Assembly (NCBI GenBank): GCA_030427805.1
Contig: JAUICP010000002.1
Location: forward strand, 1 to 64,000
Length of the DNA: 64,000 nucleotides
Direction of reading: 5' to 3'
From: Bdellovibrionia bacterium
Lineage (GTDB): Bacteria > Bdellovibrionota > Bdellovibrionia > Bdellovibrionales > JAGQZY01
In this document: piece after piece, positions 1-64,000 of the stretch
Position numbering within the stretch: the first letter of the stretch is position 1
Layout of the letters: the number at the start of each line of letters is the position of its first letter
Notes under the pieces: model-generated
Database searches by the model: none
What the model saw: only the letters and a program-made list of their open reading frames with translations
Told to the model about the DNA's origin: nothing
Position numbers and translations under genes: made by a program

Positions 1-72
1 TCAGGTCTAGAATCCAAACTTAAAGATTTTTTTGAAATCTATCGAAAAACAATTACCAGGGAGGCTGCATAA
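1..72 (+). CDS. 3' end of a truncated CDS, unknown product
   Basis: The first 23 codons of frame 1 are open and end at TAA (70-72). The peptide is mixed and charged (it ends KTITREAA), which is compatible with a helical C-terminus. The rest of the gene lies upstream of the window, so no function can be given. The 185 bases between this stop and the next gene hold no convincing gene. Confidence 0.5.
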   Translation, partial: SGLESKLKDFFEIYRKTITREAA

Positions 73-257
73 TGCTTAATTTTAAACTCTATTCCTTGGT
101 GTCATTTCTTTATGGGTTAATACGAAATCGACAGTTTTTGTAGACTCAATTAAAAGGCTTAATAAAACAGTGTTAATCTGTGACATGTCTGTTTTCAGGC
201 TGTACAGATCTGAGGCAAAAATTCTGCCGACTTAAATAAACTTCTCATTTGAAGACA

Positions 258-962
258 TCAGCCTAAAAGACGAATTCCTGGGTGCAAATCAGAGCGCAAC
301 CACCCCGTTAGACTCCATCGTTCTACATCAGTTTTTAAAACTTCATGTTCTATTGAGCTGTCAAAAACTACGATCCGCCCCTTTTCAGGACGAATTTTAA
401 TCGGCCGCAATTCTTCATCGTAAAGAACCAGGTCTCCGCCCTGCCCCGATTCGCAAGTTGTTAAATAAATAACACACGAAACGAGCCTTCCTGGTTTTTC
501 GTTGTGGAGATCTTGGTGGCGAAGATAAAAACTGCCCTTATCGTAGACCGCTAGATGACTTTCAAACCTTTTTATGGGCAAGTAGAAATTCTTTTTAGCA
601 ATTTGCATGAGACCGTCATAAATAAGATGAATCCAAGGAAAGTCCCTAGAGTTTTCCTCGTTAATCCAAAAAATATTGTCTCCTCGAACCTCGGTCGTTT
701 TTTGCTTCTTAAAGCCCTTGCCAATTGCTGCTTGCTTGAATTGACCATTGTCTCGTAAATAACGAGACCAAGTCAGAAGGTCGTCACAGTATTTGTCTTT
801 AAGGAAGTTCTCTTTGGTCCAAAAGAAGTCCTTAGAGTAAGTTTCAACGAACTCACTCTCGTGGCAATCCCAAAAGGAATTCTCAACCCTGGTTTTCAGA
901 TAAAGGCCCTCACGGTCGGCTCTTGGCGAAGAGAAGTTAAACAGAGTGCGCCAAAGCCCCAA
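258..962 (-). CDS. 2-oxoglutarate/Fe(II)-dependent oxygenase (SM-20/prolyl-hydroxylase type)
   Basis: A cytoplasmic protein of 234 residues with the double-stranded beta-helix signature of prolyl-4-hydroxylase-like oxygenases. It has an HxD iron motif (H149, D151 in RHQD), a distal histidine H206 (IEHEVL) and a 2-oxoglutarate-binding arginine R215 (ERWSLTGW). Family members hydroxylate protein or small-molecule substrates using O2 and 2-oxoglutarate; the substrate here cannot be told. The start is unclear. The TTG used directly follows an in-frame TAA and has no ribosome site. No ATG or GTG follows in the N-terminal part, and a CTG at 899 sits 7 bases behind GAGGG. It is separated from the cold-shock gene by that gene's terminator. 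Confidence 0.85.
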   Translation of the reverse strand: MGLWRTLFNFSSPRADREGLYLKTRVENSFWDCHESEFVETYSKDFFWTKENFLKDKYCDDLLTWSRYLRDNGQFKQAAIGKGFKKQKTTEVRGDNIFWINEENSRDFPWIHLIYDGLMQIAKKNFYLPIKRFESHLAVYDKGSFYLRHQDLHNEKPGRLVSCVIYLTTCESGQGGDLVLYDEELRPIKIRPEKGRIVVFDSSIEHEVLKTDVERWSLTGWLRSDLHPGIRLLG

Positions 963-1005
963 TTATTAATCCAGATACTACTCGAGGTGGGATTCGCAGA
1001 ACAAC

Positions 1006-1037
1006 AAAAAAAAAGCTGACATCGAAATGTCAGCTTT
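1006..1037 (-). terminator. Intrinsic terminator of the cold-shock gene
   Basis: A perfect 11-bp stem (1012-1022 with 1027-1037) with a four-base CGAA loop. Read on the minus strand it is followed by a run of nine T. It lies 29 bases beyond the cold-shock stop codon. Confidence 0.92.
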
Positions 1038-1065
1038 AAGTTTCTTTTTAAATTAACGAAAGAAG

Positions 1066-1260
1066 TTAGTTAACGACTTTTACATTAACTGCACATGGGC
1101 CTTTTTTCCCTTGGCCAACCTCAAACTCAACTTTGTCGCCATCTTTTGGCTCATTTCCCTGAATCTCAGAGATATGAAAAAATAGCTCATCACCATTATC
1201 CTTAGTGATAAATCCAAAACCCTTGCTTCCATTAAAAAATTTAACTGTACCTTGTTCCAT
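1066..1260 (-). CDS. Cold-shock protein, CspA family
   Basis: A 64-residue single cold-shock domain, the usual length for the family. Both RNA-binding motifs are visible: RNP1 as KGFGFI and RNP2 as LFFHIS, with the N-terminal GTVKFFN strand. These proteins bind single-stranded RNA and melt secondary structure, acting as RNA chaperones in the cytoplasm. A TGAGG ribosome site lies a few bases before ATG. A sigma-70-like promoter sits only about 25 bases before the gene, so this copy lacks the long thermosensing leader of E. coli cspA. It is monocistronic, with a strong terminator behind it. Confidence 0.97.
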   Translation of the reverse strand: MEQGTVKFFNGSKGFGFITKDNGDELFFHISEIQGNEPKDGDKVEFEVGQGKKGPCAVNVKVVN

Positions 1261-1279
1261 TAAAACCTCATTAAAAATT

Positions 1280-1308
1280 ATTGTCTTTTTGTACTACATT
1301 TTTGCCAA
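1280..1308 (-). promoter_or_regulatory. Promoter of the cold-shock gene
   Basis: Minus-strand TTGGCA (1308-1303), a 17-base spacer and GACAAT (1285-1280) match a sigma-70 promoter closely. The predicted leader is about 12-15 bases and contains the TGAGG ribosome site. Confidence 0.65.
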
Positions 1309-1517
1309 ATCAGCTAATCTTGTTTTCAGAATTTTCTACGGAGCAACATAGACCCTTTGATTAAGAATTACCCTGTAATTACAAGGACTTAAATCGTACC
1401 CCCCGGATTTTCCCACAACCGACTGGTCAAGAATTAGAAATTTCCTCTACTTTTTTCCTGATACCACCATTCCGCAACCAGTAAAAAGGTGATTATGGGG
1501 GCCAATTCTCGAACTGC

Positions 1518-1546
1518 TTGTCTAAGTTGATTTTCGCGCCTATCTA
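1518..1546 (+). promoter_or_regulatory. Promoter of the exported lipase-like gene
   Basis: TTGTCT (1518-1523), a 17-base spacer and TATCTA (1541-1546). The ATG is only 9 bases beyond the -10 box, so the predicted mRNA would carry a leader of about 2-3 bases. Confidence 0.45.
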
Positions 1547-1555
1547 GGCCTGACT

Positions 1556-2209
1556 ATGACTACTATTCGAAAAAAAATCATGTTCTTGCTCTTTTCCCTG
1601 GTTCTGGCTAGCTCTGCTTGGGCCAACGAATTTCATCTTTACTACATCGCTGGTGGATATACGACTAACAGCCTCTACGACGAAGAAAACAGTATTCACT
1701 TTCTCACCCAAGAAATGGCAGCCCATGGCCGCCAACTCAAACAGTTTATTACCCATAATTTCACGACCAATCTTTGTGATTTTGCCGCTAATAAATACTT
1801 TGAGGCACAAAGAAGAAAAAAACAGGTTTCTGTCGGTATTTTTGCCTTTAGCTGGGGAGTACCTAAAGCCCTTAACGTCGCTCGCTGCCTCAATGATGAA
1901 AACATACCCATTGAGATGATGATAGGGGTTGATGGTATACCCAAAGGGCCTCTAACGATTGGTCGCGTTCCGTCCAATGTCGATGTTTACTTCAACCTAT
2001 ATAGTCGCCACGGGGGGCTGGCCAATCTAGTCAATACCAAGGTCATCCGCCCTATGAGTCCTCGCACCAAAGTTTACAATCAAGAGGTACCCGGTCGAAT
2101 TTCTCACTCTGACTTCGACAACGGAATCCAGCACTGCTCACTCAACCTCCTATACAACTGGGTCGAAGGGTATCGACTGCGTCCTCGCCCCTGCCAGGTT
2201 CGCAATTAA
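1556..2209 (+). CDS. Exported alpha/beta-hydrolase-like protein, unknown substrate
   Basis: 217 residues with an N-terminal signal peptide ending near SAWA, so it is probably periplasmic or secreted. The mature protein begins with a beta strand (FHLYYIAGGY) and carries a central FAFSWG segment followed by a helix. This resembles the nucleophile elbow of lipase-like alpha/beta hydrolases (F-S-x-G). A GVDG turn and a late conserved-looking histidine (QHC) could supply the acid and base. I do not recognise the family beyond the fold, and the elbow does not match GxSxG exactly. No good ribosome site precedes the ATG (see the promoter at 1518). Confidence 0.55.
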   Translation: MTTIRKKIMFLLFSLVLASSAWANEFHLYYIAGGYTTNSLYDEENSIHFLTQEMAAHGRQLKQFITHNFTTNLCDFAANKYFEAQRRKKQVSVGIFAFSWGVPKALNVARCLNDENIPIEMMIGVDGIPKGPLTIGRVPSNVDVYFNLYSRHGGLANLVNTKVIRPMSPRTKVYNQEVPGRISHSDFDNGIQHCSLNLLYNWVEGYRLRPRPCQVRN

Positions 2210-2236
2210 TTCTTTGGGGCACTAAAGAGGTTGCCT

Positions 2237-2551
2237 TTACTTAAAGATTTCCAACTTGAGGTCGTAGGATTTGCCAATCCACATGACGGCCTCAGTATGA
2301 TCCTTTAAATCATTTCCCGAGTCGCGGTGAACAAAGAGATCTAACTCCTGCCGATTGTCGAAAAACCAATTAGTGACCTCCTCGAAATCTCCCGAGGGGA
2401 CAGTGATCTGACAAGAGCCTATTGGGTGGGGCCCCACCGGTCGATCCCAAACTCTACCAATAGGAAAGTTAAAATTGGCGCGAAAGTGATCAAGGACTTC
2501 CTGGGCTTTTTTTATTTGTGAAACTTCGTAATAAAGGTGGAAGTGATACAT
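2237..2551 (-). CDS. DOPA 4,5-dioxygenase family protein
   Basis: A 104-residue protein matching the small DOPA-dioxygenase-like family. It has the typical opening YHFHLYY, a central GPHPIGSCQ and the helix-strand region ending RDSGND. The eukaryotic relatives open the aromatic ring of DOPA; bacterial members are mostly uncharacterised, so the substrate is inferred only at family level. I place the start at ATG 2551, which has GAGGGGAG about 5 bases upstream. The longer TTG form would overlap the preceding gene and lacks such a site. It lies 10 bases downstream of the membrane-anchored TPR-like gene and is probably cotranscribed with it. Confidence 0.8.
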   Translation of the reverse strand: MYHFHLYYEVSQIKKAQEVLDHFRANFNFPIGRVWDRPVGPHPIGSCQITVPSGDFEEVTNWFFDNRQELDLFVHRDSGNDLKDHTEAVMWIGKSYDLKLEIFK

Positions 2552-2561
2552 AGGTCTCCCC

Positions 2562-3428
2562 TCAATAAACTCTGAATTGCTCAATTCGCAATAATGGATC
2601 TTTTTTTGTGTGTTCTAGAAATTGCCTAACAATGTCTTCATTTCCATCTTGCTGCATTTTTTCTGAAAGGATCTCAATGGCTTGCGCCTCTTCTCCTTGC
2701 TTCCAATGGGCTTCGGCCAGGTAAAGGTAGCCAATATATGAATCTGGAAACTCTTCGATGTACTCGTTAGAAATTGTCGCCAAAGACTCCATATCTTTTA
2801 GGGCGGCAAAGCGAATAAACGGAAGGTGCAAAAGCTCATGATCGATTTCATCGAGTTCTTCTGACGGAAGAACCTCTTGATCGAGATTGTCTCTAATTTG
2901 AGAAAGAATTTCGTCTTCAGTATTGAGACCCGAAAAATCCATCATTTCTTCCATGAGGGCCTCATAGTCGGCCATCTCAATGGGCTGTTGATGCTTAACT
3001 TCGAGCAATAGTAAGCTCACAATCTTGGCTTTGTAAGCGCCATAGAGTTCGGGGTCTTTTTTAATCAGCTGATCGGCAAGGAGGAGATTCCGCTGCAAAT
3101 CATCTTTAGTGAGGGCTTTGGAGTCCGCCATTTTTGTAAAGAGTTCTGTGGTCAATTGCTCAAATTCCATAGACTCAGGACTGGGGCCCTCTGGCATTAG
3201 TTCAGTGGGCTCTAGCTCAATTGCTTTGTCACCTGGCTTTTTACCGATCAATTCGTTGATAATCGGATTGGGCTTGTAGGTCTTTGATTTCGCCGAATGA
3301 CTCTTCGCCATGGTGGCAGGATGAAGTTGCCTATTTTGCGCGACCTTAAACCCGTGAAGGTAGCCAAGCCCCCCCGCTCCTAGGACTAAAATCAGAAGAG
3401 TGAAAAAAGAAATATGCAATCGAGTCAT
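2562..3428 (-). CDS. Membrane-anchored periplasmic TPR-like protein, unknown function
   Basis: 288 residues. One N-terminal membrane anchor (about residues 5-24) is followed by a basic, low-complexity stretch and then a long acidic, helical region. The last third has TPR-like helix pairs (YIGYLYLAEAHWKQGEEAQA). The protein probably faces the periplasm, attached by the N-terminal helix. A GGGGAG ribosome site lies 7 bases before ATG. It leads an apparent two-gene operon with the DOPA-dioxygenase-like gene. No enzymatic motif is visible. Confidence 0.65.
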   Translation of the reverse strand: MTRLHISFFTLLILVLGAGGLGYLHGFKVAQNRQLHPATMAKSHSAKSKTYKPNPIINELIGKKPGDKAIELEPTELMPEGPSPESMEFEQLTTELFTKMADSKALTKDDLQRNLLLADQLIKKDPELYGAYKAKIVSLLLLEVKHQQPIEMADYEALMEEMMDFSGLNTEDEILSQIRDNLDQEVLPSEELDEIDHELLHLPFIRFAALKDMESLATISNEYIEEFPDSYIGYLYLAEAHWKQGEEAQAIEILSEKMQQDGNEDIVRQFLEHTKKDPLLRIEQFRVY

Positions 3429-3508
3429 CCCATTACTCCCCAGGCCATTGGATTTGAGCTTTACATTAGTCTACTGACAGCCATCTGCCAATGGAATATC
3501 ATCTAAGA

Positions 3509-3955
3509 ATGCGAGAACTTATGCTCATAAGCCTATCACTCATCTTTATTTCCGGATGCACCATAAAGAGGAAAAAGGTCATCGTCGGGACTGGCAAAGA
3601 ATTTAGTGGGACCATTTGCATTGGCAAAACTTTTAAGCCCGGATTAATTACTGAGGCTGGCGCCCCTCGTGTACGACGCCGAAATGGAACGGGCACCAAG
3701 GTTCAAATGCAAATTGAAAACTATGAGAGAGTTAAAATTTCTCCAAGAGAATGGTCGCTAATGCGAGGGTTGAGATTGGGTAAAACCTATACCGTTCGCG
3801 TCTTCAATTACCAGGGAACCAAAAAATTACTCACATTTAAAGTGAAGATTCCGAAAAATCGTCCCCATGTCTTTATAGAACAAAAGGCAAGCTTTGGAAC
3901 TTGGGGCTACGTTGCCCTTAGCTCTATTGCAGAAGAGTGCATCAATGGAAATTAA
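3509..3955 (+). CDS. Small lipoprotein, unknown function
   Basis: About 148 residues with a lipoprotein signal: a hydrophobic stretch ending FISGC puts the lipidated cysteine near residue 17. The mature part is basic and beta-rich. I prefer the ATG at 3509 because it supplies a charged n-region; ATGs at 3491 and 3521 are also possible, and none has a strong ribosome site. The family is not recognised. Confidence 0.6.
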   Translation: MRELMLISLSLIFISGCTIKRKKVIVGTGKEFSGTICIGKTFKPGLITEAGAPRVRRRNGTGTKVQMQIENYERVKISPREWSLMRGLRLGKTYTVRVFNYQGTKKLLTFKVKIPKNRPHVFIEQKASFGTWGYVALSSIAEECINGN

Positions 3956-4014
3956 TTAATGAAATTCTCATGGGCAAGTAGTAAGCTGCAAAGCAATCGA
4001 CAAAGGTGAACACT

Positions 4015-4638
4015 ATGAAAAGTCTAATTGTAATTCTCTTTTTGTTTTCAACGACGGCCCAGGCAATGAGTAAAAGCTGCCGCTTCGAAATGAAGGCGAA
4101 CTCTCATGAATTGACCTGGACGGCATTTAAAACCACCGACAAACTTGGGGTTCCCGGCACTTTCGATAAATTCGAAGTCACCAAGCTGACATCGAATTCT
4201 GCCAAGAGCCTTGAATCATGGTTAAAATCCCATAGTTTTCAAGTCGACGTGGCTTCTGTTAATACAAAAAATCCCCCTCGAGATAAAACCCTGAAAGAGA
4301 AGTTTTTTGATCTCCTTATAAACTCCCTTGCCAAAATGAAAAGTGGTATTTACATCAGCGGGAAAGTAAAACCCGGATCAAAAATTGAAGACGGGAAGTT
4401 TACTGGTCTACTCAGTTTAAACGGCGTAGAGAAGGAAGTTCCCTTTACCTATAGCTTCAAAGAAAACCTGTTAGAATTGAATGGCTCAATTGACCTCATG
4501 GATTTTGGACTGAAAAAAGCCTATGACAGCCTTCACAAGGCGTGCTTTGACCTTCACAAGGGTACCGATGGAGTGTCGAAGACCTGGACTCAGGTGGACC
4601 TTAACGGAAAAGTTCAGCTGCAAAAAATTTGCAATTAA
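4015..4638 (+). CDS. YceI-like periplasmic protein
   Basis: 207 residues with a signal peptide (MKSLIVILFLFSTTAQA). The body matches the YceI lipid-binding barrel: an early strand TWTAFKTTDKLGVPGTF, a middle DKTLKEKFF helix, a GKFTGLLSLNGVEKEVPF strand pair and a C-terminal VDLNGKVQL strand. YceI proteins form lipocalin-like barrels that bind isoprenoids or other amphiphiles in the periplasm. ATG 4015 is preferred over an in-frame GTG nine bases upstream because AAGGTG stands 7-8 bases before it. The gene converges with the chemoreceptor gene, five bases apart, with no hairpin between them. Confidence 0.8.
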   Translation: MKSLIVILFLFSTTAQAMSKSCRFEMKANSHELTWTAFKTTDKLGVPGTFDKFEVTKLTSNSAKSLESWLKSHSFQVDVASVNTKNPPRDKTLKEKFFDLLINSLAKMKSGIYISGKVKPGSKIEDGKFTGLLSLNGVEKEVPFTYSFKENLLELNGSIDLMDFGLKKAYDSLHKACFDLHKGTDGVSKTWTQVDLNGKVQLQKICN

Positions 4639-4643
4639 TTGAC

Positions 4644-6095
4644 CTAGGCGACGTCTGAAAATTCGTCATCAGAAGTCGCTTGAGTCGAACCCTTCTTGCC
4701 CATGGCTTTGATTGAAGCCGACCAGTCTTTAATTTTACTCTCAACGCCTGAATCAAGACGATCTCTGATTTCGTCGACAAGGTCATTGAGCGTGTGACTA
4801 CTGGATGCGATTCTATTTGAAAACCTATTGATTGCATCCACTTCTTTGACATGGGTTTCAGCGACGACACCAAGTTGATTCAGAGAAGAACTGACTCGAC
4901 TAATCCCCTTCTCGTTTTCCTCATTAGCAGCCAAGATTTCTTTGACGTTCGCTTGAATTTTATCAAACTGAGTTTTCAATTTAACAAAGTTTTCATTCAC
5001 CGTCGAAGAAGCCTTAATTCCGTCTTTTACATTGGCATTTATCTTTTTAACGATCTGTTCAACCTGAGCATTTGAGCGCGTTAGTAGGACTTCAATTTCT
5101 TTGGCAGCCGATCCACTCAGTTGAGCGAGCTTTCCAACTTCTTCTGCGACAACACCGAACCCTTTACCATGGACTCCAGCTCTAGCGGCTTCAATCGACG
5201 CATTAAAAGATAGAAGTTGGGTTTTCACAACAATGTCATTGATCACGCCCGTCTTGGCATGGACTTGCTCGACTATTTCTTTAACTTCATTGAGATTCTC
5301 AATGGACCCTTCAATGAGATCCATTCTTTGATTTAAAGCTCCCATATCTCTTTGACTCGCTTCAGATAGAGCCGTTCCTTCATTGACTACTTTTACGCTC
5401 TCTCTGGCAGTGGACTGCGCCATTCGAGTCATGGATTCAATCTCATTGATGGCAGAAACGGTATCCTGCACATTCTTACTCTGACTTTGAGCTCCCGAAG
5501 AAAGTTCATCGGAGGTCGATTTAAATCCCTTGGCGCTAGCCAGATTCACTTTCGATACCGTCTTTAACTTCTTTAAAATTGAACCTTGGACATCAATGAA
5601 ATTTCCCATTCGGTAGGCAATCATCACTGCTGGGACGGTTTCTACAACTACAAAAGTCGCGTGCAGAAGAACGATTCCGAGGCCCGCTTCGTAGTTAAAA
5701 ATACTTGAAGGGAGAAATACCCAAAAACCTACATGATGAATTGCAACCGTGGCTGCTGCAAGAATCACCGGGCCCATGTAGCCCGTAATACTGAGTACAG
5801 CAAGCGCCACGAAAATATGAAAATGCATTTCGATCATGCCCTTACCAAGGTGAATCATAATCCCAGAAAAAACCATGGTCGAAAAAGCCAGTAAGTAACC
5901 ATTGCGAACATGACTTCGATCGTGAAGAAAAGAAAGGGTCGGTAAAACGAGAAAAAAGGTACTTAAACCCGCTGCTACCCAATATTCAGTTGAAAAATAC
6001 CAGGCCTGAAAAAGAAAAATTGGTATGTGACAAAAGAGTCCAACCAGAAAGTATTTAAAAATCTTCTCGTTATAGGTTTTTCTTATCTGATTCAC
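4644..6095 (-). CDS. Methyl-accepting chemotaxis protein with a six-TM, histidine-rich sensor
   Basis: 483 residues. Residues 12-165 form about six membrane helices instead of the usual two helices around a periplasmic sensor. Several histidines lie in or near the helices (H82, H91 and H93 in MHFH, H120-H121, H145), suggesting a bound metal or heme. The rest is a long coiled coil with the kinase-control tip (LLSFNASIEAARAGVHGKGF, then VVAEEVGKLA), so it should signal through CheA/CheW. There is no C-terminal CheR-tethering pentapeptide. The start is GTG, with AAAGGG 8 bases upstream; it overlaps the stop of a 29-codon ORF (GTGA). A CheB gene lies at the far end of the window. Confidence 0.93.
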   Translation of the reverse strand: MNQIRKTYNEKIFKYFLVGLFCHIPIFLFQAWYFSTEYWVAAGLSTFFLVLPTLSFLHDRSHVRNGYLLAFSTMVFSGIMIHLGKGMIEMHFHIFVALAVLSITGYMGPVILAAATVAIHHVGFWVFLPSSIFNYEAGLGIVLLHATFVVVETVPAVMIAYRMGNFIDVQGSILKKLKTVSKVNLASAKGFKSTSDELSSGAQSQSKNVQDTVSAINEIESMTRMAQSTARESVKVVNEGTALSEASQRDMGALNQRMDLIEGSIENLNEVKEIVEQVHAKTGVINDIVVKTQLLSFNASIEAARAGVHGKGFGVVAEEVGKLAQLSGSAAKEIEVLLTRSNAQVEQIVKKINANVKDGIKASSTVNENFVKLKTQFDKIQANVKEILAANEENEKGISRVSSSLNQLGVVAETHVKEVDAINRFSNRIASSSHTLNDLVDEIRDRLDSGVESKIKDWSASIKAMGKKGSTQATSDDEFSDVA

Positions 6096-6181
6096 TGTAT
6101 ATTCCCTTTGTACTTAAGACCAAATGGATCGAGCATCGCTTGAAGGTTTTCGGCTGCGGCACAGCCTCGACAGCATTCCAT
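6092..6181 (-). CDS. Possible 29-residue cysteine-rich leader peptide
   Basis: ATG followed by 28 codons starting MECCRGCAAAENL and ending at a TGA that overlaps the GTG start of the chemoreceptor gene by four bases. The peptide has three cysteines in its first seven residues, and its composition looks coding. The overlap suggests translational coupling. The upstream ribosome site is weak, so this may be chance. An 81-codon ORF in another frame of the same stretch looks spurious. Confidence 0.3.
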   Translation of the reverse strand: MECCRGCAAAENLQAMLDPFGLKYKGNIQ

Positions 6182-6269
6182 CCCATACCTAATTTTTCGG
6201 CATGTTCCCAGAAGTGATTGAGCTTTGATTGGATTTTTCTAAATAATTTTAGGAATTTATAGCAAGACT

Positions 6270-6366
6270 GGCGCTGGGTCTGTAGCGCCCAAACAGGACT
6301 CTGGTGGAGATTCAATGCGGCTCACAAAAACCTAAGTCCAGCTCAAGGTTAAGGTTCCCTTAGGTT
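6270..6366. other. Structured intergenic region upstream of the chemoreceptor gene
   Basis: The roughly 260 bases between the sORF and the DUF2892 gene contain two good hairpins. One pairs GGCGCT 6270-6275 with AGCGCC 6284-6289; the other pairs AACCTAAG 6329-6336 with CTTAGGTT 6359-6366. On the minus strand the second pairing leads into a short T run. It could be the chemoreceptor's 5' leader or a separate small RNA; I do not recognise a riboswitch family. Confidence 0.35.
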
Positions 6367-6382
6367 ACTGTATTGATACGAT

Positions 6383-6416
6383 AAAAAAAGGCTTATCCGC
6401 GACAGACAAGCCTTTT
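6383..6416 (-). terminator. Terminator after the DUF2892 gene
   Basis: A 9-bp stem (6386-6394 with 6408-6416), a 13-base loop and a run of seven T on the minus strand. It lies 26 bases past the DUF2892 stop. The plus-strand side has four T, so some bidirectional use is possible. Confidence 0.75.
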
Positions 6417-6441
6417 AAAAATTCATTTTTGAAGGGACAGT

Positions 6442-6630
6442 CTACTTCGTCTTACAAGTAGAAATTCCTAAAAGCTGATAGGGTGGACACCATCCTAATA
6501 GGCCTGTCGTCAATGGCACTAGTCCAAGGGCAAACCAATAACTCTGAGGCCCCCAAAAAATCATAGAAACGAGTAGAGCACCCACAGCAATTCGAATATA
6601 GCGTTCAATTTGTCCAACATTCTTGGTCAT
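6442..6630 (-). CDS. DUF2892 (YgaP-like) two-TM membrane protein
   Basis: 62 residues. The N-terminal NVGQIERYIRIAVG motif and two hydrophobic helices, followed by GWCPPYQLLGISTC, are the signature of the DUF2892 family. In YgaP this membrane segment is fused to a rhodanese domain; here it stands alone, as in many bacteria. A role in handling sulfur or thiols at the inner membrane is possible, given the conserved-looking cysteines, but it is unproven. The gene has its own terminator. Confidence 0.85.
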   Translation of the reverse strand: MTKNVGQIERYIRIAVGALLVSMIFWGPQSYWFALGLVPLTTGLLGWCPPYQLLGISTCKTK

Positions 6631-6718
6631 TTCACTCCCCTGGTTAAGGTCATAAGACTCTTATAAACCCTAACCCAGCCAATATTTATAATCTAGCTTA
6701 TAATCGAGCGAAAAACTT

Positions 6719-8425
6719 TTACTGAGCTGTCTTAATGAGCTCTTTCAAGTAATCGAGACCATTTTCACGTAAACTACTATCTTCGAGGGCCGTCATTAAG
6801 CTTCGAATAAGGAACATTTCACTCGAACTCTGGGTCTCAAGACTTCGAACAGAATCCCTTACCGAGGCCATGTTATCGAGAACATGATCAATAGTCTGAA
6901 TCTGTAATTCGTAGAAACTTTGGGTTCGAGCACTTGAATTGGCATCAAGTCCCTTCATAAATTCAAGTCTCTCTTTAGCCTGAGTCGCCAATTGCTCCAA
7001 TTGAGTAATTTGGCTCTTAAGAAGATCCACTTGCTCTAAAGATTGAGCAACGAGTAAGTTTCTAGCGCCAAAAATTCGAGTAAAGACATTTCGATCAACG
7101 CCAGCTCCCCCTTCAATCTGCCCTTGAAGTTCGAGTAAGTAGTCAAAGTATTGTGTATCGGCATTGAGGACGTTAATACCTGTTGTCACCGTATTTTCTC
7201 TAAGGCGCGCTAGTCTCTCCATATAGGAATTTGTGACTTCAGCGATTTCTGATGGCGATGAATTCGCAGTAATTTGTTTGGTTTCGTCAAAGCTATCATC
7301 CCTTAAATCTTCGAGTTGAATAACATCATCCTGGGCGATCTGAATTCTATTTTCGGTTTGAGGGCGTATTGACTGAAAGTGTCTGAATAGATCAAAAGCG
7401 GCCCGCACTGACTTCCAGAAAGGGCGCGTAATACTGTAGTCAGTTGTTTCGATTTCTTCGGGGTCTGTCGCTTCAGGATTTTCACTTGTAATTGATAGAC
7501 TATCGTAATCCACTCTCCAATAATGATTACCAGGGCAATTAATCGTAGACAAAGAATGATAGTCTCGATTTATACCCACTAGTTTACAGCGAGCACCTTT
7601 GTAGTAAACCGTATCTCCAACGCAGGCTTTGCGGTAACAACCCCATGTAACGTATATCAGATTTGTTGAGACATTATACCAACCGTTATCCATTGTGTAC
7701 AAACCATAGGAATCAACTCCCGTAACTTTAACTCTAAATCTCTGGCCTCCTTGAGAAGGGGTAAAGTAGACCACGTCTCCAACTTCTATCTTTCTATTAA
7801 CCTTTGATTTAGTATCAACGATTGTTTTCTTCACTTTTTTACTTAAAAACTTCATGGAAAAGTCATTAGTAAAGTGAAAGAGCGCAACGAATAGGGTTTC
7901 AGCGTCTGAACCCATTGAGAGGAGCTCGCCAAATATTCGGCGGTATCGATTGAACTCATTGCGAGTCAGCCCCATATCAAGAAGCTGTTGGCGACTCGGA
8001 GAAAAATTCTGAGTTCTCAATCGCAAGTCATTTTTAATTTGATTAAGAATATACGGAGCCGGTTCAGAGATGGTGTTATTCAGGGCATTGGCTAATTTCT
8101 TTAAATAGTATTCAGTCAAAAAGAAAGAATCTCTCCGTGTTCCGCCCATTAATTTTCTTAATGTTTTATAGGCCTCTGGGTTTCTTCCCATGTAAATGGA
8201 CAAAAAATCTTCATTAGATGGAGGCAGACTCAAGCTCGTATTTTGACTGGCAAGAGCTGGAAGCTGGGTAGCAGTTCCGCCTTGAGAGGCTTCTGAGACC
8301 TCAACTTCGGCTGCAGCTTCACCCAAAAAGTAGGATTCGCAGGTCTCAGCCCCCTGTGCCATTGAAGAGCCCAAAGCGACGCAAAAAAATGTAATATAGA
8401 GCGAAAAGGCCTTTAAACGAGCCAT
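6719..8425 (-). CDS. Large exported protein with SH3-like and coiled-coil regions
   Basis: 568 residues with a signal peptide ending near SMAQG. Residues about 75-200 are helical. Residues 210-320 hold two repeated small beta units (VGDVVYFTPSQGG and VGDTVYYKGARCK), which look like SH3/KOW-type barrels. The last 230 residues are predicted helical coiled coil. GAGGAGAT precedes ATG at good spacing. The layout (helical, beta insert, long helical tail) resembles the exported protein at 18664-20418, which may be a distant relative. No catalytic motif was found; a structural or cell-surface role is a guess. Confidence 0.6.
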   Translation of the reverse strand: MARLKAFSLYITFFCVALGSSMAQGAETCESYFLGEAAAEVEVSEASQGGTATQLPALASQNTSLSLPPSNEDFLSIYMGRNPEAYKTLRKLMGGTRRDSFFLTEYYLKKLANALNNTISEPAPYILNQIKNDLRLRTQNFSPSRQQLLDMGLTRNEFNRYRRIFGELLSMGSDAETLFVALFHFTNDFSMKFLSKKVKKTIVDTKSKVNRKIEVGDVVYFTPSQGGQRFRVKVTGVDSYGLYTMDNGWYNVSTNLIYVTWGCYRKACVGDTVYYKGARCKLVGINRDYHSLSTINCPGNHYWRVDYDSLSITSENPEATDPEEIETTDYSITRPFWKSVRAAFDLFRHFQSIRPQTENRIQIAQDDVIQLEDLRDDSFDETKQITANSSPSEIAEVTNSYMERLARLRENTVTTGINVLNADTQYFDYLLELQGQIEGGAGVDRNVFTRIFGARNLLVAQSLEQVDLLKSQITQLEQLATQAKERLEFMKGLDANSSARTQSFYELQIQTIDHVLDNMASVRDSVRSLETQSSSEMFLIRSLMTALEDSSLRENGLDYLKELIKTAQ

Positions 8426-8535
8426 CTATTATCTCCTCAGAATACGTTCATCAAAACAAACTCCTGAATTGCAGAAAGTATTCCTAAAAATCCCATAAAA
8501 ACATGTCATAATTTACTCTCCTCGATATTCTAAGA

Positions 8536-9027
8536 ATGAAGGGTTCCGCCAAGATGAAACGAATAGCAAAGAAAATTAGAAACCTCTCGGTCTTGGATAA
8601 AGCCCTCATAGGTAGCCTTGGTCTCGTTACAACCACGGCGGTGATCTTACCCATGAGCTTTTACATGCACCTTGCCAGTCTCAGTCTCTGCCTGCTCAGT
8701 TTTGGAGTATTGTTACGAAAAAACACACGAACTCACCTGGGCTTAATGCTTTCAGGGGTGGTTTTAGATCTCAGTTTAGTTTTAACACTAGAGTCGAATC
8801 GTGGGGCCATAGACACAGTAGCTTCAATGGAATTATCTGCTTTGCAAATGACCCATGTTGGTTTAGCCCTACTGGCAGTACTGACCTATCTGCCCACTTT
8901 AATCTTAGGTTTTTTGAATTTAAAAAAAAGATCTCACCAGCTCAATATCCATCGCCTTCTTGGGAAGCTTGCTTTCACCCTTCGATTTCTCAGTTGGATC
9001 TTTATGCTCTCTTTTTTAGAGAAATAA
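8536..9027 (+). CDS. Four-TM membrane protein, weakly DUF420-like
   Basis: 163 residues with four hydrophobic helices. Histidines lie at helix ends (THLGLMLSG, MTHVGLALL, HRLLGKLAF). This spacing faintly recalls DUF420/cytochrome-associated membrane proteins, so heme or copper handling is possible but not shown. Two starts are possible: ATG 8536 or ATG 8554, and AAGGG lies about 12 bases before the latter. Neither neighbour gives a functional clue. Confidence 0.5.
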   Translation: MKGSAKMKRIAKKIRNLSVLDKALIGSLGLVTTTAVILPMSFYMHLASLSLCLLSFGVLLRKNTRTHLGLMLSGVVLDLSLVLTLESNRGAIDTVASMELSALQMTHVGLALLAVLTYLPTLILGFLNLKKRSHQLNIHRLLGKLAFTLRFLSWIFMLSFLEK

Positions 9028-9197
9028 CTCACCTCAAGCCAAGTTCCAGCATAAGTTCTCTAGGGGTAGAGTATTGCCAAGTCACCCCCTTTCATTTGTT
9101 AAGTCTCCCCCATTTTTCTCAATTTGGACCAGAATCCTTAATGATAATTTAACCCTCCTGTAAGAGCCTCCGATCAATATAATAGGAGGAATTGAAT

Positions 9198-10292
9198 TTG
9201 CCGCAAATGAGAGTCCTACTTGCCATATTTCTAAGTCTGATTTTTATCAGTTGTGCTGAGCAACCGACAGAGGATGCTGAGGACTTCTCTCCTGTTGTCG
9301 ATAGCCCTGAGGAGCCAGAAGAAGAGTATAGTGCAATTAATTTTTCAGGCCTTTCCTCAATATCTCATGTCACAAGCATAACGGCTCAATTAAATTGGAC
9401 CCATGTGGAAGGGGCAACGGCCTATCTTATCTATGAACACTCCGGAGCCACGCCAACGATTCACAGAGTTGTTGCAGCCCCAGCTTCTTCAAGCCTAATA
9501 CAAGATCTAACACCTGAGACAACTTACCGTTTTAGCGTTAAACTTCTCGATCAATACGGCCTTAAAGATAACAATTCGTCTATCGAAGAATTCACCACTG
9601 CAGATACTTTGTGCTACATGCAAACTGTTCTCGCTGATGCCCCCGTCGTTTTCTATCGCATGGATGAAAGCACCGGAACGAGCGCTAATGACTTGGGAAG
9701 TGCAGGAGTCCTAGGGGATTACTTGGGAGGCTTCCTCTTAGAACAGGTGGGTGGTATTCTCACCGAACCCAGCCTTGCCGTTGAATTTAACGGAACAGAT
9801 GGACACGTCGACCTAGGAAACCCATCTGAATTACAAATTACCGGAGATCAAACCATCGCCCTTTGGGTTTATCCTAATGCACTAGGTGTTAGGCAGAACC
9901 CTTACGCAAAAGCCTATGGCGGAGAGGGCACAATAACAATAGAGCCAACAGGCATGATTCATTACTACTATGGAACCTCAGGGGCCAACGCTCATCCCTA
10001 TCAGGGATTTAATACCGGCGCAGGGCGAATAAACGCCGGTGAGTGGAGTCATATTGCGATTGTTCGAGACCTTACAAATATGCAATTGAACTGGTATATC
10101 AACGGAGTATTGGCAAACTCCGGAGCCGCGAGTTACGCTGCAGCGGTTATCTCTAGCAATTCAGCCCTCATCGGCCAAGGCTACGTCAATAACTTCAATG
10201 GTCGAATAAACAATTTGGCAGTCTTTGACCGAGCTCTAGAGGATACCGAAATTCAAGAGCATTACGATGCTGCAACAGTCGGTTGCCCTTAA
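9198..10292 (+). CDS. Lipoprotein with FN3 and LamG-like domains
   Basis: About 364 residues. The lipobox FISC puts the lipidated cysteine near residue 19. An acidic linker is followed by a fibronectin type III domain (about 50-135: LNWTHVEGATAYLIY, LTPETTYRFSV). After it comes a concanavalin/LamG-like domain (about 150-360: AVEFNGTDGHVDLG, TIALWVYPNA, YINGVLANSG, IDN-type end). Such domains bind carbohydrate or protein ligands at the cell surface. AGGAGG (9184-9189) is ideally placed for TTG 9198, better than for TTG 9192 or ATG 9207. A palindromic terminator lies downstream. Confidence 0.8.
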   Translation: MPQMRVLLAIFLSLIFISCAEQPTEDAEDFSPVVDSPEEPEEEYSAINFSGLSSISHVTSITAQLNWTHVEGATAYLIYEHSGATPTIHRVVAAPASSSLIQDLTPETTYRFSVKLLDQYGLKDNNSSIEEFTTADTLCYMQTVLADAPVVFYRMDESTGTSANDLGSAGVLGDYLGGFLLEQVGGILTEPSLAVEFNGTDGHVDLGNPSELQITGDQTIALWVYPNALGVRQNPYAKAYGGEGTITIEPTGMIHYYYGTSGANAHPYQGFNTGAGRINAGEWSHIAIVRDLTNMQLNWYINGVLANSGAASYAAAVISSNSALIGQGYVNNFNGRINNLAVFDRALEDTEIQEHYDAATVGCP

Positions 10293-10370
10293 TTTCAACT
10301 TAAAAGTATTTAATCATTGATCATTTATTAAAGCTCTCAAAGTAGTTCTTGGAACTCATCAGACTTAGAA

Positions 10371-10404
10371 TTAAAAATGGGCCTTCAATCCATTGAAGGC
10401 CTTT
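10371..10404. terminator. Bidirectional terminator between convergent genes
   Basis: A palindrome pairs GGCCTTCAAT (10380-10389) with ATTGAAGGCC (10392-10401). On the minus strand it is followed by ATTTTTAA, and on the plus strand by TTTAG. It lies between the LamG lipoprotein gene and the small exported gene, whose 3' ends face each other. Confidence 0.75.
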
Positions 10405-10457
10405 AGTTCTGAAGATTTAATTTTACCTGAGCTCTTTGGCGGTCGGTCTCGTCTAAA

Positions 10458-10850
10458 CTACAGAGTAAATTCACAAATCATCTGTTCTTGAATGACAGTG
10501 TCTTTGAGCTCTAACTGAAGTTGAGCAACGACTTGTCCAGAGCAGAAATCACCAAATTTTTTGATACTTACAAATCCTAGGGCCTTTTCTGGCAGGTAGT
10601 TGTAAAGACCAGCAAATTGGTTCAATTCGATTCCGCATCTCGTATTGAAGTCCTGAGCGCTTAGCTTCGTTAGAAACGAAAACTCCTTACCATCCATAGT
10701 AGTAACCTTTACTTTGTCCCCACTTTGACCGTACTGAACTTCCATTTGGCTGCTATCGCTCATACAATTCAGTTGAAAGGCTTGGGCTCCATTGGCAATC
10801 ATCGTTGAAACCATCACCAAGCTCATCAATTTTTTCATTATCATTTTCAT
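10458..10850 (-). CDS. Small exported protein, unknown function
   Basis: 130 residues with a signal peptide ending near NGAQA. The mature protein of about 105 residues has four cysteines (C29, C92, C103, C125 by rough count) that could form disulfides in the periplasm. GAGGAGAG precedes the ATG. The family is not recognised. The gene is divergent from the LysR regulator gene, about 110 bases apart. Confidence 0.6.
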   Translation of the reverse strand: MKMIMKKLMSLVMVSTMIANGAQAFQLNCMSDSSQMEVQYGQSGDKVKVTTMDGKEFSFLTKLSAQDFNTRCGIELNQFAGLYNYLPEKALGFVSIKKFGDFCSGQVVAQLQLELKDTVIQEQMICEFTL

Positions 10851-10927
10851 TACTCTCTCCTCTAAATAGTTACCGGATCATTCCGAGGAGCTTTGTATAG
10901 ATCAAAATTCAGTATTAGAATATTTAA

Positions 10928-10956
10928 TTGATTTAATATAGCTATCGGTTTATCTA
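10928..10956 (+). promoter_or_regulatory. Promoter predicting a leaderless LysR mRNA
   Basis: TTGATT (10928-10933), a 17-base spacer and TATCTA (10951-10956), with ATG only 5 bases later. Transcription would begin at or next to the start codon. No Shine-Dalgarno sequence is present. Confidence 0.5.
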
Positions 10957-10961
10957 ATATC

Positions 10962-11810
10962 ATGAGTTTATCATCTCTTTACCTAGATGCCTTTATTGGA
11001 ATTGCCAGAGCCCAGAGCTTCTCAGGGGCAGCAAAGACCTTAAATATCAGCCAATCAGCCCTTTCTCAGCGTATTCGCAATCTCGAAGAAGACCTGGGGT
11101 TGAGCCTATTTATAAGAACCTCGGGCGGGATTCAGCTCACCGAACAGGGACAAAAACTCCTGCGCTACTGCCAAACCAAGGACTCACTCGAAGAGGAGCT
11201 TCTCTCTGATATCAAGGCCCAGGGGCAAAAAGGGCTATCGGGTCATGTTCGCCTAGGCACTTACTCCTCGGTCTATCGCTCGGTCATTGTTCCCGCCCTC
11301 GGAGAGTTTCTTAGCGCCCACCCCGATGTGAGTTGTGAGTTTCACTGCACTCAGGTCGACGAACTCCCTGCACTTCTACAAAGAAGTGAGGTTGATTTTA
11401 TTGTCACGGACACAAAAATCGATCGAAGCCACCTCGAATGTGAAACCCTGGGTAGAGAGCAACTTGTTCTTATTGAGAGTCGGCAAAAGTCTCAGAGGGG
11501 TCACTATTTCTTAGATAATGATAGGAACGACCCCGTCACTGAAGAGTTCTTTAGAAACAAGAAGCTAAAATACAACAGAAGTTACTTTGCTGATTGCTAT
11601 GGAATCATCGACGCTGTCGAAAGGGGCCTCGGACGCGCTATAATGCCCCTTCATTTGATCAAAGAAAATAAGAAACTGAGAGTTTCTAAGGGCCATAAGG
11701 CTAAAAACATTAACGTTTACCTGCAATACCACAGTCAGCCTTTTTATAGCGAACTTCACAAACTCGTTATCAATGAGTTAATTGCTAGAGCTCAGATCTT
11801 CCTAAAATAG
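10962..11810 (+). CDS. LysR-family transcriptional regulator
   Basis: 282 residues. The N-terminal winged helix-turn-helix is clear (ARAQSFSGAAKTLNISQSAL, then SQRIRNLEEDLG and a QLTEQGQKLL wing). A substrate-binding-like effector domain follows (about 90-280). The second domain is slightly short and carries few identifiable ligand residues, so no effector can be named. It probably controls itself and/or the divergently transcribed small exported gene. No ribosome site precedes ATG, consistent with a leaderless message. Confidence 0.93.
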   Translation: MSLSSLYLDAFIGIARAQSFSGAAKTLNISQSALSQRIRNLEEDLGLSLFIRTSGGIQLTEQGQKLLRYCQTKDSLEEELLSDIKAQGQKGLSGHVRLGTYSSVYRSVIVPALGEFLSAHPDVSCEFHCTQVDELPALLQRSEVDFIVTDTKIDRSHLECETLGREQLVLIESRQKSQRGHYFLDNDRNDPVTEEFFRNKKLKYNRSYFADCYGIIDAVERGLGRAIMPLHLIKENKKLRVSKGHKAKNINVYLQYHSQPFYSELHKLVINELIARAQIFLK

Positions 11811-11914
11811 TCACCCCCTAGATAGTTTTTTCCAATGCCATGATTGTCGCTCCGGGACAAACAATTTACGTCAGTGAATATGGACTTTAGGAAAGAATCT
11901 AGGCCACAAACGAT

Positions 11915-11935
11915 GGAGTATTTAATAAATACTCC
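11915..11935. repeat. Perfect inverted repeat in the intergenic region
   Basis: GGAGTATTT (11915-11923), a three-base AAT spacer and AAATACTCC (11927-11935). It lies 105 bases after the LysR stop and 132 bases before the next gene. No T run follows, so it looks more like a protein-binding operator or an mRNA end-protecting hairpin than an intrinsic terminator. Confidence 0.6.
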
Positions 11936-12066
11936 CATTCCTGCTGTAATGATTTCTGAATTAAGAGAAGTAATTCGGTCTCGAATACTTTGAGTTTATA
12001 AAATCGCTGAACAAAAAATTAGGCTTAGAGTCTTCATTTTGTTTTTAAACATTCTAGGGGGTGCTT

Positions 12067-12792
12067 ATGTTACAGTCGGTGTACTGTCATTTGAGTTTGT
12101 TACTATTAACAGTATCACTTGCTGTTCCTTTTCAAGCTCAATCTCAGCAAAATTTACCAAACTTAAAAAGTGGATGTTCGGCCATTGGTGATTGCGGAAC
12201 AAACACACACAACCGCTTCAACGATGGATATTTAAATCGAAGCAAATTCAATCAAGCCGGTGGATGCCAAACGCGACTTCGCTGCCAAAGTGGAATGAAG
12301 GCCGTTTGTAACGAAACCTATGCAACTCGAATCTGTATTGACGAGGAACTTGCCCAAGACGAATTGGGATATCCGCAAGGAAACTTTGATTACTATAAGT
12401 GCAATAACTATTGTAAGTCCCGTGGACTACGACTTCCAACCAATAACGAATGGCTCGTCGCCTCCCTTGGAACGAGCAAGAGAAGTTGCCTCCCCGATCA
12501 TGGGCCTCGCCGCCCCGATTGGAATAGCCGCAGAGAAATGACGGACCAAAGTTTTAACCGTCAAGGAGTTCGCAGAAATAGAAATCAATGTGTGTCTATT
12601 TATGGTGTAAAAGATATGGTTGGAGTTCTTGGCCAATGGGTCACTCATGGTCAGGCGCGAAGCAATCGTGCGCAATTTAATGGTGGACTCTGGCCACAAC
12701 CGGCTTCAAATATTTTCTACAGAACAACAGCCCATGCCCCCGGTTATTTCGACTATTCGATTGGCTGTCGTTGCGCCAGTGATGCCAATTAG
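12067..12792 (+). CDS. Exported formylglycine-generating-enzyme-like (SUMF1 fold) protein
   Basis: About 241 residues with a signal peptide ending near FQAQS. The body follows the degenerate FGE/SUMF1 plan: YCKSRGLRLPTNNEWLVAS (usual form C...GxRLPTEAEWEyA), DMVGVLGQWV (usual DMxGNVWEW) and a C-terminal YSIGCRCAS (usual GFRC). Many cysteines suggest an oxidising compartment. Exported members of this fold are common in Bdellovibrionota and often act as binding modules, not as true formylglycine enzymes. AGGGGG stands 5 bases before ATG 12067, so I prefer it to the GTG upstream. Confidence 0.75.
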   Translation: MLQSVYCHLSLLLLTVSLAVPFQAQSQQNLPNLKSGCSAIGDCGTNTHNRFNDGYLNRSKFNQAGGCQTRLRCQSGMKAVCNETYATRICIDEELAQDELGYPQGNFDYYKCNNYCKSRGLRLPTNNEWLVASLGTSKRSCLPDHGPRRPDWNSRREMTDQSFNRQGVRRNRNQCVSIYGVKDMVGVLGQWVTHGQARSNRAQFNGGLWPQPASNIFYRTTAHAPGYFDYSIGCRCASDAN

Positions 12793-12812
12793 ATTTTTCT
12801 AAATTTGAATAT

Positions 12813-12840
12813 AAAAAAGGAGCCAATGGCTCCTTTTTTT
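12813..12840 (+). terminator. Intrinsic terminator after the FGE-like gene
   Basis: GGAGCC (12819-12824) pairs with GGCTCC (12828-12833) across an AAT loop, extended by A/T pairs and followed by a run of seven T. It lies 21 bases past the stop codon. Confidence 0.93.
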
Positions 12841-12889
12841 GTTCTTTAAGTCAATCACTGGGGCCACAGCCTATCCCACAGGTCAAAAC

Positions 12890-13879
12890 CTAGTGAAATA
12901 AAGCCTCGCAATAACGAGTTTGACTTGAAAACTGTGCAGCCTCTGGAACAGCGACAAGACTCTCAAAGTAATCTGTATCAAAAATTGGAGCTTTTACCAT
13001 CGAAGCCGAACGCGAAGCTGGGAATAGGCCCTCGTTAAGCAGACCTGACTCTAAGCGGGGTCCCGCCATGGCCATTAGCTCTCTTTGTAGCTCTTGCTCC
13101 AGTTCGGGGTAACGTCCCACGTGTTTTTTCGTCTTAAAGAAATCCATAATATCTCTGAAGTAGTTTCGATAAACGTCACGCTCTTCAGGGAGGTAGACAC
13201 CCAATTGAAAGGGATCATATTTTCCCATTGAAACACCAAACTTTTGTGCATCACTAAAATAGAATCGCAAGTTACCATCAATACTCGTGGCATACATGTG
13301 GGCGATCCATTGTGAAAGGCTCATCGTACGTCCCGTAAAGTTATCAACAACCCACCAACCTTCAGCATCTTCTTCTGAAGCCTTAACAAAGGTAGCGACG
13401 TGAAAGCCCCAAGTAATTGACCCACCATCCATTGGCCCTACAGCCCAGATTTTTTTGATGGCATCGTTATCAACTCCGAGGTGTAGAAGGAGCAAATGAA
13501 TATAAAGAGCTCTTCCGAAACAAAATCCAATACCACCCGATGGGTCGTATTTATGGTGACTCATATATCCTACTACCGGATGAAAATTAAGGTCATCGAT
13601 GAGACTCTGAACCTGGCGGCCATTAATTCCCGTCAATCGATTGTTTGGGTTATCAATTGGAAGCTTAGCCAGTTCATTCATGGCCTTAAGGTCTCTTTCG
13701 TTGAGCTGCTTAATTCCATCGGCTTCCATTGATTGGGTTTCCCACTGGTGAACTTGGTAGAGATTTGCATTGGTCTGAATAAGGGGGCGAACTTGCGCCT
13801 GGGCAACTAGAGTTCCAAATAGAACTCCGAAGCCTATGAGACTTTGAACAACAATATTATTGGGCTTCCACTGCAACAC
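12890..13879 (-). CDS. Exported Cys-His-Asp enzyme resembling protein-glutaminase/transglutaminases
   Basis: 329 residues with a signal peptide ending near VAQAQ. A candidate papain/transglutaminase-type triad is visible: C120 in GIGFCFGRA at a helix start, H160 in ITWGFHVATFV, and D179 in WWVVDNFTG. Their order, spacing and context match the secreted protein-glutaminase of Chryseobacterium (CYARAH..., WSYHVAILV, IIDPSLF as I recall it). It may deamidate glutamine side chains or cross-link proteins in the periplasm or in prey. The start is GTG 13879, with AAGGAG 7 bases upstream. The C-terminal 130 residues are unassigned. Confidence 0.65.
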   Translation of the reverse strand: MLQWKPNNIVVQSLIGFGVLFGTLVAQAQVRPLIQTNANLYQVHQWETQSMEADGIKQLNERDLKAMNELAKLPIDNPNNRLTGINGRQVQSLIDDLNFHPVVGYMSHHKYDPSGGIGFCFGRALYIHLLLLHLGVDNDAIKKIWAVGPMDGGSITWGFHVATFVKASEEDAEGWWVVDNFTGRTMSLSQWIAHMYATSIDGNLRFYFSDAQKFGVSMGKYDPFQLGVYLPEERDVYRNYFRDIMDFFKTKKHVGRYPELEQELQRELMAMAGPRLESGLLNEGLFPASRSASMVKAPIFDTDYFESLVAVPEAAQFSSQTRYCEALFH

Positions 13880-14206
13880 GAGAATTCTCCTTTAGATTGA
13901 AGCAATCTAATGAAATGTTAATATCTCCAGCCATTTAACGCATCGGGCTACAGCTGTCCAGAGAACGAAAGGTATTTTCATTAATTAGGGATTCCCGTGA
14001 AAATCATATAAATCAGACACAGATTTGCGCCCAATTTTGTCCACACTTTTTCGAGCGAGGCGATCAATTTGCAACTCTATTTGCAAGCTCTTAACGAATC
14101 CCTTGTAATAATAATGAAAGGGAGAAGTGAACCTTCTCCCCTTCGAGGGTTGATTAGAAAATAATGGTTTATAGGATCTGAGATTAGGGTGTCTCAGTAT
14201 TTAAAA
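13880..14206. other. 327-base intergenic region with a weak terminator
   Basis: It holds the upstream sequence of the Cys-His-Asp enzyme gene on one side. On the other, about 67 bases past the 14207 stop, a hairpin pairs GGGAGAAG (14120-14127) with CTTCTCCC (14133-14140); on the minus strand a T-rich tract follows, a weak terminator for that gene. I see no gene or known RNA in the remainder. Confidence 0.5.
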
Positions 14207-14977
14207 TTAATTCTTTTCTTGAAAGAGAGCTTCTATTGAAAGAATCGCTGATTCTTTACCAATCTCACCTTGCTTGAATACCTGACTCTTGCCCTTGATA
14301 TCCGAGGAGTCTCGGCTTTGCTCTCCGTCAACATTTTGTAACTGCCAAATTGGTTCTTCGGAGTCTAATCCAAACATCCTGAAGTTCGATCGCGTTTTGT
14401 ACTTAAAATCGCCTTCTCCAGTCAGGTTACCAAAACCAAAACCTTGATCGATATGCTGATAGGCCTGGTACTCGATAAATGCATCAACACCGAGCTTACG
14501 TGCCAATTCTCTTCGCCCCTCCAAACTCAAAGATCGAAAATTACTGGCATCTAGAATTCCATTGGCATAAATAACTTCAACTCCATTTGGAACAAAAGTC
14601 TGATGGCGAATCCCTTTCATCTTCTTATTGTAAACCGTCTTATACTGCGGGTGTGTAACCATTCTACGGTACTTTAATGTTTTTACTCCCAAAGATTTTT
14701 CAACGGATTCGGCAAGGATTTGGTAAACGTCTTTTGCCATGTTCTTAATTTCAGGCTTTTCGGCAAAAGTCTTCATCATGTCTCCACCCTTTGCAATTGA
14801 GCCCAGGCCGAGAGAGTCTTTCGGTTGATCTTGTTGGATCTCGAACGAAATAATTGCCACTCTCTTAATACTCTTGAGTCTCTCGGTATCCTTCACCGTA
14901 CCTATGGTTCCACAGGCGACCATACTAAAAATCAAAATAGTTCCGAGAAGGATATTTTTAAAATTTGGTAACTTCAT
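14207..14977 (-). CDS. Lipoprotein, unknown function
   Basis: 256 residues with lipobox MVAC (lipid cysteine at residue 22). The mature region starts with a strand KRVAIISFEI, has helices around 60-100 and a segment RELARKLGVDAFIEYQAY typical of CsgG/TolB-N-like alpha/beta lipoproteins that assemble surface or secretion structures. That resemblance is only topological. AAGGAG lies 7 bases before ATG. It is followed by a weak terminator and preceded 35 bases upstream by another lipoprotein gene, so the two probably form an operon. Confidence 0.65.
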   Translation of the reverse strand: MKLPNFKNILLGTILIFSMVACGTIGTVKDTERLKSIKRVAIISFEIQQDQPKDSLGLGSIAKGGDMMKTFAEKPEIKNMAKDVYQILAESVEKSLGVKTLKYRRMVTHPQYKTVYNKKMKGIRHQTFVPNGVEVIYANGILDASNFRSLSLEGRRELARKLGVDAFIEYQAYQHIDQGFGFGNLTGEGDFKYKTRSNFRMFGLDSEEPIWQLQNVDGEQSRDSSDIKGKSQVFKQGEIGKESAILSIEALFQEKN

Positions 14978-15012
14978 TGGTTACTCCTTCGTTTAACTCT
15001 CTTCAAAGTTTC

Positions 15013-15786
15013 CTATTGAACTTTTTTGAAGAGACCGTTTTGGTTATTGGTTTTATTGGTAAACATGTAGCTCGTATCACTAATGAGCTCTAGCTTGTAA
15101 ACATCTGAGTCACAGAGCTTTTCTTCACACGTCATCTCGACTTTGCCTGAACAAGGACTGTAAAAGTCGATAAAGATCATGGCGGTCTTACCATCTGACT
15201 TCATAGTCGAGATAATCTGGCGACAGAATTCACCCGATCCCGATACCTGCTCAAAGAATCCACTCTCCAATACCGGAACGGGTTCGGGCTTAGGGTCTGG
15301 AACCTTTGTTGTTAATTCGATATTGAGAGGAATTGTATCTGGATCGTCAAAGGTGGCATTGTAGAAACGACTTATCTTCAAAGTCTCTTCTGATTGTTGC
15401 AGGCTGAAGTCTTTAATGGTCGAAATATTGTTGTCTAAAGGAATTTTAAACTCCGTCACGAAGACCTTGTCTTTGAGTTCGAGAGTATATTTATAACTTC
15501 CTTCGAGAACTTCGTTTTTTGTTTCGTCAAAGCACAGCTCATCTTTATAAGAGTTGCGGTTGTACTTCATGGATTGATTTTCGAATTCAACCTTGATGCG
15601 CTCGTATCCGCCATTTGGAAATCCATCGGCAATACATTGTGAGTACCAAGTCCCCTCTAGAGTCGGTCCCTGAACCTCGACCGGTTTGTTGGTCGTACCT
15701 ACTACGTCTTCTTCTTTTTTGTCATTGGAACAAGCTGTGGCTAGGAGACACAGACTACCAAATACAAACGTCTTTAAAAAATTCAT
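15013..15786 (-). CDS. Lipoprotein, unknown function
   Basis: 257 residues. Lipobox ATAC places the lipid cysteine near residue 19, followed by a charged linker (SNDKKEEDV). The mature protein looks beta-rich with paired cysteines (for example CEEKLC), suggesting disulfides and a lipocalin-like or similar barrel fold. AAGGAG precedes two adjacent ATGs; the second (15786) has the better 6-base spacing. It is probably the first gene of a two-lipoprotein operon. The family is not recognised. Confidence 0.65.
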   Translation of the reverse strand: MNFLKTFVFGSLCLLATACSNDKKEEDVVGTTNKPVEVQGPTLEGTWYSQCIADGFPNGGYERIKVEFENQSMKYNRNSYKDELCFDETKNEVLEGSYKYTLELKDKVFVTEFKIPLDNNISTIKDFSLQQSEETLKISRFYNATFDDPDTIPLNIELTTKVPDPKPEPVPVLESGFFEQVSGSGEFCRQIISTMKSDGKTAMIFIDFYSPCSGKVEMTCEEKLCDSDVYKLELISDTSYMFTNKTNNQNGLFKKVQ

Positions 15787-16001
15787 CATACACTCCTTAA
15801 AAGTTCTAAAAATTTCTCACCCCTTAGCTTGAGCCCCTTCAATGACTCGGGATGGCGAACTTCTATCGCAGCGCCTTAAAAAACAAAAGATTTTTTTTAA
15901 AAAACTTAAAATTATTTATGAATACTTTTGAATATTTCTTTAAGTATATGTTTTTACTAATAATTATATATTTTAATAATTTAAAAAAATTTCTAAAATT
16001 C

Positions 16002-16010
16002 TGGTATAAT
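16002..16010 (+). promoter_or_regulatory. Extended -10 promoter predicting a leaderless TetR mRNA
   Basis: TG, one base, then a perfect TATAAT (16005-16010) in a very AT-rich stretch (about 15880-16010). The ATG begins 6 bases later, so the predicted transcription start falls on the start codon. The GAGGG that touches the ATG is too close to act as a ribosome site. Confidence 0.6.
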
Positions 16011-16016
16011 TGAGGG

Positions 16017-16637
16017 ATGTCGAAGAAAGCAAAGCTCTCAGCCGGGCAAAAAAAGCAGGCCATTCTCAAGGCCTCCATTGAGATTCTCTCAGAGAAAGGA
16101 CCCCATGCATTTAAGAATAGCGAGGTCGCCAAAAGGGCTAAAATCGACCAACCACTTATTAGTTACTACTTTCCAAACTTCGAAGCCCTCTTTGCCGGAG
16201 TCGTTCAAATTGTTCTAGAGGACTTGCGCGTTGCCATGATCAATGCCATCGAAGCCGGAGGCGAAGACCCGGAAAGAGCCCTTGCCAATTACATGGTTTC
16301 CCCATTGCGATGGACCGTGCGCTCACCGAAACTACAAACGATCTGGCTCTACTTTTATACTCTCATTCCTATTAATAAAGATATGAAGGCTCTCAATAGC
16401 CAAATTCGAAAGGTGGGAAGAGAACGAATTCAGTTGCTCATCTATAAAATTCTTGAAGAGAGAAACTGCCGACTGAGCCCCAAGTACACGGTGGCCACTT
16501 TAGCCTATTCCATCCAAAGCATTATCACCGGTTACCTGACAATGCAGGTCACAGAGGATTCCAACCTCGAACAAATGGAAAAATTGAGCTTCCAAAACGC
16601 CCTCGACCTCATCGACAAAGCCTTCATCAAAAACTGA
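16017..16637 (+). CDS. TetR-family transcriptional regulator
   Basis: 206 residues. The first 60 form the TetR DNA-binding domain (KQAILKASIEILSEKGPHAF, then SEVAKRAKIDQPLISYYF). The remaining helical domain would bind an unknown ligand and dimerise. It faces the large exported-protein gene at 16649, which ends 11 bases away, and is divergent from the lipoprotein operon at 15786, which it may control across the AT-rich region. Confidence 0.92.
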   Translation: MSKKAKLSAGQKKQAILKASIEILSEKGPHAFKNSEVAKRAKIDQPLISYYFPNFEALFAGVVQIVLEDLRVAMINAIEAGGEDPERALANYMVSPLRWTVRSPKLQTIWLYFYTLIPINKDMKALNSQIRKVGRERIQLLIYKILEERNCRLSPKYTVATLAYSIQSIITGYLTMQVTEDSNLEQMEKLSFQNALDLIDKAFIKN

Positions 16638-16648
16638 TTTATTAAAAG

Positions 16649-18601
16649 TTAAAGGGACGTCGGAAAGAGGCCGTCGACCAATTGCTCGTAGGGATAGACT
16701 TGGACATATCGACCTTGTTCATTGATTCGATCCGCGAAGTTTAGCAATCGACCAAGTTCGCTGGCTGGCAACTGATCGAGGCGCAAAGCGACGGGCGAGC
16801 CGCCCAGAGAAATTCCCACGTCTCGCAAGTACTTGCGAAGAAAACTCGGGGGGCTTTTTAATTTAAGTCGAATAGAAGCGATCAATCCATTTAACTCTTC
16901 ATCGTCGTGAGTTAAGGGGTTTAACTGATGTTTCAAGCTATTCACTAAATGGGCAAGGTACTCCATAGAAAGAACCCGATTATTTCCCTGAGACTCGCGA
17001 CTCAAACGAGGGCTTGGATGTTCAATTTGCACAGACATTGCTTCAGATTGACCTTCACCCACTAGCTTTTCTACAAATAGGCTCCTCAAATTACCAAGTG
17101 ACTGCCCCTCCGCTGGAGCTACACCAATGACATCCTCAGTAATCATTTCACTAACGAGCTGCCTCAGGGTTCGCTCAATGAGAGCCCCTTCCATACGAAA
17201 GCGAATTGGCTTATCAAATTCTAATTCGTGATAATAGTGTCCTAACTCAATCATCGAAGTAAAAGCCAACTGGTCTCCGCGAGCCATAAGGCGAGATCTC
17301 AACTGATAGTTAAATTGAGTGGTTTCATAGGCCAGCCTCACCCAGTAATAGGCAAGGAGATAGCTTTCACCATAACTCATATCCGGATAGACCTGCCGTA
17401 TGGCAGCCGACACTTCTTCATAAAATTCAAATTGTCCGAGAACGTCTTCGTGAGCACCGATAAAACTTGGAACCTCAGAGTATAGGAGAGTATTGTTAGG
17501 CTCGCTCACTTCGGGAACAACATTAGCATTCGCGGCTCTCCGGTAAAGAATGGTATGCCTTTTCTCCAAACTGTGAATAAAAATTTTGCCAGCTTCAGTC
17601 CCGAGCAAGTCTTGAAACTTTGGAAGCCCACCTCTTACGACCCGGGAAACCATCAAATTATGATGGGAGGTTATCAAGGTTGCCAATCCTGACAACACCT
17701 TTCCTTCACTCTCAAATCCCGGTATTTGCGAAAGCCTTCCAAATTCATAATTATAGGGACTCGTTGGCTGAAAGACTGAGCGAATATCCTCTTCTAAGGA
17801 GAACGGAAGAGGATACTGTTGCAATCCCCCTGTGGACTCACTAACCGCCAAATCGGCAACCACGCGAATGGTTGACCTGCGAATACGCAACCGAATACTG
17901 GGGTCGCGATTTTGAATCGCCCGTCTTAACTGCATTGGAGTCATACTTTGAGGTGAATCGATAGCAGAAATTAAGTGCCAAGGAGTTGGAGACTCTCCAT
18001 CCGAATTTTCTGACGTAAAATACACATCCAATTGGTCAGCGCTTATCCACGTGTAGGACTCAATATAGAACATCTGCTCGGGAGTCTGCTGGTTGCTTGA
18101 TTGTAAGTAGAACGACCATTGGTCTTTATCTAAGTACTCGCGATCAGCCATCGTACTCAATGCCTGGCTGTCAATTGAGTTCCACACTTGCTCATCGGCC
18201 GATTCGAAAATTCCAAGGCTCGAAACCGCAACCGGCTGCACCTGAAAAGACGCCTCACAGAGTGCTCCATGGGCCTCAAGAGATATAAATCGATTGAGCT
18301 GAGAAACTCCCTGGCTCACGAAGCGACCATTTATCGAACTTAAATTGAGAACACGGGCCGATAAACTAGCACCAGAAAAAGAGTAGACTCGCACGCCATC
18401 ACTCCCTGGAAACTCCTTTATCACACGAAACCCTCTCTCAACTTCTGAGAGGTCCATGGGGAGCTCATAGACAACAGCCCTGGCCTTTGATAGCGAGACC
18501 AGGCTTGTTACCGCCACAGGGACGACTAAAATAAGCAAAATTTTTAGATATTTAGCCAAGCGTTTAATCCAGTTAAAATTTATCAGTTCATGCAAATGCA
18601 A
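16649..18601 (-). CDS. Large exported protein, unknown function
   Basis: About 650 residues. A hydrophobic signal (KYLKILLILVVPVAVTSL) ends near SKARA, so the mature protein is extracytoplasmic. Beta-rich segments in the first half give way to helices in the second. No catalytic motif is evident. The longest reading (GTG 18661) would begin three bases from the divergent gene's ATG, leaving no room for promoters. TTG 18601, behind GGGGAGG, gives a normal signal peptide and is preferred. It is divergent from another large exported protein of similar size; the two may work together. Confidence 0.55.
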   Translation of the reverse strand: MHLHELINFNWIKRLAKYLKILLILVVPVAVTSLVSLSKARAVVYELPMDLSEVERGFRVIKEFPGSDGVRVYSFSGASLSARVLNLSSINGRFVSQGVSQLNRFISLEAHGALCEASFQVQPVAVSSLGIFESADEQVWNSIDSQALSTMADREYLDKDQWSFYLQSSNQQTPEQMFYIESYTWISADQLDVYFTSENSDGESPTPWHLISAIDSPQSMTPMQLRRAIQNRDPSIRLRIRRSTIRVVADLAVSESTGGLQQYPLPFSLEEDIRSVFQPTSPYNYEFGRLSQIPGFESEGKVLSGLATLITSHHNLMVSRVVRGGLPKFQDLLGTEAGKIFIHSLEKRHTILYRRAANANVVPEVSEPNNTLLYSEVPSFIGAHEDVLGQFEFYEEVSAAIRQVYPDMSYGESYLLAYYWVRLAYETTQFNYQLRSRLMARGDQLAFTSMIELGHYYHELEFDKPIRFRMEGALIERTLRQLVSEMITEDVIGVAPAEGQSLGNLRSLFVEKLVGEGQSEAMSVQIEHPSPRLSRESQGNNRVLSMEYLAHLVNSLKHQLNPLTHDDEELNGLIASIRLKLKSPPSFLRKYLRDVGISLGGSPVALRLDQLPASELGRLLNFADRINEQGRYVQVYPYEQLVDGLFPTSL

Positions 18602-18663
18602 TAGAGTGACCACCTCCCCACCTAAAAATTTTAGGGTCTCGACTTTGCAATTACTAGGCACCT

Positions 18664-20418
18664 ATGACTGAACTGAAATTAAAGAGATTGAGTCGACTTT
18701 TATCAGCTTTTATACTGACATTTGTCGCTCTCACTTGTGTTATAACAGCGAATGCCGAAGAGTCTCTTTCGGGAATGAGTCGCTGTGCGACCAATTTTTA
18801 CTCTTTAGATCTCAGTGCCCTTGAGTACGATGTCGGGCAAATTAATACAGAAATTTCAACATTTAAGAGAGATCGTGCTCCCGAATTTCGTGACTTGGTT
18901 GAAGACCTGAAAACAAGTCAACTTCTTCAGTCTCCCATTTATCGGCTCGTACTCTTCAAAGTTCTTAACTATTTCAATTTCGCCAACATAGGGTTTTACC
19001 GTAAACTCATCGATCCACAGTATAGGTACTTTGCGTTGAATCCCTTAGACTTAAGGGAACTCAGCCAAATGCTCATTGAGCAACTGCACAGACTTCAGTT
19101 ACTCATTCGGCAAAACCCTAATCGCTCAAAAGAAATTGTTCTCGAATTTATCAACGCTAAGAATTTACTCAACGAAGATTTGGAATTTGCACTTCATCAC
19201 TCCTACCACGATCTTTATTGGTTCGACCCTTACACTTTCAACGAAGGCGACCCGGATATCGTCAGAAGAATGGTTCAATCAAGACCCCATACATTTCCGA
19301 CTTTAGAATTTGAAGACGAGGAATTAAACTTTTTCACTGAAGGTCTCTTAGAGTTTTCAGCACTTGGTAAACCTGCAGCTGATCTCTTTTTTGCAATTGA
19401 GATTTCACAAGTGCAAACCGCCTACGTGGACTTCATCCTAGCCATAAAAAATTCCAGCTACATCAATAATCCAAGGGCCCATGGCATTGCTCCCTTCATA
19501 ATGGAGTCAAAGACCTTTGACCCAAGGTACGAAGAAAGTGGGTACCGCGTTGTCGATGACGATGTGAGATATCACATCCAAAATCCTGATGGGAGTAGCA
19601 CCCGGGTTTTCGGCACAGGCTTAGTCTTTCAGTTTCGCGAAGGTCAACACCCCATAAAAGCTGAAGACGTTATGTACCCGACCTTTAATGGTTCCGTGCA
19701 CCCCATGAACGGGGACTCCGATCCAGAGAATATAAAATTGGAGATTTGGAATATCAATAGGCTCACTCAGTCGACTGTGGCCGGAATGATTTCTAACGAA
19801 GCACAACAACTCGGAGAAATTGCTGATAAGTTTTCAGAGCTAGCCGATCAACAGGAACGAAACTTAACAACTTCGGCGAGCTTACAAAGAGAACTTGCAA
19901 GTCTTCTCGAAAAAATCACAAATCATGATCTACTCCTCCGCATGAGTCACAGTCTTTTAAAAAATCTCTACAACGGTTACAGTTCCCATGCGGAATCGCG
20001 ATACTCCTATTTTGTTCAAGAATTAGAGCGCATAAAAACCTGTCTTAACGCCAATCAAATTGAAGCGTGTCCCGAGATATTAATGGGGAGAACTCGTTAT
20101 CAAAGACGAATCGTCGAAATCGAGGGTGAAACTTATATAGAAGAAACTCCCGTGGATAATTTAAGACCTGAGCGCATGTCAGCCTTGGTTGACGACATCA
20201 ATGCTCATCAAGAGTTCTCCGAAAACTATTTACGCCATATTACGGCCCAAAACATTAAATTGACTCAGGTGCTGTTGATCTTTCAAGAGACGATCGCTCG
20301 TCTCTCACAGGCGGCTCTGCAAATTCACGGAGGAAACAATACCAACCCAGCCTCACTCCAAGACGTCGCAGATCAGATGAGGCGTCTGCAAGAAAGACTC
20401 ATCGCAATTAATGACTAG
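18664..20418 (+). CDS. Large exported helical protein, unknown function
   Basis: 584 residues with a signal peptide ending near TANAEE. The N-terminal 220 residues are helical. A short beta insert follows (about 285-365: YRVVDDDVRYHIQ, GTGLVFQFREG), and the C-terminal 200 residues are helical coiled coil. This order matches the protein at 6719-8425, with a similar segment before the insert (GKPAADLFFAIEIS versus GSDAETLFVALFHF). The ribosome site is weak. It is divergent from the gene at 18601. Confidence 0.55.
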   Translation: MTELKLKRLSRLLSAFILTFVALTCVITANAEESLSGMSRCATNFYSLDLSALEYDVGQINTEISTFKRDRAPEFRDLVEDLKTSQLLQSPIYRLVLFKVLNYFNFANIGFYRKLIDPQYRYFALNPLDLRELSQMLIEQLHRLQLLIRQNPNRSKEIVLEFINAKNLLNEDLEFALHHSYHDLYWFDPYTFNEGDPDIVRRMVQSRPHTFPTLEFEDEELNFFTEGLLEFSALGKPAADLFFAIEISQVQTAYVDFILAIKNSSYINNPRAHGIAPFIMESKTFDPRYEESGYRVVDDDVRYHIQNPDGSSTRVFGTGLVFQFREGQHPIKAEDVMYPTFNGSVHPMNGDSDPENIKLEIWNINRLTQSTVAGMISNEAQQLGEIADKFSELADQQERNLTTSASLQRELASLLEKITNHDLLLRMSHSLLKNLYNGYSSHAESRYSYFVQELERIKTCLNANQIEACPEILMGRTRYQRRIVEIEGETYIEETPVDNLRPERMSALVDDINAHQEFSENYLRHITAQNIKLTQVLLIFQETIARLSQAALQIHGGNNTNPASLQDVADQMRRLQERLIAIND

Positions 20419-20421
20419 GCC

Positions 20422-20892
20422 TTAGTATTCGGTTTTGTCTTCGAGTTCGGACCATTTTTTGAAAGACGCAAAAGCTTCTTCGGCCAGGATTTGCTCCATG
20501 AGAACGTCGCGCTCATCTATTTTCTTATTCACTTGATCGTAAAAATAACTGTCATCAAAACCAATCGATGCAGCACTGACACGATCGTTTCCATAGACGA
20601 TGCGATCGATACGTGCCCAGTAAGTGGCCGTCAAACACATGGGGCAGGGTTCACAGCTCGTATAAAGAGTCGCACCCTTGAGACTGAAATCATTAATCGT
20701 TTTACATGCCTCTCTAATCGCCATGACCTCGGCGTGGGCTGTAGGATCAAAATCTATAGTCACGCGGTTATGCCCGCGGCCAATAATTTGACCATCTTTA
20801 ACGATGACAGCACCGAAAGGGCCACCGCCTTGTTCAAGGCTTTTAGTTGCTAATTGAATCGCTTCGCGCAGAAAATTTTCATCCAGACTCAT
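20422..20892 (-). CDS. guaD: Guanine deaminase, cytidine-deaminase fold
   Basis: 156 residues, exactly the length of Bacillus subtilis GuaD. The zinc site is complete: H53 and E55 in TAHAEV, and C83 and C86 in EPCPMC. Downstream, GFDDSYFYDQ and the C-terminal tyrosine (DKTEY) match the GuaD-specific features in which the tail closes over the active site. It should hydrolyse guanine to xanthine and ammonia in the cytoplasm, useful for salvaging prey purines. A tRNA adenosine deaminase is less likely given the tail. It converges closely with the exported-protein gene ending at 20418. Confidence 0.9.
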   Translation of the reverse strand: MSLDENFLREAIQLATKSLEQGGGPFGAVIVKDGQIIGRGHNRVTIDFDPTAHAEVMAIREACKTINDFSLKGATLYTSCEPCPMCLTATYWARIDRIVYGNDRVSAASIGFDDSYFYDQVNKKIDERDVLMEQILAEEAFASFKKWSELEDKTEY

Positions 20893-20954
20893 TTGACCTA
20901 CCCCTCAAATTTACTCTAATTGAGAAAATTTGGGGATTCAATATCAATTCAACC

Positions 20955-22097
20955 TCAATTCAACAGTAAGGATTCAAAGTGAGCTTCACAGGTCTCGCCT
21001 GAGACCCCTAAATTGCCAGAGTTCCGATACGACTCGCTGGTCAAAAAGTGAGATGGCGAGGTTCTTTCGGTATCGTAATTAAAATTTTGCTCAATACCTA
21101 AAACGACAGCCTTCCATATAATTCCCATGTGGACCACTTGGGAGAGTCGGTAGGGATTATTCCTCCTAAAGGGTCGATCCGAATTCGCCCTCTGATCTTC
21201 TTGTCGAGCTCTTTTGCGGCCGTTTTCATTCGTCACGGCCATAAGCATTCCCAAGTCTTTTAAAAGTGGTTTTGCTTGTTCGGTGATGTGAATAAGTTCG
21301 GATAAGTGAAAATAAAATAAGGAGCGCGAAAGAAAAGGACTCAAGCGGCTGTACCTCTGGTCGGCCCCCGAATAAGTCTCAAGAACTTCAGACACAGCAA
21401 CGAGTGACCTTGAGTCATGAGAAATATAAACTTTTTTTCCGTAATTCAGATCGCTCGAAAAATGTTCAAAGAGACTCTCAAGGCTACTCAATCGAAAGGC
21501 CGATTCTAACCCTCCCTGATAGTCCATCAAAAACTGATGGCCTTGGGTCCCTTCTGCGAGTTCGCCCATGATGGAATGGAAATAAGCAATATAATAGGCA
21601 TCAACGACTCGGAGTAAATCCTGTTTTTCTGATTCCTGACGGAAACGCTCAGACTCAATTTTGTCTAAGGTCAGTTGGTAGGCCATTAGAGATTGCTCTA
21701 GCCCTTGGAGCACCACCTCTAGACGACTCGAGTTTTCTGCAATGGAATTTCCGGAGTCAGAAATCTCATCCGAAGCGAGAATCTCCTCTGTGATTCTCAC
21801 GAACCTTGAAACCAGGGCTCTAGGTGGCCCGGCAAGATTTTGGTACCTTTTAACATCTGGGGTATTAATTTCTGTGCTATCAACAAAACCGATATCTCCA
21901 AGAACTAAAGCCGTCGCCACTAAGAATTCTTCATCTTCAGAAAGAACTCCCTTTGGGTTGAGGCTATGCCGACCTTCAATGGCTTTGATTAAATGATTCA
22001 TACCCCGAGAAAACCCATGGGTCTGCGCCTGGGTTTTCAGGCTGTGAAAACTCAAGATAAAGAGAACCGTAATTTTTAAAACGAGTCGGTAGCTAAT
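20955..22097 (-). CDS. Exported protein, apparently starting at ATT
   Basis: About 380 residues, mostly helical, with conserved-looking tyrosine/histidine patches; the family is unknown. The first ATG/GTG/TTG-type codon is TTG 22055, which lacks a ribosome site. The open frame continues upstream and encodes a textbook signal peptide (SYRLVLKITVLFILSFHS, cleavage after TQA). The only sensible start for it is ATT 22097, which stands exactly 7 bases after AGGAG (22109-22105). The in-frame stop upstream is at 22122-22124. A sequencing error cannot be excluded. Confidence 0.6.
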   Translation of the reverse strand: MSYRLVLKITVLFILSFHSLKTQAQTHGFSRGMNHLIKAIEGRHSLNPKGVLSEDEEFLVATALVLGDIGFVDSTEINTPDVKRYQNLAGPPRALVSRFVRITEEILASDEISDSGNSIAENSSRLEVVLQGLEQSLMAYQLTLDKIESERFRQESEKQDLLRVVDAYYIAYFHSIMGELAEGTQGHQFLMDYQGGLESAFRLSSLESLFEHFSSDLNYGKKVYISHDSRSLVAVSEVLETYSGADQRYSRLSPFLSRSLFYFHLSELIHITEQAKPLLKDLGMLMAVTNENGRKRARQEDQRANSDRPFRRNNPYRLSQVVHMGIIWKAVVLGIEQNFNYDTERTSPSHFLTSESYRNSGNLGVSGETCEAHFESLLLN

Positions 22098-22247
22098 GGG
22101 TTCACTCCTAGTTCTTGATATTTAGAAGCAATATAGGAACCATTAATTCGTTATCAGTAAAATCTGAAATTAATTTAAAATTGTGAATCTAATCATTTTA
22201 ACTGGCTAAATGCTTGCAGTATATCCAGCCAATAACTGGCGGATTCG

Positions 22248-23255
22248 ATGAAAAGACCTTTACATACATTGACACAGTATCTTTACTGCTTAGGATTGGT
22301 TCTCATGGGCCCTAATTTGGCGGCCAAACAGGCGTGTGAGATCACACTCTCCTATCATCCCGCCCAACAGGTCCACTCTATTCAGTCAGCTCTTTCGGGC
22401 GACAGCTATCAGTACAACAATACCAGAGGTCTCCATGACCTTTTTGAGGTTTTTAATTTTCCAAAGAAATACGTGGTTGGCGAAAAGAAAATTCTAATTG
22501 CTGGAGGAGGAGTCGGAATCCTGTCCATTCAACTGGCCCAACAAAGCTTATACGCGGTGGATTCAGTGGACATTATCGATTATCAAACCGAATTTCGAGA
22601 GAAAATTCAAAGTCAGCCAGTCCTCGTCAAACCCGCTTTTAATGGTCAAGGCTATCAACTCGATTTTGCTGATAACAGACTGATCAAGCAGTTTTTTGCA
22701 CTTGCTCGCACCCTTGGCACTGTCCCCCATCAATTTGATGTTTTCTCAGCAAGGTTTTCTTCAGAAGAAGAGGCCCGTAATTTCATGGGAGACACTGTTG
22801 AACTCACCCTCGCAAAACTCTTAGAAAAACAAACTGAGTTGGATTTGGCTTTCTTTGTTGCACCTGTCGACCACTTTCTAAGAGAGACCCAAGAAAAATA
22901 CGACATTATTATAGATATGGAAGGAGCCATGGCCTACTCCACCGATCGATTGCAATTAGCTCGCGTCTACCAAAAAGCTCTTAAGGAGGATGGCCTTCTC
23001 TTTGTCAGCTCTTCTGGTTTCGATACAAGCTTTATAAGAGATCCAGAGACCCAGGAATCTATGAGCTTCTCTCATTTAATTAGGCAAAGACACCCAGAGA
23101 CCTTTGTTCCCGGAAATGCAGGGGCTCGATCCTTTGCACTGACAAAACCTTTTCCTGAGTTTTTTCAACAGGGCTTCAATATTAAGTCAACCGAACTCCC
23201 CGTCCCCGGGGATGGACTCAATATTTATCCTGTGATCACCTACTCGTCCGACTAA
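22248..23255 (+). CDS. Exported protein with a SAM-methyltransferase/spermidine-synthase fold
   Basis: 335 residues with a probable signal peptide (hydrophobic stretch ending near NLAAKQA). The Rossmann-type motif I is present (KKILIAGGGVGILSIQLAQQ), followed by an acidic strand end (VDIIDYQ). A later motif (YDIIIDMEGAMAY) and DGLLFVSSSG resemble motifs IV-VI of class I methyltransferases or spermidine synthases. An exported enzyme of this type is unusual because S-adenosylmethionine is cytoplasmic; the signal may instead be a membrane anchor. The ribosome site is weak. Confidence 0.6.
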   Translation: MKRPLHTLTQYLYCLGLVLMGPNLAAKQACEITLSYHPAQQVHSIQSALSGDSYQYNNTRGLHDLFEVFNFPKKYVVGEKKILIAGGGVGILSIQLAQQSLYAVDSVDIIDYQTEFREKIQSQPVLVKPAFNGQGYQLDFADNRLIKQFFALARTLGTVPHQFDVFSARFSSEEEARNFMGDTVELTLAKLLEKQTELDLAFFVAPVDHFLRETQEKYDIIIDMEGAMAYSTDRLQLARVYQKALKEDGLLFVSSSGFDTSFIRDPETQESMSFSHLIRQRHPETFVPGNAGARSFALTKPFPEFFQQGFNIKSTELPVPGDGLNIYPVITYSSD

Positions 23256-23386
23256 TTTCGGCCTCCGACTTTTCCCGAGCCCATTAAAGACTTTTATTTC
23301 GACCTCAGTGTCTCAATTTGAAACTCGCGAAACTTCTTCCGTCTTCGCGTGTTTTCCAAATAGAGGGTAAAGGAAAGGTTGGGGAA

Positions 23387-24826
23387 ATGAAAGAATCAAG
23401 ACACACTTCAAATTATGTAGCATTTGCGGAGTCCACTCTACTCGTATTGACAGTACTCACACTCTTCATAATGTTATCCGCTTGCTCTCAATTCAACTCC
23501 GAAGAGAGCTTTATGATCGAAGAACTGAGTCAAACGAGTGATCTAAAATCAGAGAGTATCTCAACTGCAGCCGGCTCAAATACTCTCACTCTGCAAAAGC
23601 TCACATCTCATTGTGCTGAATCCGGCAATACAAATTTTGACCCAACAAACTTAGAATACCTCGTCGACCCATCAAACACATTTTCATTCGCATTTAATGT
23701 CGCCTATGGAAATCACGATAACGATGCCGATGGAGTCATCGATCAAGACAGCAATAACGACGGAAAAGGCGATCTCGACAATTTTAGAAACCGTCGAGTC
23801 TTTGATATTCTCTATCATAAAACTGGATCTAAACGCCCTTTGGTCATTTTCTTCCACGGTGGTGGATTTGCTGCGGGCGACAAGTGCGTGGCCTACAATT
23901 ACCGAAAGATGCCTGTTAAGGAAATTCTCGATGCGGGGGCCGCCTTTGCTACCGTCAACTATCGCTTTCTTGGCTACACCAATAGTCAGAATCAAAAAGT
24001 CCCCTACGACACTAACAAGGGAGTTATTACAGCCCTTAAGGATGGCAAACGACTGATTCAAGTTCTTAGAGCCAATGCCAATAGATATAACATTGATAAG
24101 AATAGAGTATTGGTAATGGGTGGCTCAGCCGGGGCTGGAATCGCCCTCTGGAATTCAGTAATGGACGATGGAGCGGACCTGAGCTCTACAAAAATCGTGG
24201 CCAGACAGTCGACTAAACCAAATGCACTCATCGCCATAGGAGTCCAATCCACCTACGACTTTAACCGTTGGGAGAACGAGATTTTTCATCAGGGTTCAAA
24301 TTATATGTACCGTCGTTGGAGATACGCTCAGTATGCTGTGAACCAAAATGGCTTTCCGACGAATCACGACTTTCCCGACTGTCGCTACTGGAACTACCAA
24401 GGAGAGTCTATAGCCTGCGATGATCCCAATCGTCCGATCGGAAGGTCTGCGGTAGATTACTACGGTCACGCTGGTGGAATAAAGGCGGTACTTGGCTATA
24501 CCGGAGCGGGAGAGCCTGCAGCGGAGCCAGGTACAACGAGCTACCAAAAGTACCTGGACGAAACCAAATCCATGCGCAAAAAAGTTGATATTATCTCTAT
24601 GATTTCAGCAGACGATCCGATTATGTATTTGGAGGCACTTGATGTTCCCGACAATGTGACTGTCCCGACGGCGGGTACCGTCTACCACAGTAAATACCAT
24701 GCCATTGCCGTAAATTATGTGGCAAATTTAGTGGGAGTACGAAATCAACTGCAGATTGGATATCAACGGGGCCTGAATCAAAGGCAACTTCGCTTCAACT
24801 TTATCAACGCCCACATTATTAAGTAG
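23387..24826 (+). CDS. Lipoprotein esterase (alpha/beta hydrolase) with calcium-type loops
   Basis: 479 residues from ATG 23387, which has GGGGAA upstream; a TTG at 23318 is less likely. Lipobox MLSAC puts the lipid cysteine near residue 33. Residues 108-135 carry aspartate/asparagine-rich loops (HDNDADGVIDQDSNNDGKG) like dockerin or thrombospondin-type calcium sites. The hydrolase domain has the oxyanion motif HGGG (about 157-160) and nucleophile GGSAG (serine about 247), as in carboxylesterase/lipase families, plus a late YHAIAV histidine. It probably cleaves esters at the cell surface. Confidence 0.85.
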   Translation: MKESRHTSNYVAFAESTLLVLTVLTLFIMLSACSQFNSEESFMIEELSQTSDLKSESISTAAGSNTLTLQKLTSHCAESGNTNFDPTNLEYLVDPSNTFSFAFNVAYGNHDNDADGVIDQDSNNDGKGDLDNFRNRRVFDILYHKTGSKRPLVIFFHGGGFAAGDKCVAYNYRKMPVKEILDAGAAFATVNYRFLGYTNSQNQKVPYDTNKGVITALKDGKRLIQVLRANANRYNIDKNRVLVMGGSAGAGIALWNSVMDDGADLSSTKIVARQSTKPNALIAIGVQSTYDFNRWENEIFHQGSNYMYRRWRYAQYAVNQNGFPTNHDFPDCRYWNYQGESIACDDPNRPIGRSAVDYYGHAGGIKAVLGYTGAGEPAAEPGTTSYQKYLDETKSMRKKVDIISMISADDPIMYLEALDVPDNVTVPTAGTVYHSKYHAIAVNYVANLVGVRNQLQIGYQRGLNQRQLRFNFINAHIIK

Positions 24827-24842
24827 TTTGCTGTTCTCTAAC

Positions 24843-26303
24843 CTAGCTGGCGCGCTTTTGCAATTCCATCTCTTCGTCCTCGCAGATATGACCACAGGAT
24901 CTACATTTTAAAATATAGATCCCTTTCGTATCTTGATCGACGTAGAGAATTCCGTCATCGCATTCAGGGCAATCTAACTCGCCCTTGGCTTTGCTGGCGC
25001 TGTCTTTATAGCTCGCTTTATAGAGCTTTATGATATCATTTTCAAAACCTTTGAGGTTATATTTTCCGCGAACTTCAAAAAGAATATCATCTTCTTTTCC
25101 CAAGGCCGCCTTTACCTTGTTCGAGACGAGGACTTCACCGGGCTCAGCGACATCGCAAATGCGGCTGGCCATGTTGACCACCGGGCCCAATGCCGTATAG
25201 GAGTGAAAATACCTTTTACTCCCATAGAAACCAACACTGGCAAACCCCTTAGAGATACCAATTCGCACTTGAAATTCTGCAAGCCAAAACTCTTCGTAAA
25301 AGCTCTGTTTATCTTTAATTCGCTGTTGGATCTCGAGAGCGGCGTTCACCACGCGCTCGACATAATCGTGATGTTTTATCGGGTCATTTGAAAAGGATAA
25401 AATCCCATCACCCAGGAACTTATCAATAGTGATATCGTACTTGAGCATGACCTTCATGGCATCGTCCATGAATTCCGCCATCACTCTCTGGAAGTCATCC
25501 TTATCGATTCGATTGAGTCGTTCTGTCGAATTGACTATATCGACGAACATAGCACAAAGTTCAGAGCGGTGAATTTCGTTTTGTAGAGTTACACGCCCTT
25601 CTTTAATGGCCTCAACAATTTGCGGACTAAACTGGCGGCTCAACTCAGTCAATTGAATTGCTTGCTTGGTTTTCTCTTCAATGATCTTGTTGCGACTAGC
25701 GATTTCACCGTGGAGCTCTAATCTTGTGTTAAGCTCCTTGACTCGAAGCCTCTCGTTAAAGAATCGAATAAGAAAGAGAATCAAAATCGTAGATCCAATA
25801 AAAAAGCTATTAATCGCTATACCCTTGAGGGAGTCCGAATTATTAGCTTGCAGAAGTGTGATGAGATAAAAAGGACCAAAAACTAATCCGGTCACCAATA
25901 AGAAAGCATAACGCTTCCATGGGATAAACGAGAGCGACCCGAGAGCGACCAAATTAAGACCCGCATAATAAGGGGTCTCGGCGATATCAATTCGAAAAAT
26001 CATGTAATTAATCGCTAGTGCGAGAGTAATAACAAAATATGAAGCAACCCACTGGATGTGAAGAAAGTTCTTAGCCTTTTTGGTTAACCAAAGGACGAGA
26101 AAACAATTGGGAATAATCAGCGAGCGAACAGCTAAAAACTCCCACTTAAGATGGGGAACGTAGAGGATGTCGGCGACCCAGAAAAGCATATAGAGGGGCA
26201 TTGCCATTCTATTGGCAATAACGCGCAAGATCGCTTTGGTTTCTTTAAAGCGATCTTGTTCCCTTATAGCTTCGATTTCGTCCTGAGTCTTAGTCAGTTC
26301 CAT
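24843..26303 (-). CDS. Membrane class III adenylate/guanylate cyclase with C-terminal zinc ribbon
   Basis: 486 residues. About six membrane helices (30-185) lead through a coiled coil to a class III cyclase domain (245-405). Metal ligands D255 (FVDIVNST) and D299 (DKFLGDGI) and substrate lysine K295 are present; N377 and R381 are in VVNMASR. The residue that usually reads the base (D or T in xxG-D-xVN) is P374, so purine specificity is uncertain. The tail has CPEC (445-448) and CRSC (467-470), a zinc ribbon. Its start overlaps the PilZ/methyltransferase gene's 3' end by 14 bases, indicating coupling. Confidence 0.9.
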   Translation of the reverse strand: MELTKTQDEIEAIREQDRFKETKAILRVIANRMAMPLYMLFWVADILYVPHLKWEFLAVRSLIIPNCFLVLWLTKKAKNFLHIQWVASYFVITLALAINYMIFRIDIAETPYYAGLNLVALGSLSFIPWKRYAFLLVTGLVFGPFYLITLLQANNSDSLKGIAINSFFIGSTILILFLIRFFNERLRVKELNTRLELHGEIASRNKIIEEKTKQAIQLTELSRQFSPQIVEAIKEGRVTLQNEIHRSELCAMFVDIVNSTERLNRIDKDDFQRVMAEFMDDAMKVMLKYDITIDKFLGDGILSFSNDPIKHHDYVERVVNAALEIQQRIKDKQSFYEEFWLAEFQVRIGISKGFASVGFYGSKRYFHSYTALGPVVNMASRICDVAEPGEVLVSNKVKAALGKEDDILFEVRGKYNLKGFENDIIKLYKASYKDSASKAKGELDCPECDDGILYVDQDTKGIYILKCRSCGHICEDEEMELQKRAS

Positions 26304-27747
26304 CCTTTTTAATCACCGCAAATAGATTGATATTGAGATCTTCTCGCTCGATTTCAATATTTGAACCTATCCCCTTAAAAATATTCATCATCTCTTCATC
26401 TGATCGATAGATGAGTTGCCAATCAAAAACCAAATTCATCACCGGTAGATTTGGATTATTGAAGTTGAAATTTCCTATAATGAGGTCACATCCAGGTTTA
26501 AGACTCTTGATAAGTCTTTTACCGGTTATTCTCGCAACGGGAGCACTTAGGTAATCAAAAAGGCCCGCTGAATAGATCATGTCAAATTCGCCCAACTTCA
26601 AACCTTCGTTGATCAAAATTCGAATATCTTTTGAAAACAAATTTACATTGGGCCTAAAATTCTGAGACCTCGCAATGATGTTGATTTGTTTTTGTGCATG
26701 CTTAAGTGAATGCTCATCTTGGTCGAGGAGGCAAAATTCAACTTGGTCACTCAATTCGTTGCCAAACTCTTTGTACCAACTCTGAATTTCCCAAGCCGGA
26801 CCACTTGCAACCGATAGAATTCTCAGTTTTTTGCCTGGATTAGCAGCGATCAGCTTCTTAATTTTACCAAGCATGTAGGACGCTCTATTGCGAACGGCCT
26901 GGGCCGAAGGTGCTTTTACAAAGTAGTAATGAAGACATCGGGCAAACAAATCAGGACCGGCAATGTCTTGGCGATAAAGCTGATTCATCATTTCATAATC
27001 ACCGGCGTAACCCCTCGGCTTAAAGTAAGCCCGAGCCGAAAACGGAGCAGAAAATAAGAGTTCTTTGAGTGAGGTTCTAAAGTAGTTAGTGGCAACGAGT
27101 TTAGTGGCCTCATTATAGTTATCCCACAACTTCTGTAACTTCTCTGTTTGCTCCGGTACCACATGACTCAAATAACGGGCAAACGACTGAATAAAGGCAG
27201 CTTCAATTTCAGAGCGCTCCGTCGGCTCAGAGGTTGGTAATTCCGATTCAATTTTTTTAAGTTCGGAGTGCATATAGGTGAGAAAATCCTTAATTTCTAG
27301 AACTTCATGAATAAACTCCGAAGGTACAGAACTGATTTCACTGACCTTATCATTGATCTTGGTTCTGAAATCCATAGCCATTTCAAGACCTTTAAGAGCA
27401 TCCATCGAAACTGGCTCTCCTAAAATTTCAAAACCATAGAGAGTTTGCCCACCTGCCGTTTCATCAAGTCTCGCTAATCGAACGGTCGTTTCAATCAACA
27501 CAAAATCATCGTAAATGACTTTAATAGGATAAAAGTCAGTCTGATTCATATCAAAGCGTTCTGAATGAATCGCGCCGACACCGAAAGCACTAATATTGAT
27601 GCATCGAAAGCTTAATTCTTTGTCTTTATATTGCACTTTAACTTCGGTTATTTCCGGGTCAGTGGGTAAACGATCCTGACGAACAATGTATTTGGATTGT
27701 CTTGCCGGTGAAAGATTAATATCTGACTTTGAGATGGTATCACTCAT
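26290..27747 (-). CDS. PilZ-like domain fused to a SAM-dependent methyltransferase
   Basis: 485 residues. Residues about 15-125 look PilZ-like: a basic VRQDR start, FRCINISAFGVGA and VRLARLDE, a possible cyclic-di-GMP receptor. Residues 235-480 form a class I methyltransferase (FKPRGYAGDYEMMNQLY, then LRILSVASGPAWEIQ and YSAGLFDYL). The FKPRGYAGD region recalls proteins annotated for 3-hydroxypalmitate methyl ester (extracellular factor) synthesis, which would make a diffusible signal; this is tentative. AGGAGG lies 8 bases before ATG. It is translationally coupled to the cyclase gene. Confidence 0.75.
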   Translation of the reverse strand: MSDTISKSDINLSPARQSKYIVRQDRLPTDPEITEVKVQYKDKELSFRCINISAFGVGAIHSERFDMNQTDFYPIKVIYDDFVLIETTVRLARLDETAGGQTLYGFEILGEPVSMDALKGLEMAMDFRTKINDKVSEISSVPSEFIHEVLEIKDFLTYMHSELKKIESELPTSEPTERSEIEAAFIQSFARYLSHVVPEQTEKLQKLWDNYNEATKLVATNYFRTSLKELLFSAPFSARAYFKPRGYAGDYEMMNQLYRQDIAGPDLFARCLHYYFVKAPSAQAVRNRASYMLGKIKKLIAANPGKKLRILSVASGPAWEIQSWYKEFGNELSDQVEFCLLDQDEHSLKHAQKQINIIARSQNFRPNVNLFSKDIRILINEGLKLGEFDMIYSAGLFDYLSAPVARITGKRLIKSLKPGCDLIIGNFNFNNPNLPVMNLVFDWQLIYRSDEEMMNIFKGIGSNIEIEREDLNINLFAVIKKDGTD

Positions 27748-27902
27748 GATGCTGCCTCCTAAAACCTCTCCAAGTTCTATTTCGGGATTTATGGAACGGA
27801 GCCTAAATTATTCACAAAACTTCGGACCTGGGTCTAGAGCCCCAGGATTAAAGTAGAATTGGCTATCTTGACAGATCCTAAAGAGGCCCCACACTTAGGG
27901 GG

Positions 27903-28262
27903 ATGAAGTTGATACCCTCTAAGAACATCATAACGAGTCTATTGCCCTTAATTGGGGTCTGCCTCTTCCATTGCCAAGAGGCAAAGGCTCACCAAAGCTT
28001 CACTGGGAAACAAAACCCTATTGGACAAAAGTCTGTCGAGTCCGCAAATAGCACACACTCTCTAGCAGTAATTGAAGCATCTGATGAAGTTCAAAAAAAA
28101 TCAAATTATCAGAGCTCACCCTGGGCGCTGACTACAGTATTTACTGAAGCAAAAACCACTACCTATTTTTTTAAACGAAGTCGCCAGGTCATTTTCAAGC
28201 CATTGGCTCAAAACTATTTCTATAAGACTGGGCTAAGCCCGCCCTCTTTCGAGATTTCTTAA
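27903..28262 (+). CDS. Small exported protein, unknown function
   Basis: 119 residues with a hydrophobic N-terminus (SLLPLIGVCLFH) ending near EAKAHQ. The mature part is polar, basic near the end and without recognised motifs. AGGGGG touches the ATG; TTG 27909 would be better spaced, so the start is uncertain. It precedes another small exported protein gene by 38 bases; the two may be cotranscribed. Confidence 0.5.
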   Translation: MKLIPSKNIITSLLPLIGVCLFHCQEAKAHQSFTGKQNPIGQKSVESANSTHSLAVIEASDEVQKKSNYQSSPWALTTVFTEAKTTTYFFKRSRQVIFKPLAQNYFYKTGLSPPSFEIS

Positions 28263-28300
28263 TTATTATTCTTAAAAATTAAAATTCGAAAAGAGGACTT

Positions 28301-28636
28301 ATGAATATACGTCAATACAGTATTGCGCTTTTAATTTCTGCACTACCAATAATCGCTTTTGGGCACCCGTCCATTCAGTTCAATGAGGGCGACTTTAAAA
28401 GTGGAAAGCAAGTTACAAGAAATGGACATACCGTCTTAAATTTAAAGTTGAGTAAATCGGGAAAGGCGAAAATAAAAAAACTCAATAAAATGTACGAAGA
28501 GGAAGAGGTTCAAACCAACCTCGCTGGAATAGAATCAAATTTTCATCTGAAAGCTCCTATAGAGGGTGATGGTCTTGAATTGGGACCCTTTTCAACAAAT
28601 GAAGCCGAACAAATTCTAGAAAAGCTTAAAGAATAA
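28301..28636 (+). CDS. Small exported protein resembling the SecD P1-head subdomain
   Basis: 111 residues with a signal peptide ending near FGHP. The mature 90 residues read like the periplasmic head subdomain of SecD/SecDF: a strand LNLKLSKSGKAKIKKLN, a strand-turn with HLKAPIEGDGLELGPFST and a helix NEAEQILEKL (SecD usual form I..G...I.G.FT..EA..L). It lacks all SecD membrane parts, so it is either a detached fold copy or a periplasmic partner of protein export. GAGGA precedes ATG. A strong hairpin follows. Confidence 0.6.
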   Translation: MNIRQYSIALLISALPIIAFGHPSIQFNEGDFKSGKQVTRNGHTVLNLKLSKSGKAKIKKLNKMYEEEEVQTNLAGIESNFHLKAPIEGDGLELGPFSTNEAEQILEKLKE

Positions 28637-28647
28637 GCCCAGGCTCA

Positions 28648-28678
28648 AGGGGAGTAAGAACTCTTACTCCCCTCATTT
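28648..28678 (+). terminator. Hairpin after the SecD-head-like gene
   Basis: An 11-bp perfect stem (28648-28658 with 28663-28673) with loop AACT, followed by CATTTCG. The T tract is weak, so termination may be partial. Confidence 0.6.
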
Positions 28679-28785
28679 CGCCGTGAGCTCCAATATGTAG
28701 CAAGTTGAGACGTATCGATTCAATATTGTCCATAACATTTCCCCAGGAATATTTGCTATTATATAGATGTACCAGGGGCAGTTAA

Positions 28786-29517
28786 ATGAGAGTCTTTAGA
28801 AAATTAAAACTCAATCAAATCATCGTCATTAGTCTAATGACCTGCCTATTACCGATCTACAATAATTGCTCATTTACCAATCCAAATCCAAAAGATGAGA
28901 GCCCTTCGCAAAAATCAAATTCAGGAAATGGTACGCCCTACGGTGGACTTCTCAAAAACGGAGATTATGTTCCGGCTGGTAATCAATTCTGTGATCCCTC
29001 AGAAAAAGAAGTGATACAAGTCGCCATTTCCAACAATTCAAACCAAGAGGTCGGGATCAGTCTTAAACTAGAATGTGATGGCTCAAGGCAAATTGTCGAA
29101 ACCGACATCAGCATTGATGCAGATGGCGAGCGCCTCTTTTATGGAGATCGCGTCTATGCATTTGAAGGGAGCATTCGAGGTCAATCGGTTGACCACTATA
29201 TGGTCGCTTGCAGGACGACCGAACAGGATTATGGTGCTGAACTTCTCGTTTATGGCCCTGGTCCGGTCTACACCTTTGAGTATGCCATTTCATCAACAAA
29301 TCTAGAACTATACAGTCAAAGCATGAACTTTTACTATCAGTCCCGGGGAGTTACTCAACACTCATTCGAAGGAAATAATGATGAACTCTTGCTTAACGAA
29401 GGCGAGGGGAATCAAAACCGTTTTATCGGCCGATGGAACTCCGACAACTATGATACAAGTCAATTTCAGCGAATGATTTGCGACAAATTGACCGACTTAA
29501 ATATTGATGCCTGGTGA
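28786..29517 (+). CDS. Lipoprotein, unknown function
   Basis: 243 residues with a long hydrophobic signal and a lipobox-like IYNNC (lipid cysteine about residue 28), followed by a serine/asparagine-rich linker containing the GTPYGG motif seen in Bdellovibrio lipoproteins. The mature part is beta-rich (VIQVAISNN, ISLKLECDG). AGGGG lies before ATG. Its 3' end overlaps the downstream TPR/winged-helix gene by 11 bases, suggesting coexpression with that cytoplasmic regulator-like protein. Confidence 0.6.
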   Translation: MRVFRKLKLNQIIVISLMTCLLPIYNNCSFTNPNPKDESPSQKSNSGNGTPYGGLLKNGDYVPAGNQFCDPSEKEVIQVAISNNSNQEVGISLKLECDGSRQIVETDISIDADGERLFYGDRVYAFEGSIRGQSVDHYMVACRTTEQDYGAELLVYGPGPVYTFEYAISSTNLELYSQSMNFYYQSRGVTQHSFEGNNDELLLNEGEGNQNRFIGRWNSDNYDTSQFQRMICDKLTDLNIDAW

Positions 29518-30964
29518 TTTAAATCTATTTAAAAATCTTGAAGAATTAGCTCGGTCGAACCACTGGTTGGAAATAGAAAATAGTATCTCTAACCTTAAGC
29601 GTTCAACTCTCAAACCCAATGATGCCTTAAAACTCGCAAACATGGCCAGAAGGGCCTACCAACTCGATCTCAGCCTGAGGATTTTAAAACCCTTTGTATT
29701 TAAGACCGGAGGCGAGATCAATATCAAGGCAAGCCCAGCCATGCTTTCAGAATACGCTACGGTCCTCTTAATGCTGGGGGCAACTCGATCGGCTGAAAAG
29801 ATTCTAAACGCGATGCCCGCAGAGCAAGAAGAAAGCCTTTTTGTGTGGATCACCTACTACTTTGCAATTTCCGACTATGAATCCGCTCTGCACTACAGTC
29901 AGCTTTATACTAAGACTATAGACGATCCCTATTTTAAAAAAGTGGGAGAACTCAATCAATGTGCATGCTTAGTCGCTGTGGGAAGGGCAGAAGAGGCACT
30001 GGTACTTCTTAAGTCCCTAGAAGAGTATTTTCTAAAGCACGACCACAAACTTCTTTATGCAAATTCTCAAGAACTCAAAGGGCAAATTCTCATTCAAAGT
30101 GAGAAGTGGATCGAAGCCAAAAATCAGTTACACGAAGCCAAAAAACTCCATGAAGGCGACAATCAGTTGTACAAACTTTTTGTCGACAAATGGTTGCTCA
30201 TCTCAAAGATGTTTACCGACTCCTTCGACAAATCTAGAGTAACTGATTTTATTCAGAAGGCATCAGAGTTGAATAATCCCCAATCGATTCGAGATATTCT
30301 ATTTTTTAGCGCTAAACGCACTACAGATGAAGGTCTTTATAGGCTTTTATACTTTGGAACCCCTTTTAAGAGTTACAGAAAAACCATTCAAGGAGAAGCC
30401 GGCTTTAGCGTGGATGACTCTACTTACAACTGGAACGGAAATTATTTCGATACTCGTTGGGAGAAAATGTTCGACCCCTACGACGAAAGATTCCACCTTT
30501 CTGAGTTAGAGCGAAAAGCTTTACTCTTCTTTACTGAAGATTTTTTTGCTTCTGCAAGTATTGGGATGGTTTTTGATGGTATTTTTTCAGACGAATACTT
30601 CGATCCGGAGTTTTCGAAAGCAAAAACCTACAAGCTCATTCAAAGACTCAATAAACGTCTCAATGATCTAAATGTAGGGCTAACTATTTTGAACAAAGGG
30701 GGACGCTACGCTTTAGCTTTTTCAGATTCCTGGATGGTGCGCAAATTAAACCCCGATTTAAGTTCTCTCGGGCTCGAATTTCCTGAGATCCAGTTTGCCC
30801 AAGGACTTAGCGATCAAAGTTTTTCGCGTCTAGAATTCGAGACCGCTCTACAACTGAGTAAGAGTAAAGCGAACCGAAAATTAAAAAGCCTCGCAGAGCG
30901 AGGCCTCATTGAGAGAATTGGGCAAGGTCCGGGCAGTTTCTATCGCTTTCTAAACCTTAAGTAG
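29507..30964 (+). CDS. TPR-rich protein with C-terminal winged-helix domain
   Basis: 485 residues, no signal peptide. The first 220 residues consist of helix pairs of the tetratricopeptide type (LKLANMARRAYQLDLSLRIL, YFAISDYESALHYSQ, KWIEAKNQLHEAKKLH). The last 65 residues look like a winged helix (FETALQLSKSKANRKLKSLA, ERGLIERIGQGPGSFY), so it may be a DNA-binding regulator steered by protein partners. ATG 29507 sits inside the lipoprotein gene's end (the ATG directly follows a TTG) and has no ribosome site, pointing to coupled translation. Its 3' end overlaps the convergent DUF1552 gene by 15 bases. Confidence 0.65.
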   Translation: MPGDLNLFKNLEELARSNHWLEIENSISNLKRSTLKPNDALKLANMARRAYQLDLSLRILKPFVFKTGGEINIKASPAMLSEYATVLLMLGATRSAEKILNAMPAEQEESLFVWITYYFAISDYESALHYSQLYTKTIDDPYFKKVGELNQCACLVAVGRAEEALVLLKSLEEYFLKHDHKLLYANSQELKGQILIQSEKWIEAKNQLHEAKKLHEGDNQLYKLFVDKWLLISKMFTDSFDKSRVTDFIQKASELNNPQSIRDILFFSAKRTTDEGLYRLLYFGTPFKSYRKTIQGEAGFSVDDSTYNWNGNYFDTRWEKMFDPYDERFHLSELERKALLFFTEDFFASASIGMVFDGIFSDEYFDPEFSKAKTYKLIQRLNKRLNDLNVGLTILNKGGRYALAFSDSWMVRKLNPDLSSLGLEFPEIQFAQGLSDQSFSRLEFETALQLSKSKANRKLKSLAERGLIERIGQGPGSFYRFLNLK

Positions 30965-32356
30965 GCCTGGTAAACTTCCAGAAACTTCACCCAGACGGTT
31001 AGTATTTAAACCAATGGCACGCAATCCATCCAAATGTACAAGTGCAGGGTGGGCTTTGTTTCCATTGATATGCTGACCTAAATTTATTCGATCACCCATA
31101 CCGGCAACGGCATAGGTATAGTTTGTTTTTCCATGGGCATTTTTTGATTCCGCTGTAACGAAAGAGATAAATGTATGATCTAGTAAAGTTCCCGTCCCCT
31201 CCTGAACACTTTCCAAATTACCCAGGAGGCGAGCTAATAGTCCCGTCGCCCATGCACAGTTCTTAGCGATCTGCTCGGCCGAAGAATTATGGGAGTCATT
31301 GTGAATCTCAGGAACGCCATTTGAGCCCGATGGTGTGGCACTCCCACCCGTCATTTGACTATTGAGCCAACATTGAAAGTGGGTAAAAGCCCAAGCAACG
31401 ACTCTTGTTATATCTGTTGAAAGGGCGTAGGCAATCATATCTGCCATCGCTTCACCTCTTTTTGTTTCATCGGCCCAACCGCCAAAGGAATAACTGTTCA
31501 CTTGAGGGTCAGGGCCGGGATTGTTGAGAGGAAGAGTCGATGGTTGCATTCCTCCCCCACCGGACCCACCACTACTGAGACTTCGTTCGAACTCTCTAAT
31601 CTTTTCAAAATGATTTTCCAGAAGTTGGCGGTCATTGGCAGAAACCGACGCAATCAGCCGATTCGCATCTTCAAGAACAAAGTCCAAGGCACTCTTATTT
31701 TTCGCAAGTGTTTGAGTTGTTGGATTCGTCGTAGTGCCACCGGCAGCAAAAAGCATATCGTAGAGGCGTTTAGGGCTTTCAACCATGGGGAGTTCATTGA
31801 GTCGACCGTTTTCGGCTCTTACGCTGGTACTCGTTCCTTGAGCTCGAGCTCCAGTTCTTCCGTTATAACTGGCAGCCTGAACCCTGAGTTGAAGTGATTT
31901 ATATTGTGAACCGGAACCGAGGAAGTCTGCGGCGATTTGATCGACTGTCGTTCCTCTGATCACAGGTGCAACTCGCTCCATAGCTGCCATCCCCGAGAAT
32001 AAAGGAGATTCGACTCCTGCGTGTTGCTTATTTCGTGCTGATCCCGGAGGACCTGGCTCAGTGGGAGCGACGTTTGTGACTGGAAAGTCCAAATTTGAAA
32101 TAAAGCTGAGTTTTGAGACGTAGTCCTGAAGAGGAGCTAAGGCTAACTTCAGAGGTTGATTAAGAGGGCCGTAATTATCTGGAGATGAGTATCGCGCACT
32201 ACCCGTTGTACTTCCGTAGTAGGTCGTAATAAATCGATTTGGAAATGCCTGTTGTGCAAATGCCTTTTCTGATCGAAGTGATTCCAAAAAAGGAATTCCA
32301 ACAACCAAACCACCAGATCCCCGAAGAAACGAACGTCTCGTTAATTTCTTTGCCAT
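30950..32356 (-). CDS. DUF1552 protein, Tat-exported
   Basis: 468 residues with a twin-arginine signal (TRRSFLRGSGGLVVGIPFL). The body follows DUF1552, a sulfatase/alkaline-phosphatase-like family found beside DUF1592/1588 cytochrome-like proteins in planctomycetes and myxobacteria. Motifs include FITTYYGS near the start, GVESPLFSGM and FHFQC-like WAFTHFQCW. Tat export implies folding with a cofactor before secretion. GGGAG precedes ATG. It starts one base after the upstream DUF1592/1588 stop, so the two form an operon. Confidence 0.88.
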   Translation of the reverse strand: MAKKLTRRSFLRGSGGLVVGIPFLESLRSEKAFAQQAFPNRFITTYYGSTTGSARYSSPDNYGPLNQPLKLALAPLQDYVSKLSFISNLDFPVTNVAPTEPGPPGSARNKQHAGVESPLFSGMAAMERVAPVIRGTTVDQIAADFLGSGSQYKSLQLRVQAASYNGRTGARAQGTSTSVRAENGRLNELPMVESPKRLYDMLFAAGGTTTNPTTQTLAKNKSALDFVLEDANRLIASVSANDRQLLENHFEKIREFERSLSSGGSGGGGMQPSTLPLNNPGPDPQVNSYSFGGWADETKRGEAMADMIAYALSTDITRVVAWAFTHFQCWLNSQMTGGSATPSGSNGVPEIHNDSHNSSAEQIAKNCAWATGLLARLLGNLESVQEGTGTLLDHTFISFVTAESKNAHGKTNYTYAVAGMGDRINLGQHINGNKAHPALVHLDGLRAIGLNTNRLGEVSGSLPGLLKV

Positions 32357-32357
32357 C

Positions 32358-34016
32358 TTAATTCTCCCTAAAGACTATGGCTTCTGTGCGAGCCATGGAT
32401 TCAATCAATGAAACTAATGTATTTGTTTTATAATACTGACCGACGAGAGCCTCTAATGTTTCCCCATCTTCTGGCTTAGAGTGCCTACCCATCGTAAAGT
32501 GAAAAAACTGCTTTGTAGCACAAGAAACAACGACGGGGTTGCTTGCGATGAGATTCCCCAGCTGCTCTGGCCCCTGAAATCCCGTAGATTCGACCTCTCC
32601 TTCGCCACTAATTTTGCAACTCGGAAGATTAGGTTCTGCCTGCCTCCATCCGCCAAAAGGACCAAGATTCTCGAGCCCAAAACCAATGTTATCCGTAATC
32701 CCATGGCATTCTACGCAGGTTGAAACGTTTCTCATATAATATCTGTCTTCTTTACAATCCCCAGCCTTACCGGGAGCGTCGTCAATATCGACTCCCGCGG
32801 GGATATCAATCGAAAATTCACCACAAAAAAGTCTTTTGAAAACTTCGTAACCCCTGAGTGTTGGACTCGTATCATTAAATTTGGCACCCAAGCTCGCGAG
32901 TGTTCCATGGGATAGAACTCCGGCTCTTCTCCCTTGGGGATAGTCAATCCATGTGCTTTGTCCACCAGGATGCTGAATTCCGTAGTGTTGTGCTAACTCC
33001 TGGCTTAAATAGGTTTTTTCAAGGGTGAAGATCTCCATCCATGGAGAATTTGATTCGAAATTGATATGCGAGAGGGTAAATTGGGTTTCGGTTAACATAT
33101 CAGTTTCAAGACCGGCTTTGAGAACTCGGTCAGAAAAGCCCAGCCACTGGGCATGAAATCGATTCCAATGTTTTTTTGCTTGATCACTTTCGAGGAGTCG
33201 CTGTACGTGACTCACTCTAATTTCGCTATCGAGAAGCTCGCCTTTTCGAGCCGCTTCTAGTAGTTGATCGTCTGGTCCCGTGCCTTGAACCAAAAACGAG
33301 AGACGGCTTGCGACTTGAAAGCCCGTAATTTGACTCCCTTTTTCTGATTCAATTCGATATAAAAACTCTGGATGCTGAATAAGAGCCAATAAACTCAGCT
33401 CCACTGCGATATAGAAGTCACTTTCAGAAACCGCCATCGGAATAAATCGATCCATGTAGCTCTGAATTTCTGAATCAGTCAAATCGCGACGAAGGATCCT
33501 AGCTCCTACTTTTCTTAATAACATCTCTAAACAGGCACTATCATTTGCTGCAGCTGGAGTACATCCCATTAATTCGTCGACCTCAGATTTATTTTCCAGC
33601 AGCTTTGCTACCAGCTTTTCCGAAAAACCAGCAAAACTTCTGATATCGTTGAGGCTCAGCGATAGGGATTCATAATCATTATCAAAGTAAGTCGAGGAAG
33701 GTGAATTAAAAGGAAGGTCATCTCTAAACTCCTCGGGAGAAATTCCCAAAGCAAGATTTAAGGAGTCAATCATTTGGTTTCGCGTGAGTCTCTGGGTCCC
33801 CGTATCTCCAAAGGCGGTCTTATCATAGAGAGCATCCGGCGAGGGAGGAACAAAGTTTTCCGAAGTTCCCCCCGAAGGAAGGTCCATCGTATCTTTTAGT
33901 TTAAAGCTCCCACTCTCGGAACAGGCTGAATTGAGAATCAAAAAAGATGCTAAGCAAAGAATGAGTACCACTGAAAAAAGCATTTTCTTAAGAGATGCAA
34001 AATTCCATTCCTTCAT
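32358..34016 (-). CDS. DUF1592/DUF1588 lipoprotein with a CXXCH heme motif
   Basis: 552 residues. Lipobox LNSAC gives a lipidated cysteine near residue 32. The order DUF1587/1595-like, DUF1592 and DUF1588 is recognisable: LTRNQMIDSLNLALG near 80, VASRLSFLVQGTGPDDQLL near 235, and STCVECHGITDNIGFGLEN with a covalent-heme motif CVECH near 440. The family is widespread with DUF1552 and thought to act in periplasmic oxidation or polysaccharide breakdown; the exact role is unknown. GGGG precedes ATG. It heads a two-gene operon. Confidence 0.88.
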   Translation of the reverse strand: MKEWNFASLKKMLFSVVLILCLASFLILNSACSESGSFKLKDTMDLPSGGTSENFVPPSPDALYDKTAFGDTGTQRLTRNQMIDSLNLALGISPEEFRDDLPFNSPSSTYFDNDYESLSLSLNDIRSFAGFSEKLVAKLLENKSEVDELMGCTPAAANDSACLEMLLRKVGARILRRDLTDSEIQSYMDRFIPMAVSESDFYIAVELSLLALIQHPEFLYRIESEKGSQITGFQVASRLSFLVQGTGPDDQLLEAARKGELLDSEIRVSHVQRLLESDQAKKHWNRFHAQWLGFSDRVLKAGLETDMLTETQFTLSHINFESNSPWMEIFTLEKTYLSQELAQHYGIQHPGGQSTWIDYPQGRRAGVLSHGTLASLGAKFNDTSPTLRGYEVFKRLFCGEFSIDIPAGVDIDDAPGKAGDCKEDRYYMRNVSTCVECHGITDNIGFGLENLGPFGGWRQAEPNLPSCKISGEGEVESTGFQGPEQLGNLIASNPVVVSCATKQFFHFTMGRHSKPEDGETLEALVGQYYKTNTLVSLIESMARTEAIVFREN

Positions 34017-34175
34017 TTGAACCCCATTTCGTTACTCAGGACACATTTAAAAACAGTGTCCACCCACGTTTAGAATAGGATTATGAGGGGTCTTAAAAAA
34101 TGGACAATTGTGAATCGATTTGTCTTTATTTGAGGCAAAAAGAAAGTAATACCAATAAGATGGATGATTTTGAAA

Positions 34176-35675
34176 CTAGTTGTCTGTGGGCGGAAGAGGA
34201 GGGATGGGAATCATATCTTCTGACTTCAGCATAGCGAGCACTTTCCTCGATTTCTTCTCTGCCTCAGCCTGACTTTCTTGCAGAATTTCTTTGATATCAT
34301 CCCTTTGCTTCACCAGTTGTTCAAACTGCTCTTCAAGGGACTTCTTTTGCGCCGAAAAGCTTGCAGATTTGACGATCAACACTTCGACCCTAGAAATTTC
34401 CTTTTCAATGAGCTTTAAGTAGGATTGAAGAGGATTCATCGCCGCCGAAGTTTTAATCTCTTGGGCCAATCTTAGAATATGTTTTTGCAAACTTCTCTTC
34501 TGAGAATCCACCCATCGAGAGTAGTTATTGAGCTTAAGCTCTCTTTCGAGCATTTCCTCTCGAACGAGGTCACTTCGACCTTCTCTGATTTTAAGGTCCT
34601 CTGAACTCTCTTTCAGCTCTCTGAGCTCCTTCTCAAGGCGCAATTTCTCATCAAGAAGATCCGCATACTTGGTTTCGATTAAGTCGATTTGTTGAGCATT
34701 GACTTGAATCGACTTGCTGAAGTCTTTGAGCTCAACAATTTCTTTTTGCGCCGAAGTGATCTGCTCCTGAAGTTGACTCACTTGATTTTCTAATTGAAGA
34801 CTCTTGATCTTCTCTGCACCGTACTGACTATTGAGTTTTTCCCAATCCCCACGGATGAGCTTAACTTCTTGCGCGAGCTTTTCATTGTCTTTTGTTAAAT
34901 TGGCGATATCCTTGAGTAGTGACTTTCGTTCGGCTTTAATCTGCGAAAACTCTTCACTTTGTTCTCTAAGTTCAGACTCAAGGGCTGAGTACGCCTCTTC
35001 CTTTTCTGAAATAATATCGTGAAGTCTAGAAAGTTCATCGTGAAGTTCTGAGTTCTTATTCCCCAGCTCCTTTATTTTTAAGGACTGCTCCGTAAGCTTT
35101 TCTTTGAGGTGATTGATTTCAGAATTGAGACTTTCATTTTCTTCTGTCAATTGGATCTGTTCTTCTTTTTGTTTGAAAGAGCGATTGAGAACATTTTTAA
35201 GCGTCACTTCTTTATTCGCAAGCTCTTGCTTGAGTTGCTTCGAAAGGCTTTTAGCTTTTTCTAAATTAAGTTGTCTCTCATGGGACCATAGGATCTGTTG
35301 ATGAATTTGATTCTCAAGCTCGGAAACTTTAGCTTCTTTACGTTCTAGGACTTCACCTTTTCTTGCCAGCTCAGTCCGGTAAGATTCAATTTCTTCTTTT
35401 AAATCGGATATTTGAGAAGAAGACTGGTTAAGCTCAAGTTGCAATTGACCATTTTCTTGGGTGAGTCGCTCTAACTCTTCAAGACTTTTTTTATGGTTTT
35501 CAATAAAGCCATTGATTCCATTAAAAAGGGATTTTTCGCTCCAATTGATTTTGGTCAAGGGCGGTCGCGAAGTCGGCTTTTTAGGGGCCACCTTTTCGAC
35601 GACAGGTTCACGCTCCAGGAGGTCAACCGGCTCGATATTGATTTCTTTAGGTACTTCAGGCTTTTGATCTTTCAC
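34176..35675 (-). CDS. Long coiled-coil protein, unknown function
   Basis: 499 residues, no signal peptide. After a basic, proline-rich N-terminus (about 1-45), residues 55-480 are an almost unbroken heptad coiled coil rich in E, K, L and Q; the tail is proline-rich (IPIPPLPPTDN). This suggests a cytoplasmic scaffold or an SMC/filament-like structural protein. The start is GTG directly behind an in-frame TAA. Several long antisense frames inside it are shadows of the repetitive composition. Confidence 0.7.
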   Translation of the reverse strand: MKDQKPEVPKEINIEPVDLLEREPVVEKVAPKKPTSRPPLTKINWSEKSLFNGINGFIENHKKSLEELERLTQENGQLQLELNQSSSQISDLKEEIESYRTELARKGEVLERKEAKVSELENQIHQQILWSHERQLNLEKAKSLSKQLKQELANKEVTLKNVLNRSFKQKEEQIQLTEENESLNSEINHLKEKLTEQSLKIKELGNKNSELHDELSRLHDIISEKEEAYSALESELREQSEEFSQIKAERKSLLKDIANLTKDNEKLAQEVKLIRGDWEKLNSQYGAEKIKSLQLENQVSQLQEQITSAQKEIVELKDFSKSIQVNAQQIDLIETKYADLLDEKLRLEKELRELKESSEDLKIREGRSDLVREEMLERELKLNNYSRWVDSQKRSLQKHILRLAQEIKTSAAMNPLQSYLKLIEKEISRVEVLIVKSASFSAQKKSLEEQFEQLVKQRDDIKEILQESQAEAEKKSRKVLAMLKSEDMIPIPPLPPTDN

Positions 35676-35938
35676 TCTTTACTTCTGCTCTTTTATGAGT
35701 TGAACCGCAGCCTTAATTTTAAGTCATGTCTATTGAAGCAGCTACCTGGCTGGGCCAATTCAAACCCTTTGGCACAGGGAAACTATTGCCTACTGCTACC
35801 TAAGTCCCAATATCAGCTAAAGGGAAGACTCAAAACAATCATCTCACTTAATAAAATCATGATAAAAGAATCTCTAAAATCGAGTGACACCGCCCTTGGC
35901 CTAGTGTCTACTGATGACACCAGACAAGGAGAGTACAT

Positions 35939-36430
35939 TTGAAATTCACAGTCAGCCTATTACTTATGATCGGATTTTGCATTCAAGCTACGGCGGAACC
36001 TGTCAATTTTGCCTTAACACCGGATATCGCAATGGTTTCAAAGGACAAAAAGATCGAAGGCTTTATTCTCGGTGTTTGGTCAGAAAACCCTCAATCAGCT
36101 TTTGCTCTCGGAATAGTAAATGGGTCCCGGGGGAGTAGCCAAGGGGTCAGTTTTGCATTCATTGGCAATTATGCAGAAAACTACACAGGCGCACACCTTG
36201 GAATCGGTAACTACTCAAGTGGTCACTTTGTTGGTGCTCAAATAGGTGCAGGTAATTATGCGAAAAAATTGACCGGGTTCCAATTTGGTTTTGTTAATTT
36301 TGCCGAATCTATCGATTCAGGAGTGCAAATCGGATTTATCAATATCGTTCCCGAAACAAAAGTATGGTTTAAGAATTTCCCCAACGAGGTGGCCCCGGTC
36401 TTCCCGTTTGTGAATTGGCGATTTCCTTAA
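35939..36430 (+). CDS. Exported protein with 15-16-residue glycine/asparagine repeats
   Basis: 163 residues with a signal peptide ending near ATAEP. From about 75 to 145 it contains five copies of a repeat of the form GxxxGxxNYxxxxx (GAHLGIGNY, GAQIGAGNY, GFQFGFVNF, GVQIGFINI). This fits a beta-helix or beta-solenoid surface protein like the LA_2272-type lipoproteins. AAGGAG stands well spaced before the TTG start. The C-terminus is aromatic (FVNWRFP), which could be a membrane-insertion signal. Confidence 0.65.
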   Translation: MKFTVSLLLMIGFCIQATAEPVNFALTPDIAMVSKDKKIEGFILGVWSENPQSAFALGIVNGSRGSSQGVSFAFIGNYAENYTGAHLGIGNYSSGHFVGAQIGAGNYAKKLTGFQFGFVNFAESIDSGVQIGFINIVPETKVWFKNFPNEVAPVFPFVNWRFP

Positions 36431-36491
36431 AGAGTGAGACGATACTCGATCAAGTAAACCAGCACATGTTGTATTAAATGGTAGATTAAAC

Positions 36492-37013
36492 CTAGGATTC
36501 ATCTCCGTTGCCAAAATCAACTCCACCACCGCCACCCGGGGAGACTCCGGGAATCACCGGAACCGGTCTGGATTCAATATAATCGCTCAGGCGCTGTCGC
36601 AAATCCTCAAAGGGGTAGCCATGCTCACTCGTATTAAAATTTTGGCAAGAATTGAAAACTCCATGAACTGTTAGAATGTTTCTATCTAGATCGAGAGTTT
36701 TCGAATACTCAGAATATCTCCTCATTAAATCAGCGATAATTTGGTGACTGGACTTTCCGTCCTGACAAGTGTTTACCCTAGTCGAAAGGTTCATTGTTGT
36801 CCCCGAAGCACTATGGAGGACTCTTTCACCTTCATCTCCAGTTACAACTATGGAGCCAGTGTTGTGAATTACCTGATAATTAGTTTCCCTGAGACCTACT
36901 ATAAGGCTATTAAGACAGCTCTCTAAATCTTCGACCGTCTGAGCCATACTGGCCACTGGAAAAATTAGGAATAGCAAAAGAAATGGTGTTGAAGAAGCTC
37001 TGTGTATATTCAT
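36492..37013 (-). CDS. Small exported protein, unknown function
   Basis: 173 residues from ATG 37013, with a signal peptide ending near SMAQ; a GTG 24 bases upstream is also possible. The mature part has four cysteines and ends in a glycine-rich tail (SPGGGGGVDFGNG). No family is recognised. It converges with the repeat protein gene ending at 36430. Confidence 0.5.
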   Translation of the reverse strand: MNIHRASSTPFLLLFLIFPVASMAQTVEDLESCLNSLIVGLRETNYQVIHNTGSIVVTGDEGERVLHSASGTTMNLSTRVNTCQDGKSSHQIIADLMRRYSEYSKTLDLDRNILTVHGVFNSCQNFNTSEHGYPFEDLRQRLSDYIESRPVPVIPGVSPGGGGGVDFGNGDES

Positions 37014-37173
37014 ACACACAGTATTTGCAAAGGACACTCCACTTTTCTCAGACTCAGTAACAAGTGGTGTGAATTGCCCAAAGTAATCTCATTTTGAGAC
37101 ATAAGGAACATGACACTAGAGTTCCAATTTTTGGCTCAGGCATTAAATTCAATCGATCGAATTAAATTGGCTC

Positions 37174-38079
37174 TTACTTTTTATAATGAATATAAATACT
37201 AATAGGTTTTGACGAAGCAATGGTCTCCGCCGTATTTCCAAGTATGTAACCGGAGATTCCTGTCCGAGCGACGCTGCCTAGGACAATCAAACTAGGGCAT
37301 AATGCTTCAGCAAGACCCGAAAGAACACGTGTTGGATCACCATTTTCAAGATAGTACTTGGGGTTTTTAACCTTGGAAATATTTCGCGAAGCCTTAAGGA
37401 CTTGGTCAAAATTCTTTTGCGAAACGGTTTCATACTCCTTGTAAACCTCAAGCCATTCTTCTTCTTTCATGTGGTGAGTGAGTAGCTCCTGACCTGGATA
37501 CCACCAAGAATGAGTAATAGCCAAACCTTCACCAGCAAGAGGAGTCAGCTCTACTGCCTTGTCAATGATCTCAGAACTATAACTGTTGAGCTCAGCATTA
37601 CCTTCTTCTGCCGCGACTCCGACTAAAACGCTATTCTTATTAAACATCGATTCACGAACTAATAAAACATCGGTATTTATCTGATTAAGAAGTTTACGGT
37701 CACCCTTTGAGATATAGTTGCGATCACTGGCTGAAATCAAAGGCTCCTTAACTAATAAATCGACTTTATTACTTTGCAACCAATTCGTTAGAACTTCTGG
37801 AAAGCGACCTGCCAGTTTCTCTGTGCTAGCGACTTTAACTCCCGCTTCTTTCAATTGATCACTCACTCGATCCAACTCTGCCTGGGCCGCCATACTTAAA
37901 ACTTGTTCCAGTCTCTCCTTGCGATCCTGGGATGGAAAGCCCGTATACTCTGGCAACTTCTCTTCAAGGGTCAGGATGTTTATTTCAAATTCAGGGTTTT
38001 TACTCTTCATCTCTTTAATGCAGTCCACTGCCAATTCGTTTTGTGAATTTGCATTGAGAAATAAACATATCTTTTTCAT
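37174..38079 (-). CDS. Tandem universal stress protein (UspE-like)
   Basis: 301 residues, two Usp domains. The C-terminal one is intact with the nucleotide loop GSVARTGISGYILGNTAE (pattern G-2x-G-9x-G-S/T); the N-terminal one is degenerate. UspE-type proteins respond to stress and influence adhesion and motility. GGGGAG lies before ATG. Confidence 0.9.
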   Translation of the reverse strand: MKKICLFLNANSQNELAVDCIKEMKSKNPEFEINILTLEEKLPEYTGFPSQDRKERLEQVLSMAAQAELDRVSDQLKEAGVKVASTEKLAGRFPEVLTNWLQSNKVDLLVKEPLISASDRNYISKGDRKLLNQINTDVLLVRESMFNKNSVLVGVAAEEGNAELNSYSSEIIDKAVELTPLAGEGLAITHSWWYPGQELLTHHMKEEEWLEVYKEYETVSQKNFDQVLKASRNISKVKNPKYYLENGDPTRVLSGLAEALCPSLIVLGSVARTGISGYILGNTAETIASSKPISIYIHYKK

Positions 38080-38295
38080 CTTGAACTCCCCTTTTTTCTA
38101 AGGAAATAGTAGATGACTTACAAAACCAAGAGAACTAATAGCCGTCTGCGTCTATCGCATCTACATACATTGTCTCAAGCAATTGAAATTCTGTCCCAAA
38201 TTGAGTCATCAATTCCTCTTTTTATTATGGATCAACCGCAACTTTTACCTATAACAGGTGTTTTTTAAATATAGGAAATCCAAAAAGGGGATGCA

Positions 38296-39348
38296 ATGGG
38301 TACAGCGATTCAATGGATACTAAGAATACTCGTTATTTTAGTTTCAAGTTCTATATTGAGCAATGCCAATGCAGAAACACTGGGCGAACTCGCTCCCGGG
38401 TACCACAAAGGACTGTCCATAAAAGTTGACGGAATTAGAAGGACCTTTAATCTATCAATTCCTTTTTATAGTAAAAAGAAAATCTCAAAAATTCCTGCAA
38501 TGATTGCCCTTCACGGTGGTGGCGGTAAAGATGGAGATGAGTTCTATAGCGCAAAGAACTTTCTGCCAGAAGCCCACGTCAATGCAAAGAAGTTTACAAA
38601 TCAACCCGTTCTCCTCGTTTATCCCGACTCTTGGGTTAATGGAAGTCATCGGCAGTGGAACGATCATAGGCCAGAGACAGAAGACGGAATCGACGACGTC
38701 AAATTTATTAAAAAATTAAAAAAGAAAATCGTTGAAGAGCTTTCGGTAGACGATAGTAAAGTGATTGTCAGCGGCGTTTCCAACGGCGGTCTTCTGACCT
38801 ATAGAATTATGTGTGAAAATCAATACCAATTTGCAGGTTTTGCTCCTGTCATAGCTAATATTCCGATGGGTCTTTTGAAGTCTCGTTATTTGAATTCCTG
38901 CTCAAGTCCTCAAAGAGTAGTAACTACCAACTACTCATGCAAAGCTCTTGAGCAGAGAGCCCTGCAAAGACCCATGATCCTTATGTTTGGAACGGAAGAT
39001 ACGATCATGCCCTTTGATGGAGGCTGCACAGCTACGGATGAAGACCAAGGCGCCGGTGGTCTCGTTAGTTCTGCAGAAGAGACCTTTAATACCATTCATG
39101 ATATCGGTCGATGTAATGCCAATCACAGTTCCTACCGAAATCTTGATAGGGTCGATGATTCTACAACTCCCCACTACTTAGAATATCAGTGCAAACAAGC
39201 CGGCAAAGTCGGTCTCGTCTATATCGAAGGAGCTGGTCATGTCCCTGCTAACACTATCAATTCCGATATTCCAAAGGTTCCGAGCTTCATAAGACCCTCT
39301 AGGGATTTCAATAGTCCCGACCTCATTTTGGAATTCTTTGGTTTGTAA
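38296..39348 (+). CDS. Exported PHB-depolymerase/feruloyl-esterase-like hydrolase
   Basis: 350 residues with a signal peptide ending near NANAET. The alpha/beta hydrolase core has an oxyanion HGGGG (73-77), the nucleophile GVSNGG (S162) and a C-terminal GAGHVPA histidine. Sequence around IPAMIALHGGGG and VIVSGVSNGGLLTYR matches the LpqC/poly(3-hydroxybutyrate) depolymerase family. It could hydrolyse polyester or aromatic esters outside the cell, including PHB of prey. AAGGGG precedes ATG. A structured leader separates it from the dikinase-like gene. Confidence 0.88.
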   Translation: MGTAIQWILRILVILVSSSILSNANAETLGELAPGYHKGLSIKVDGIRRTFNLSIPFYSKKKISKIPAMIALHGGGGKDGDEFYSAKNFLPEAHVNAKKFTNQPVLLVYPDSWVNGSHRQWNDHRPETEDGIDDVKFIKKLKKKIVEELSVDDSKVIVSGVSNGGLLTYRIMCENQYQFAGFAPVIANIPMGLLKSRYLNSCSSPQRVVTTNYSCKALEQRALQRPMILMFGTEDTIMPFDGGCTATDEDQGAGGLVSSAEETFNTIHDIGRCNANHSSYRNLDRVDDSTTPHYLEYQCKQAGKVGLVYIEGAGHVPANTINSDIPKVPSFIRPSRDFNSPDLILEFFGL

Positions 39349-39354
39349 TTCTAG

Positions 39355-39513
39355 GAGCCGTGAACAAAGCACGGCTCACCTGGGCAATATGCGCCCATAG
39401 AACTTCAATTCTGAGAGATATCCTCAAGGTAAAGGTACGATATTTAACCTTTTACTGTTTTTACCCGGCTCACAAACGGGCCTCCGGTTTGCTTTGTAAT
39501 TCACAAAGCAAAC
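39355..39513 (+). other. Structured leader with competing hairpins before the dikinase-like gene
   Basis: Five hairpins lie in 160 bases: 39355-39362 with 39370-39377; 39381-39385 with 39393-39397; 39429-39436 with 39447-39455, followed by TGTTTTTA like a terminator; 39464-39467 with 39477-39480; and an 11-bp perfect stem 39487-39497 with 39503-39513 just before the ribosome site. GGTAAA (39428-39433) can also pair with TTTACC (39460-39465), an alternative fold to the terminator. This looks like an attenuator or riboswitch; no known class was recognised. Confidence 0.5.
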
Positions 39514-39525
39514 TTAAAGGTCTAT

Positions 39526-41922
39526 ATGATGAAAAGAACTGTGTCGGACAAAATACTGAAATACATTGAGAATCTTAATCCTTGCCGATTGCCATTGGTG
39601 ACACTTCTTTTTTTAACTTTGAACGGTTCACTAGGCTTTGCACAAGGGCCGATTATTCCCAACAGGGTTTGTCAGCACCATTTTTTTCAGCAAACAATTC
39701 CCAAGGGACCCCCAAGGACTGCTCGGACGATTGGTCCCAATACCACACTTCAGGGACCAAAAAGAGATCAGCAAGATGAACCACTCTTTCGGACTTCCTT
39801 AGCCGATAGGTCTCAATTTCAAAATTATGCCCAATCAACAGATGGGATCCTTGGAAGCACCTACGTTGTAAAGTTCCTAATTGACCGAACTGGTGACCAA
39901 CCAAAAATATACTTCTTCAATACTCCCCATTTTAAATATCACTATGATTTCGCTTTACGGGCACTCAAATATAATGGTTCAATCGAAGGATTTAATGCCA
40001 CATACGAAGACCCAAGTAGCCAACGCAAATACGTGCAAGGCTCTTTACTGATATCAAAGGAGCAACTCGAAAACTCGGACTCCCCGCAAAGTCTTCTCGA
40101 ATTTTGGGCCGGAGATCTGATCGGTTCTGAAGTTCTCTCCGAAACCTATCGCCTCATAAAAGAAAACTTGGGCCTTCAAACAAGACTTCTTTTTCACCCC
40201 TTAAGCGAGCATCAAAAAGAGTCTGCTCAGCCATTTACCGAACAAGTGCTTCCAAGTATTTCTTCGGAAGAACTCTTAGAGGGTCGTGACTTTTATGCCC
40301 TTAATCAGGGCGAATCTATGGGATATTTGAGATTTACTAGTAAAGACGAACTTGATAGTGGAACCGCCCTATTCGATTATTCCAGTATCCTGATTATCGA
40401 TGATGTCCCAAACGACTTAGGATTAGTCGGAGGAGTTATTACTGAGTCGCTTCAAACACCGCTCTCCCATGTTAACATTAAGAGCATTAATCGAGGAACA
40501 CCAAACGCCTTCCTCCAAGAGGCTCGAGAAAAATACGCTCACCTCGAGAACAAGCCGGTACATATCAAAGTGACAGCCGACGGAATTGAAATCACTGAAC
40601 TCACTCAAGCCACGGCGGATCAGCAGATTTTTGAATTCTGGAAATCGAGAAGACCTGTTGTCAAAGAAAAACCCCAACCACTTTACCCTGAGTTATGGAG
40701 TGGAGAACTGATTGAACTTGAAAATCACTACAAGAAAATTCCAAGTTACGAGGAACATAGAAATCTCATTCGAAGAGTAGGGGCCAAGGCCGCTAACCTC
40801 GCTTTGATTTCTTACGCCCTCAAAAGAAGTCGATCAGGAATTCAAGTAAAGTCACCTCAGGGAATGGCCCACGAATTTCAGGCCTACAAAGAACACCTTC
40901 AGGCTGATAACGGAGAAATAGAAAAAAAGATCATTGCGACACTCAACTTCCATGGACTTCTCGATAATTCCAAATTCCACTCAATTGAAAAAGTAACACA
41001 AGCCATGGGAACTATTCAAACGGCCATTCGCTCGAAGAAACCACCTAAGACCGCTGTTGACGGAATTCTTCACGAGATTTTTGACAATCCAGATTCACCG
41101 ATTCACATTTCAAAGGGAGTTCCGCGAATTCGCCTGAGAAGTTCTACCAATGCCGAAGACCTCGATGGTTTCACAGGTGCCGGTCTCTACGATAGCTATG
41201 GCATCAGTCTATTTAAGAAAGATAAAAATGGTTACTACGATTTCAGTAAGCCGAAATCTCGCGAAAAGATACGAGAAAAGCTCGAAGAGATTTTACCTCT
41301 AATTTTTTCGGCCGTATGGAATGTGAGGGCCTTTATGGAGAGAGAATGGTTCTCAATTAATGGTGCTCAACATTTAGATATAGCCATGGGAATCGCCATT
41401 CACAGAGCATTTCCCGGCAAGGACTTTGATGGAAATCCTGGAGAGTTAGCCAATGGCGTTGCTATTACAGAAGATCCACTCGATGAATCAAATCCCTACA
41501 AAATCTTTTTTAATTCGCAACACTTAGATTTAGCCGTTACAAACCCGCCAACACCAGAGGAAATGGCAGAACATGGCCTCGAACTCGATGATTCCTATCG
41601 CACGGAACAAGTCGTTATCAATGCCTACCCGAATATCACTGGACCGGATAGCTTTTGGAACCAATGGGTTGATTGGGGCTACGAAGTTCGCTCTAGGTCT
41701 TCAGTCTTTGATGGCGAACAGGTCCTAAAAGATAACTCTAAAAATAAAACTGAACTCACAGAGATGGAAGTCAGAAGGTTAGCCCAAGCTATTCAAGAAA
41801 TTCGCAGCGTTTTTTCCAAGGTTTATGGAAGCTCCATGGAAGAGTTTAAACTTGATCTTGAATGGAAGCTCTACGGAAGCGATCGACAAATTTGGATTAA
41901 ACAGGCGCGCCCATTCAATTAG
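39526..41922 (+). CDS. Exported glucan-water-dikinase-like phosphotransferase
   Basis: 798 residues. A signal peptide (LVTLLFLTLNGSLGFAQ) lies behind a 20-residue n-region. A phosphohistidine swivel domain comes first (TPLSHVNIKSINRG, H315), then the PEP-synthase-type ATP-grasp domain (VGAKAANLALIS 418-429; RSSTNAEDLDGFTGAGLYDS 538-557; WIKQARPF near the end). In PEP synthase and PPDK the order is reversed; swivel before ATP-grasp is the plan of plant glucan/phosphoglucan water dikinases, whose motifs are also closest. It could phosphorylate polysaccharide, but an ATP source outside the cytoplasm is unclear. AAAGG lies before ATG. Confidence 0.82.
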   Translation: MMKRTVSDKILKYIENLNPCRLPLVTLLFLTLNGSLGFAQGPIIPNRVCQHHFFQQTIPKGPPRTARTIGPNTTLQGPKRDQQDEPLFRTSLADRSQFQNYAQSTDGILGSTYVVKFLIDRTGDQPKIYFFNTPHFKYHYDFALRALKYNGSIEGFNATYEDPSSQRKYVQGSLLISKEQLENSDSPQSLLEFWAGDLIGSEVLSETYRLIKENLGLQTRLLFHPLSEHQKESAQPFTEQVLPSISSEELLEGRDFYALNQGESMGYLRFTSKDELDSGTALFDYSSILIIDDVPNDLGLVGGVITESLQTPLSHVNIKSINRGTPNAFLQEAREKYAHLENKPVHIKVTADGIEITELTQATADQQIFEFWKSRRPVVKEKPQPLYPELWSGELIELENHYKKIPSYEEHRNLIRRVGAKAANLALISYALKRSRSGIQVKSPQGMAHEFQAYKEHLQADNGEIEKKIIATLNFHGLLDNSKFHSIEKVTQAMGTIQTAIRSKKPPKTAVDGILHEIFDNPDSPIHISKGVPRIRLRSSTNAEDLDGFTGAGLYDSYGISLFKKDKNGYYDFSKPKSREKIREKLEEILPLIFSAVWNVRAFMEREWFSINGAQHLDIAMGIAIHRAFPGKDFDGNPGELANGVAITEDPLDESNPYKIFFNSQHLDLAVTNPPTPEEMAEHGLELDDSYRTEQVVINAYPNITGPDSFWNQWVDWGYEVRSRSSVFDGEQVLKDNSKNKTELTEMEVRRLAQAIQEIRSVFSKVYGSSMEEFKLDLEWKLYGSDRQIWIKQARPFN

Positions 41923-42071
41923 TAAATCGCAAGACGAATCGACTATAGACTTTAATTGAGCTTTTCTTTTTAAAACACGGTGTACCAGCCTTTAGTGTTA
42001 CTCGTCTGAAATTAATTCAGCAGCACGACAAATCGTTGAAAAATACTTATCCTATTAAGCATTTATCTCGC

Positions 42072-42192
42072 TCATATGACCAAGCGTGGTGGCGTCTTTG
42101 GTCTTAACGCATAGATCATTTTTAGACCTGGATGTTTCTTAATGACCCGATTCACCTCATCATAAATAAGGGGATCAGCATTAGGGGGTACT
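42072..42192 (-). other. Coding-like 40-codon fragment, possible gene remnant
   Basis: The minus strand of this intergenic stretch reads IRIVPPNADPLIYDEVNRVI then KKHPGLKMIYALRPKTPP and ends at TGA (42072-42074). The composition looks protein-like, yet no convincing start or ribosome site exists; GTG 42155 is the best candidate. Its 5' part runs antisense into the start of the transglycosylase gene. It may be the tail of a decayed gene. Confidence 0.25.
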
Positions 42193-42789
42193 ATGCGGAT
42201 ATTAATTTTAACTAGCTTAGTTTTATTTTACTCGGGAATTGCTTCTGCCAATTGGCCAAATTTTGATTGGACCGGTCGACACAAGCAAGTCGATATGTGG
42301 AATCAATCAATTTTTTATGGAATCGATTCTATCGTTCCAGATTTAACTCAGCATAAAGTCGGAGATATCACATCTTTCTGTCCTAATTATGCAAAGCTTG
42401 GGCAAACCGAAAGAAAATATTTTTGGATTGCACTTCTTGCGGCAATGGCTCGCTTCGAAAGTAACCATCGACCTGAAGTTAAATACACCGAAGCCTTTAC
42501 GGACTCAACAGGCCGTCGAGTCATTAGTAGAGGGTTACTGCAGCTTTCTTATGAAAGTGCCCGTGGATACAAATGTCCGATTCAATCGGGCCAAGATCTT
42601 CACGATGCTAAAATCAATCTTCAATGTGGTTTGAGAATTATCGAACGCTGGGTTGATCGCGATGGAGTCATCTCTGGCAAGTGGAGTGGTAAATGGAAGG
42701 GGGGTGCCCGCTATTGGTCAGTCCTAAGAAAGAGTTCCACTCTGTCTCAAATAAAAAGTAAAACGCGCTCTTTGTATCTATGTCAGTAA
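42193..42789 (+). CDS. Exported lysozyme-like (lytic transglycosylase) protein
   Basis: 198 residues with a signal peptide ending near IASAN. The catalytic glutamate E89 lies in the SLT-type motif MARFESNHRP. SRGLLQLSYESARGYKC and DLHDAKINLQCGLRII match the fold's second and third motifs (GLLQI.., D...N...G...L). It should cleave the glycan strands of peptidoglycan, in the cell's own wall or that of prey. AGGGGG lies 4 bases before ATG. Confidence 0.88.
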   Translation: MRILILTSLVLFYSGIASANWPNFDWTGRHKQVDMWNQSIFYGIDSIVPDLTQHKVGDITSFCPNYAKLGQTERKYFWIALLAAMARFESNHRPEVKYTEAFTDSTGRRVISRGLLQLSYESARGYKCPIQSGQDLHDAKINLQCGLRIIERWVDRDGVISGKWSGKWKGGARYWSVLRKSSTLSQIKSKTRSLYLCQ

Positions 42790-42792
42790 ATA

Positions 42793-42812
42793 GCTTCTCT
42801 CGCTCGAGAAGC
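42793..42812. terminator. Hairpin between convergent genes
   Basis: GCTTCTC (42793-42799) pairs with GAGAAGC (42806-42812) across a six-base loop. T tracts on both sides are weak. It lies between the transglycosylase gene and the nitrilase-fusion gene. Confidence 0.45.
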
Positions 42813-42828
42813 CAAACTTTCTAAAAGC

Positions 42829-44361
42829 TTATCGGTGCCAATTGATCGAATAAAGGTCATGGCGCCGATCAAGTAGATTTCTAACAGCACCCGATTGACG
42901 AGCCTGGAGCAATGTATCTATACGCAAATCTGCAATAGCTACCATCTCGACATTTGGACTTGTATCGGCGGCAATACCATCTCTTGAGAACGGAAAGTCA
43001 CAAGGAGTAAGAATACAACTCTGAGCGTACTGGATATCAAGGTTTTTAACTCTGGGTAAGTTACCTACGTTTCCTGCCATGGTGACATAGATTTGATTTT
43101 CTACAGCACGGGCTTGGCAACAGTACTTAACCCGACAATAACCCTGTCTGTTGTCAGTTAAGAAGGGAACAAAGAGAAAGTGAATCCCTTGATTGACTAA
43201 ATGTCGGCAGAGCTCTGGAAACTCACTATCATAACAAATCAGAACACCAATTGGCCCACAATCAGTGTCAATGACTTCGAGCTTATCTCCACCCTCAATA
43301 CTCCACCAATACTTTTCATCGGGCGTCGGGTGAATTTTTGCTTGCTCTTTAATATCACCATTTCTTAAACAGATATATGAAACATTCAGTACCCGACCGT
43401 CCTGACGAGTTGGATGCGAGCCCGCAATAATATTGACGTTGTATTTGACTGCTAAACTCCTAAATAGCTCCTGGATTTGCGCAGTGTAAACAGTCATTGC
43501 TTCTATCGCTACATCCGGAGGAACTTCCTCGTTCTTAATGGAGAGAAGCTGCATGGTAAAGAGTTCAGGAAATAAAAGAAAATCCGCCTGGTAGTCTCCT
43601 GCTACATCCACGTAATATTCAACAATTTGCGCGAACTCATCAAAACTTTTAACAGGCCTTTGTTGATACTGAACACTTACTACCCGTACAGAATTTTGTC
43701 GTAAAGGTTTATCCTTTGAAGTTTCAATAGCGGTGTAGGCTGGATTATCCCACTTTAAATGAACCGCATAACCCATGCTTTCTTTGTCACTGGGGATGTA
43801 ATTTTCGAGAATACCGATAACTTCGAAGCCGCGTCTCAGTTGAAAACCAAGAGTTGGATCCTTAAACTTCTTATCAATCACAGCTTCGACATACTCGCGA
43901 ACGCTCCCGACCTTCTTGTGACGTTTAGCATAGTTCGGAATTCTTCCACCAAAGACGATCCCTTTAAGCACCCAGTATTTAGCGAGCTCTTGCCGAGCTT
44001 TGTATATGCGAGCACCAATTCGATTCCCTCTGATTTCTGGGTCAACACAGGTCTCATAACCGTAAAGGTAATCTCCGTTTTCGTCATGGGTCGAACCGTA
44101 ACCACCGGCGGTGATCTCAGACCATGTGTGGGGAGCAAGTGCCTTCTTTTCAGAAATTATAAGACTTGCTGAATAGGCTACGATTTTATCGTTAACAAGC
44201 ACGACAAAACATCCGTCTTTAAAGTGGCTAATCTGTCCCCGGATCATTTCTCGCTTATAAGAAGGCATCGTTTTATATACCTTTTTAACAAGCTCGACGA
44301 TGGCATCGATGTCTTTAAAATTTGCATTTCTAACTTCTATATGAATATCTGACTGGGCCAA
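42829..44361 (-). CDS. GNAT acetyltransferase-nitrilase fusion
   Basis: 510 residues. Residues 8-205 form a GNAT N-acetyltransferase (CVDPEIRGNRIGARIY at 105-120 is the acetyl-CoA loop). Residues 224-505 form a carbon-nitrogen hydrolase with the complete triad E266 (FPELF), K342 (KIHPTP) and C376 (LICYDSEFPE). This fusion is a known family; its substrate is not established, though amide or N-acyl amine turnover is likely. The TTG start has AGGAAG at good spacing. It acts in the cytoplasm; no signal peptide. Confidence 0.93.
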   Translation of the reverse strand: MAQSDIHIEVRNANFKDIDAIVELVKKVYKTMPSYKREMIRGQISHFKDGCFVVLVNDKIVAYSASLIISEKKALAPHTWSEITAGGYGSTHDENGDYLYGYETCVDPEIRGNRIGARIYKARQELAKYWVLKGIVFGGRIPNYAKRHKKVGSVREYVEAVIDKKFKDPTLGFQLRRGFEVIGILENYIPSDKESMGYAVHLKWDNPAYTAIETSKDKPLRQNSVRVVSVQYQQRPVKSFDEFAQIVEYYVDVAGDYQADFLLFPELFTMQLLSIKNEEVPPDVAIEAMTVYTAQIQELFRSLAVKYNVNIIAGSHPTRQDGRVLNVSYICLRNGDIKEQAKIHPTPDEKYWWSIEGGDKLEVIDTDCGPIGVLICYDSEFPELCRHLVNQGIHFLFVPFLTDNRQGYCRVKYCCQARAVENQIYVTMAGNVGNLPRVKNLDIQYAQSCILTPCDFPFSRDGIAADTSPNVEMVAIADLRIDTLLQARQSGAVRNLLDRRHDLYSINWHR

Positions 44362-44466
44362 ATTAACTTCCTAGCGCTTTGCTCGTTGAGACAGGTCCCA
44401 TTCTAAGATAGGATCTTAGGAAACAACCATACTCAACGCATCAAGGTCTTCAGGGAGGAAGTACGA

Positions 44467-45672
44467 GTGATTAAGGCGATTTTACCCCTATTTATCCTAT
44501 TCAACTCTTCCGTCTGTTTTGGCTTTGACTTTCTTTTTCAATATAATTCGTTTAGTGAAGGCCTTTTTTTAAAAGACCCTGAGCCACAACAGGTCGATTC
44601 TGAATATCGATCCGACATTCTCGCCTATCGAGCTAAGTACAGTGATTGGCTAAAAATCAGAAACGAGTCCGTGGGATTCTTATGGTCCATTGGTTCGATG
44701 AGTACTGAAAAATTTTACAACGAGAGACTACTTTTTCTAAAAAAGGATTTCTCTAAAGACTTTCATTTCAAACTGTTATTCAGAGAGTTTGAGGATTACG
44801 AAAGCCTGAGTGAGTTTTTTACCCTCGAACTCAAATATTCTCTCTCTGAATCCTTTCACCTTGGCTTGTTTGGAGAAGCCGAATTTGACAAGTCAAAAGA
44901 CGATTTTGGATTTTTTATGGAGTGGGACTTTCTAAACTCTATGCGATCAAGACTGAGTGTTCATTGGCTCGACTTCGATAAGAACAAAAAAACTTTTGAT
45001 CAAGATAAGTTCGACGGCAGATCCTCGGCAGTTTACGCTCTATTTCTTGAAGACATCAATAACAAAGACTTTCAATTCGAAACAGGAATTCGCTACACGC
45101 CCCAGATTGCTCGCATTTTTGAAATCACAAATACGCGCAGATCCTATAGAGAGCTCAGTCTCATGTTTAGAGGTTTAAAAAGAACGAACCTCTATGACTA
45201 TGAGCTCTCGATTCAGTACGATAAAAGGGATCGAAATCTCGCTACAACGACTACGCAAACAAATTATCAGTTTCAAAAAGTTGAGTCTCTCTTTTCGATG
45301 AACCGATTTTCTTTCTTTGAAAACTGGTCAACAGATATCGGCCTGGCCTTCGCATTAAGGACCGACCAACAGAACCAACTCTTTTCTCAGGTTACCGATT
45401 TTTTGCCTTTTATTAACTTTACCCAAAAATCAGACAGTAACTGGAAGAATAGTTTTGGACTTGAGGTCACGAGCCGCAACAGCCAAGGGGACGAAGAACT
45501 TTTGGCAGAGGGTGGCAAGAAAAGCGCCATACAATCTCGACTAAACTATTTCCTTATTTACCAAACAGCTGAAAACCTGTTTTTACGGCTCTCATTTACT
45601 TTCGATCTCGATGAATTTGGTGGAGGGCGTTCCTGGGAGGGGGGTGGCGGTCACCTTCAGATGAGTTTTTAA
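44467..45672 (+). CDS. Outer-membrane beta-barrel-like protein
   Basis: 401 residues with a signal peptide ending near VCFGF. The mature part consists of alternating amphipathic strands (FHLGLFGEAEF, FQFETGIRYTPQ, YELSIQYDKRD, NLFLRLSFTFDL) and ends in phenylalanine (HLQMSF), the signal for outer-membrane insertion. About 16-18 strands are likely. Its cargo is unknown. GGGAGG is upstream of the GTG start. Its stop overlaps that of the convergent Mpo1-like gene by four bases. Confidence 0.75.
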   Translation: MIKAILPLFILFNSSVCFGFDFLFQYNSFSEGLFLKDPEPQQVDSEYRSDILAYRAKYSDWLKIRNESVGFLWSIGSMSTEKFYNERLLFLKKDFSKDFHFKLLFREFEDYESLSEFFTLELKYSLSESFHLGLFGEAEFDKSKDDFGFFMEWDFLNSMRSRLSVHWLDFDKNKKTFDQDKFDGRSSAVYALFLEDINNKDFQFETGIRYTPQIARIFEITNTRRSYRELSLMFRGLKRTNLYDYELSIQYDKRDRNLATTTTQTNYQFQKVESLFSMNRFSFFENWSTDIGLAFALRTDQQNQLFSQVTDFLPFINFTQKSDSNWKNSFGLEVTSRNSQGDEELLAEGGKKSAIQSRLNYFLIYQTAENLFLRLSFTFDLDEFGGGRSWEGGGGHLQMSF

Positions 45673-45977
45673 AGTTTTTTAGAGGGACTAAAGAACCAAT
45701 AGATCATCTTAAAATCAGAAATAAAAGACCAAAGTGGATATTGAAAAGTTGCAGGTCTGTTTTTTTCGAAGACAAAGTGTCCAATCCAAGCAAATCCATA
45801 GCCAAAAACAGGAACGGCAAGAAGCCCCCACCAAAACTGCAGACTGACTACTGTAGCTAGTAGAACTAAAGCTCCGAGAGTTCCAAAAACGTGAAGTACT
45901 TGGCAAACTCGATTTTGATGCTGACTTAAATAAAAGGGCCAAAATTCACTATAGGTTTGAATTCGTTTTTCTTCCAT
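45669..45977 (-). CDS. Mpo1-like (DUF962) membrane protein
   Basis: 102 residues. YSEFWPFYLSQHQN, WIGHFVFEKNRPATF and QYPLWSFISDFKM are the hallmark motifs of the DUF962/Mpo1 family, with histidines and acidic residues placed around three to four membrane helices. Yeast Mpo1 is an iron-dependent dioxygenase that shortens 2-hydroxy fatty acids. Here the role may be lipid oxidation. AGG lies close before ATG. It follows the outer-membrane-protein gene at 46820 by 21 bases and may be cotranscribed with it. Confidence 0.9.
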   Translation of the reverse strand: MEEKRIQTYSEFWPFYLSQHQNRVCQVLHVFGTLGALVLLATVVSLQFWWGLLAVPVFGYGFAWIGHFVFEKNRPATFQYPLWSFISDFKMIYWFFSPSKKL

Positions 45978-45998
45978 AACCTAAGTGTTTAGCATTGA

Positions 45999-46820
45999 TT
46001 AAAATGAAAGGCCAAGACTTAATCCCGCAAAGTTCAAACTATCATCCGTGTACTCTAAACTTTGTCTTTGTACATAGGGCTCTATAAACACATTTCTATT
46101 AGGATAGAATCTCATACCAACTTTAAATTCATTAATGGAGTTATTCTGGTATTGACTATTTTGATAGTCGAGAACAAACCACATCCACGGCTTCAATTTG
46201 AGATCTAAAGAGAGCCCGGCCAAAAAACCTCGCTGATAGAACTGCCCTTCGCTAGTTTGCAGTCCAACAAGAAACCCCATATTCAAGTTGGCCCCGAGAT
46301 TAAAATTAAAACCAATTCCATAGGAGTTTATCGACAGAGAATCGTCTCTTTCTGTTAAATAAGTAAAGTTGGCCTTAAAGTAAAAGGAAGCCAACTTCGC
46401 ATCAAAGTCCAGATCCATACCTGAAAGAGCCCCTTCTCCGCCCTTGAGACCAGTCGATATTTCAATTTTAGAGTCGTCGGTCTTTTCTCCGGCAATTTGA
46501 TCTGCAGAGAGATAATTCTCATTGGCACTGGCATAGAGGTTTTCACTCCCAACTGAGTCCGTCCCTTTGTAAAGACTTGGATTCGAGTCGTAATCGTAGT
46601 CATCCTCATCAGCGCTAAAAAAAATTCTTACAAGGACACAAAAGAAACCACAGTCATCCGATGAGGAGGAACCGTCTCCTCGACTCGGGGGAGCTTCGAC
46701 TTCTGATTTTGGCGGAGATTTAAGGTTCTTTTCAAAAGACTTCAGTCTTCCAGCTTCGGCAAGTGGAGCGTAGAGAGAAAACAAAAAAACCAACACGAGC
46801 GAGAGAGTAAGACTTTTCAT
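45999..46820 (-). CDS. Outer-membrane beta-barrel protein
   Basis: 273 residues with a signal peptide ending near LAEAGR. A charged, serine-rich segment (30-110) is followed by a beta-barrel region of about 150 residues with strands such as YGIGFNFNLGANLNMGFLVG and a final GLSLGLSF ending in phenylalanine. It resembles a small eight- to ten-stranded barrel. GAGG lies before ATG. It stands upstream of the Mpo1-like gene. Confidence 0.72.
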   Translation of the reverse strand: MKSLTLSLVLVFLFSLYAPLAEAGRLKSFEKNLKSPPKSEVEAPPSRGDGSSSSDDCGFFCVLVRIFFSADEDDYDYDSNPSLYKGTDSVGSENLYASANENYLSADQIAGEKTDDSKIEISTGLKGGEGALSGMDLDFDAKLASFYFKANFTYLTERDDSLSINSYGIGFNFNLGANLNMGFLVGLQTSEGQFYQRGFLAGLSLDLKLKPWMWFVLDYQNSQYQNNSINEFKVGMRFYPNRNVFIEPYVQRQSLEYTDDSLNFAGLSLGLSF

Positions 46821-46904
46821 ACCTCTATTATGACGGGGCTTGCTCGATAATTCCTAATCAAATGAGAGCAAGCTGATCCAAATCGGTAACTGCTTAAAAT
46901 AGCT

Positions 46905-47774
46905 TTACAATCGCCCCATTCGTCCTGCCTGAAAGTCTTCAACAGCTCGTAGAATTTCTTCTTTCGTATTCATAACGAAGGGTCCGTAACTGGCTACCGG
47001 CTCATCAATAGGTTCGCCGTTCAGAAGTAAGAAATGTGAGTCCTTAGTCATCTCAATAACAAGATTCTCCCCGTCTTTTTCCAGGAGAGCCACTTCGCCG
47101 GCTTGCAACTCCTCTCCGGCGATTAGACTCTTGCCGCTGGTCTGAACGATCAGCGTGGTCGAGCCATTTTCGACCCTATATTTCACTGAGCCATCCATTT
47201 TTGCTTTGGCCTCAAACATGTTTATGGGAGTAAAACTTTGGGCGGGGCCTTTTTCTTCGTTAAAGTGACCGGCAATAACCTTTATCTCGATCCCGTCCTC
47301 TTCTAGGATTGGAAAGTCCTCTAGGTTCAGCCCCTGATATCGAGGTTTTGTCATTTTATGCTCTGCCGGCAGATTAACCCAAAGTTGAATCATCGAAAAT
47401 TCACCACCGGTTTTCGCGAATTCTCTCGAGTGAAACTCTTCGTGAACGACTCCTGATCCAGCCGTCATCCATTGCACCCCGCCCGTGTGAATTCGACCAC
47501 CTCCGCCGCCTGAATCCCTATGGTCAATAGATCCTCGCACGGCAAATGTTACAGTCTCAAACCCTCGGTGAGGGTGCTCCCCCACACCTAGCTTTTCTTC
47601 AGTGGGTTCAAAATGCTTAGGACTCGCATAATCGAGCATTAAAAAGGGGCTTATTGAGAGAGGATCCTCACTGTGCATAGAAAACATGGTACTTACGTAA
47701 AAACCATCACCGACCCAGTGCTTTTCACTAGCTCTTATGATCTTCTTTATCTTGCGAGGGTGGTTGTCACTCAT
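46905..47774 (-). CDS. Pirin family protein
   Basis: 289 residues. The N-terminal cupin has the metal-binding and signature motifs HPHRGFETVTF, the HTGGVQWMTAGSGVVHEEFH region and QLWVNLPAEHKM; a second cupin follows. Pirins bind iron and some cleave quercetin; others affect transcription or redox balance. It is divergent from the LysR-type regulator at 47867, which probably controls it. AAGGAG precedes ATG. Confidence 0.95.
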   Translation of the reverse strand: MSDNHPRKIKKIIRASEKHWVGDGFYVSTMFSMHSEDPLSISPFLMLDYASPKHFEPTEEKLGVGEHPHRGFETVTFAVRGSIDHRDSGGGGGRIHTGGVQWMTAGSGVVHEEFHSREFAKTGGEFSMIQLWVNLPAEHKMTKPRYQGLNLEDFPILEEDGIEIKVIAGHFNEEKGPAQSFTPINMFEAKAKMDGSVKYRVENGSTTLIVQTSGKSLIAGEELQAGEVALLEKDGENLVIEMTKDSHFLLLNGEPIDEPVASYGPFVMNTKEEILRAVEDFQAGRMGRL

Positions 47775-47849
47775 TACAGTACTCCTTGATGACTCTTATT
47801 ATAGAGAATCTAATGGACTAAAAAAAGCCTTAATTTTAATGCAACTTGT

Positions 47850-47861
47850 GCTAATATTAGC
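47850..47861. promoter_or_regulatory. Palindromic operator-like site between pirin and LysR genes
   Basis: A perfect 12-base palindrome, GCTAATATTAGC, lies 5 bases before the LysR start and 75 bases from the pirin start. It overlaps likely -10 boxes (TAATAT or TATTAG), so a bound regulator would block its own promoter. No ribosome site precedes the ATG; the message is probably leaderless or nearly so. Confidence 0.45.
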
Positions 47862-47866
47862 CTATT

Positions 47867-48733
47867 ATGTATAATATCTCAGTCGATCAAATTCAGTGTT
47901 TTAAGGTCCTCGTAGAGGAGGGAAGCTTTACTCAAGCGGCCCTAAAACTCAATAGAGCCAAGTCTGCAGTCCGCTACGCCATAAACAATCTCGAAGAGCA
48001 ATTAGGGTTTAAAGTCATCGATCGAAGTAGCTACCGACCGCGACTCACTCCCCAGGGCGAATCTCTCCTTCAACGCTCTAAGGAACTCATTTTCCACTTT
48101 GATGAGTTTCTGGAGTCCTGTTCACAAATCGCCTCCCACGTAGAAACACGTTTGAAAATTAGTGTCAGCGGAATCTACGGCCTCAACCCTTTGTACCCTA
48201 CCTTAAAAAAACTTATGAAGAAGTATCCTGCTACAGAGTTTATTCTCGAAAGAGAAATCCTCAGTGGAGAGAAAATGCTTCGCAGGGGTCTTGTCGATCT
48301 CTCATTCTTTGAACATCTCAACTATAAAAAAGAACTCGACTACAAGGTTATCGATAGAATTGACCTGTTTATGGTGATTGCAAAGAATCACCCATTTACG
48401 AAACTTCCTAAAAAAGATCAAAAAATTGAAAACCTCTACTCCTACCCACAAATTATTCAAAGGAGTACTATTCCTGACGAGGACTTCAGTCACGGGATTC
48501 ATCACGAGTCACTTCAATGGAAAGTCACTGACACACTTTCAAAAAAAGAAATTATTTTAAATGGCCTCGGTTGGGGCCGACTTCCTAGGCACGAAATTGA
48601 AAAAGAACTCAAATCCGGAAAACTCGTCCATCTCGCCCACCTCAACCAAGATGATGAAACAAAAATCTACATTTGTCGAAGAAAGGGAGCCTACACAGGA
48701 AAGGTAGCCGAAGAACTCTGGAACTCCTTTTAA
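47867..48733 (+). CDS. LysR-family transcriptional regulator
   Basis: 288 residues. The winged helix-turn-helix is clear at residues 8-65 (VLVEEGSFTQAALKLNRAKS, AVRYAINNLEEQLG, RLTPQGESLL), followed by a ligand-binding domain with normal length. The position, divergent from pirin, is the classical arrangement for control of the neighbour, with a palindrome overlapping its own promoter. Confidence 0.95.
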   Translation: MYNISVDQIQCFKVLVEEGSFTQAALKLNRAKSAVRYAINNLEEQLGFKVIDRSSYRPRLTPQGESLLQRSKELIFHFDEFLESCSQIASHVETRLKISVSGIYGLNPLYPTLKKLMKKYPATEFILEREILSGEKMLRRGLVDLSFFEHLNYKKELDYKVIDRIDLFMVIAKNHPFTKLPKKDQKIENLYSYPQIIQRSTIPDEDFSHGIHHESLQWKVTDTLSKKEIILNGLGWGRLPRHEIEKELKSGKLVHLAHLNQDDETKIYICRRKGAYTGKVAEELWNSF

Positions 48734-48768
48734 AGAGTTCCGAGTTACAATTTTCAATTTAAACAAGC

Positions 48769-49635
48769 TTAGAATGAACGAAGAATCTGATGATCTTCAA
48801 ACTCGTCGCCAGATTCGGCAGCCCTGGTCCCATAAATATAATCAGAATAAGAATTCGACTTACCCTGCTCTAAAGCGGCGCTGACCAAATACTTCCATGT
48901 GAGCTCGTAGTGGAAGTCATTCAGATTCGAGTAACCAAACCCCAAAAACTTCTTGGTATTCACAAAAAAGTGACCCGGTCGCATACCCTCTCGCCCCTTA
49001 GCTAATACCAACTGCTTATTCTGTGAAGCCGCTAATTGATAGGCTTCTTCCGAAATGGAAAAGGGTGAAATTCGATCCTCTTGCCCCCAAACAATGGTCA
49101 AAGGCATCGTTGGATCGATCCGTGTTAAATAGGACTCATTAAATCCGGCCAGGGCAAAGAATACTCCTGCTTTTAAATGAAGTCGAAGATTCGGAGCCCC
49201 TGTGGCCATTAAAGCAATATAAGCGCCTTTTGAGTGTCCCGAAAATACAACTCGGTCTTCGTCAATAAAATCATTCTCGTCGATAAATTTCTGAGTCAGG
49301 CTTACGTAATCGGACGCCATTCGCTCCCAATTTCGATCGAAAAAACCCTTGTCATAATAAGGAAAAATCACTGCAATTCCCTTGCGGGCAAGGTGAATAA
49401 AGTTCTGTTTATAGTGCTTCATTCCTTGCGCTTGACCATGGGCAAAGACAACTAGAGGTAAATCAGTTTTTGGAAGGGGATGGGGTACAAATACTTCAAC
49501 CTGACGCCCATCAATTTCGATTTTTTTATAGAGGTATTCATAGTCATAACTGTCGCTACCTGGGTGTGATTCAGGCAAGCTCCAGACAAGAGATCCGCTA
49601 AGTACTAAAGTAGCAAAAAGTAAAATGGCTTTCAT
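48769..49635 (-). CDS. Exported alpha/beta hydrolase
   Basis: 288 residues with a signal peptide ending near LVWSLP. VVFAHGQAQG supplies the oxyanion strand, GHSKG (about 132-136) the nucleophile serine, and a later RPGHFFV the histidine. The family includes chlorophyllase- and PET-hydrolase-like dienelactone types. It should act on esters or lipids outside the cell. AGGGGA precedes ATG. It converges with the LysR regulator and shares orientation with the next gene upstream, 15 bases apart. Confidence 0.82.
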   Translation of the reverse strand: MKAILLFATLVLSGSLVWSLPESHPGSDSYDYEYLYKKIEIDGRQVEVFVPHPLPKTDLPLVVFAHGQAQGMKHYKQNFIHLARKGIAVIFPYYDKGFFDRNWERMASDYVSLTQKFIDENDFIDEDRVVFSGHSKGAYIALMATGAPNLRLHLKAGVFFALAGFNESYLTRIDPTMPLTIVWGQEDRISPFSISEEAYQLAASQNKQLVLAKGREGMRPGHFFVNTKKFLGFGYSNLNDFHYELTWKYLVSAALEQGKSNSYSDYIYGTRAAESGDEFEDHQILRSF

Positions 49636-49650
49636 TGTATCCCCTAAGGC

Positions 49651-50112
49651 TTAATCTTTTTTAACTAAAACGCCGGCAAAACTAATGAGTGGAGTTGATT
49701 CACCCTCCATCGTTCGACTTTCTTCGTACATGAGGTGATCCCCTTGTCTTCGCATTGACATTCTCCAATTGCGAAAGGAGTTTCCATCGGGTTGTCTAAA
49801 ACCCATTTGAACTGTTGTATCCGTGTAATGCCCAACAACCTGTCCTGCAAATAAAACTTCACCATTGGCTACATCAGTAGAAACTCTATAAAAAGTCTCA
49901 TTGTGTTTTGAACAATTTCTTGAGCCCTCTTCGAAGACAAACTCTCCATTTGAAGACGAGAATACCAACTCTACATGATCGCAGTAAGTAATTTCACCAT
50001 CTAAGATATAGGTTCCCTCTCCGACCCAACGACCATCAATATTGGGTTCGCTGGCAAAGGCCACCAAAGAAATAAGGCTCACTAAAATCGAAATATAAAA
50101 AGTTTGCTTCAT
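49651..50112 (-). CDS. Small exported protein, lipocalin-like
   Basis: 153 residues from ATG 50112, which is preceded by GGAGAT; the longer reading is not supported. A signal peptide ends near AFASEP. The mature 130 residues look like eight-plus beta strands with an N-terminal GRWVGEGTY and late MRRQGDHLMYEES, as in lipocalin-like or META-type periplasmic proteins. It is probably cotranscribed with the alpha/beta hydrolase gene. Confidence 0.65.
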   Translation of the reverse strand: MKQTFYISILVSLISLVAFASEPNIDGRWVGEGTYILDGEITYCDHVELVFSSSNGEFVFEEGSRNCSKHNETFYRVSTDVANGEVLFAGQVVGHYTDTTVQMGFRQPDGNSFRNWRMSMRRQGDHLMYEESRTMEGESTPLISFAGVLVKKD

Positions 50113-50244
50113 GCTATCTCCAGCTGTTGAATTCGTGGTTATCATCACAAATCCCGCTCCCCCTTGTCCAATGGCATGTTCAATTTACTCATTGCATCCA
50201 GCGCTGTCGCCCCTTAGGATAGAACCTACTAAAACGGTATAAAA

Positions 50245-50664
50245 ATGCGCCAATCAAACTTTAAAAAATTTGACAAAATTATTAATGAATTCATTTTTTC
50301 TGCAGCCCGGTCAGGTGGACCTGGAGGACAACACGTCAACAAAACAGAAACTAAGATCGAGCTTCGCTGGAAATTTCAACTCTCTGAAACACTTAATCAG
50401 AAAGAGAAAGACCTAATTTCGAGAAAACTCACAAGCTACACGAATTCCAAAGGCGAAATCATTGTGAGCTCATCTCTCACCCGCTCTCAAAAGAGAAATC
50501 AAGAAGACTGCCTAAAAAAACTTCGAGATATTCTAGACAGGGCATTCTATAAAGCCCCCCCTCGAAAAAAGACACGGCCCAGCCGCAGCACGCAACTTAA
50601 GAACCGCAAAAGGCGAGAAGCCCATAGCGAGAAGAAGCAAGGGCGTAAGAAGGTAAAGCTGTAA
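50245..50664 (+). CDS. arfB: Peptidyl-tRNA hydrolase ArfB (ribosome rescue)
   Basis: 139 residues, the length of E. coli ArfB (YaeJ, 140). The N-terminal domain has the catalytic GGQ motif at 27-29 (ARSGGPGGQHVNK); the C-terminal tail is highly basic (KKTRPSRSTQLKNRKRREAH), as needed to enter the mRNA channel. ArfB releases nascent chains from ribosomes stalled without a stop codon. No ribosome site precedes ATG. Directly downstream lies the convergent structured-RNA candidate. Confidence 0.95.
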   Translation: MRQSNFKKFDKIINEFIFSAARSGGPGGQHVNKTETKIELRWKFQLSETLNQKEKDLISRKLTSYTNSKGEIIVSSSLTRSQKRNQEDCLKKLRDILDRAFYKAPPRKKTRPSRSTQLKNRKRREAHSEKKQGRKKVKL

Positions 50665-50670
50665 ATAATA

Positions 50671-50816
50671 AAAAAAGAGGCAAAATTTAGCCTTCTCCCC
50701 TCTCAACTGGTATCAGTTAGCCCTGAGAACACCACCTCACCGACCGGTTCCCAGGATTGAGCCCCTGTAAAATTGGAACTCTCTCATGGCCCTTGCGGCC
50801 TGTTTTTGCATAGCTA
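50671..50816 (-). ncRNA. Candidate structured small RNA, about 146 nt
   Basis: It has its own promoter (50823-50852) and ends in a hairpin (AGGC/GCCT) with seven T. Internal pairing is extensive: GGCC 50788-50791 with 50797-50800; a composite stem 50747-50751 with 50775-50779 plus 50752-50755 with 50764-50767; AACTG 50705-50709 with CAGTT 50714-50718; and TGAGA 50724-50728 with TCTCA 50782-50786, an alternative or multibranch pairing. It encodes no convincing peptide. It matches no RNA class I can recall (not 6S, SRP RNA, tmRNA or GEMM-type). It lies antisense to the leader of the 50907 gene. Confidence 0.5.
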
Positions 50817-50822
50817 TTAGAA

Positions 50823-50852
50823 TTCATACAAGGTGATAGGTCTTTATTTCAA
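50823..50852 (-). promoter_or_regulatory. Promoter of the candidate small RNA
   Basis: Minus-strand TTGAAA (50852-50847), an 18-base spacer and TATGAA(T) (50828-50823), close to the sigma-70 consensus. No gene on this strand follows except the structured RNA. Confidence 0.55.
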
Positions 50853-50906
50853 TTCGTTTGAGGTCGACATGATAGAGGGCTAAAAGACTACCAAGTGGGA
50901 GGAACT

Positions 50907-51875
50907 ATGAATTTTGCTAAATTAATGTTGGCAGTAATAAGCACTTTAATCCTAGTCGCCTGTGGTAGCGATAGCGAAAACAATGGTGGACCGAATTTAT
51001 CCGACAACGGCATTCCGCAAAGTCTCAACTTTGAGCCAAAAACCGGTGAAGCACTCAATGCCCAGCAAAAGGCCCAAGTCGAGCAGCTCATGGGTCTTCT
51101 CGATCAAGATCAAATCTCTGCCGGCGAATTACTACTCGTGGACCGAACTGAAGACTACGATGACTGGCAACAAGCACAACAGGCAAAGGATCAACTCTCA
51201 AACGAAAACAAAACTTTGCTCGAAGACCTCACAAAAGATTGTGAGATATCGACTCCTAAAGTAAACATTCCCGTCGACGAAGAAGGTCAATCGACTCTTC
51301 GTAGAACCCAAGTGACCCAAAGCTCAATTTCCGGAAATCTTTGCCCTGTTTCTTTTGATTCCGAAGAGGAAATGAAACTTTACATGGTGGTCAATCAAAA
51401 CACAGGGGCATTTACCGGAGATATCGACTTAAAGATGACAAAGAAATCTTCTGTCGCTGATCCGAAGTATTTACCGATCATGGAAAACTCTGAATCCAAC
51501 GATTCAAATTTCGTAGCTGATGGAAAAGTCGCCGGACAAGTGAATACAATGACTGGAGAGATGGACTCTGCTCGCTTTTACATAAAGGGAACCGGGGGAC
51601 AGAGCAAAAAGGATATTAATCTCGGCGAAATCAAAATGGACTTAGAATTTGAACTTCTAATTTCAGTCAAAGAAGGCCAAGAGCCTAAAATTGAAATGGT
51701 TATTCATGTGGATATCTCAGCCGCTGGCCAGAAGGTCGTGATCTCAAACCATACCGATAGCGAAGGACAGAAGGAAACTTACCTCAATGGTGAAAAGACT
51801 GATCTCCCAATTGATGGTCTCGAAGGTTTAACTGATGCGGTTAATGCATCAACTCAATTTTCCCATCAACTCTAA
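50907..51875 (+). CDS. Lipoprotein, unknown function
   Basis: 322 residues from ATG 50907, which has GGGAGGA 5 bases upstream. Lipobox LVAC gives a lipid cysteine near residue 18, followed by an acidic N-terminal region with Q-rich helices and then a beta-rich remainder (VDISAAGQKVVIS). No family recognised. A strong terminator follows. The candidate small RNA runs antisense to the leader and may regulate it. Confidence 0.6.
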   Translation: MNFAKLMLAVISTLILVACGSDSENNGGPNLSDNGIPQSLNFEPKTGEALNAQQKAQVEQLMGLLDQDQISAGELLLVDRTEDYDDWQQAQQAKDQLSNENKTLLEDLTKDCEISTPKVNIPVDEEGQSTLRRTQVTQSSISGNLCPVSFDSEEEMKLYMVVNQNTGAFTGDIDLKMTKKSSVADPKYLPIMENSESNDSNFVADGKVAGQVNTMTGEMDSARFYIKGTGGQSKKDINLGEIKMDLEFELLISVKEGQEPKIEMVIHVDISAAGQKVVISNHTDSEGQKETYLNGEKTDLPIDGLEGLTDAVNASTQFSHQL

Positions 51876-51896
51876 AATTTACTTTTAAATTCGGAG

Positions 51897-51926
51897 AAAA
51901 GCTCAGCTATCAGCTGGGCTTTTTTT
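51897..51926 (+). terminator. Intrinsic terminator after the lipoprotein gene
   Basis: GCTCAGCT (51901-51908) pairs with AGCTGGGC (51912-51919), with one G-T pair, loop ATC, followed by seven T. It overlaps the stop codon of the convergent RND gene (51903-51905). Confidence 0.88.
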
Positions 51927-54900
51927 GTGTCCTAGGAAACTCATAAAAGAAATCACGGCCGGCAGAGCCAAAACAGTCATTAGGGTCGCAACAAAAAGTC
52001 CCCATCCCAACACCAAAGCGAGTGGTTGAATGAAAGTATCCAGACCACCCCACCCGTAGATCGTAGGAGCTAAACCTATTAATGTTGTCACAGTTGTAAT
52101 CGCAATGGCTCTTAGTCTTCTCACCCCTGCCTCGACAATGGCATCGTTAAACTCGTAGCCCTGTTGAATACGGGTTTGTACGAAGCTCAGTAAAATGATT
52201 GAGACATTAACCACAACTCCACTCAATCCAATGACTCCAATAAAAGCCATAAGTGAGGGGACCTGCCCGTGTAAGACGAGTGACCAAACAACTCCACAAA
52301 GACCAAAGGGTATGGCTATCAGAACTAAAAAGGGATAAACGACAGAATTAAAGGAAAGGCTGATAACCATGAAAATAATGAGAATGGCAATAATGTAGAG
52401 TTTCAGCGTGTCTCTAAGAGCGTTAATTCGATCTTGTTCTCCGCCACCTTGTTTAATTTTTACCGACGGATTATCCGCTCGCAGCTTTGCCACCATCGGG
52501 CGAATCATGGCGTTGACTTCTTTTCCTGTAATTACCTTTTCGTCGACTTCACCAAAGAGGGTGATTGTTCTGAGTCCATTGAGTCTCTGAATCGATGATG
52601 GACCAAACTCTTCTTCGACTTTGACAAAACTCTTCACCGGTAAAGATTGACCATTATTATTGCGCACCTTTAAATCGAGAATATCTTTTAAATCTCCAAC
52701 CTGAGAGGAGTCTATGCTAACTAGAAGCTCCACCTTCTCGTTGTCCTTTAAAATTTCGTTTGAAATCAAGCCTGTTGAAGCAGCAAAAATGGTTCGCGAA
52801 ATATCGTTGGGGTTCACTCCTTCAGAAACAGCATAGGTATTATCGACGACAAATCGATACTTTTTACTATCTCCGTCCGAATCCGTCTCGAGGCTTTCCG
52901 TACCCTCTATTTTTTCCAATTCAGATTTAAGGTAACTCACTATTTCGTTACCCTTTTCGAAACTTCTCGAAGCCACTTCAACTTGGATCGGCTTTCCAAT
53001 TGGTGGACCTGGACGATCGATTGCCACAGAAGTCTTAATTTTATTTTGCTTCGCATATTCAGCCGTTACCTTGCGAATATTTTTAACGATTTCTTTTTCT
53101 TTGTAGATAAAGTCCGGGTCAGAGACGAAAACAATGTTGATCATCGCCAAGTGTGAAGCATTCTGCTGACTACCAGCGGCTCCTCCTGTTCGCACTTGGC
53201 CAACAGTTGCATAAAGGCTATCAAAGGTTCCCTGGGAAACTTTTTTAAGCTCCGTACTCAATTCTTTAACCTTAATTGCAGTTTCTGAAACTGGCGTGTT
53301 CTTACTCAACTCAACTCGAACATTTAGACCGTTGAGACCCGATGCCGGGAAGAGCGTAAACTTCTGAAATAGAAAGGCACCCTGGACCATCGAGATAATC
53401 ATAAAAAGAGTCGTCGCCCCTAATATCAACCACCTTCTTTTAATACTCCAATGGAGATAGACTCGGTACCTTTCCTCTAAACGCGTAAAAAAACTACTCT
53501 TCTTTTTTTCTTTTTTAGGCCTCATGACTTCTTGGGCGTGAATAGGGAGGATTATCAATGCCTCAAACAAAGAAACCACGAGCATCGCGATAACTGTCAT
53601 AGGAATAACGCGCAAGAACTGCCCGATTATTTCCTTCATGAATAAGATCGGGAAAAAGGCAAAAATAGTCGTGAGCACTGTTGCCACAACGGGTATGGCG
53701 ATCTCACTTGTCCCTTTGACGGCAGCTTCTTTGGGCGAAAGTCCTTCTTCGACATATCGATAGATATTTTCGCAAACAACGATGGCGTCATCGACTAACA
53801 TTCCGAGGACGATAATCATTCCAACGACAACAAGAGTATTAATCGTACTCCCGAGAAGGTATATAATTGTTATACCTCCAAGAATGGCCACGGGAATACC
53901 AACGGCGGTGACAATCGACGAGCGCCAGTCCAAAGAGAGAATAAGTATCAAAGCTACAAAAACAAGACCAAAAATCGCATTCGACGTCACCGTGCCCAAG
54001 CGAGATCGAACTCGCTCCGATTCATCCGTATAGAGCTTATACTCGAGTCCCTCAGGTAAATTAACACGATACTTTTCAAGAGCTTCCCGAACACGATCCG
54101 TAGTGCTTACGATATCGGCGTTGGGATTTTTTACGACTGTCATTAGCACCGCGGTTTTGTCTTCGAAAATGCTTTCTTTCTGTACTCTCTCAGTTCCATA
54201 TTCAATTTTCGATATATCTTTGAGAGCAACGGATTGGCCCGAGTCATTGCTCCGAACGACAAAGTTCTTAAGCATCTCGATTTCACTGTAATCTCGACCG
54301 ACCGTAATATTACTCGCCTCAATAGGACTTTCAAAAAGTCCACCCGGCTTTTGCTTCGACCATTGGTTTAACCCGTTAATGACTTCAACCAACGTCATAT
54401 CGAAGCGATCTAGCTGTTCGGGTTGAGTTTGAATCTTGAGCTGGAGATCTTCGATCCCCTCATAGTTAACACTCTGAATGCCATCAAAAGTTTTGATAAA
54501 ATCTCTAAGCTTTTCGACTTCTAACTTAAAACGAAGGGGCTCTGCTTGACCATAGAGGGCCAGTCTAAGTACCGGAATATTTTCTGCCTTGATCTCGGTA
54601 ATGACCGGGTCTTCGACAACATCGGGCAAATCCCTAACTTGGCCAATTTGTCGACGAAGCTCATCGACCACTTCTTTAGGATTAGGATAGTCGTCATCGA
54701 TTTTAACCGAAATCGCGCCGGCACCGGTAAATGAAACAGATCGATATTCTTCAACACCATCTACGGAGTCGATCCTCTCCTCGATGGGGTCTATGACCAA
54801 TTCCTCTATGTCTGCTGGCGAAGCTCCCGGGTAAAATGCCGAAACTGCCACCCTGTTAAAATTCACATTGGGTCTAGCCTCTCGCTGTACAGAAAAAAGA

Positions 54901-54983
54901 GTAAGAACCCCTAATGCAACGATTAGGATCGTCAGATAGTGGACAAATAAACTCTTATCTATTAGGAACCTAAAAAAACTCAT
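51903..54983 (-). CDS. RND efflux transporter permease (AcrB/MexB type)
   Basis: 1026 residues, the usual length. Twelve membrane helices with two large periplasmic loops are clear; the TM4 proton-relay pair is present (GMLVDDAIVVCENI). It should export drugs, detergents or lipids from the periplasm, driven by protons. Its ATG overlaps the TolC-family gene's TGA, indicating coupling. No membrane fusion protein gene is adjacent, which is unusual for a complete tripartite pump. Confidence 0.95.
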   Translation of the reverse strand: MSFFRFLIDKSLFVHYLTILIVALGVLTLFSVQREARPNVNFNRVAVSAFYPGASPADIEELVIDPIEERIDSVDGVEEYRSVSFTGAGAISVKIDDDYPNPKEVVDELRRQIGQVRDLPDVVEDPVITEIKAENIPVLRLALYGQAEPLRFKLEVEKLRDFIKTFDGIQSVNYEGIEDLQLKIQTQPEQLDRFDMTLVEVINGLNQWSKQKPGGLFESPIEASNITVGRDYSEIEMLKNFVVRSNDSGQSVALKDISKIEYGTERVQKESIFEDKTAVLMTVVKNPNADIVSTTDRVREALEKYRVNLPEGLEYKLYTDESERVRSRLGTVTSNAIFGLVFVALILILSLDWRSSIVTAVGIPVAILGGITIIYLLGSTINTLVVVGMIIVLGMLVDDAIVVCENIYRYVEEGLSPKEAAVKGTSEIAIPVVATVLTTIFAFFPILFMKEIIGQFLRVIPMTVIAMLVVSLFEALIILPIHAQEVMRPKKEKKKSSFFTRLEERYRVYLHWSIKRRWLILGATTLFMIISMVQGAFLFQKFTLFPASGLNGLNVRVELSKNTPVSETAIKVKELSTELKKVSQGTFDSLYATVGQVRTGGAAGSQQNASHLAMINIVFVSDPDFIYKEKEIVKNIRKVTAEYAKQNKIKTSVAIDRPGPPIGKPIQVEVASRSFEKGNEIVSYLKSELEKIEGTESLETDSDGDSKKYRFVVDNTYAVSEGVNPNDISRTIFAASTGLISNEILKDNEKVELLVSIDSSQVGDLKDILDLKVRNNNGQSLPVKSFVKVEEEFGPSSIQRLNGLRTITLFGEVDEKVITGKEVNAMIRPMVAKLRADNPSVKIKQGGGEQDRINALRDTLKLYIIAILIIFMVISLSFNSVVYPFLVLIAIPFGLCGVVWSLVLHGQVPSLMAFIGVIGLSGVVVNVSIILLSFVQTRIQQGYEFNDAIVEAGVRRLRAIAITTVTTLIGLAPTIYGWGGLDTFIQPLALVLGWGLFVATLMTVLALPAVISFMSFLGHKKSPADS

Positions 54984-56461
54984 GAGTCCCTACCAACATA
55001 GGAATCAAAGAACTGGAACAAATCTAAATACTCGACAGCATTGATAATTATTTGCGTGCGAAGTTTAGCGAGTTCTTTTTGATTTTGAATTAAACCCTTT
55101 TGAAATTCAGTAAGCGTAAAAAAGTCGAGACGACCATTATTAAAATCTTTTTGCGCCTCTCTAAAGATCTGACGAGAGAGCTGCATATTGCTAACTTGTC
55201 TTTTGTAAATTTTAAAATCTTTACTGAGAGAAATTCTCAAGGTTTGTAGGCGAGACGATTTTTCAGCCTTCCTTTGCGCATAAGTCCTTTTACTCGATTC
55301 GAGTTGATTATAGCTAATTTGCTTTTCGATTTCACTCTTCTTAGAGCCAAAAGGCAGGTCTGTTGTTAGTGACACAAAAAAGTAAGGATTGTCAAAGCCA
55401 GTTAACTGCTCAGAGGCCACTGAAAATTCAGAATCGAGACCACTCGTACCTACCTTGACCTCAAGATCCAAGCGAGGAAGGGATCCACCCGTTGCTTCAT
55501 TGAGCCGACTCTCAAGACTTTCCAGCTGTAAATTCAATGCCTGAAGCTCTAAATCATTTTTTTCAAGGGATGCATCGGAGTTATCTTTGAATTGAGAATA
55601 GAGAACCTCGACATTTTGAAAATAGGAGTCCACGCTAATGGTCTTATAGCGGCTGTATTTAATATTGAAACGCACGTTAAAATTTTGGATGAGTTCAGCC
55701 AAAGCCTTTTCTAGAGAATCTACAACAATTCGACAGTTGTTTAACTCTTTTCGACTCAAAAGGTATTCTCTCTTTGAAATCGACCCTCGTTTGTTTTTCT
55801 GGGAAAGCTTCTTCGTTTGTACGCCAACTTGCTGACAGAGGTTTTCTTGAAGTTTAATTTCATCTTGTTTTTCTAGAACCTGAGCCAAAAGTAAAAGGCT
55901 CGAGGCCAATTGTGCCTTGATATTAAAGCGACTCTCTAAGTCCAATTGCTTCTTAGACTTGTTAAGTCGTTCTGCGCGATAGGCATAGCGACTCCCAAAA
56001 AGATCTCGCATGAGATCCATCTTAAAGCCAAGGTTAATTTCTGGATTGAGGTAATTGATTTCTGGGTTCGTTGGAAAGTTAATTCGATTATCAATGAAAG
56101 CGAGATTCAATGATGTTTCGACTCCCGATTCAAATAGCTTTTTAAAATTAGCGCCCAAAGAATAGGTTTGCAGTTGGTTCGGAGCAAATGGGTTCGATGC
56201 CGGTGACTGATCGTCTGTCATAGACGCCGTTAAGGTATTTGTTAGATCAAACTGACTCAACTCCAAGTCCTGACTGAGTACTTGAGCTTTTGAGGCCGAC
56301 TGAATACTCTCAATCGTGCGTGAGTTTTGTTTTACGTCATTTAAAAACTGATTGATAAAGGTGAGGTGACTCGCCTGAGACCGGGCTGTGTCGAGCCAAA
56401 AAAATAAGCTCATCAATAAAAGCGTGAAATTAAAAAGCAGTGGTCGGCCTAGTCTACTCAT
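54980..56461 (-). CDS. TolC-family outer-membrane efflux protein
   Basis: 493 residues with a signal peptide (LLFNFTLLLMSLFFW, ending near ARSQA). Long helices and repeated patterns match the TolC fold: LNLAFIDNRINFP as a barrel strand, LRISLSKDFKIYKRQVSNMQ as a coiled-coil helix and FFTLTEFQKGLIQNQKELA near the end. It forms the exit duct of efflux pumps. It is first in a two-gene operon with the RND transporter; its own promoter must lie in 56462-56548. The ribosome site is weak. Confidence 0.88.
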   Translation of the reverse strand: MSRLGRPLLFNFTLLLMSLFFWLDTARSQASHLTFINQFLNDVKQNSRTIESIQSASKAQVLSQDLELSQFDLTNTLTASMTDDQSPASNPFAPNQLQTYSLGANFKKLFESGVETSLNLAFIDNRINFPTNPEINYLNPEINLGFKMDLMRDLFGSRYAYRAERLNKSKKQLDLESRFNIKAQLASSLLLLAQVLEKQDEIKLQENLCQQVGVQTKKLSQKNKRGSISKREYLLSRKELNNCRIVVDSLEKALAELIQNFNVRFNIKYSRYKTISVDSYFQNVEVLYSQFKDNSDASLEKNDLELQALNLQLESLESRLNEATGGSLPRLDLEVKVGTSGLDSEFSVASEQLTGFDNPYFFVSLTTDLPFGSKKSEIEKQISYNQLESSKRTYAQRKAEKSSRLQTLRISLSKDFKIYKRQVSNMQLSRQIFREAQKDFNNGRLDFFTLTEFQKGLIQNQKELAKLRTQIIINAVEYLDLFQFFDSYVGRDS

Positions 56462-56548
56462 CAGAAGTTTAAGTTACCTTGAACAGACCTATTTACAATA
56501 AAAATCGATTCTTTGACTCTTGGTTTAAGAGATTAACTTCGGCAATCG

Positions 56549-56581
56549 AAAAAAAAAGCCATAGCCCGAGAGCTATGGCTT
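56549..56581 (-). terminator. Terminator after the 56608 gene
   Basis: A 10-bp perfect stem (56556-56565 with 56572-56581), a six-base loop and nine T on the minus strand. It separates the large exported protein gene from the TolC-RND operon. Confidence 0.93.
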
Positions 56582-56607
56582 GTAAAAAACGATACTTAAC
56601 TCAATCT

Positions 56608-58572
56608 TTAGAAACGATCGAGAAGACGCTGCAGAGCAGCTTTAGACTTCTTCGTCGCCCCTCTACAAATCGAAAACAATCCTTTACACGCCGGAAGCTC
56701 CTTTTCAACCGTACTAGCTGCTTGCTTGAGGGCATCCTGCACATCTGAACCAAACGAGCCAGAAACCTGGAGGGCTTCTTCAACGATAGAGTCACTATTG
56801 TTATTGTTAGTGAAGCGACCATCTCCTCGCGCTTCCCAATCAGCAAGAAACGCATTCTTAAGGATCTTAACGGCGTCCGCTTTTTGTGAACCAGACTCAA
56901 TCTCTTCGAGGACATTTACTACTTCTAAAGAAAGTTGCATTTCTTTGTTCATACCTGCCGCTCGAACCACTACAGGATAGGACTTTCTCAACTCAATTTC
57001 TCCCGAATTGAATCCACCTTGGGGGTCGACATCCACAAGAAACTTAGCATTTGTTTGCGCAACGACCGGCTCAGTCAACTTTGAAAGAGCAGGAATCAGA
57101 GCCTCTCCAGACCCTTCAGCAACGATTGTGTTTCTGCTTTTGTTGACAACTGAAACTGGGAGAGCTGCTTCTGCGCCACCGATATTTGTAGCTTGAGTAA
57201 CAACAACATTAAAACCAAGCCCTTGAACTTCAGCTGTAATATCAACTTGCTCAACAGAGCCTCTAGAAGCTAATGCATCGAAAGCATCACTATAGGCAGC
57301 AGACAAGGCTTGCTCGATCGCCGAACTAAATGCCGTGCGCGCCGATTGAGCCCAGCTTTCATTGTAACCGAATACATAACCTTCTTCTCTTGCTTGGGCG
57401 AAAAGTAAGTCTTGAGCAAATCGAAGACCTTCATCATAGGCCGCACGATCAATGTTTGACATATAGTCGCGGTATTTAATTGCGAAATCTCTGTTGTACT
57501 CACTAATCCATTCGCGTCTGAATTTTTCAGCAGCTTCTGAACCATTAGAATACTTCTCTCTAAGACCTCTGTAGTAATTGATTTCACTTGCGCTCGTTAA
57601 ACGACCGTCAGCCCAAAGCTGGAAAGCCCAAGAGCCAGACCAAGGCTCGACAACAGTGAATTGCGCATTACATGGATTATAGAACCAAGATCTCACATTG
57701 TCTGTTACTAGTAGATCCCAACCATAGTTAGTTCCATTTCGCGATTTGATATAGTTTTCAAAAGAAGAAAACTCATTTTGAATACGGCGATTCAAATCCA
57801 CTTCGACCTGAGCAGGTGAAGACCCTGGCTCAAATGGCATACTTGATGGAGCTTGAAAGTCCTCATTGGGAAGTCTTCCCATGCTTCCGTCACTAGGCAC
57901 GGATGCGCGGAATTGCTCGGCGACAAGCTGAGAAGCATAATTCGAAGCTCTTTGTGAAGCTGCACTCAATCCAGCTTCTTCACCCGAACCAGCACCTTCA
58001 CTAAGGCCTCGTTGACGGCCATCTTCGAAGCCGGGATAACCATCAAGTGATCTAGAACGACAATAAACACTTTGGAATTCTCTATAGAAACCATCTTGAA
58101 AACTCTGCATGGCCAGTGCCACTGGAAAGTTGTTCTCTTTAATTATGTTAACGACTTGTCGGGCAGGACCTGAAGCACGATCGTACATCTTTCCAAGACA
58201 CTCGTTATTACAAGATTCTTTTCCAGGAGAAGTTGAACCTCCAGAAGGAACAGTAAAACTGGCTCGCATCGTATTTCCGCTCGAAGTGGCAACTTCAATA
58301 ATAATGCTATCACCGGGAGCAGCATCGCGAGGACTAATCGTCCAATTTACACATTGATTATCACCGGTTGTTTCTGGGTGAGAAGTCTCTTTAATCACAG
58401 CATTTCGCGTAGAATTGTGAATTGAAAAAGCTCGGTTCTTACCGATTTGATTACCGTTAATTTGACAGGCATTGACGGCGTAGCCACTGCCAGTATCAGT
58501 GATTTCACCAGCAGCAAATGCGCTTACCGCTAATACAATAGTAGATATAATTGTTAATAAATGACGGAACAT
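56608..58572 (-). CDS. Large exported alanine-rich protein, unknown function
   Basis: 654 residues from ATG 58572, which has AGGAGG 6 bases upstream. A signal peptide ends near SAFAAG. A beta-rich N-terminal domain (25-120) is followed by a long alanine/tyrosine-rich helical region (160-430) with stretches like YDEGLRFAQDLLFAQAREEG, and a C-terminal region with charged helices and cysteines (PACKGLFSICRG). The first part looks like a small beta sandwich. A surface-adhesion or cell-wall role is possible. It has a strong terminator. Confidence 0.65.
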   Translation of the reverse strand: MFRHLLTIISTIVLAVSAFAAGEITDTGSGYAVNACQINGNQIGKNRAFSIHNSTRNAVIKETSHPETTGDNQCVNWTISPRDAAPGDSIIIEVATSSGNTMRASFTVPSGGSTSPGKESCNNECLGKMYDRASGPARQVVNIIKENNFPVALAMQSFQDGFYREFQSVYCRSRSLDGYPGFEDGRQRGLSEGAGSGEEAGLSAASQRASNYASQLVAEQFRASVPSDGSMGRLPNEDFQAPSSMPFEPGSSPAQVEVDLNRRIQNEFSSFENYIKSRNGTNYGWDLLVTDNVRSWFYNPCNAQFTVVEPWSGSWAFQLWADGRLTSASEINYYRGLREKYSNGSEAAEKFRREWISEYNRDFAIKYRDYMSNIDRAAYDEGLRFAQDLLFAQAREEGYVFGYNESWAQSARTAFSSAIEQALSAAYSDAFDALASRGSVEQVDITAEVQGLGFNVVVTQATNIGGAEAALPVSVVNKSRNTIVAEGSGEALIPALSKLTEPVVAQTNAKFLVDVDPQGGFNSGEIELRKSYPVVVRAAGMNKEMQLSLEVVNVLEEIESGSQKADAVKILKNAFLADWEARGDGRFTNNNNSDSIVEEALQVSGSFGSDVQDALKQAASTVEKELPACKGLFSICRGATKKSKAALQRLLDRF

Positions 58573-58687
58573 GGGGCCTCCTAAAACCAATAAAACTTAA
58601 CGCACAGTGCCATAGTGGGTCCTGGGCCGCCATTTAAAATGTGAAATCAGAAAATTTAACAAAAGGGAGTGAAAGGACTACAAATTC

Positions 58688-59086
58688 CTAAATGAGCTGC
58701 TCGTTGGCCTCTCTGAGAACAATTTCCTCGAGATCGTTGAGATTGACTGGCTTACGAAGAAGGTCTTTCACCCCTAAATCGAGGTAGGACTTAAGATCTT
58801 CCTTATCGAATCCAGAGAGAAAATAAATTGTCGATTTCTTATCCTCTGGAAGCTGCTGGATCGTCTCGGCTACTTTTACGCCTCCTCCATCGGGCATTCT
58901 AATATCTGAAAAAACAACAGTAAATTTTTGCTTCTCAAGCTCGGCGACAGCGTCAGCCACCTTCGTTGCCTGCTTGACCTCAACAGCCTCAAAACCGTGG
59001 TCATTGAGCACGATTTCCAGGTACTCGGCAATTGCTTCTGAAATGTCTATTTGGTCATCTACAACCAAAACTTTAATAGCCTTCAA
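58688..59086 (-). CDS. Single-domain response regulator
   Basis: 132 residues, a stand-alone receiver domain. The acidic pocket (D10, D11), phosphoacceptor D61 (VVFSDIRMP) and K112 (RKPVNL) are present. It has no output domain and likely acts as a CheY-like messenger or phosphate relay. It starts 8 bases after the kinase gene's stop, with GAGG at the junction 6 bases before TTG. The kinase upstream is surely its partner. Confidence 0.93.
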   Translation of the reverse strand: MKAIKVLVVDDQIDISEAIAEYLEIVLNDHGFEAVEVKQATKVADAVAELEKQKFTVVFSDIRMPDGGGVKVAETIQQLPEDKKSTIYFLSGFDKEDLKSYLDLGVKDLLRKPVNLNDLEEIVLREANEQLI

Positions 59087-59094
59087 AGTTTACC

Positions 59095-60948
59095 TCAATT
59101 CAATGGAAGCTTAATTACAAACTCCGTAAACTTTCCTTTTTCCGAGTTACATTCAACGAGTCCGCCTAGTTTTTCTACTTCCGTTTTCACGGAATCTAAA
59201 CCGACCCCTCGCCCTGATATATCCGATAAATTCTCCTTCGAACTAAATCCAGGGAGAAATAAAATTTTCCAAGCCTCTTTATTATCGTACAAGTCTTTGA
59301 CCAACTTTTTATCGATTCCATCTTTACTGAGAGCTTTTTCAAAAATCTTTTCTGAGTCAATTCCGGCACCGTCATCTTTAACAGAAAAAACCAAGCAACC
59401 TTGATTTTCAACAACATTTACTTCCACTTCACCACGCTCACTCTTTCCTTGTTCGCGGCGAACATCTATATCTTCAATCCCGTGATCGATGGCATTTCGT
59501 AAAAAATGAATCAACACCTTATCGAGTTCCGAATATATTTCTCTAGGAATTGGCAAATAGTCGGACTTCACCTTAACGATTACGGATTTCCCAAGTTGGT
59601 CAGCTAACTTCCCTCCCTGCTCAACCCAAGTATCAACGAGCTTAGAAGCTTCGATAGAATCTATCTGCTTCAGTAGCTTTAATGACTTCGCCACTTGCTT
59701 ATAATTGAGGAGCCCACAGAGTTCCTCATAGACAGGACGATCCATGCATACCCCAAGAAGACGCCGACGCAATTCCTCATTAATTTCCTGTAGAAGACCC
59801 CTCGCCTTTTGCGCCTCATCCTTGAATATCTCGTGTTTCTTCTCGACATCAAGTAACGAAAAAGGTTTAGCTGAAAGAGAAGTTTCTAAATTATGACAAG
59901 CTGACTTCATTTCATCGAGGGCAAAAAGGCCCGATAGCCCCTTAGCATTATGTAGACGTCGCATAAGATATGCCGCCTCTTTTAACACTTGTTCCTCTGG
60001 GTTTGCATCCTCTAGTAGATTGAAGAAGTTAGATTCGATTTCGAAATAGAGATCTAATAAATTTAAGTAAGAGTCAGGATTGTCATAGATCTTTGCAAGC
60101 TTGAGCTGCTGCATTTCCATTTGTTGGTTGATCATCTCAAGTTCTCGCTGCATTGTAATATCTTCGACACCAATATCAATTGCGACAATGTTATCTTCCC
60201 CTTCGTAACAAGGAAAATAGGTCAACTTATAAATTCTTTTCTCTCCCTCATTTTCGAGGCTAATTTCTTGATCTAACAACTGAGAAATATCATCAAAAGT
60301 CATCATATGATTTGAAAACAACAATTGATAGTAATCAAACCAGTTCGACTTTCTCTCTTCATCCTTTGAAAACAATAGATCCTGAATTTTAAGCCCCGTT
60401 AAATTACTCTCGTTAAAATATCGAGCACACTGTATTGAGTAATCTTTTGAAATCACTCCCTCCTGATTGACCTTAACCAAACCTTGAGGAGAGTGATGAA
60501 GTACTTCGCTAAGTCTACTATTCACGGATTGTACTCGTCCCGACATTTGTAAGAAGAGTGTTTTCCAAAGAGTGGGAACATCATTAACGACCTCGAGAAA
60601 ATCCTCTTTGTCGATCTTTAAAATCGTGCTTTCCTGCAATGTAGTGACGGTCGCACTCGCAACCTGGCTGGGAATCAAACAGGACATTTCACCAAAGCAT
60701 TGCTTGGTATCGATCATTGCCACCATCTCGTCGTTAACTACAACTTTAACTGCACCCGACTTTAAGAAGAATACTGCTGTGGCCGATGCTCCCTGCTCGA
60801 GAAACTGATACTCCGAAGGCATACGCTCCTCTTTAAGCACAGCACAGAGCTTGAGAACTTCAGAATCAGAGAGATGGGCAAAAAGCGGAAAACTTTTTAC
60901 AAACTCAATATTTTCATCTGTTGGTTCATCAAATTTTGGTTCGCCGAT
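59095..60948 (-). CDS. CheA-like histidine kinase with cNMP-binding-like and PAS domains, apparently starting at ATC
   Basis: About 617 residues. Residues 15-130 form a cyclic-nucleotide-binding domain (FGEMSCL present, but the phosphate-binding arginine of RSA is alanine). A PAS-like region (145-265) follows, then an Hpt domain (H333 in RRLHNAKGLSG), and a CheA-type ATPase with N box HFLRNAIDHGIE and GRGVGLDSV. The first GTG is at 60840, but the CNBD's first helix (FVKSFPLFAHLSDSEV) is encoded upstream in frame. The only start there with a site is ATC 60948, 8 bases after GGAG. Confidence 0.85.
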   Translation of the reverse strand: MGEPKFDEPTDENIEFVKSFPLFAHLSDSEVLKLCAVLKEERMPSEYQFLEQGASATAVFFLKSGAVKVVVNDEMVAMIDTKQCFGEMSCLIPSQVASATVTTLQESTILKIDKEDFLEVVNDVPTLWKTLFLQMSGRVQSVNSRLSEVLHHSPQGLVKVNQEGVISKDYSIQCARYFNESNLTGLKIQDLLFSKDEERKSNWFDYYQLLFSNHMMTFDDISQLLDQEISLENEGEKRIYKLTYFPCYEGEDNIVAIDIGVEDITMQRELEMINQQMEMQQLKLAKIYDNPDSYLNLLDLYFEIESNFFNLLEDANPEEQVLKEAAYLMRRLHNAKGLSGLFALDEMKSACHNLETSLSAKPFSLLDVEKKHEIFKDEAQKARGLLQEINEELRRRLLGVCMDRPVYEELCGLLNYKQVAKSLKLLKQIDSIEASKLVDTWVEQGGKLADQLGKSVIVKVKSDYLPIPREIYSELDKVLIHFLRNAIDHGIEDIDVRREQGKSERGEVEVNVVENQGCLVFSVKDDGAGIDSEKIFEKALSKDGIDKKLVKDLYDNKEAWKILFLPGFSSKENLSDISGRGVGLDSVKTEVEKLGGLVECNSEKGKFTEFVIKLPLN

Positions 60949-61047
60949 AGTACTATCTCCGTTAAGACTTTATCGGCAAAATATGAATTGTTTAGGAGTC
61001 TAGCTCGACGAGGGTCCTGCTCTAGAACCCTCTAATTTAAAGGATTC

Positions 61048-61533
61048 TCACTGCAAACAACACTTCTTATATTTCTTGCCACTACCACACGGGCAAGGGT
61101 CGTTTCTCCCTACTTTGGGCTGGGTTCTAACGTAGGTCTTTTCTGAGAGGTCTTCGCCATCCATGTAGTACCAACGACCATCATTATGGCGGAAATAACT
61201 ATGTTCGTGGTGCACCAGCTGCCGAAGATCGTTTGAATAGTGAGCCTTAAACTCTACCCACCCTTCTTTCTGCCCCTCTCCGCCGGCTTTTTCACTTAAG
61301 ACCTCCAACTTATCCCACTGATTTTGTCTCGACCAACTTTTGATTCCTTCAAAGTCGAGTTCATTTCGAGTTTTTGGATGGTGAGTTTCTTTAATAAAGT
61401 CAATATTCCCAGAGGCGTAGGCCGAATAGCGGGCCCGCATCAAACTCTCAGCAGTCGAAGCTAAAGTCGGGTCAGCGTGAATGGGTTCACAACAATCACT
61501 AAAAGGTTTTTCATTTCCACAATAACAGTTCAT
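61048..61533 (-). CDS. ychJ: YchJ-family SEC-C protein
   Basis: 161 residues, the standard length. The N-terminal [13 protein letters not shown] and C-terminal [14 protein letters not shown] are SEC-C-type zinc motifs. Between them lies an NTF2-like domain ([21 protein letters not shown]). The molecular function of YchJ is not established; zinc-mediated protein binding is likely. It is upstream of the kinase gene on the same strand but separated by about 100 bases. Confidence 0.95.
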
Positions 61534-61680
61534 AACTATCCTTTAACCGAATCACTTTTATCTGACAAAAAAGAAAGCTGACGCCTCGCATAGGTTTACA
61601 GCTTATTCCAAAATATTTGGACATGAGCAATTGAGACTTTCTATAGTAATCAAAGCAAATATCCAAATAAAGGACATTCA

Positions 61681-62466
61681 ATGAAGCACATCTTTATCCT
61701 TCTTTCTATTTTACTCCTGTCTTTCTCAGCCTTTGGAGCAAAAATTACAAGCAAAGAGATCACCTACAAAGTCGGCGATCAGAGCTTCAAAGGTTTCGTT
61801 GCTAAGCCTAAAAAGATCGAAGGGACTACCCCTGGAGTCATTGTCGTTCACGAGTGGTGGGGTCATAACGATTATGCAAGAATGCGTGCAAAGAAATTGG
61901 CTGAATTGGGTTATGTCGCTCTAGCAATCGATATGTACGGGGATGGAAAAACGGCGAGTCATCCAAAAGATGCCGGAAAATTCTCAGGCATGGTTTTTAA
62001 GGACCTAAAGAGCGCTGAAGCCCGCTTTAAAAAAGCCATAGAAGTATTAAAGGAGCAAGAGGGCGTTGCTAAAGATCGAATCGCTTCGATCGGCTACTGT
62101 TTTGGAGGTGGACTCTCAATTGAAATGGCCCGGCGAGGTGTTGACCTTAGAGCTGTGGCCTCTTTTCACGGAAGTCTCTCCACTCAAAACCCTGCACAAA
62201 AAGGTAAGGTCAAAGCCAAAATCCTTGTACTCAATGGAGAAGCAGACCCTCTCGTCTCTGCCGATTCTGTGAAAGACTTCAAAAAAGAAATGAAATCGGC
62301 TGGTGTCGACATGAAATACGTCGGCTATGAAAAAGCGAAACACGCCTTCACTAATCCTGGGGCTACCAAATTGGGGAAAAAATTTAATATTCCATTGGCC
62401 TACGACAAGACGGCCGACACCAAGTCTTGGGATGAAATGAAAAGCTTTTTCAAAAAGAACCTCTAA
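61681..62466 (+). CDS. Exported dienelactone-hydrolase-family protein
   Basis: 261 residues with a signal peptide ending near FGAK. The nucleophile is cysteine in GYCFGGG (about 138-143), as in dienelactone hydrolases, with an acidic residue in GEADPLV and the histidine in KAKHAFTNP. VIVVHEWWGHND near 60 is the family's oxyanion signature. It would hydrolyse lactones or activated esters in the periplasm. AGGA is upstream of ATG. A strong terminator follows. Confidence 0.92.
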   Translation: MKHIFILLSILLLSFSAFGAKITSKEITYKVGDQSFKGFVAKPKKIEGTTPGVIVVHEWWGHNDYARMRAKKLAELGYVALAIDMYGDGKTASHPKDAGKFSGMVFKDLKSAEARFKKAIEVLKEQEGVAKDRIASIGYCFGGGLSIEMARRGVDLRAVASFHGSLSTQNPAQKGKVKAKILVLNGEADPLVSADSVKDFKKEMKSAGVDMKYVGYEKAKHAFTNPGATKLGKKFNIPLAYDKTADTKSWDEMKSFFKKNL

Positions 62467-62485
62467 TTCGTCACCTTCAAGTTAG

Positions 62486-62519
62486 GCCGAAAAGTCTCTC
62501 ACTTTTCGGCTCCATTTTT
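62486..62519 (+). terminator. Intrinsic terminator after the dienelactone hydrolase gene
   Basis: GCCGAAAAGT (62486-62495) pairs perfectly with ACTTTTCGGC (62501-62510), loop CTCTC, followed by CCATTTTT. Confidence 0.87.
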
Positions 62520-62621
62520 GATTTCTCTCGCTAGACCTTAATCCTACTTTTTAGACCCAAGTTTCAACTCCCTAGTGAATTTTACCCCTTCTCGTGGGAT
62601 GATATTGGGACAGGAGTATCA

Positions 62622-63248
62622 ATGGGAAAAGTGTCCTTTCTTAAGTTTTTTTGCATCTCTCTATTGTTTTTTTCAAGCCTCGCACTTGCCAAAGGTAAGT
62701 CTACCGAAGAGGATGATTCGATTCCTGCTGACCTGGTCGAAAACGAAATATACGATGACTCCCCTTTTGTAGAACCCAGTGTTGAAAGCCACTTCAGTGT
62801 CCGCGGAAAACAGTTTGAAGCCTCCTTAGAAGGCTTTGGAACATACCTATCGAACTTAAAGAAGGCTGACCCCAAATCTTATAATAAGGTTCAAGGAGAC
62901 TACCAGGAGCTCATTAAACAACGAGATAAAGCTGTCACTTGGAGTCTTTATATGGGGGGAGCAGGTGCTTTGACCATGATCGCAGGACTTACTTTTCTTC
63001 AGTCCGAAGAAACCGATGCCAATAATCAAACGGAGCGAAAACCAAACCTCGCCCTCGTTGGCGGTGGTTTTCTACTCGGCTTCGTTGGCTCCATGGTCTA
63101 TCTATACATGAATCCCCAAGAACCCGAATATCTAGATTTTATAAGAAAGCACAACAAAGCTCTCGACAGTAAAAATCATATTCAATGGGATTTGGGATAC
63201 AATCCGAAGACAAAAAGCCCAAGCCTCATCTTTGCGATGGACTTCTAA
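62622..63248 (+). CDS. Exported or membrane protein, unknown function
   Basis: 208 residues with a signal peptide ending near ALAKG, then an acidic region, a helical middle (about 65-105) and two hydrophobic segments (110-130 and 142-165) that may be membrane helices. AGGAG is 5 bases before ATG. It converges with the CheB-type gene, 34 bases apart. Family not recognised. Confidence 0.6.
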   Translation: MGKVSFLKFFCISLLFFSSLALAKGKSTEEDDSIPADLVENEIYDDSPFVEPSVESHFSVRGKQFEASLEGFGTYLSNLKKADPKSYNKVQGDYQELIKQRDKAVTWSLYMGGAGALTMIAGLTFLQSEETDANNQTERKPNLALVGGGFLLGFVGSMVYLYMNPQEPEYLDFIRKHNKALDSKNHIQWDLGYNPKTKSPSLIFAMDF

Positions 63249-63282
63249 AATCTACTCCAATTTTTTGCTTACGAATTACTAC

Positions 63283-64000
63283 CTATGCCGTCTTTGAACG
63301 ACCGCTATAGGTTCCACGCTTAGACACGGAGTTTACAATAAACTTTCTAATGGCTTCAGGCGAACCACTATAGGTCGAAGCACCAAGTTCATCAGCTTTT
63401 CTGGGCATGCCATAGATAACACATGAAGTGCGATTTTGCGTTATTGTTAAAGCACCCTTCTTTTTTAATTCAGCCATTCCTTGTGCACCATCGCGGCCCA
63501 TGCCCGTCAGTAAAATCGACCAAACAGAGCTTCCAAAATTTAAACAAGATCTAAAAAGAACATCGACGCTGGGCCGATGTGAATTCATCGGCGCTGTAAA
63601 ACTCTCATTAACAAAATAGTCACCACTTTTTCTACGATAAAGAGACACGTGGCAATCCTTAACCGTCGAATAAATATGCCCTGGCTTCAGAGGCTTAGTG
63701 ATATCTCCCTGCTTGAGTCCCGATATCTTACACAAGCCATCGAGAAAACTTTGAGCAAAGGAGGTTTCAATATGCTGAACGACAACAATCGGTGGAGTGT
63801 TGGCCGGCATCGACTTAAAGAGTCTATGAAGGGCATCAACCCCTCCAGTACTGGCTCCTACAACTATAGCTCTAGGTAAATCGTGTGTTAGTGCTTTTGA
63901 AATATCTTTAGCTTGCATGTCTTTGACTCGCTCAGAAACATCTTTAAATACAATTCCTAAAACGATTTCACGCAATTTTTCTTTTTCTTCATTGAGAAGA
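63283..64000 (-). CDS. cheB: CheB-type methylesterase, 5' end outside the window
   Basis: The frame stays open to the window edge, so the N-terminus is missing. The visible 239 codons include the CheB methylesterase domain: catalytic serine in GASTGG, histidine in VVQHIE and aspartate in TGMGRDGA. The helical part before it (LLNEEKEKLREI) could be a linker from a receiver domain. CheB removes methyl groups from chemoreceptors and deamidates glutamines, matching the receptor at 4644. A TTG at 63975 is not a likely start. Confidence 0.9.
   Translation of the reverse strand, partial: LLNEEKEKLREIVLGIVFKDVSERVKDMQAKDISKALTHDLPRAIVVGASTGGVDALHRLFKSMPANTPPIVVVQHIETSFAQSFLDGLCKISGLKQGDITKPLKPGHIYSTVKDCHVSLYRRKSGDYFVNESFTAPMNSHRPSVDVLFRSCLNFGSSVWSILLTGMGRDGAQGMAELKKKGALTITQNRTSCVIYGMPRKADELGASTYSGSPEAIRKFIVNSVSKRGTYSGRSKTA

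Follow-up and report, generated by a model that had tools for sequence, protein, structure and literature searches.

The window, a stretch of 64,000 nucleotides from a Bdellovibrionia bacterium, contains an open reading frame (39526..41922, +) that encodes a dikinase of 798 amino acids, here called P0001. The gene raises two questions: to which kind of dikinase does P0001 belong, and what might it phosphorylate if it acts outside the cytoplasm? An earlier note on this DNA had proposed an exported relative of the plant glucan water dikinase (GWD) that acts on the storage polysaccharide of prey.

Catalytic modules and export signal of P0001

A Pfam scan of P0001 returned PPDK_N alone (E 1.9e-14), and PADLOC gave no defence-system match for the dikinase. 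The protein ends in a PPDK-type ATP-grasp domain (residues 409-797; 40750..41916, +) with K421, R538, S557, D777, E779, Q793 and R795. When the family profile was compared with known structures, it matched the PEP synthase 2ols (E 6e-37) and the RPH 5fbs (E 5e-29) in the ATP-grasp part. Ahead of this domain lies a phosphohistidine swivel domain (residues 252-380; 40279..40665, +), which Pfam misses because it is too diverged. A swivel profile of 45 homologues aligned with the swivels of PEP synthase and RPH (hhalign probability 84, E 7e-6), placing H315 (40468-40470) on the catalytic His. All 45 homologues have H315, K421, R538-S539-S540, N542, E544, D545, G553, S557, E779, Q793 and R795 without exception, while D777 is kept in at least 90% of them and is invariant in the first eight. 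By alignment, K421, R538 and S557 occupy the positions of Lys22, Arg117 and Thr136 of RPH, which are reported as required for phosphotransfer (PMC4844700). Both catalytic modules of the dikinase superfamily, the phosphohistidine swivel and the ATP-grasp domain, are present with their residues intact. The remaining domain, which we call the N-domain (residues 95-251; 39808..40278, +; motif VVKFxxD...IYFFNTxxFxYHYDFA), had no match in the Pfam scan or in a PDB profile search, and is a candidate acceptor-binding domain. A structure prediction of P0001 with one homologue reached a mean pLDDT of only 32 and was set aside.

The protein begins with a putative Sec signal peptide (residues 1-39; 39526..39642, +). 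It has an n-region with K/R, a hydrophobic stretch at residues 22-39 and then AQ, a plausible cleavage site; the hydropathy peak is 1.94 over 12 residues at residue 22. Signal-peptide-like starts were also found in all four of the nearest homologues (L059, L085, L089 and L093). From this reading of hydropathy, which stands in for a dedicated signal-peptide predictor, we infer that P0001 is exported, as the earlier note had supposed. The gene is under purifying selection relative to its counterpart in a sister species (L002), with a dN of 0.020, a dS of 0.366 and a ratio of 0.053, and the 4.5-Mb genome holds no second close copy of it.

Comparison with PEP synthase, RPH and the plant glucan water dikinases

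PEP synthase (PpsA) and PPDK share with P0001 a PPDK_N ATP-grasp domain with the catalytic K, R, E, Q and R, and a swivel domain with the catalytic His. Their domains run from ATP-grasp to swivel to a C-terminal PEP/pyruvate barrel. A PEP synthase from the same taxonomic order has its ATP-grasp domain at residues 16-372 and its swivel thereafter, so the order in P0001 is reversed, as had been stated from the letters alone and as profile and alignment now bear out. P0001 further differs in having an export signal and in lacking the C-terminal barrel. Could P0001 simply be a misplaced PEP synthase, or a degenerate, inactive pseudo-enzyme? Automatic models do name PEP synthase, at low scores, and outside the cytoplasm one would not expect ATP. 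However, the missing pyruvate/PEP-binding barrel, the reversed order, the invariance of all catalytic residues and the low dN/dS ratio speak against this. We consider either version very unlikely.

RPH and the two-component HpeHI/PpsAB contain the same two catalytic modules, and convert ATP to AMP and Pi via a phosphohistidine, a reaction that is predicted for P0001 as well. Of these, RPH and HpeHI act on small molecules (PMC4844700, PMC12167813). In RPH, however, the ATP-grasp domain comes first, a rifampin-binding domain follows, and the swivel sits at the C-terminus (PMC4844700); P0001 has an export signal and no rifampin-binding domain, and its ATP-grasp part alone matches RPH structures.

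The domain order of P0001 is instead that of the plant enzymes. In both GWD and phosphoglucan water dikinase (PWD), a swivel with its catalytic His comes first and is followed by a C-terminal ATP-grasp domain, and we found the swivel of P0001 likewise N-terminal to its ATP-grasp domain. A similar RSxxNxEDLxGxxGAGLYxS motif is also shared. The C-terminal GWD and PWD fragments used here were not taken from database entries, which makes the comparison a lead and not proof; Pfam assigned the GWD fragment to GWD1_pHisD (120.7 bits) and the PWD fragment to PPDK_N (109.9 bits). Between RSSTNAEDLDGFTGAGLYDS of P0001 and RSDSNGEDLEGYAGAGLYDS of GWD, from the Pfam-recognised fragment, 14 of 20 positions are identical, in keeping with the earlier claim that RSSTNAEDLDG and GAGLYDS resemble GWD.

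Several other results do not fit membership of the GWD family. In the Pfam scan, P0001 had no match to GWD1_pHisD (PF22973) at E<=1, no starch-binding domain (CBM45 or CBM20) and no carbohydrate-binding domain of any kind; P0001 has its own, different N-domain as well as an export signal. The GWD1_pHisD model matched three of the 45 homologues, all below cut-off (best E 0.022, the L004 swivel), and in the window's genome it favours an RPH-like paralogue on contig C1. In the GWD1 fragment, VWASKWNERA precedes RSD...GAGLYDS, whereas in P0001 the RSS motif stands ahead of the W-N-RA motif, an order shared with PEP synthase and plant PWD. The ATP-grasp profile scored 118 bits for PEP synthase and, on the plant fragments, 95 for PWD (a fragment without the lysine motif) and 83 for GWD1. 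The swivel profile, by contrast, gave 8.0 bits for GWD1 (again the fragment) and 4.4 or less for the swivels of PEP synthase and RPH. The earlier note had said that a comparison favouring PEP synthase would count against it. Because the motif order is unlike that of GWD1 and the best ATP-grasp score goes to PEP synthase, this is what we see for the ATP-grasp domain, but not for domain order or swivel. Judged on sequence, P0001 does resemble GWD in domain order and motif, yet it did not pass the GWD tests applied to it, and it is best described as a member of the superfamily that holds PEP synthase, RPH and GWD.

What, then, of a bacterial glucan, water dikinase that leaves the cytoplasm and adds phosphate to glycogen or some other glucan, such as that of prey, before degradation? 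The swivel-before-ATP-grasp order, the RSSTNAEDL...GAGLYDS motif, the weak match of the L004 swivel and the slightly higher swivel score for GWD1 would fit it. These points must be set against the failed GWD tests, the ATP-grasp comparison and the lack of a carbohydrate-binding domain. In addition, glucan enzymes were absent both from the neighbours of the gene in the window and from the contexts of its homologues in every branch. A storage-glucan acceptor finds no backing in domains or context, and we regard this reading as highly improbable.

Distribution and genomic contexts of the family

Of 369 genomes from the phylum, 61 have a match to the family profile at E<=1e-25; a few of the weakest of these matches are PEP synthases. 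We built a tree on 45 sequences. P0001 falls into a clade of five members (clade a; support 100/99), all five of which have signal-peptide-like N-termini. This clade groups, with moderate support (89/91), with a compact clade of 10 members (clade b; 515-529 aa) that all have signal-peptide-like starts and lack the N-domain, plus three larger relatives. A third clade (clade c) has 21 members, which carry the N-domain and start without an evident signal peptide; it takes in two Streptomyces plasmid genes that are 48% identical to a Bdellovibrionota member. A fourth group (d) consists of a few long branches of uncertain placement. The cytosolic proteins of clade c, called "PEP/pyruvate-binding domain-containing" in Bdellovibrionota and on the Streptomyces plasmids, have the same order of N-domain, swivel and ATP-grasp as P0001 and are homologous to it over their full length; they differ from it in being transporter-linked and without an evident signal peptide, at about 24% identity. 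The N-domains of the window clade and the cytosolic clade are homologous (hhalign probability 99.2, E 2.8e-19). Two family members of 1018 and 1117 aa (L063 in G009 and L094 in G121) carry an extra C-terminal domain after the ATP-grasp domain, with a shared motif xAPxHHNFxEx.

Spread beyond the phylum was judged from plasmid records only; scans of viral contigs and phages gave no relatives. In a single-protein scan of genome contigs, the sister species (Bdellovibrionia bacterium isolate 2_bin.24) was the sole match. Within one genus of the order the gene is absent from at least 22 genomes and present in one, and such patchiness is a poor fit to a core function in predation, which weakens the predatory role suggested earlier.

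We then turn to what lies beside these genes. In clade c, an MFS transporter gene directly follows that of the dikinase in 18 of the 19 loci assessed, and on the Streptomyces plasmids a BacD-like ATP-grasp amino-acid ligase precedes it. These contexts bear on a second possibility, namely that P0001 is an exported small-molecule kinase or ligase that acts on a metabolite or an antibiotic-like compound in the way RPH acts on rifampin, possibly in detoxification or competition. The precedent of RPH and HpeHI would agree with this (PMC4844700, PMC12167813). It is, however, hard to see why an ATP-dependent detoxifying enzyme would be exported, and resistance or biosynthetic genes are absent around the window gene. 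On balance we hold this to be a possible but doubtful explanation. Some enzymes with the dikinase fold, such as PigC and RedH, are ligases and not phosphotransferases; PigC/RedH models matched two of the cytosolic members weakly, which we counted against the phosphotransferase reading.

The compact clade has a different setting. At the nine loci assessed, two exported proteins are encoded directly upstream of the dikinase, a YkuD-motif protein of ~600 aa and a helper of ~456 aa. Within the larger partner, a VS[H/S]GCxR motif like that of YkuD enzymes has an invariant GC.R core. The Pfam YkuD model matched three of the partner's 10 members, below cut-off (best E 0.046), and an hhalign comparison with YkuD proteins encoded in the genome itself aligned the SHGC/SKGC motifs with low support; PDB profile searches with the partner and the helper gave no match. 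In three genomes (L029, L062 and L097) helper and dikinase form one fused protein with the helper in front (E 5e-50 or better), which suggests that the two work together. Nine clade b loci have a nearby gene for a serine hydrolase that resembles class A beta-lactamases (Pfam E 1.5e-9; SxxK, SSN and KTG motifs); in six of them it lies downstream and on the strand of the dikinase. Elsewhere in the family, an exported VTC-like protein (L095, 6213-7481; Pfam VTC E 1e-4, below cut-off) is encoded directly before the dikinase homologue, and a small membrane protein near L066 was read, unscanned, as DUF4956-like. Neither gene recurs, and a link to polyphosphate/CotH was dropped for that reason.

The members of clade a have no shared neighbour. 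In the window, the gene is preceded by one for an exported PHB-depolymerase-type esterase (38296..39348, +; NCBIfam e_dPHAscl_type1, 81.6 bits, below cut-off) and followed by one for an exported SLT-like (lytic transglycosylase-like) protein (42193..42789, +; Pfam SLT E 0.0034, below cut-off), at gaps of 177 and 270 bases, and this order of three genes is kept in one sister species. Just 5' of the dikinase ribosome-binding site lies a perfect inverted repeat (39486-39514; 12-pair stem, 5-base loop, core GTTTGCTTTGT-AATTC-ACAAAGCAAAC); the RNA fold of 39470-39540 has a z-score of -5.4, and Rfam gave no credible match for the hairpin. Positions 39295-40074 are 98-100% identical to the sister species (L002), the flanks mostly 85-93%, and this segment, intergenic hairpin included, looks like a recent recombination patch. 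A gene that reads as universal-stress-type (37174-38079) has no counterpart between the otherwise collinear flanks of the sister species (L002 4683/4689). Further upstream (30950-34016), two adjacent exported proteins read like a DUF1552/DUF1592-type pair, which we take, by reading only, to resemble the pairs known from planctomycetes.

Could P0001 be directed at the cell wall? A peptidoglycan dikinase would phosphorylate a wall sugar or peptide, in its own or the prey's periplasm, along with L,D-transpeptidase-like and serine-hydrolase partners. The operon conserved in the compact clade, in which a YkuD-motif protein and the helper accompany the dikinase and the class-A-like hydrolase lies nearby, would fit such an enzyme, as would the SLT-like neighbour in the window. 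But the YkuD assignment is sub-threshold, the YkuD-motif partner is missing from the window's genome, and the N-domain is common to cytosolic MFS-linked enzymes that do not look wall-directed. We judge this unlikely for P0001. We would also give a rather low chance to the broader idea that the exported family as a whole phosphorylates the wall or envelope outside the cytoplasm, be it the producer's or the prey's, in some species through a conserved operon that also encodes a serine hydrolase and an L,D-transpeptidase-like enzyme.

Proposed mechanism and meaning

Taking these lines together, we favour, with some reservation, the reading that P0001 is an exported and intact dikinase, for whose acceptor a cell-envelope component or an exported small molecule is likelier than a storage glucan. 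Its ATP-grasp domain would cleave ATP and pass the beta-phosphate to H315 on the swivel, with release of AMP and Pi; from the swivel the phosphate would then pass to an acceptor bound by the N-domain. The N-domain would in this way stand in for the pyruvate, rifampin or starch-binding domains of the known relatives. As to the class of acceptor, sister clade b points to the wall and cytosolic clade c to small molecules, both of them candidates for P0001; since the window's genome has no YkuD-motif partner, the case for the envelope is borrowed from the sister clade. Against the favoured reading stand the gaps of 177 and 270 bases that set the window gene apart from its neighbours, and the lack of an evident ATP source for the enzyme, as ATP is scarce outside the cytoplasm; this last difficulty attends every reading that involves export.

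To our knowledge, the known dikinases of this superfamily act where ATP is present, in the cytoplasm or the plastid, and we found no description of an exported dikinase in the literature. Conserved, intact and apparently exported dikinases in Bdellovibrionota raise a testable question, namely which source of ATP they could draw on and which acceptor they would phosphorylate beyond the cytoplasm. Concrete starting points in the search for that acceptor are the conserved operon of clade b and the MFS transporter that accompanies the dikinase in clade c.
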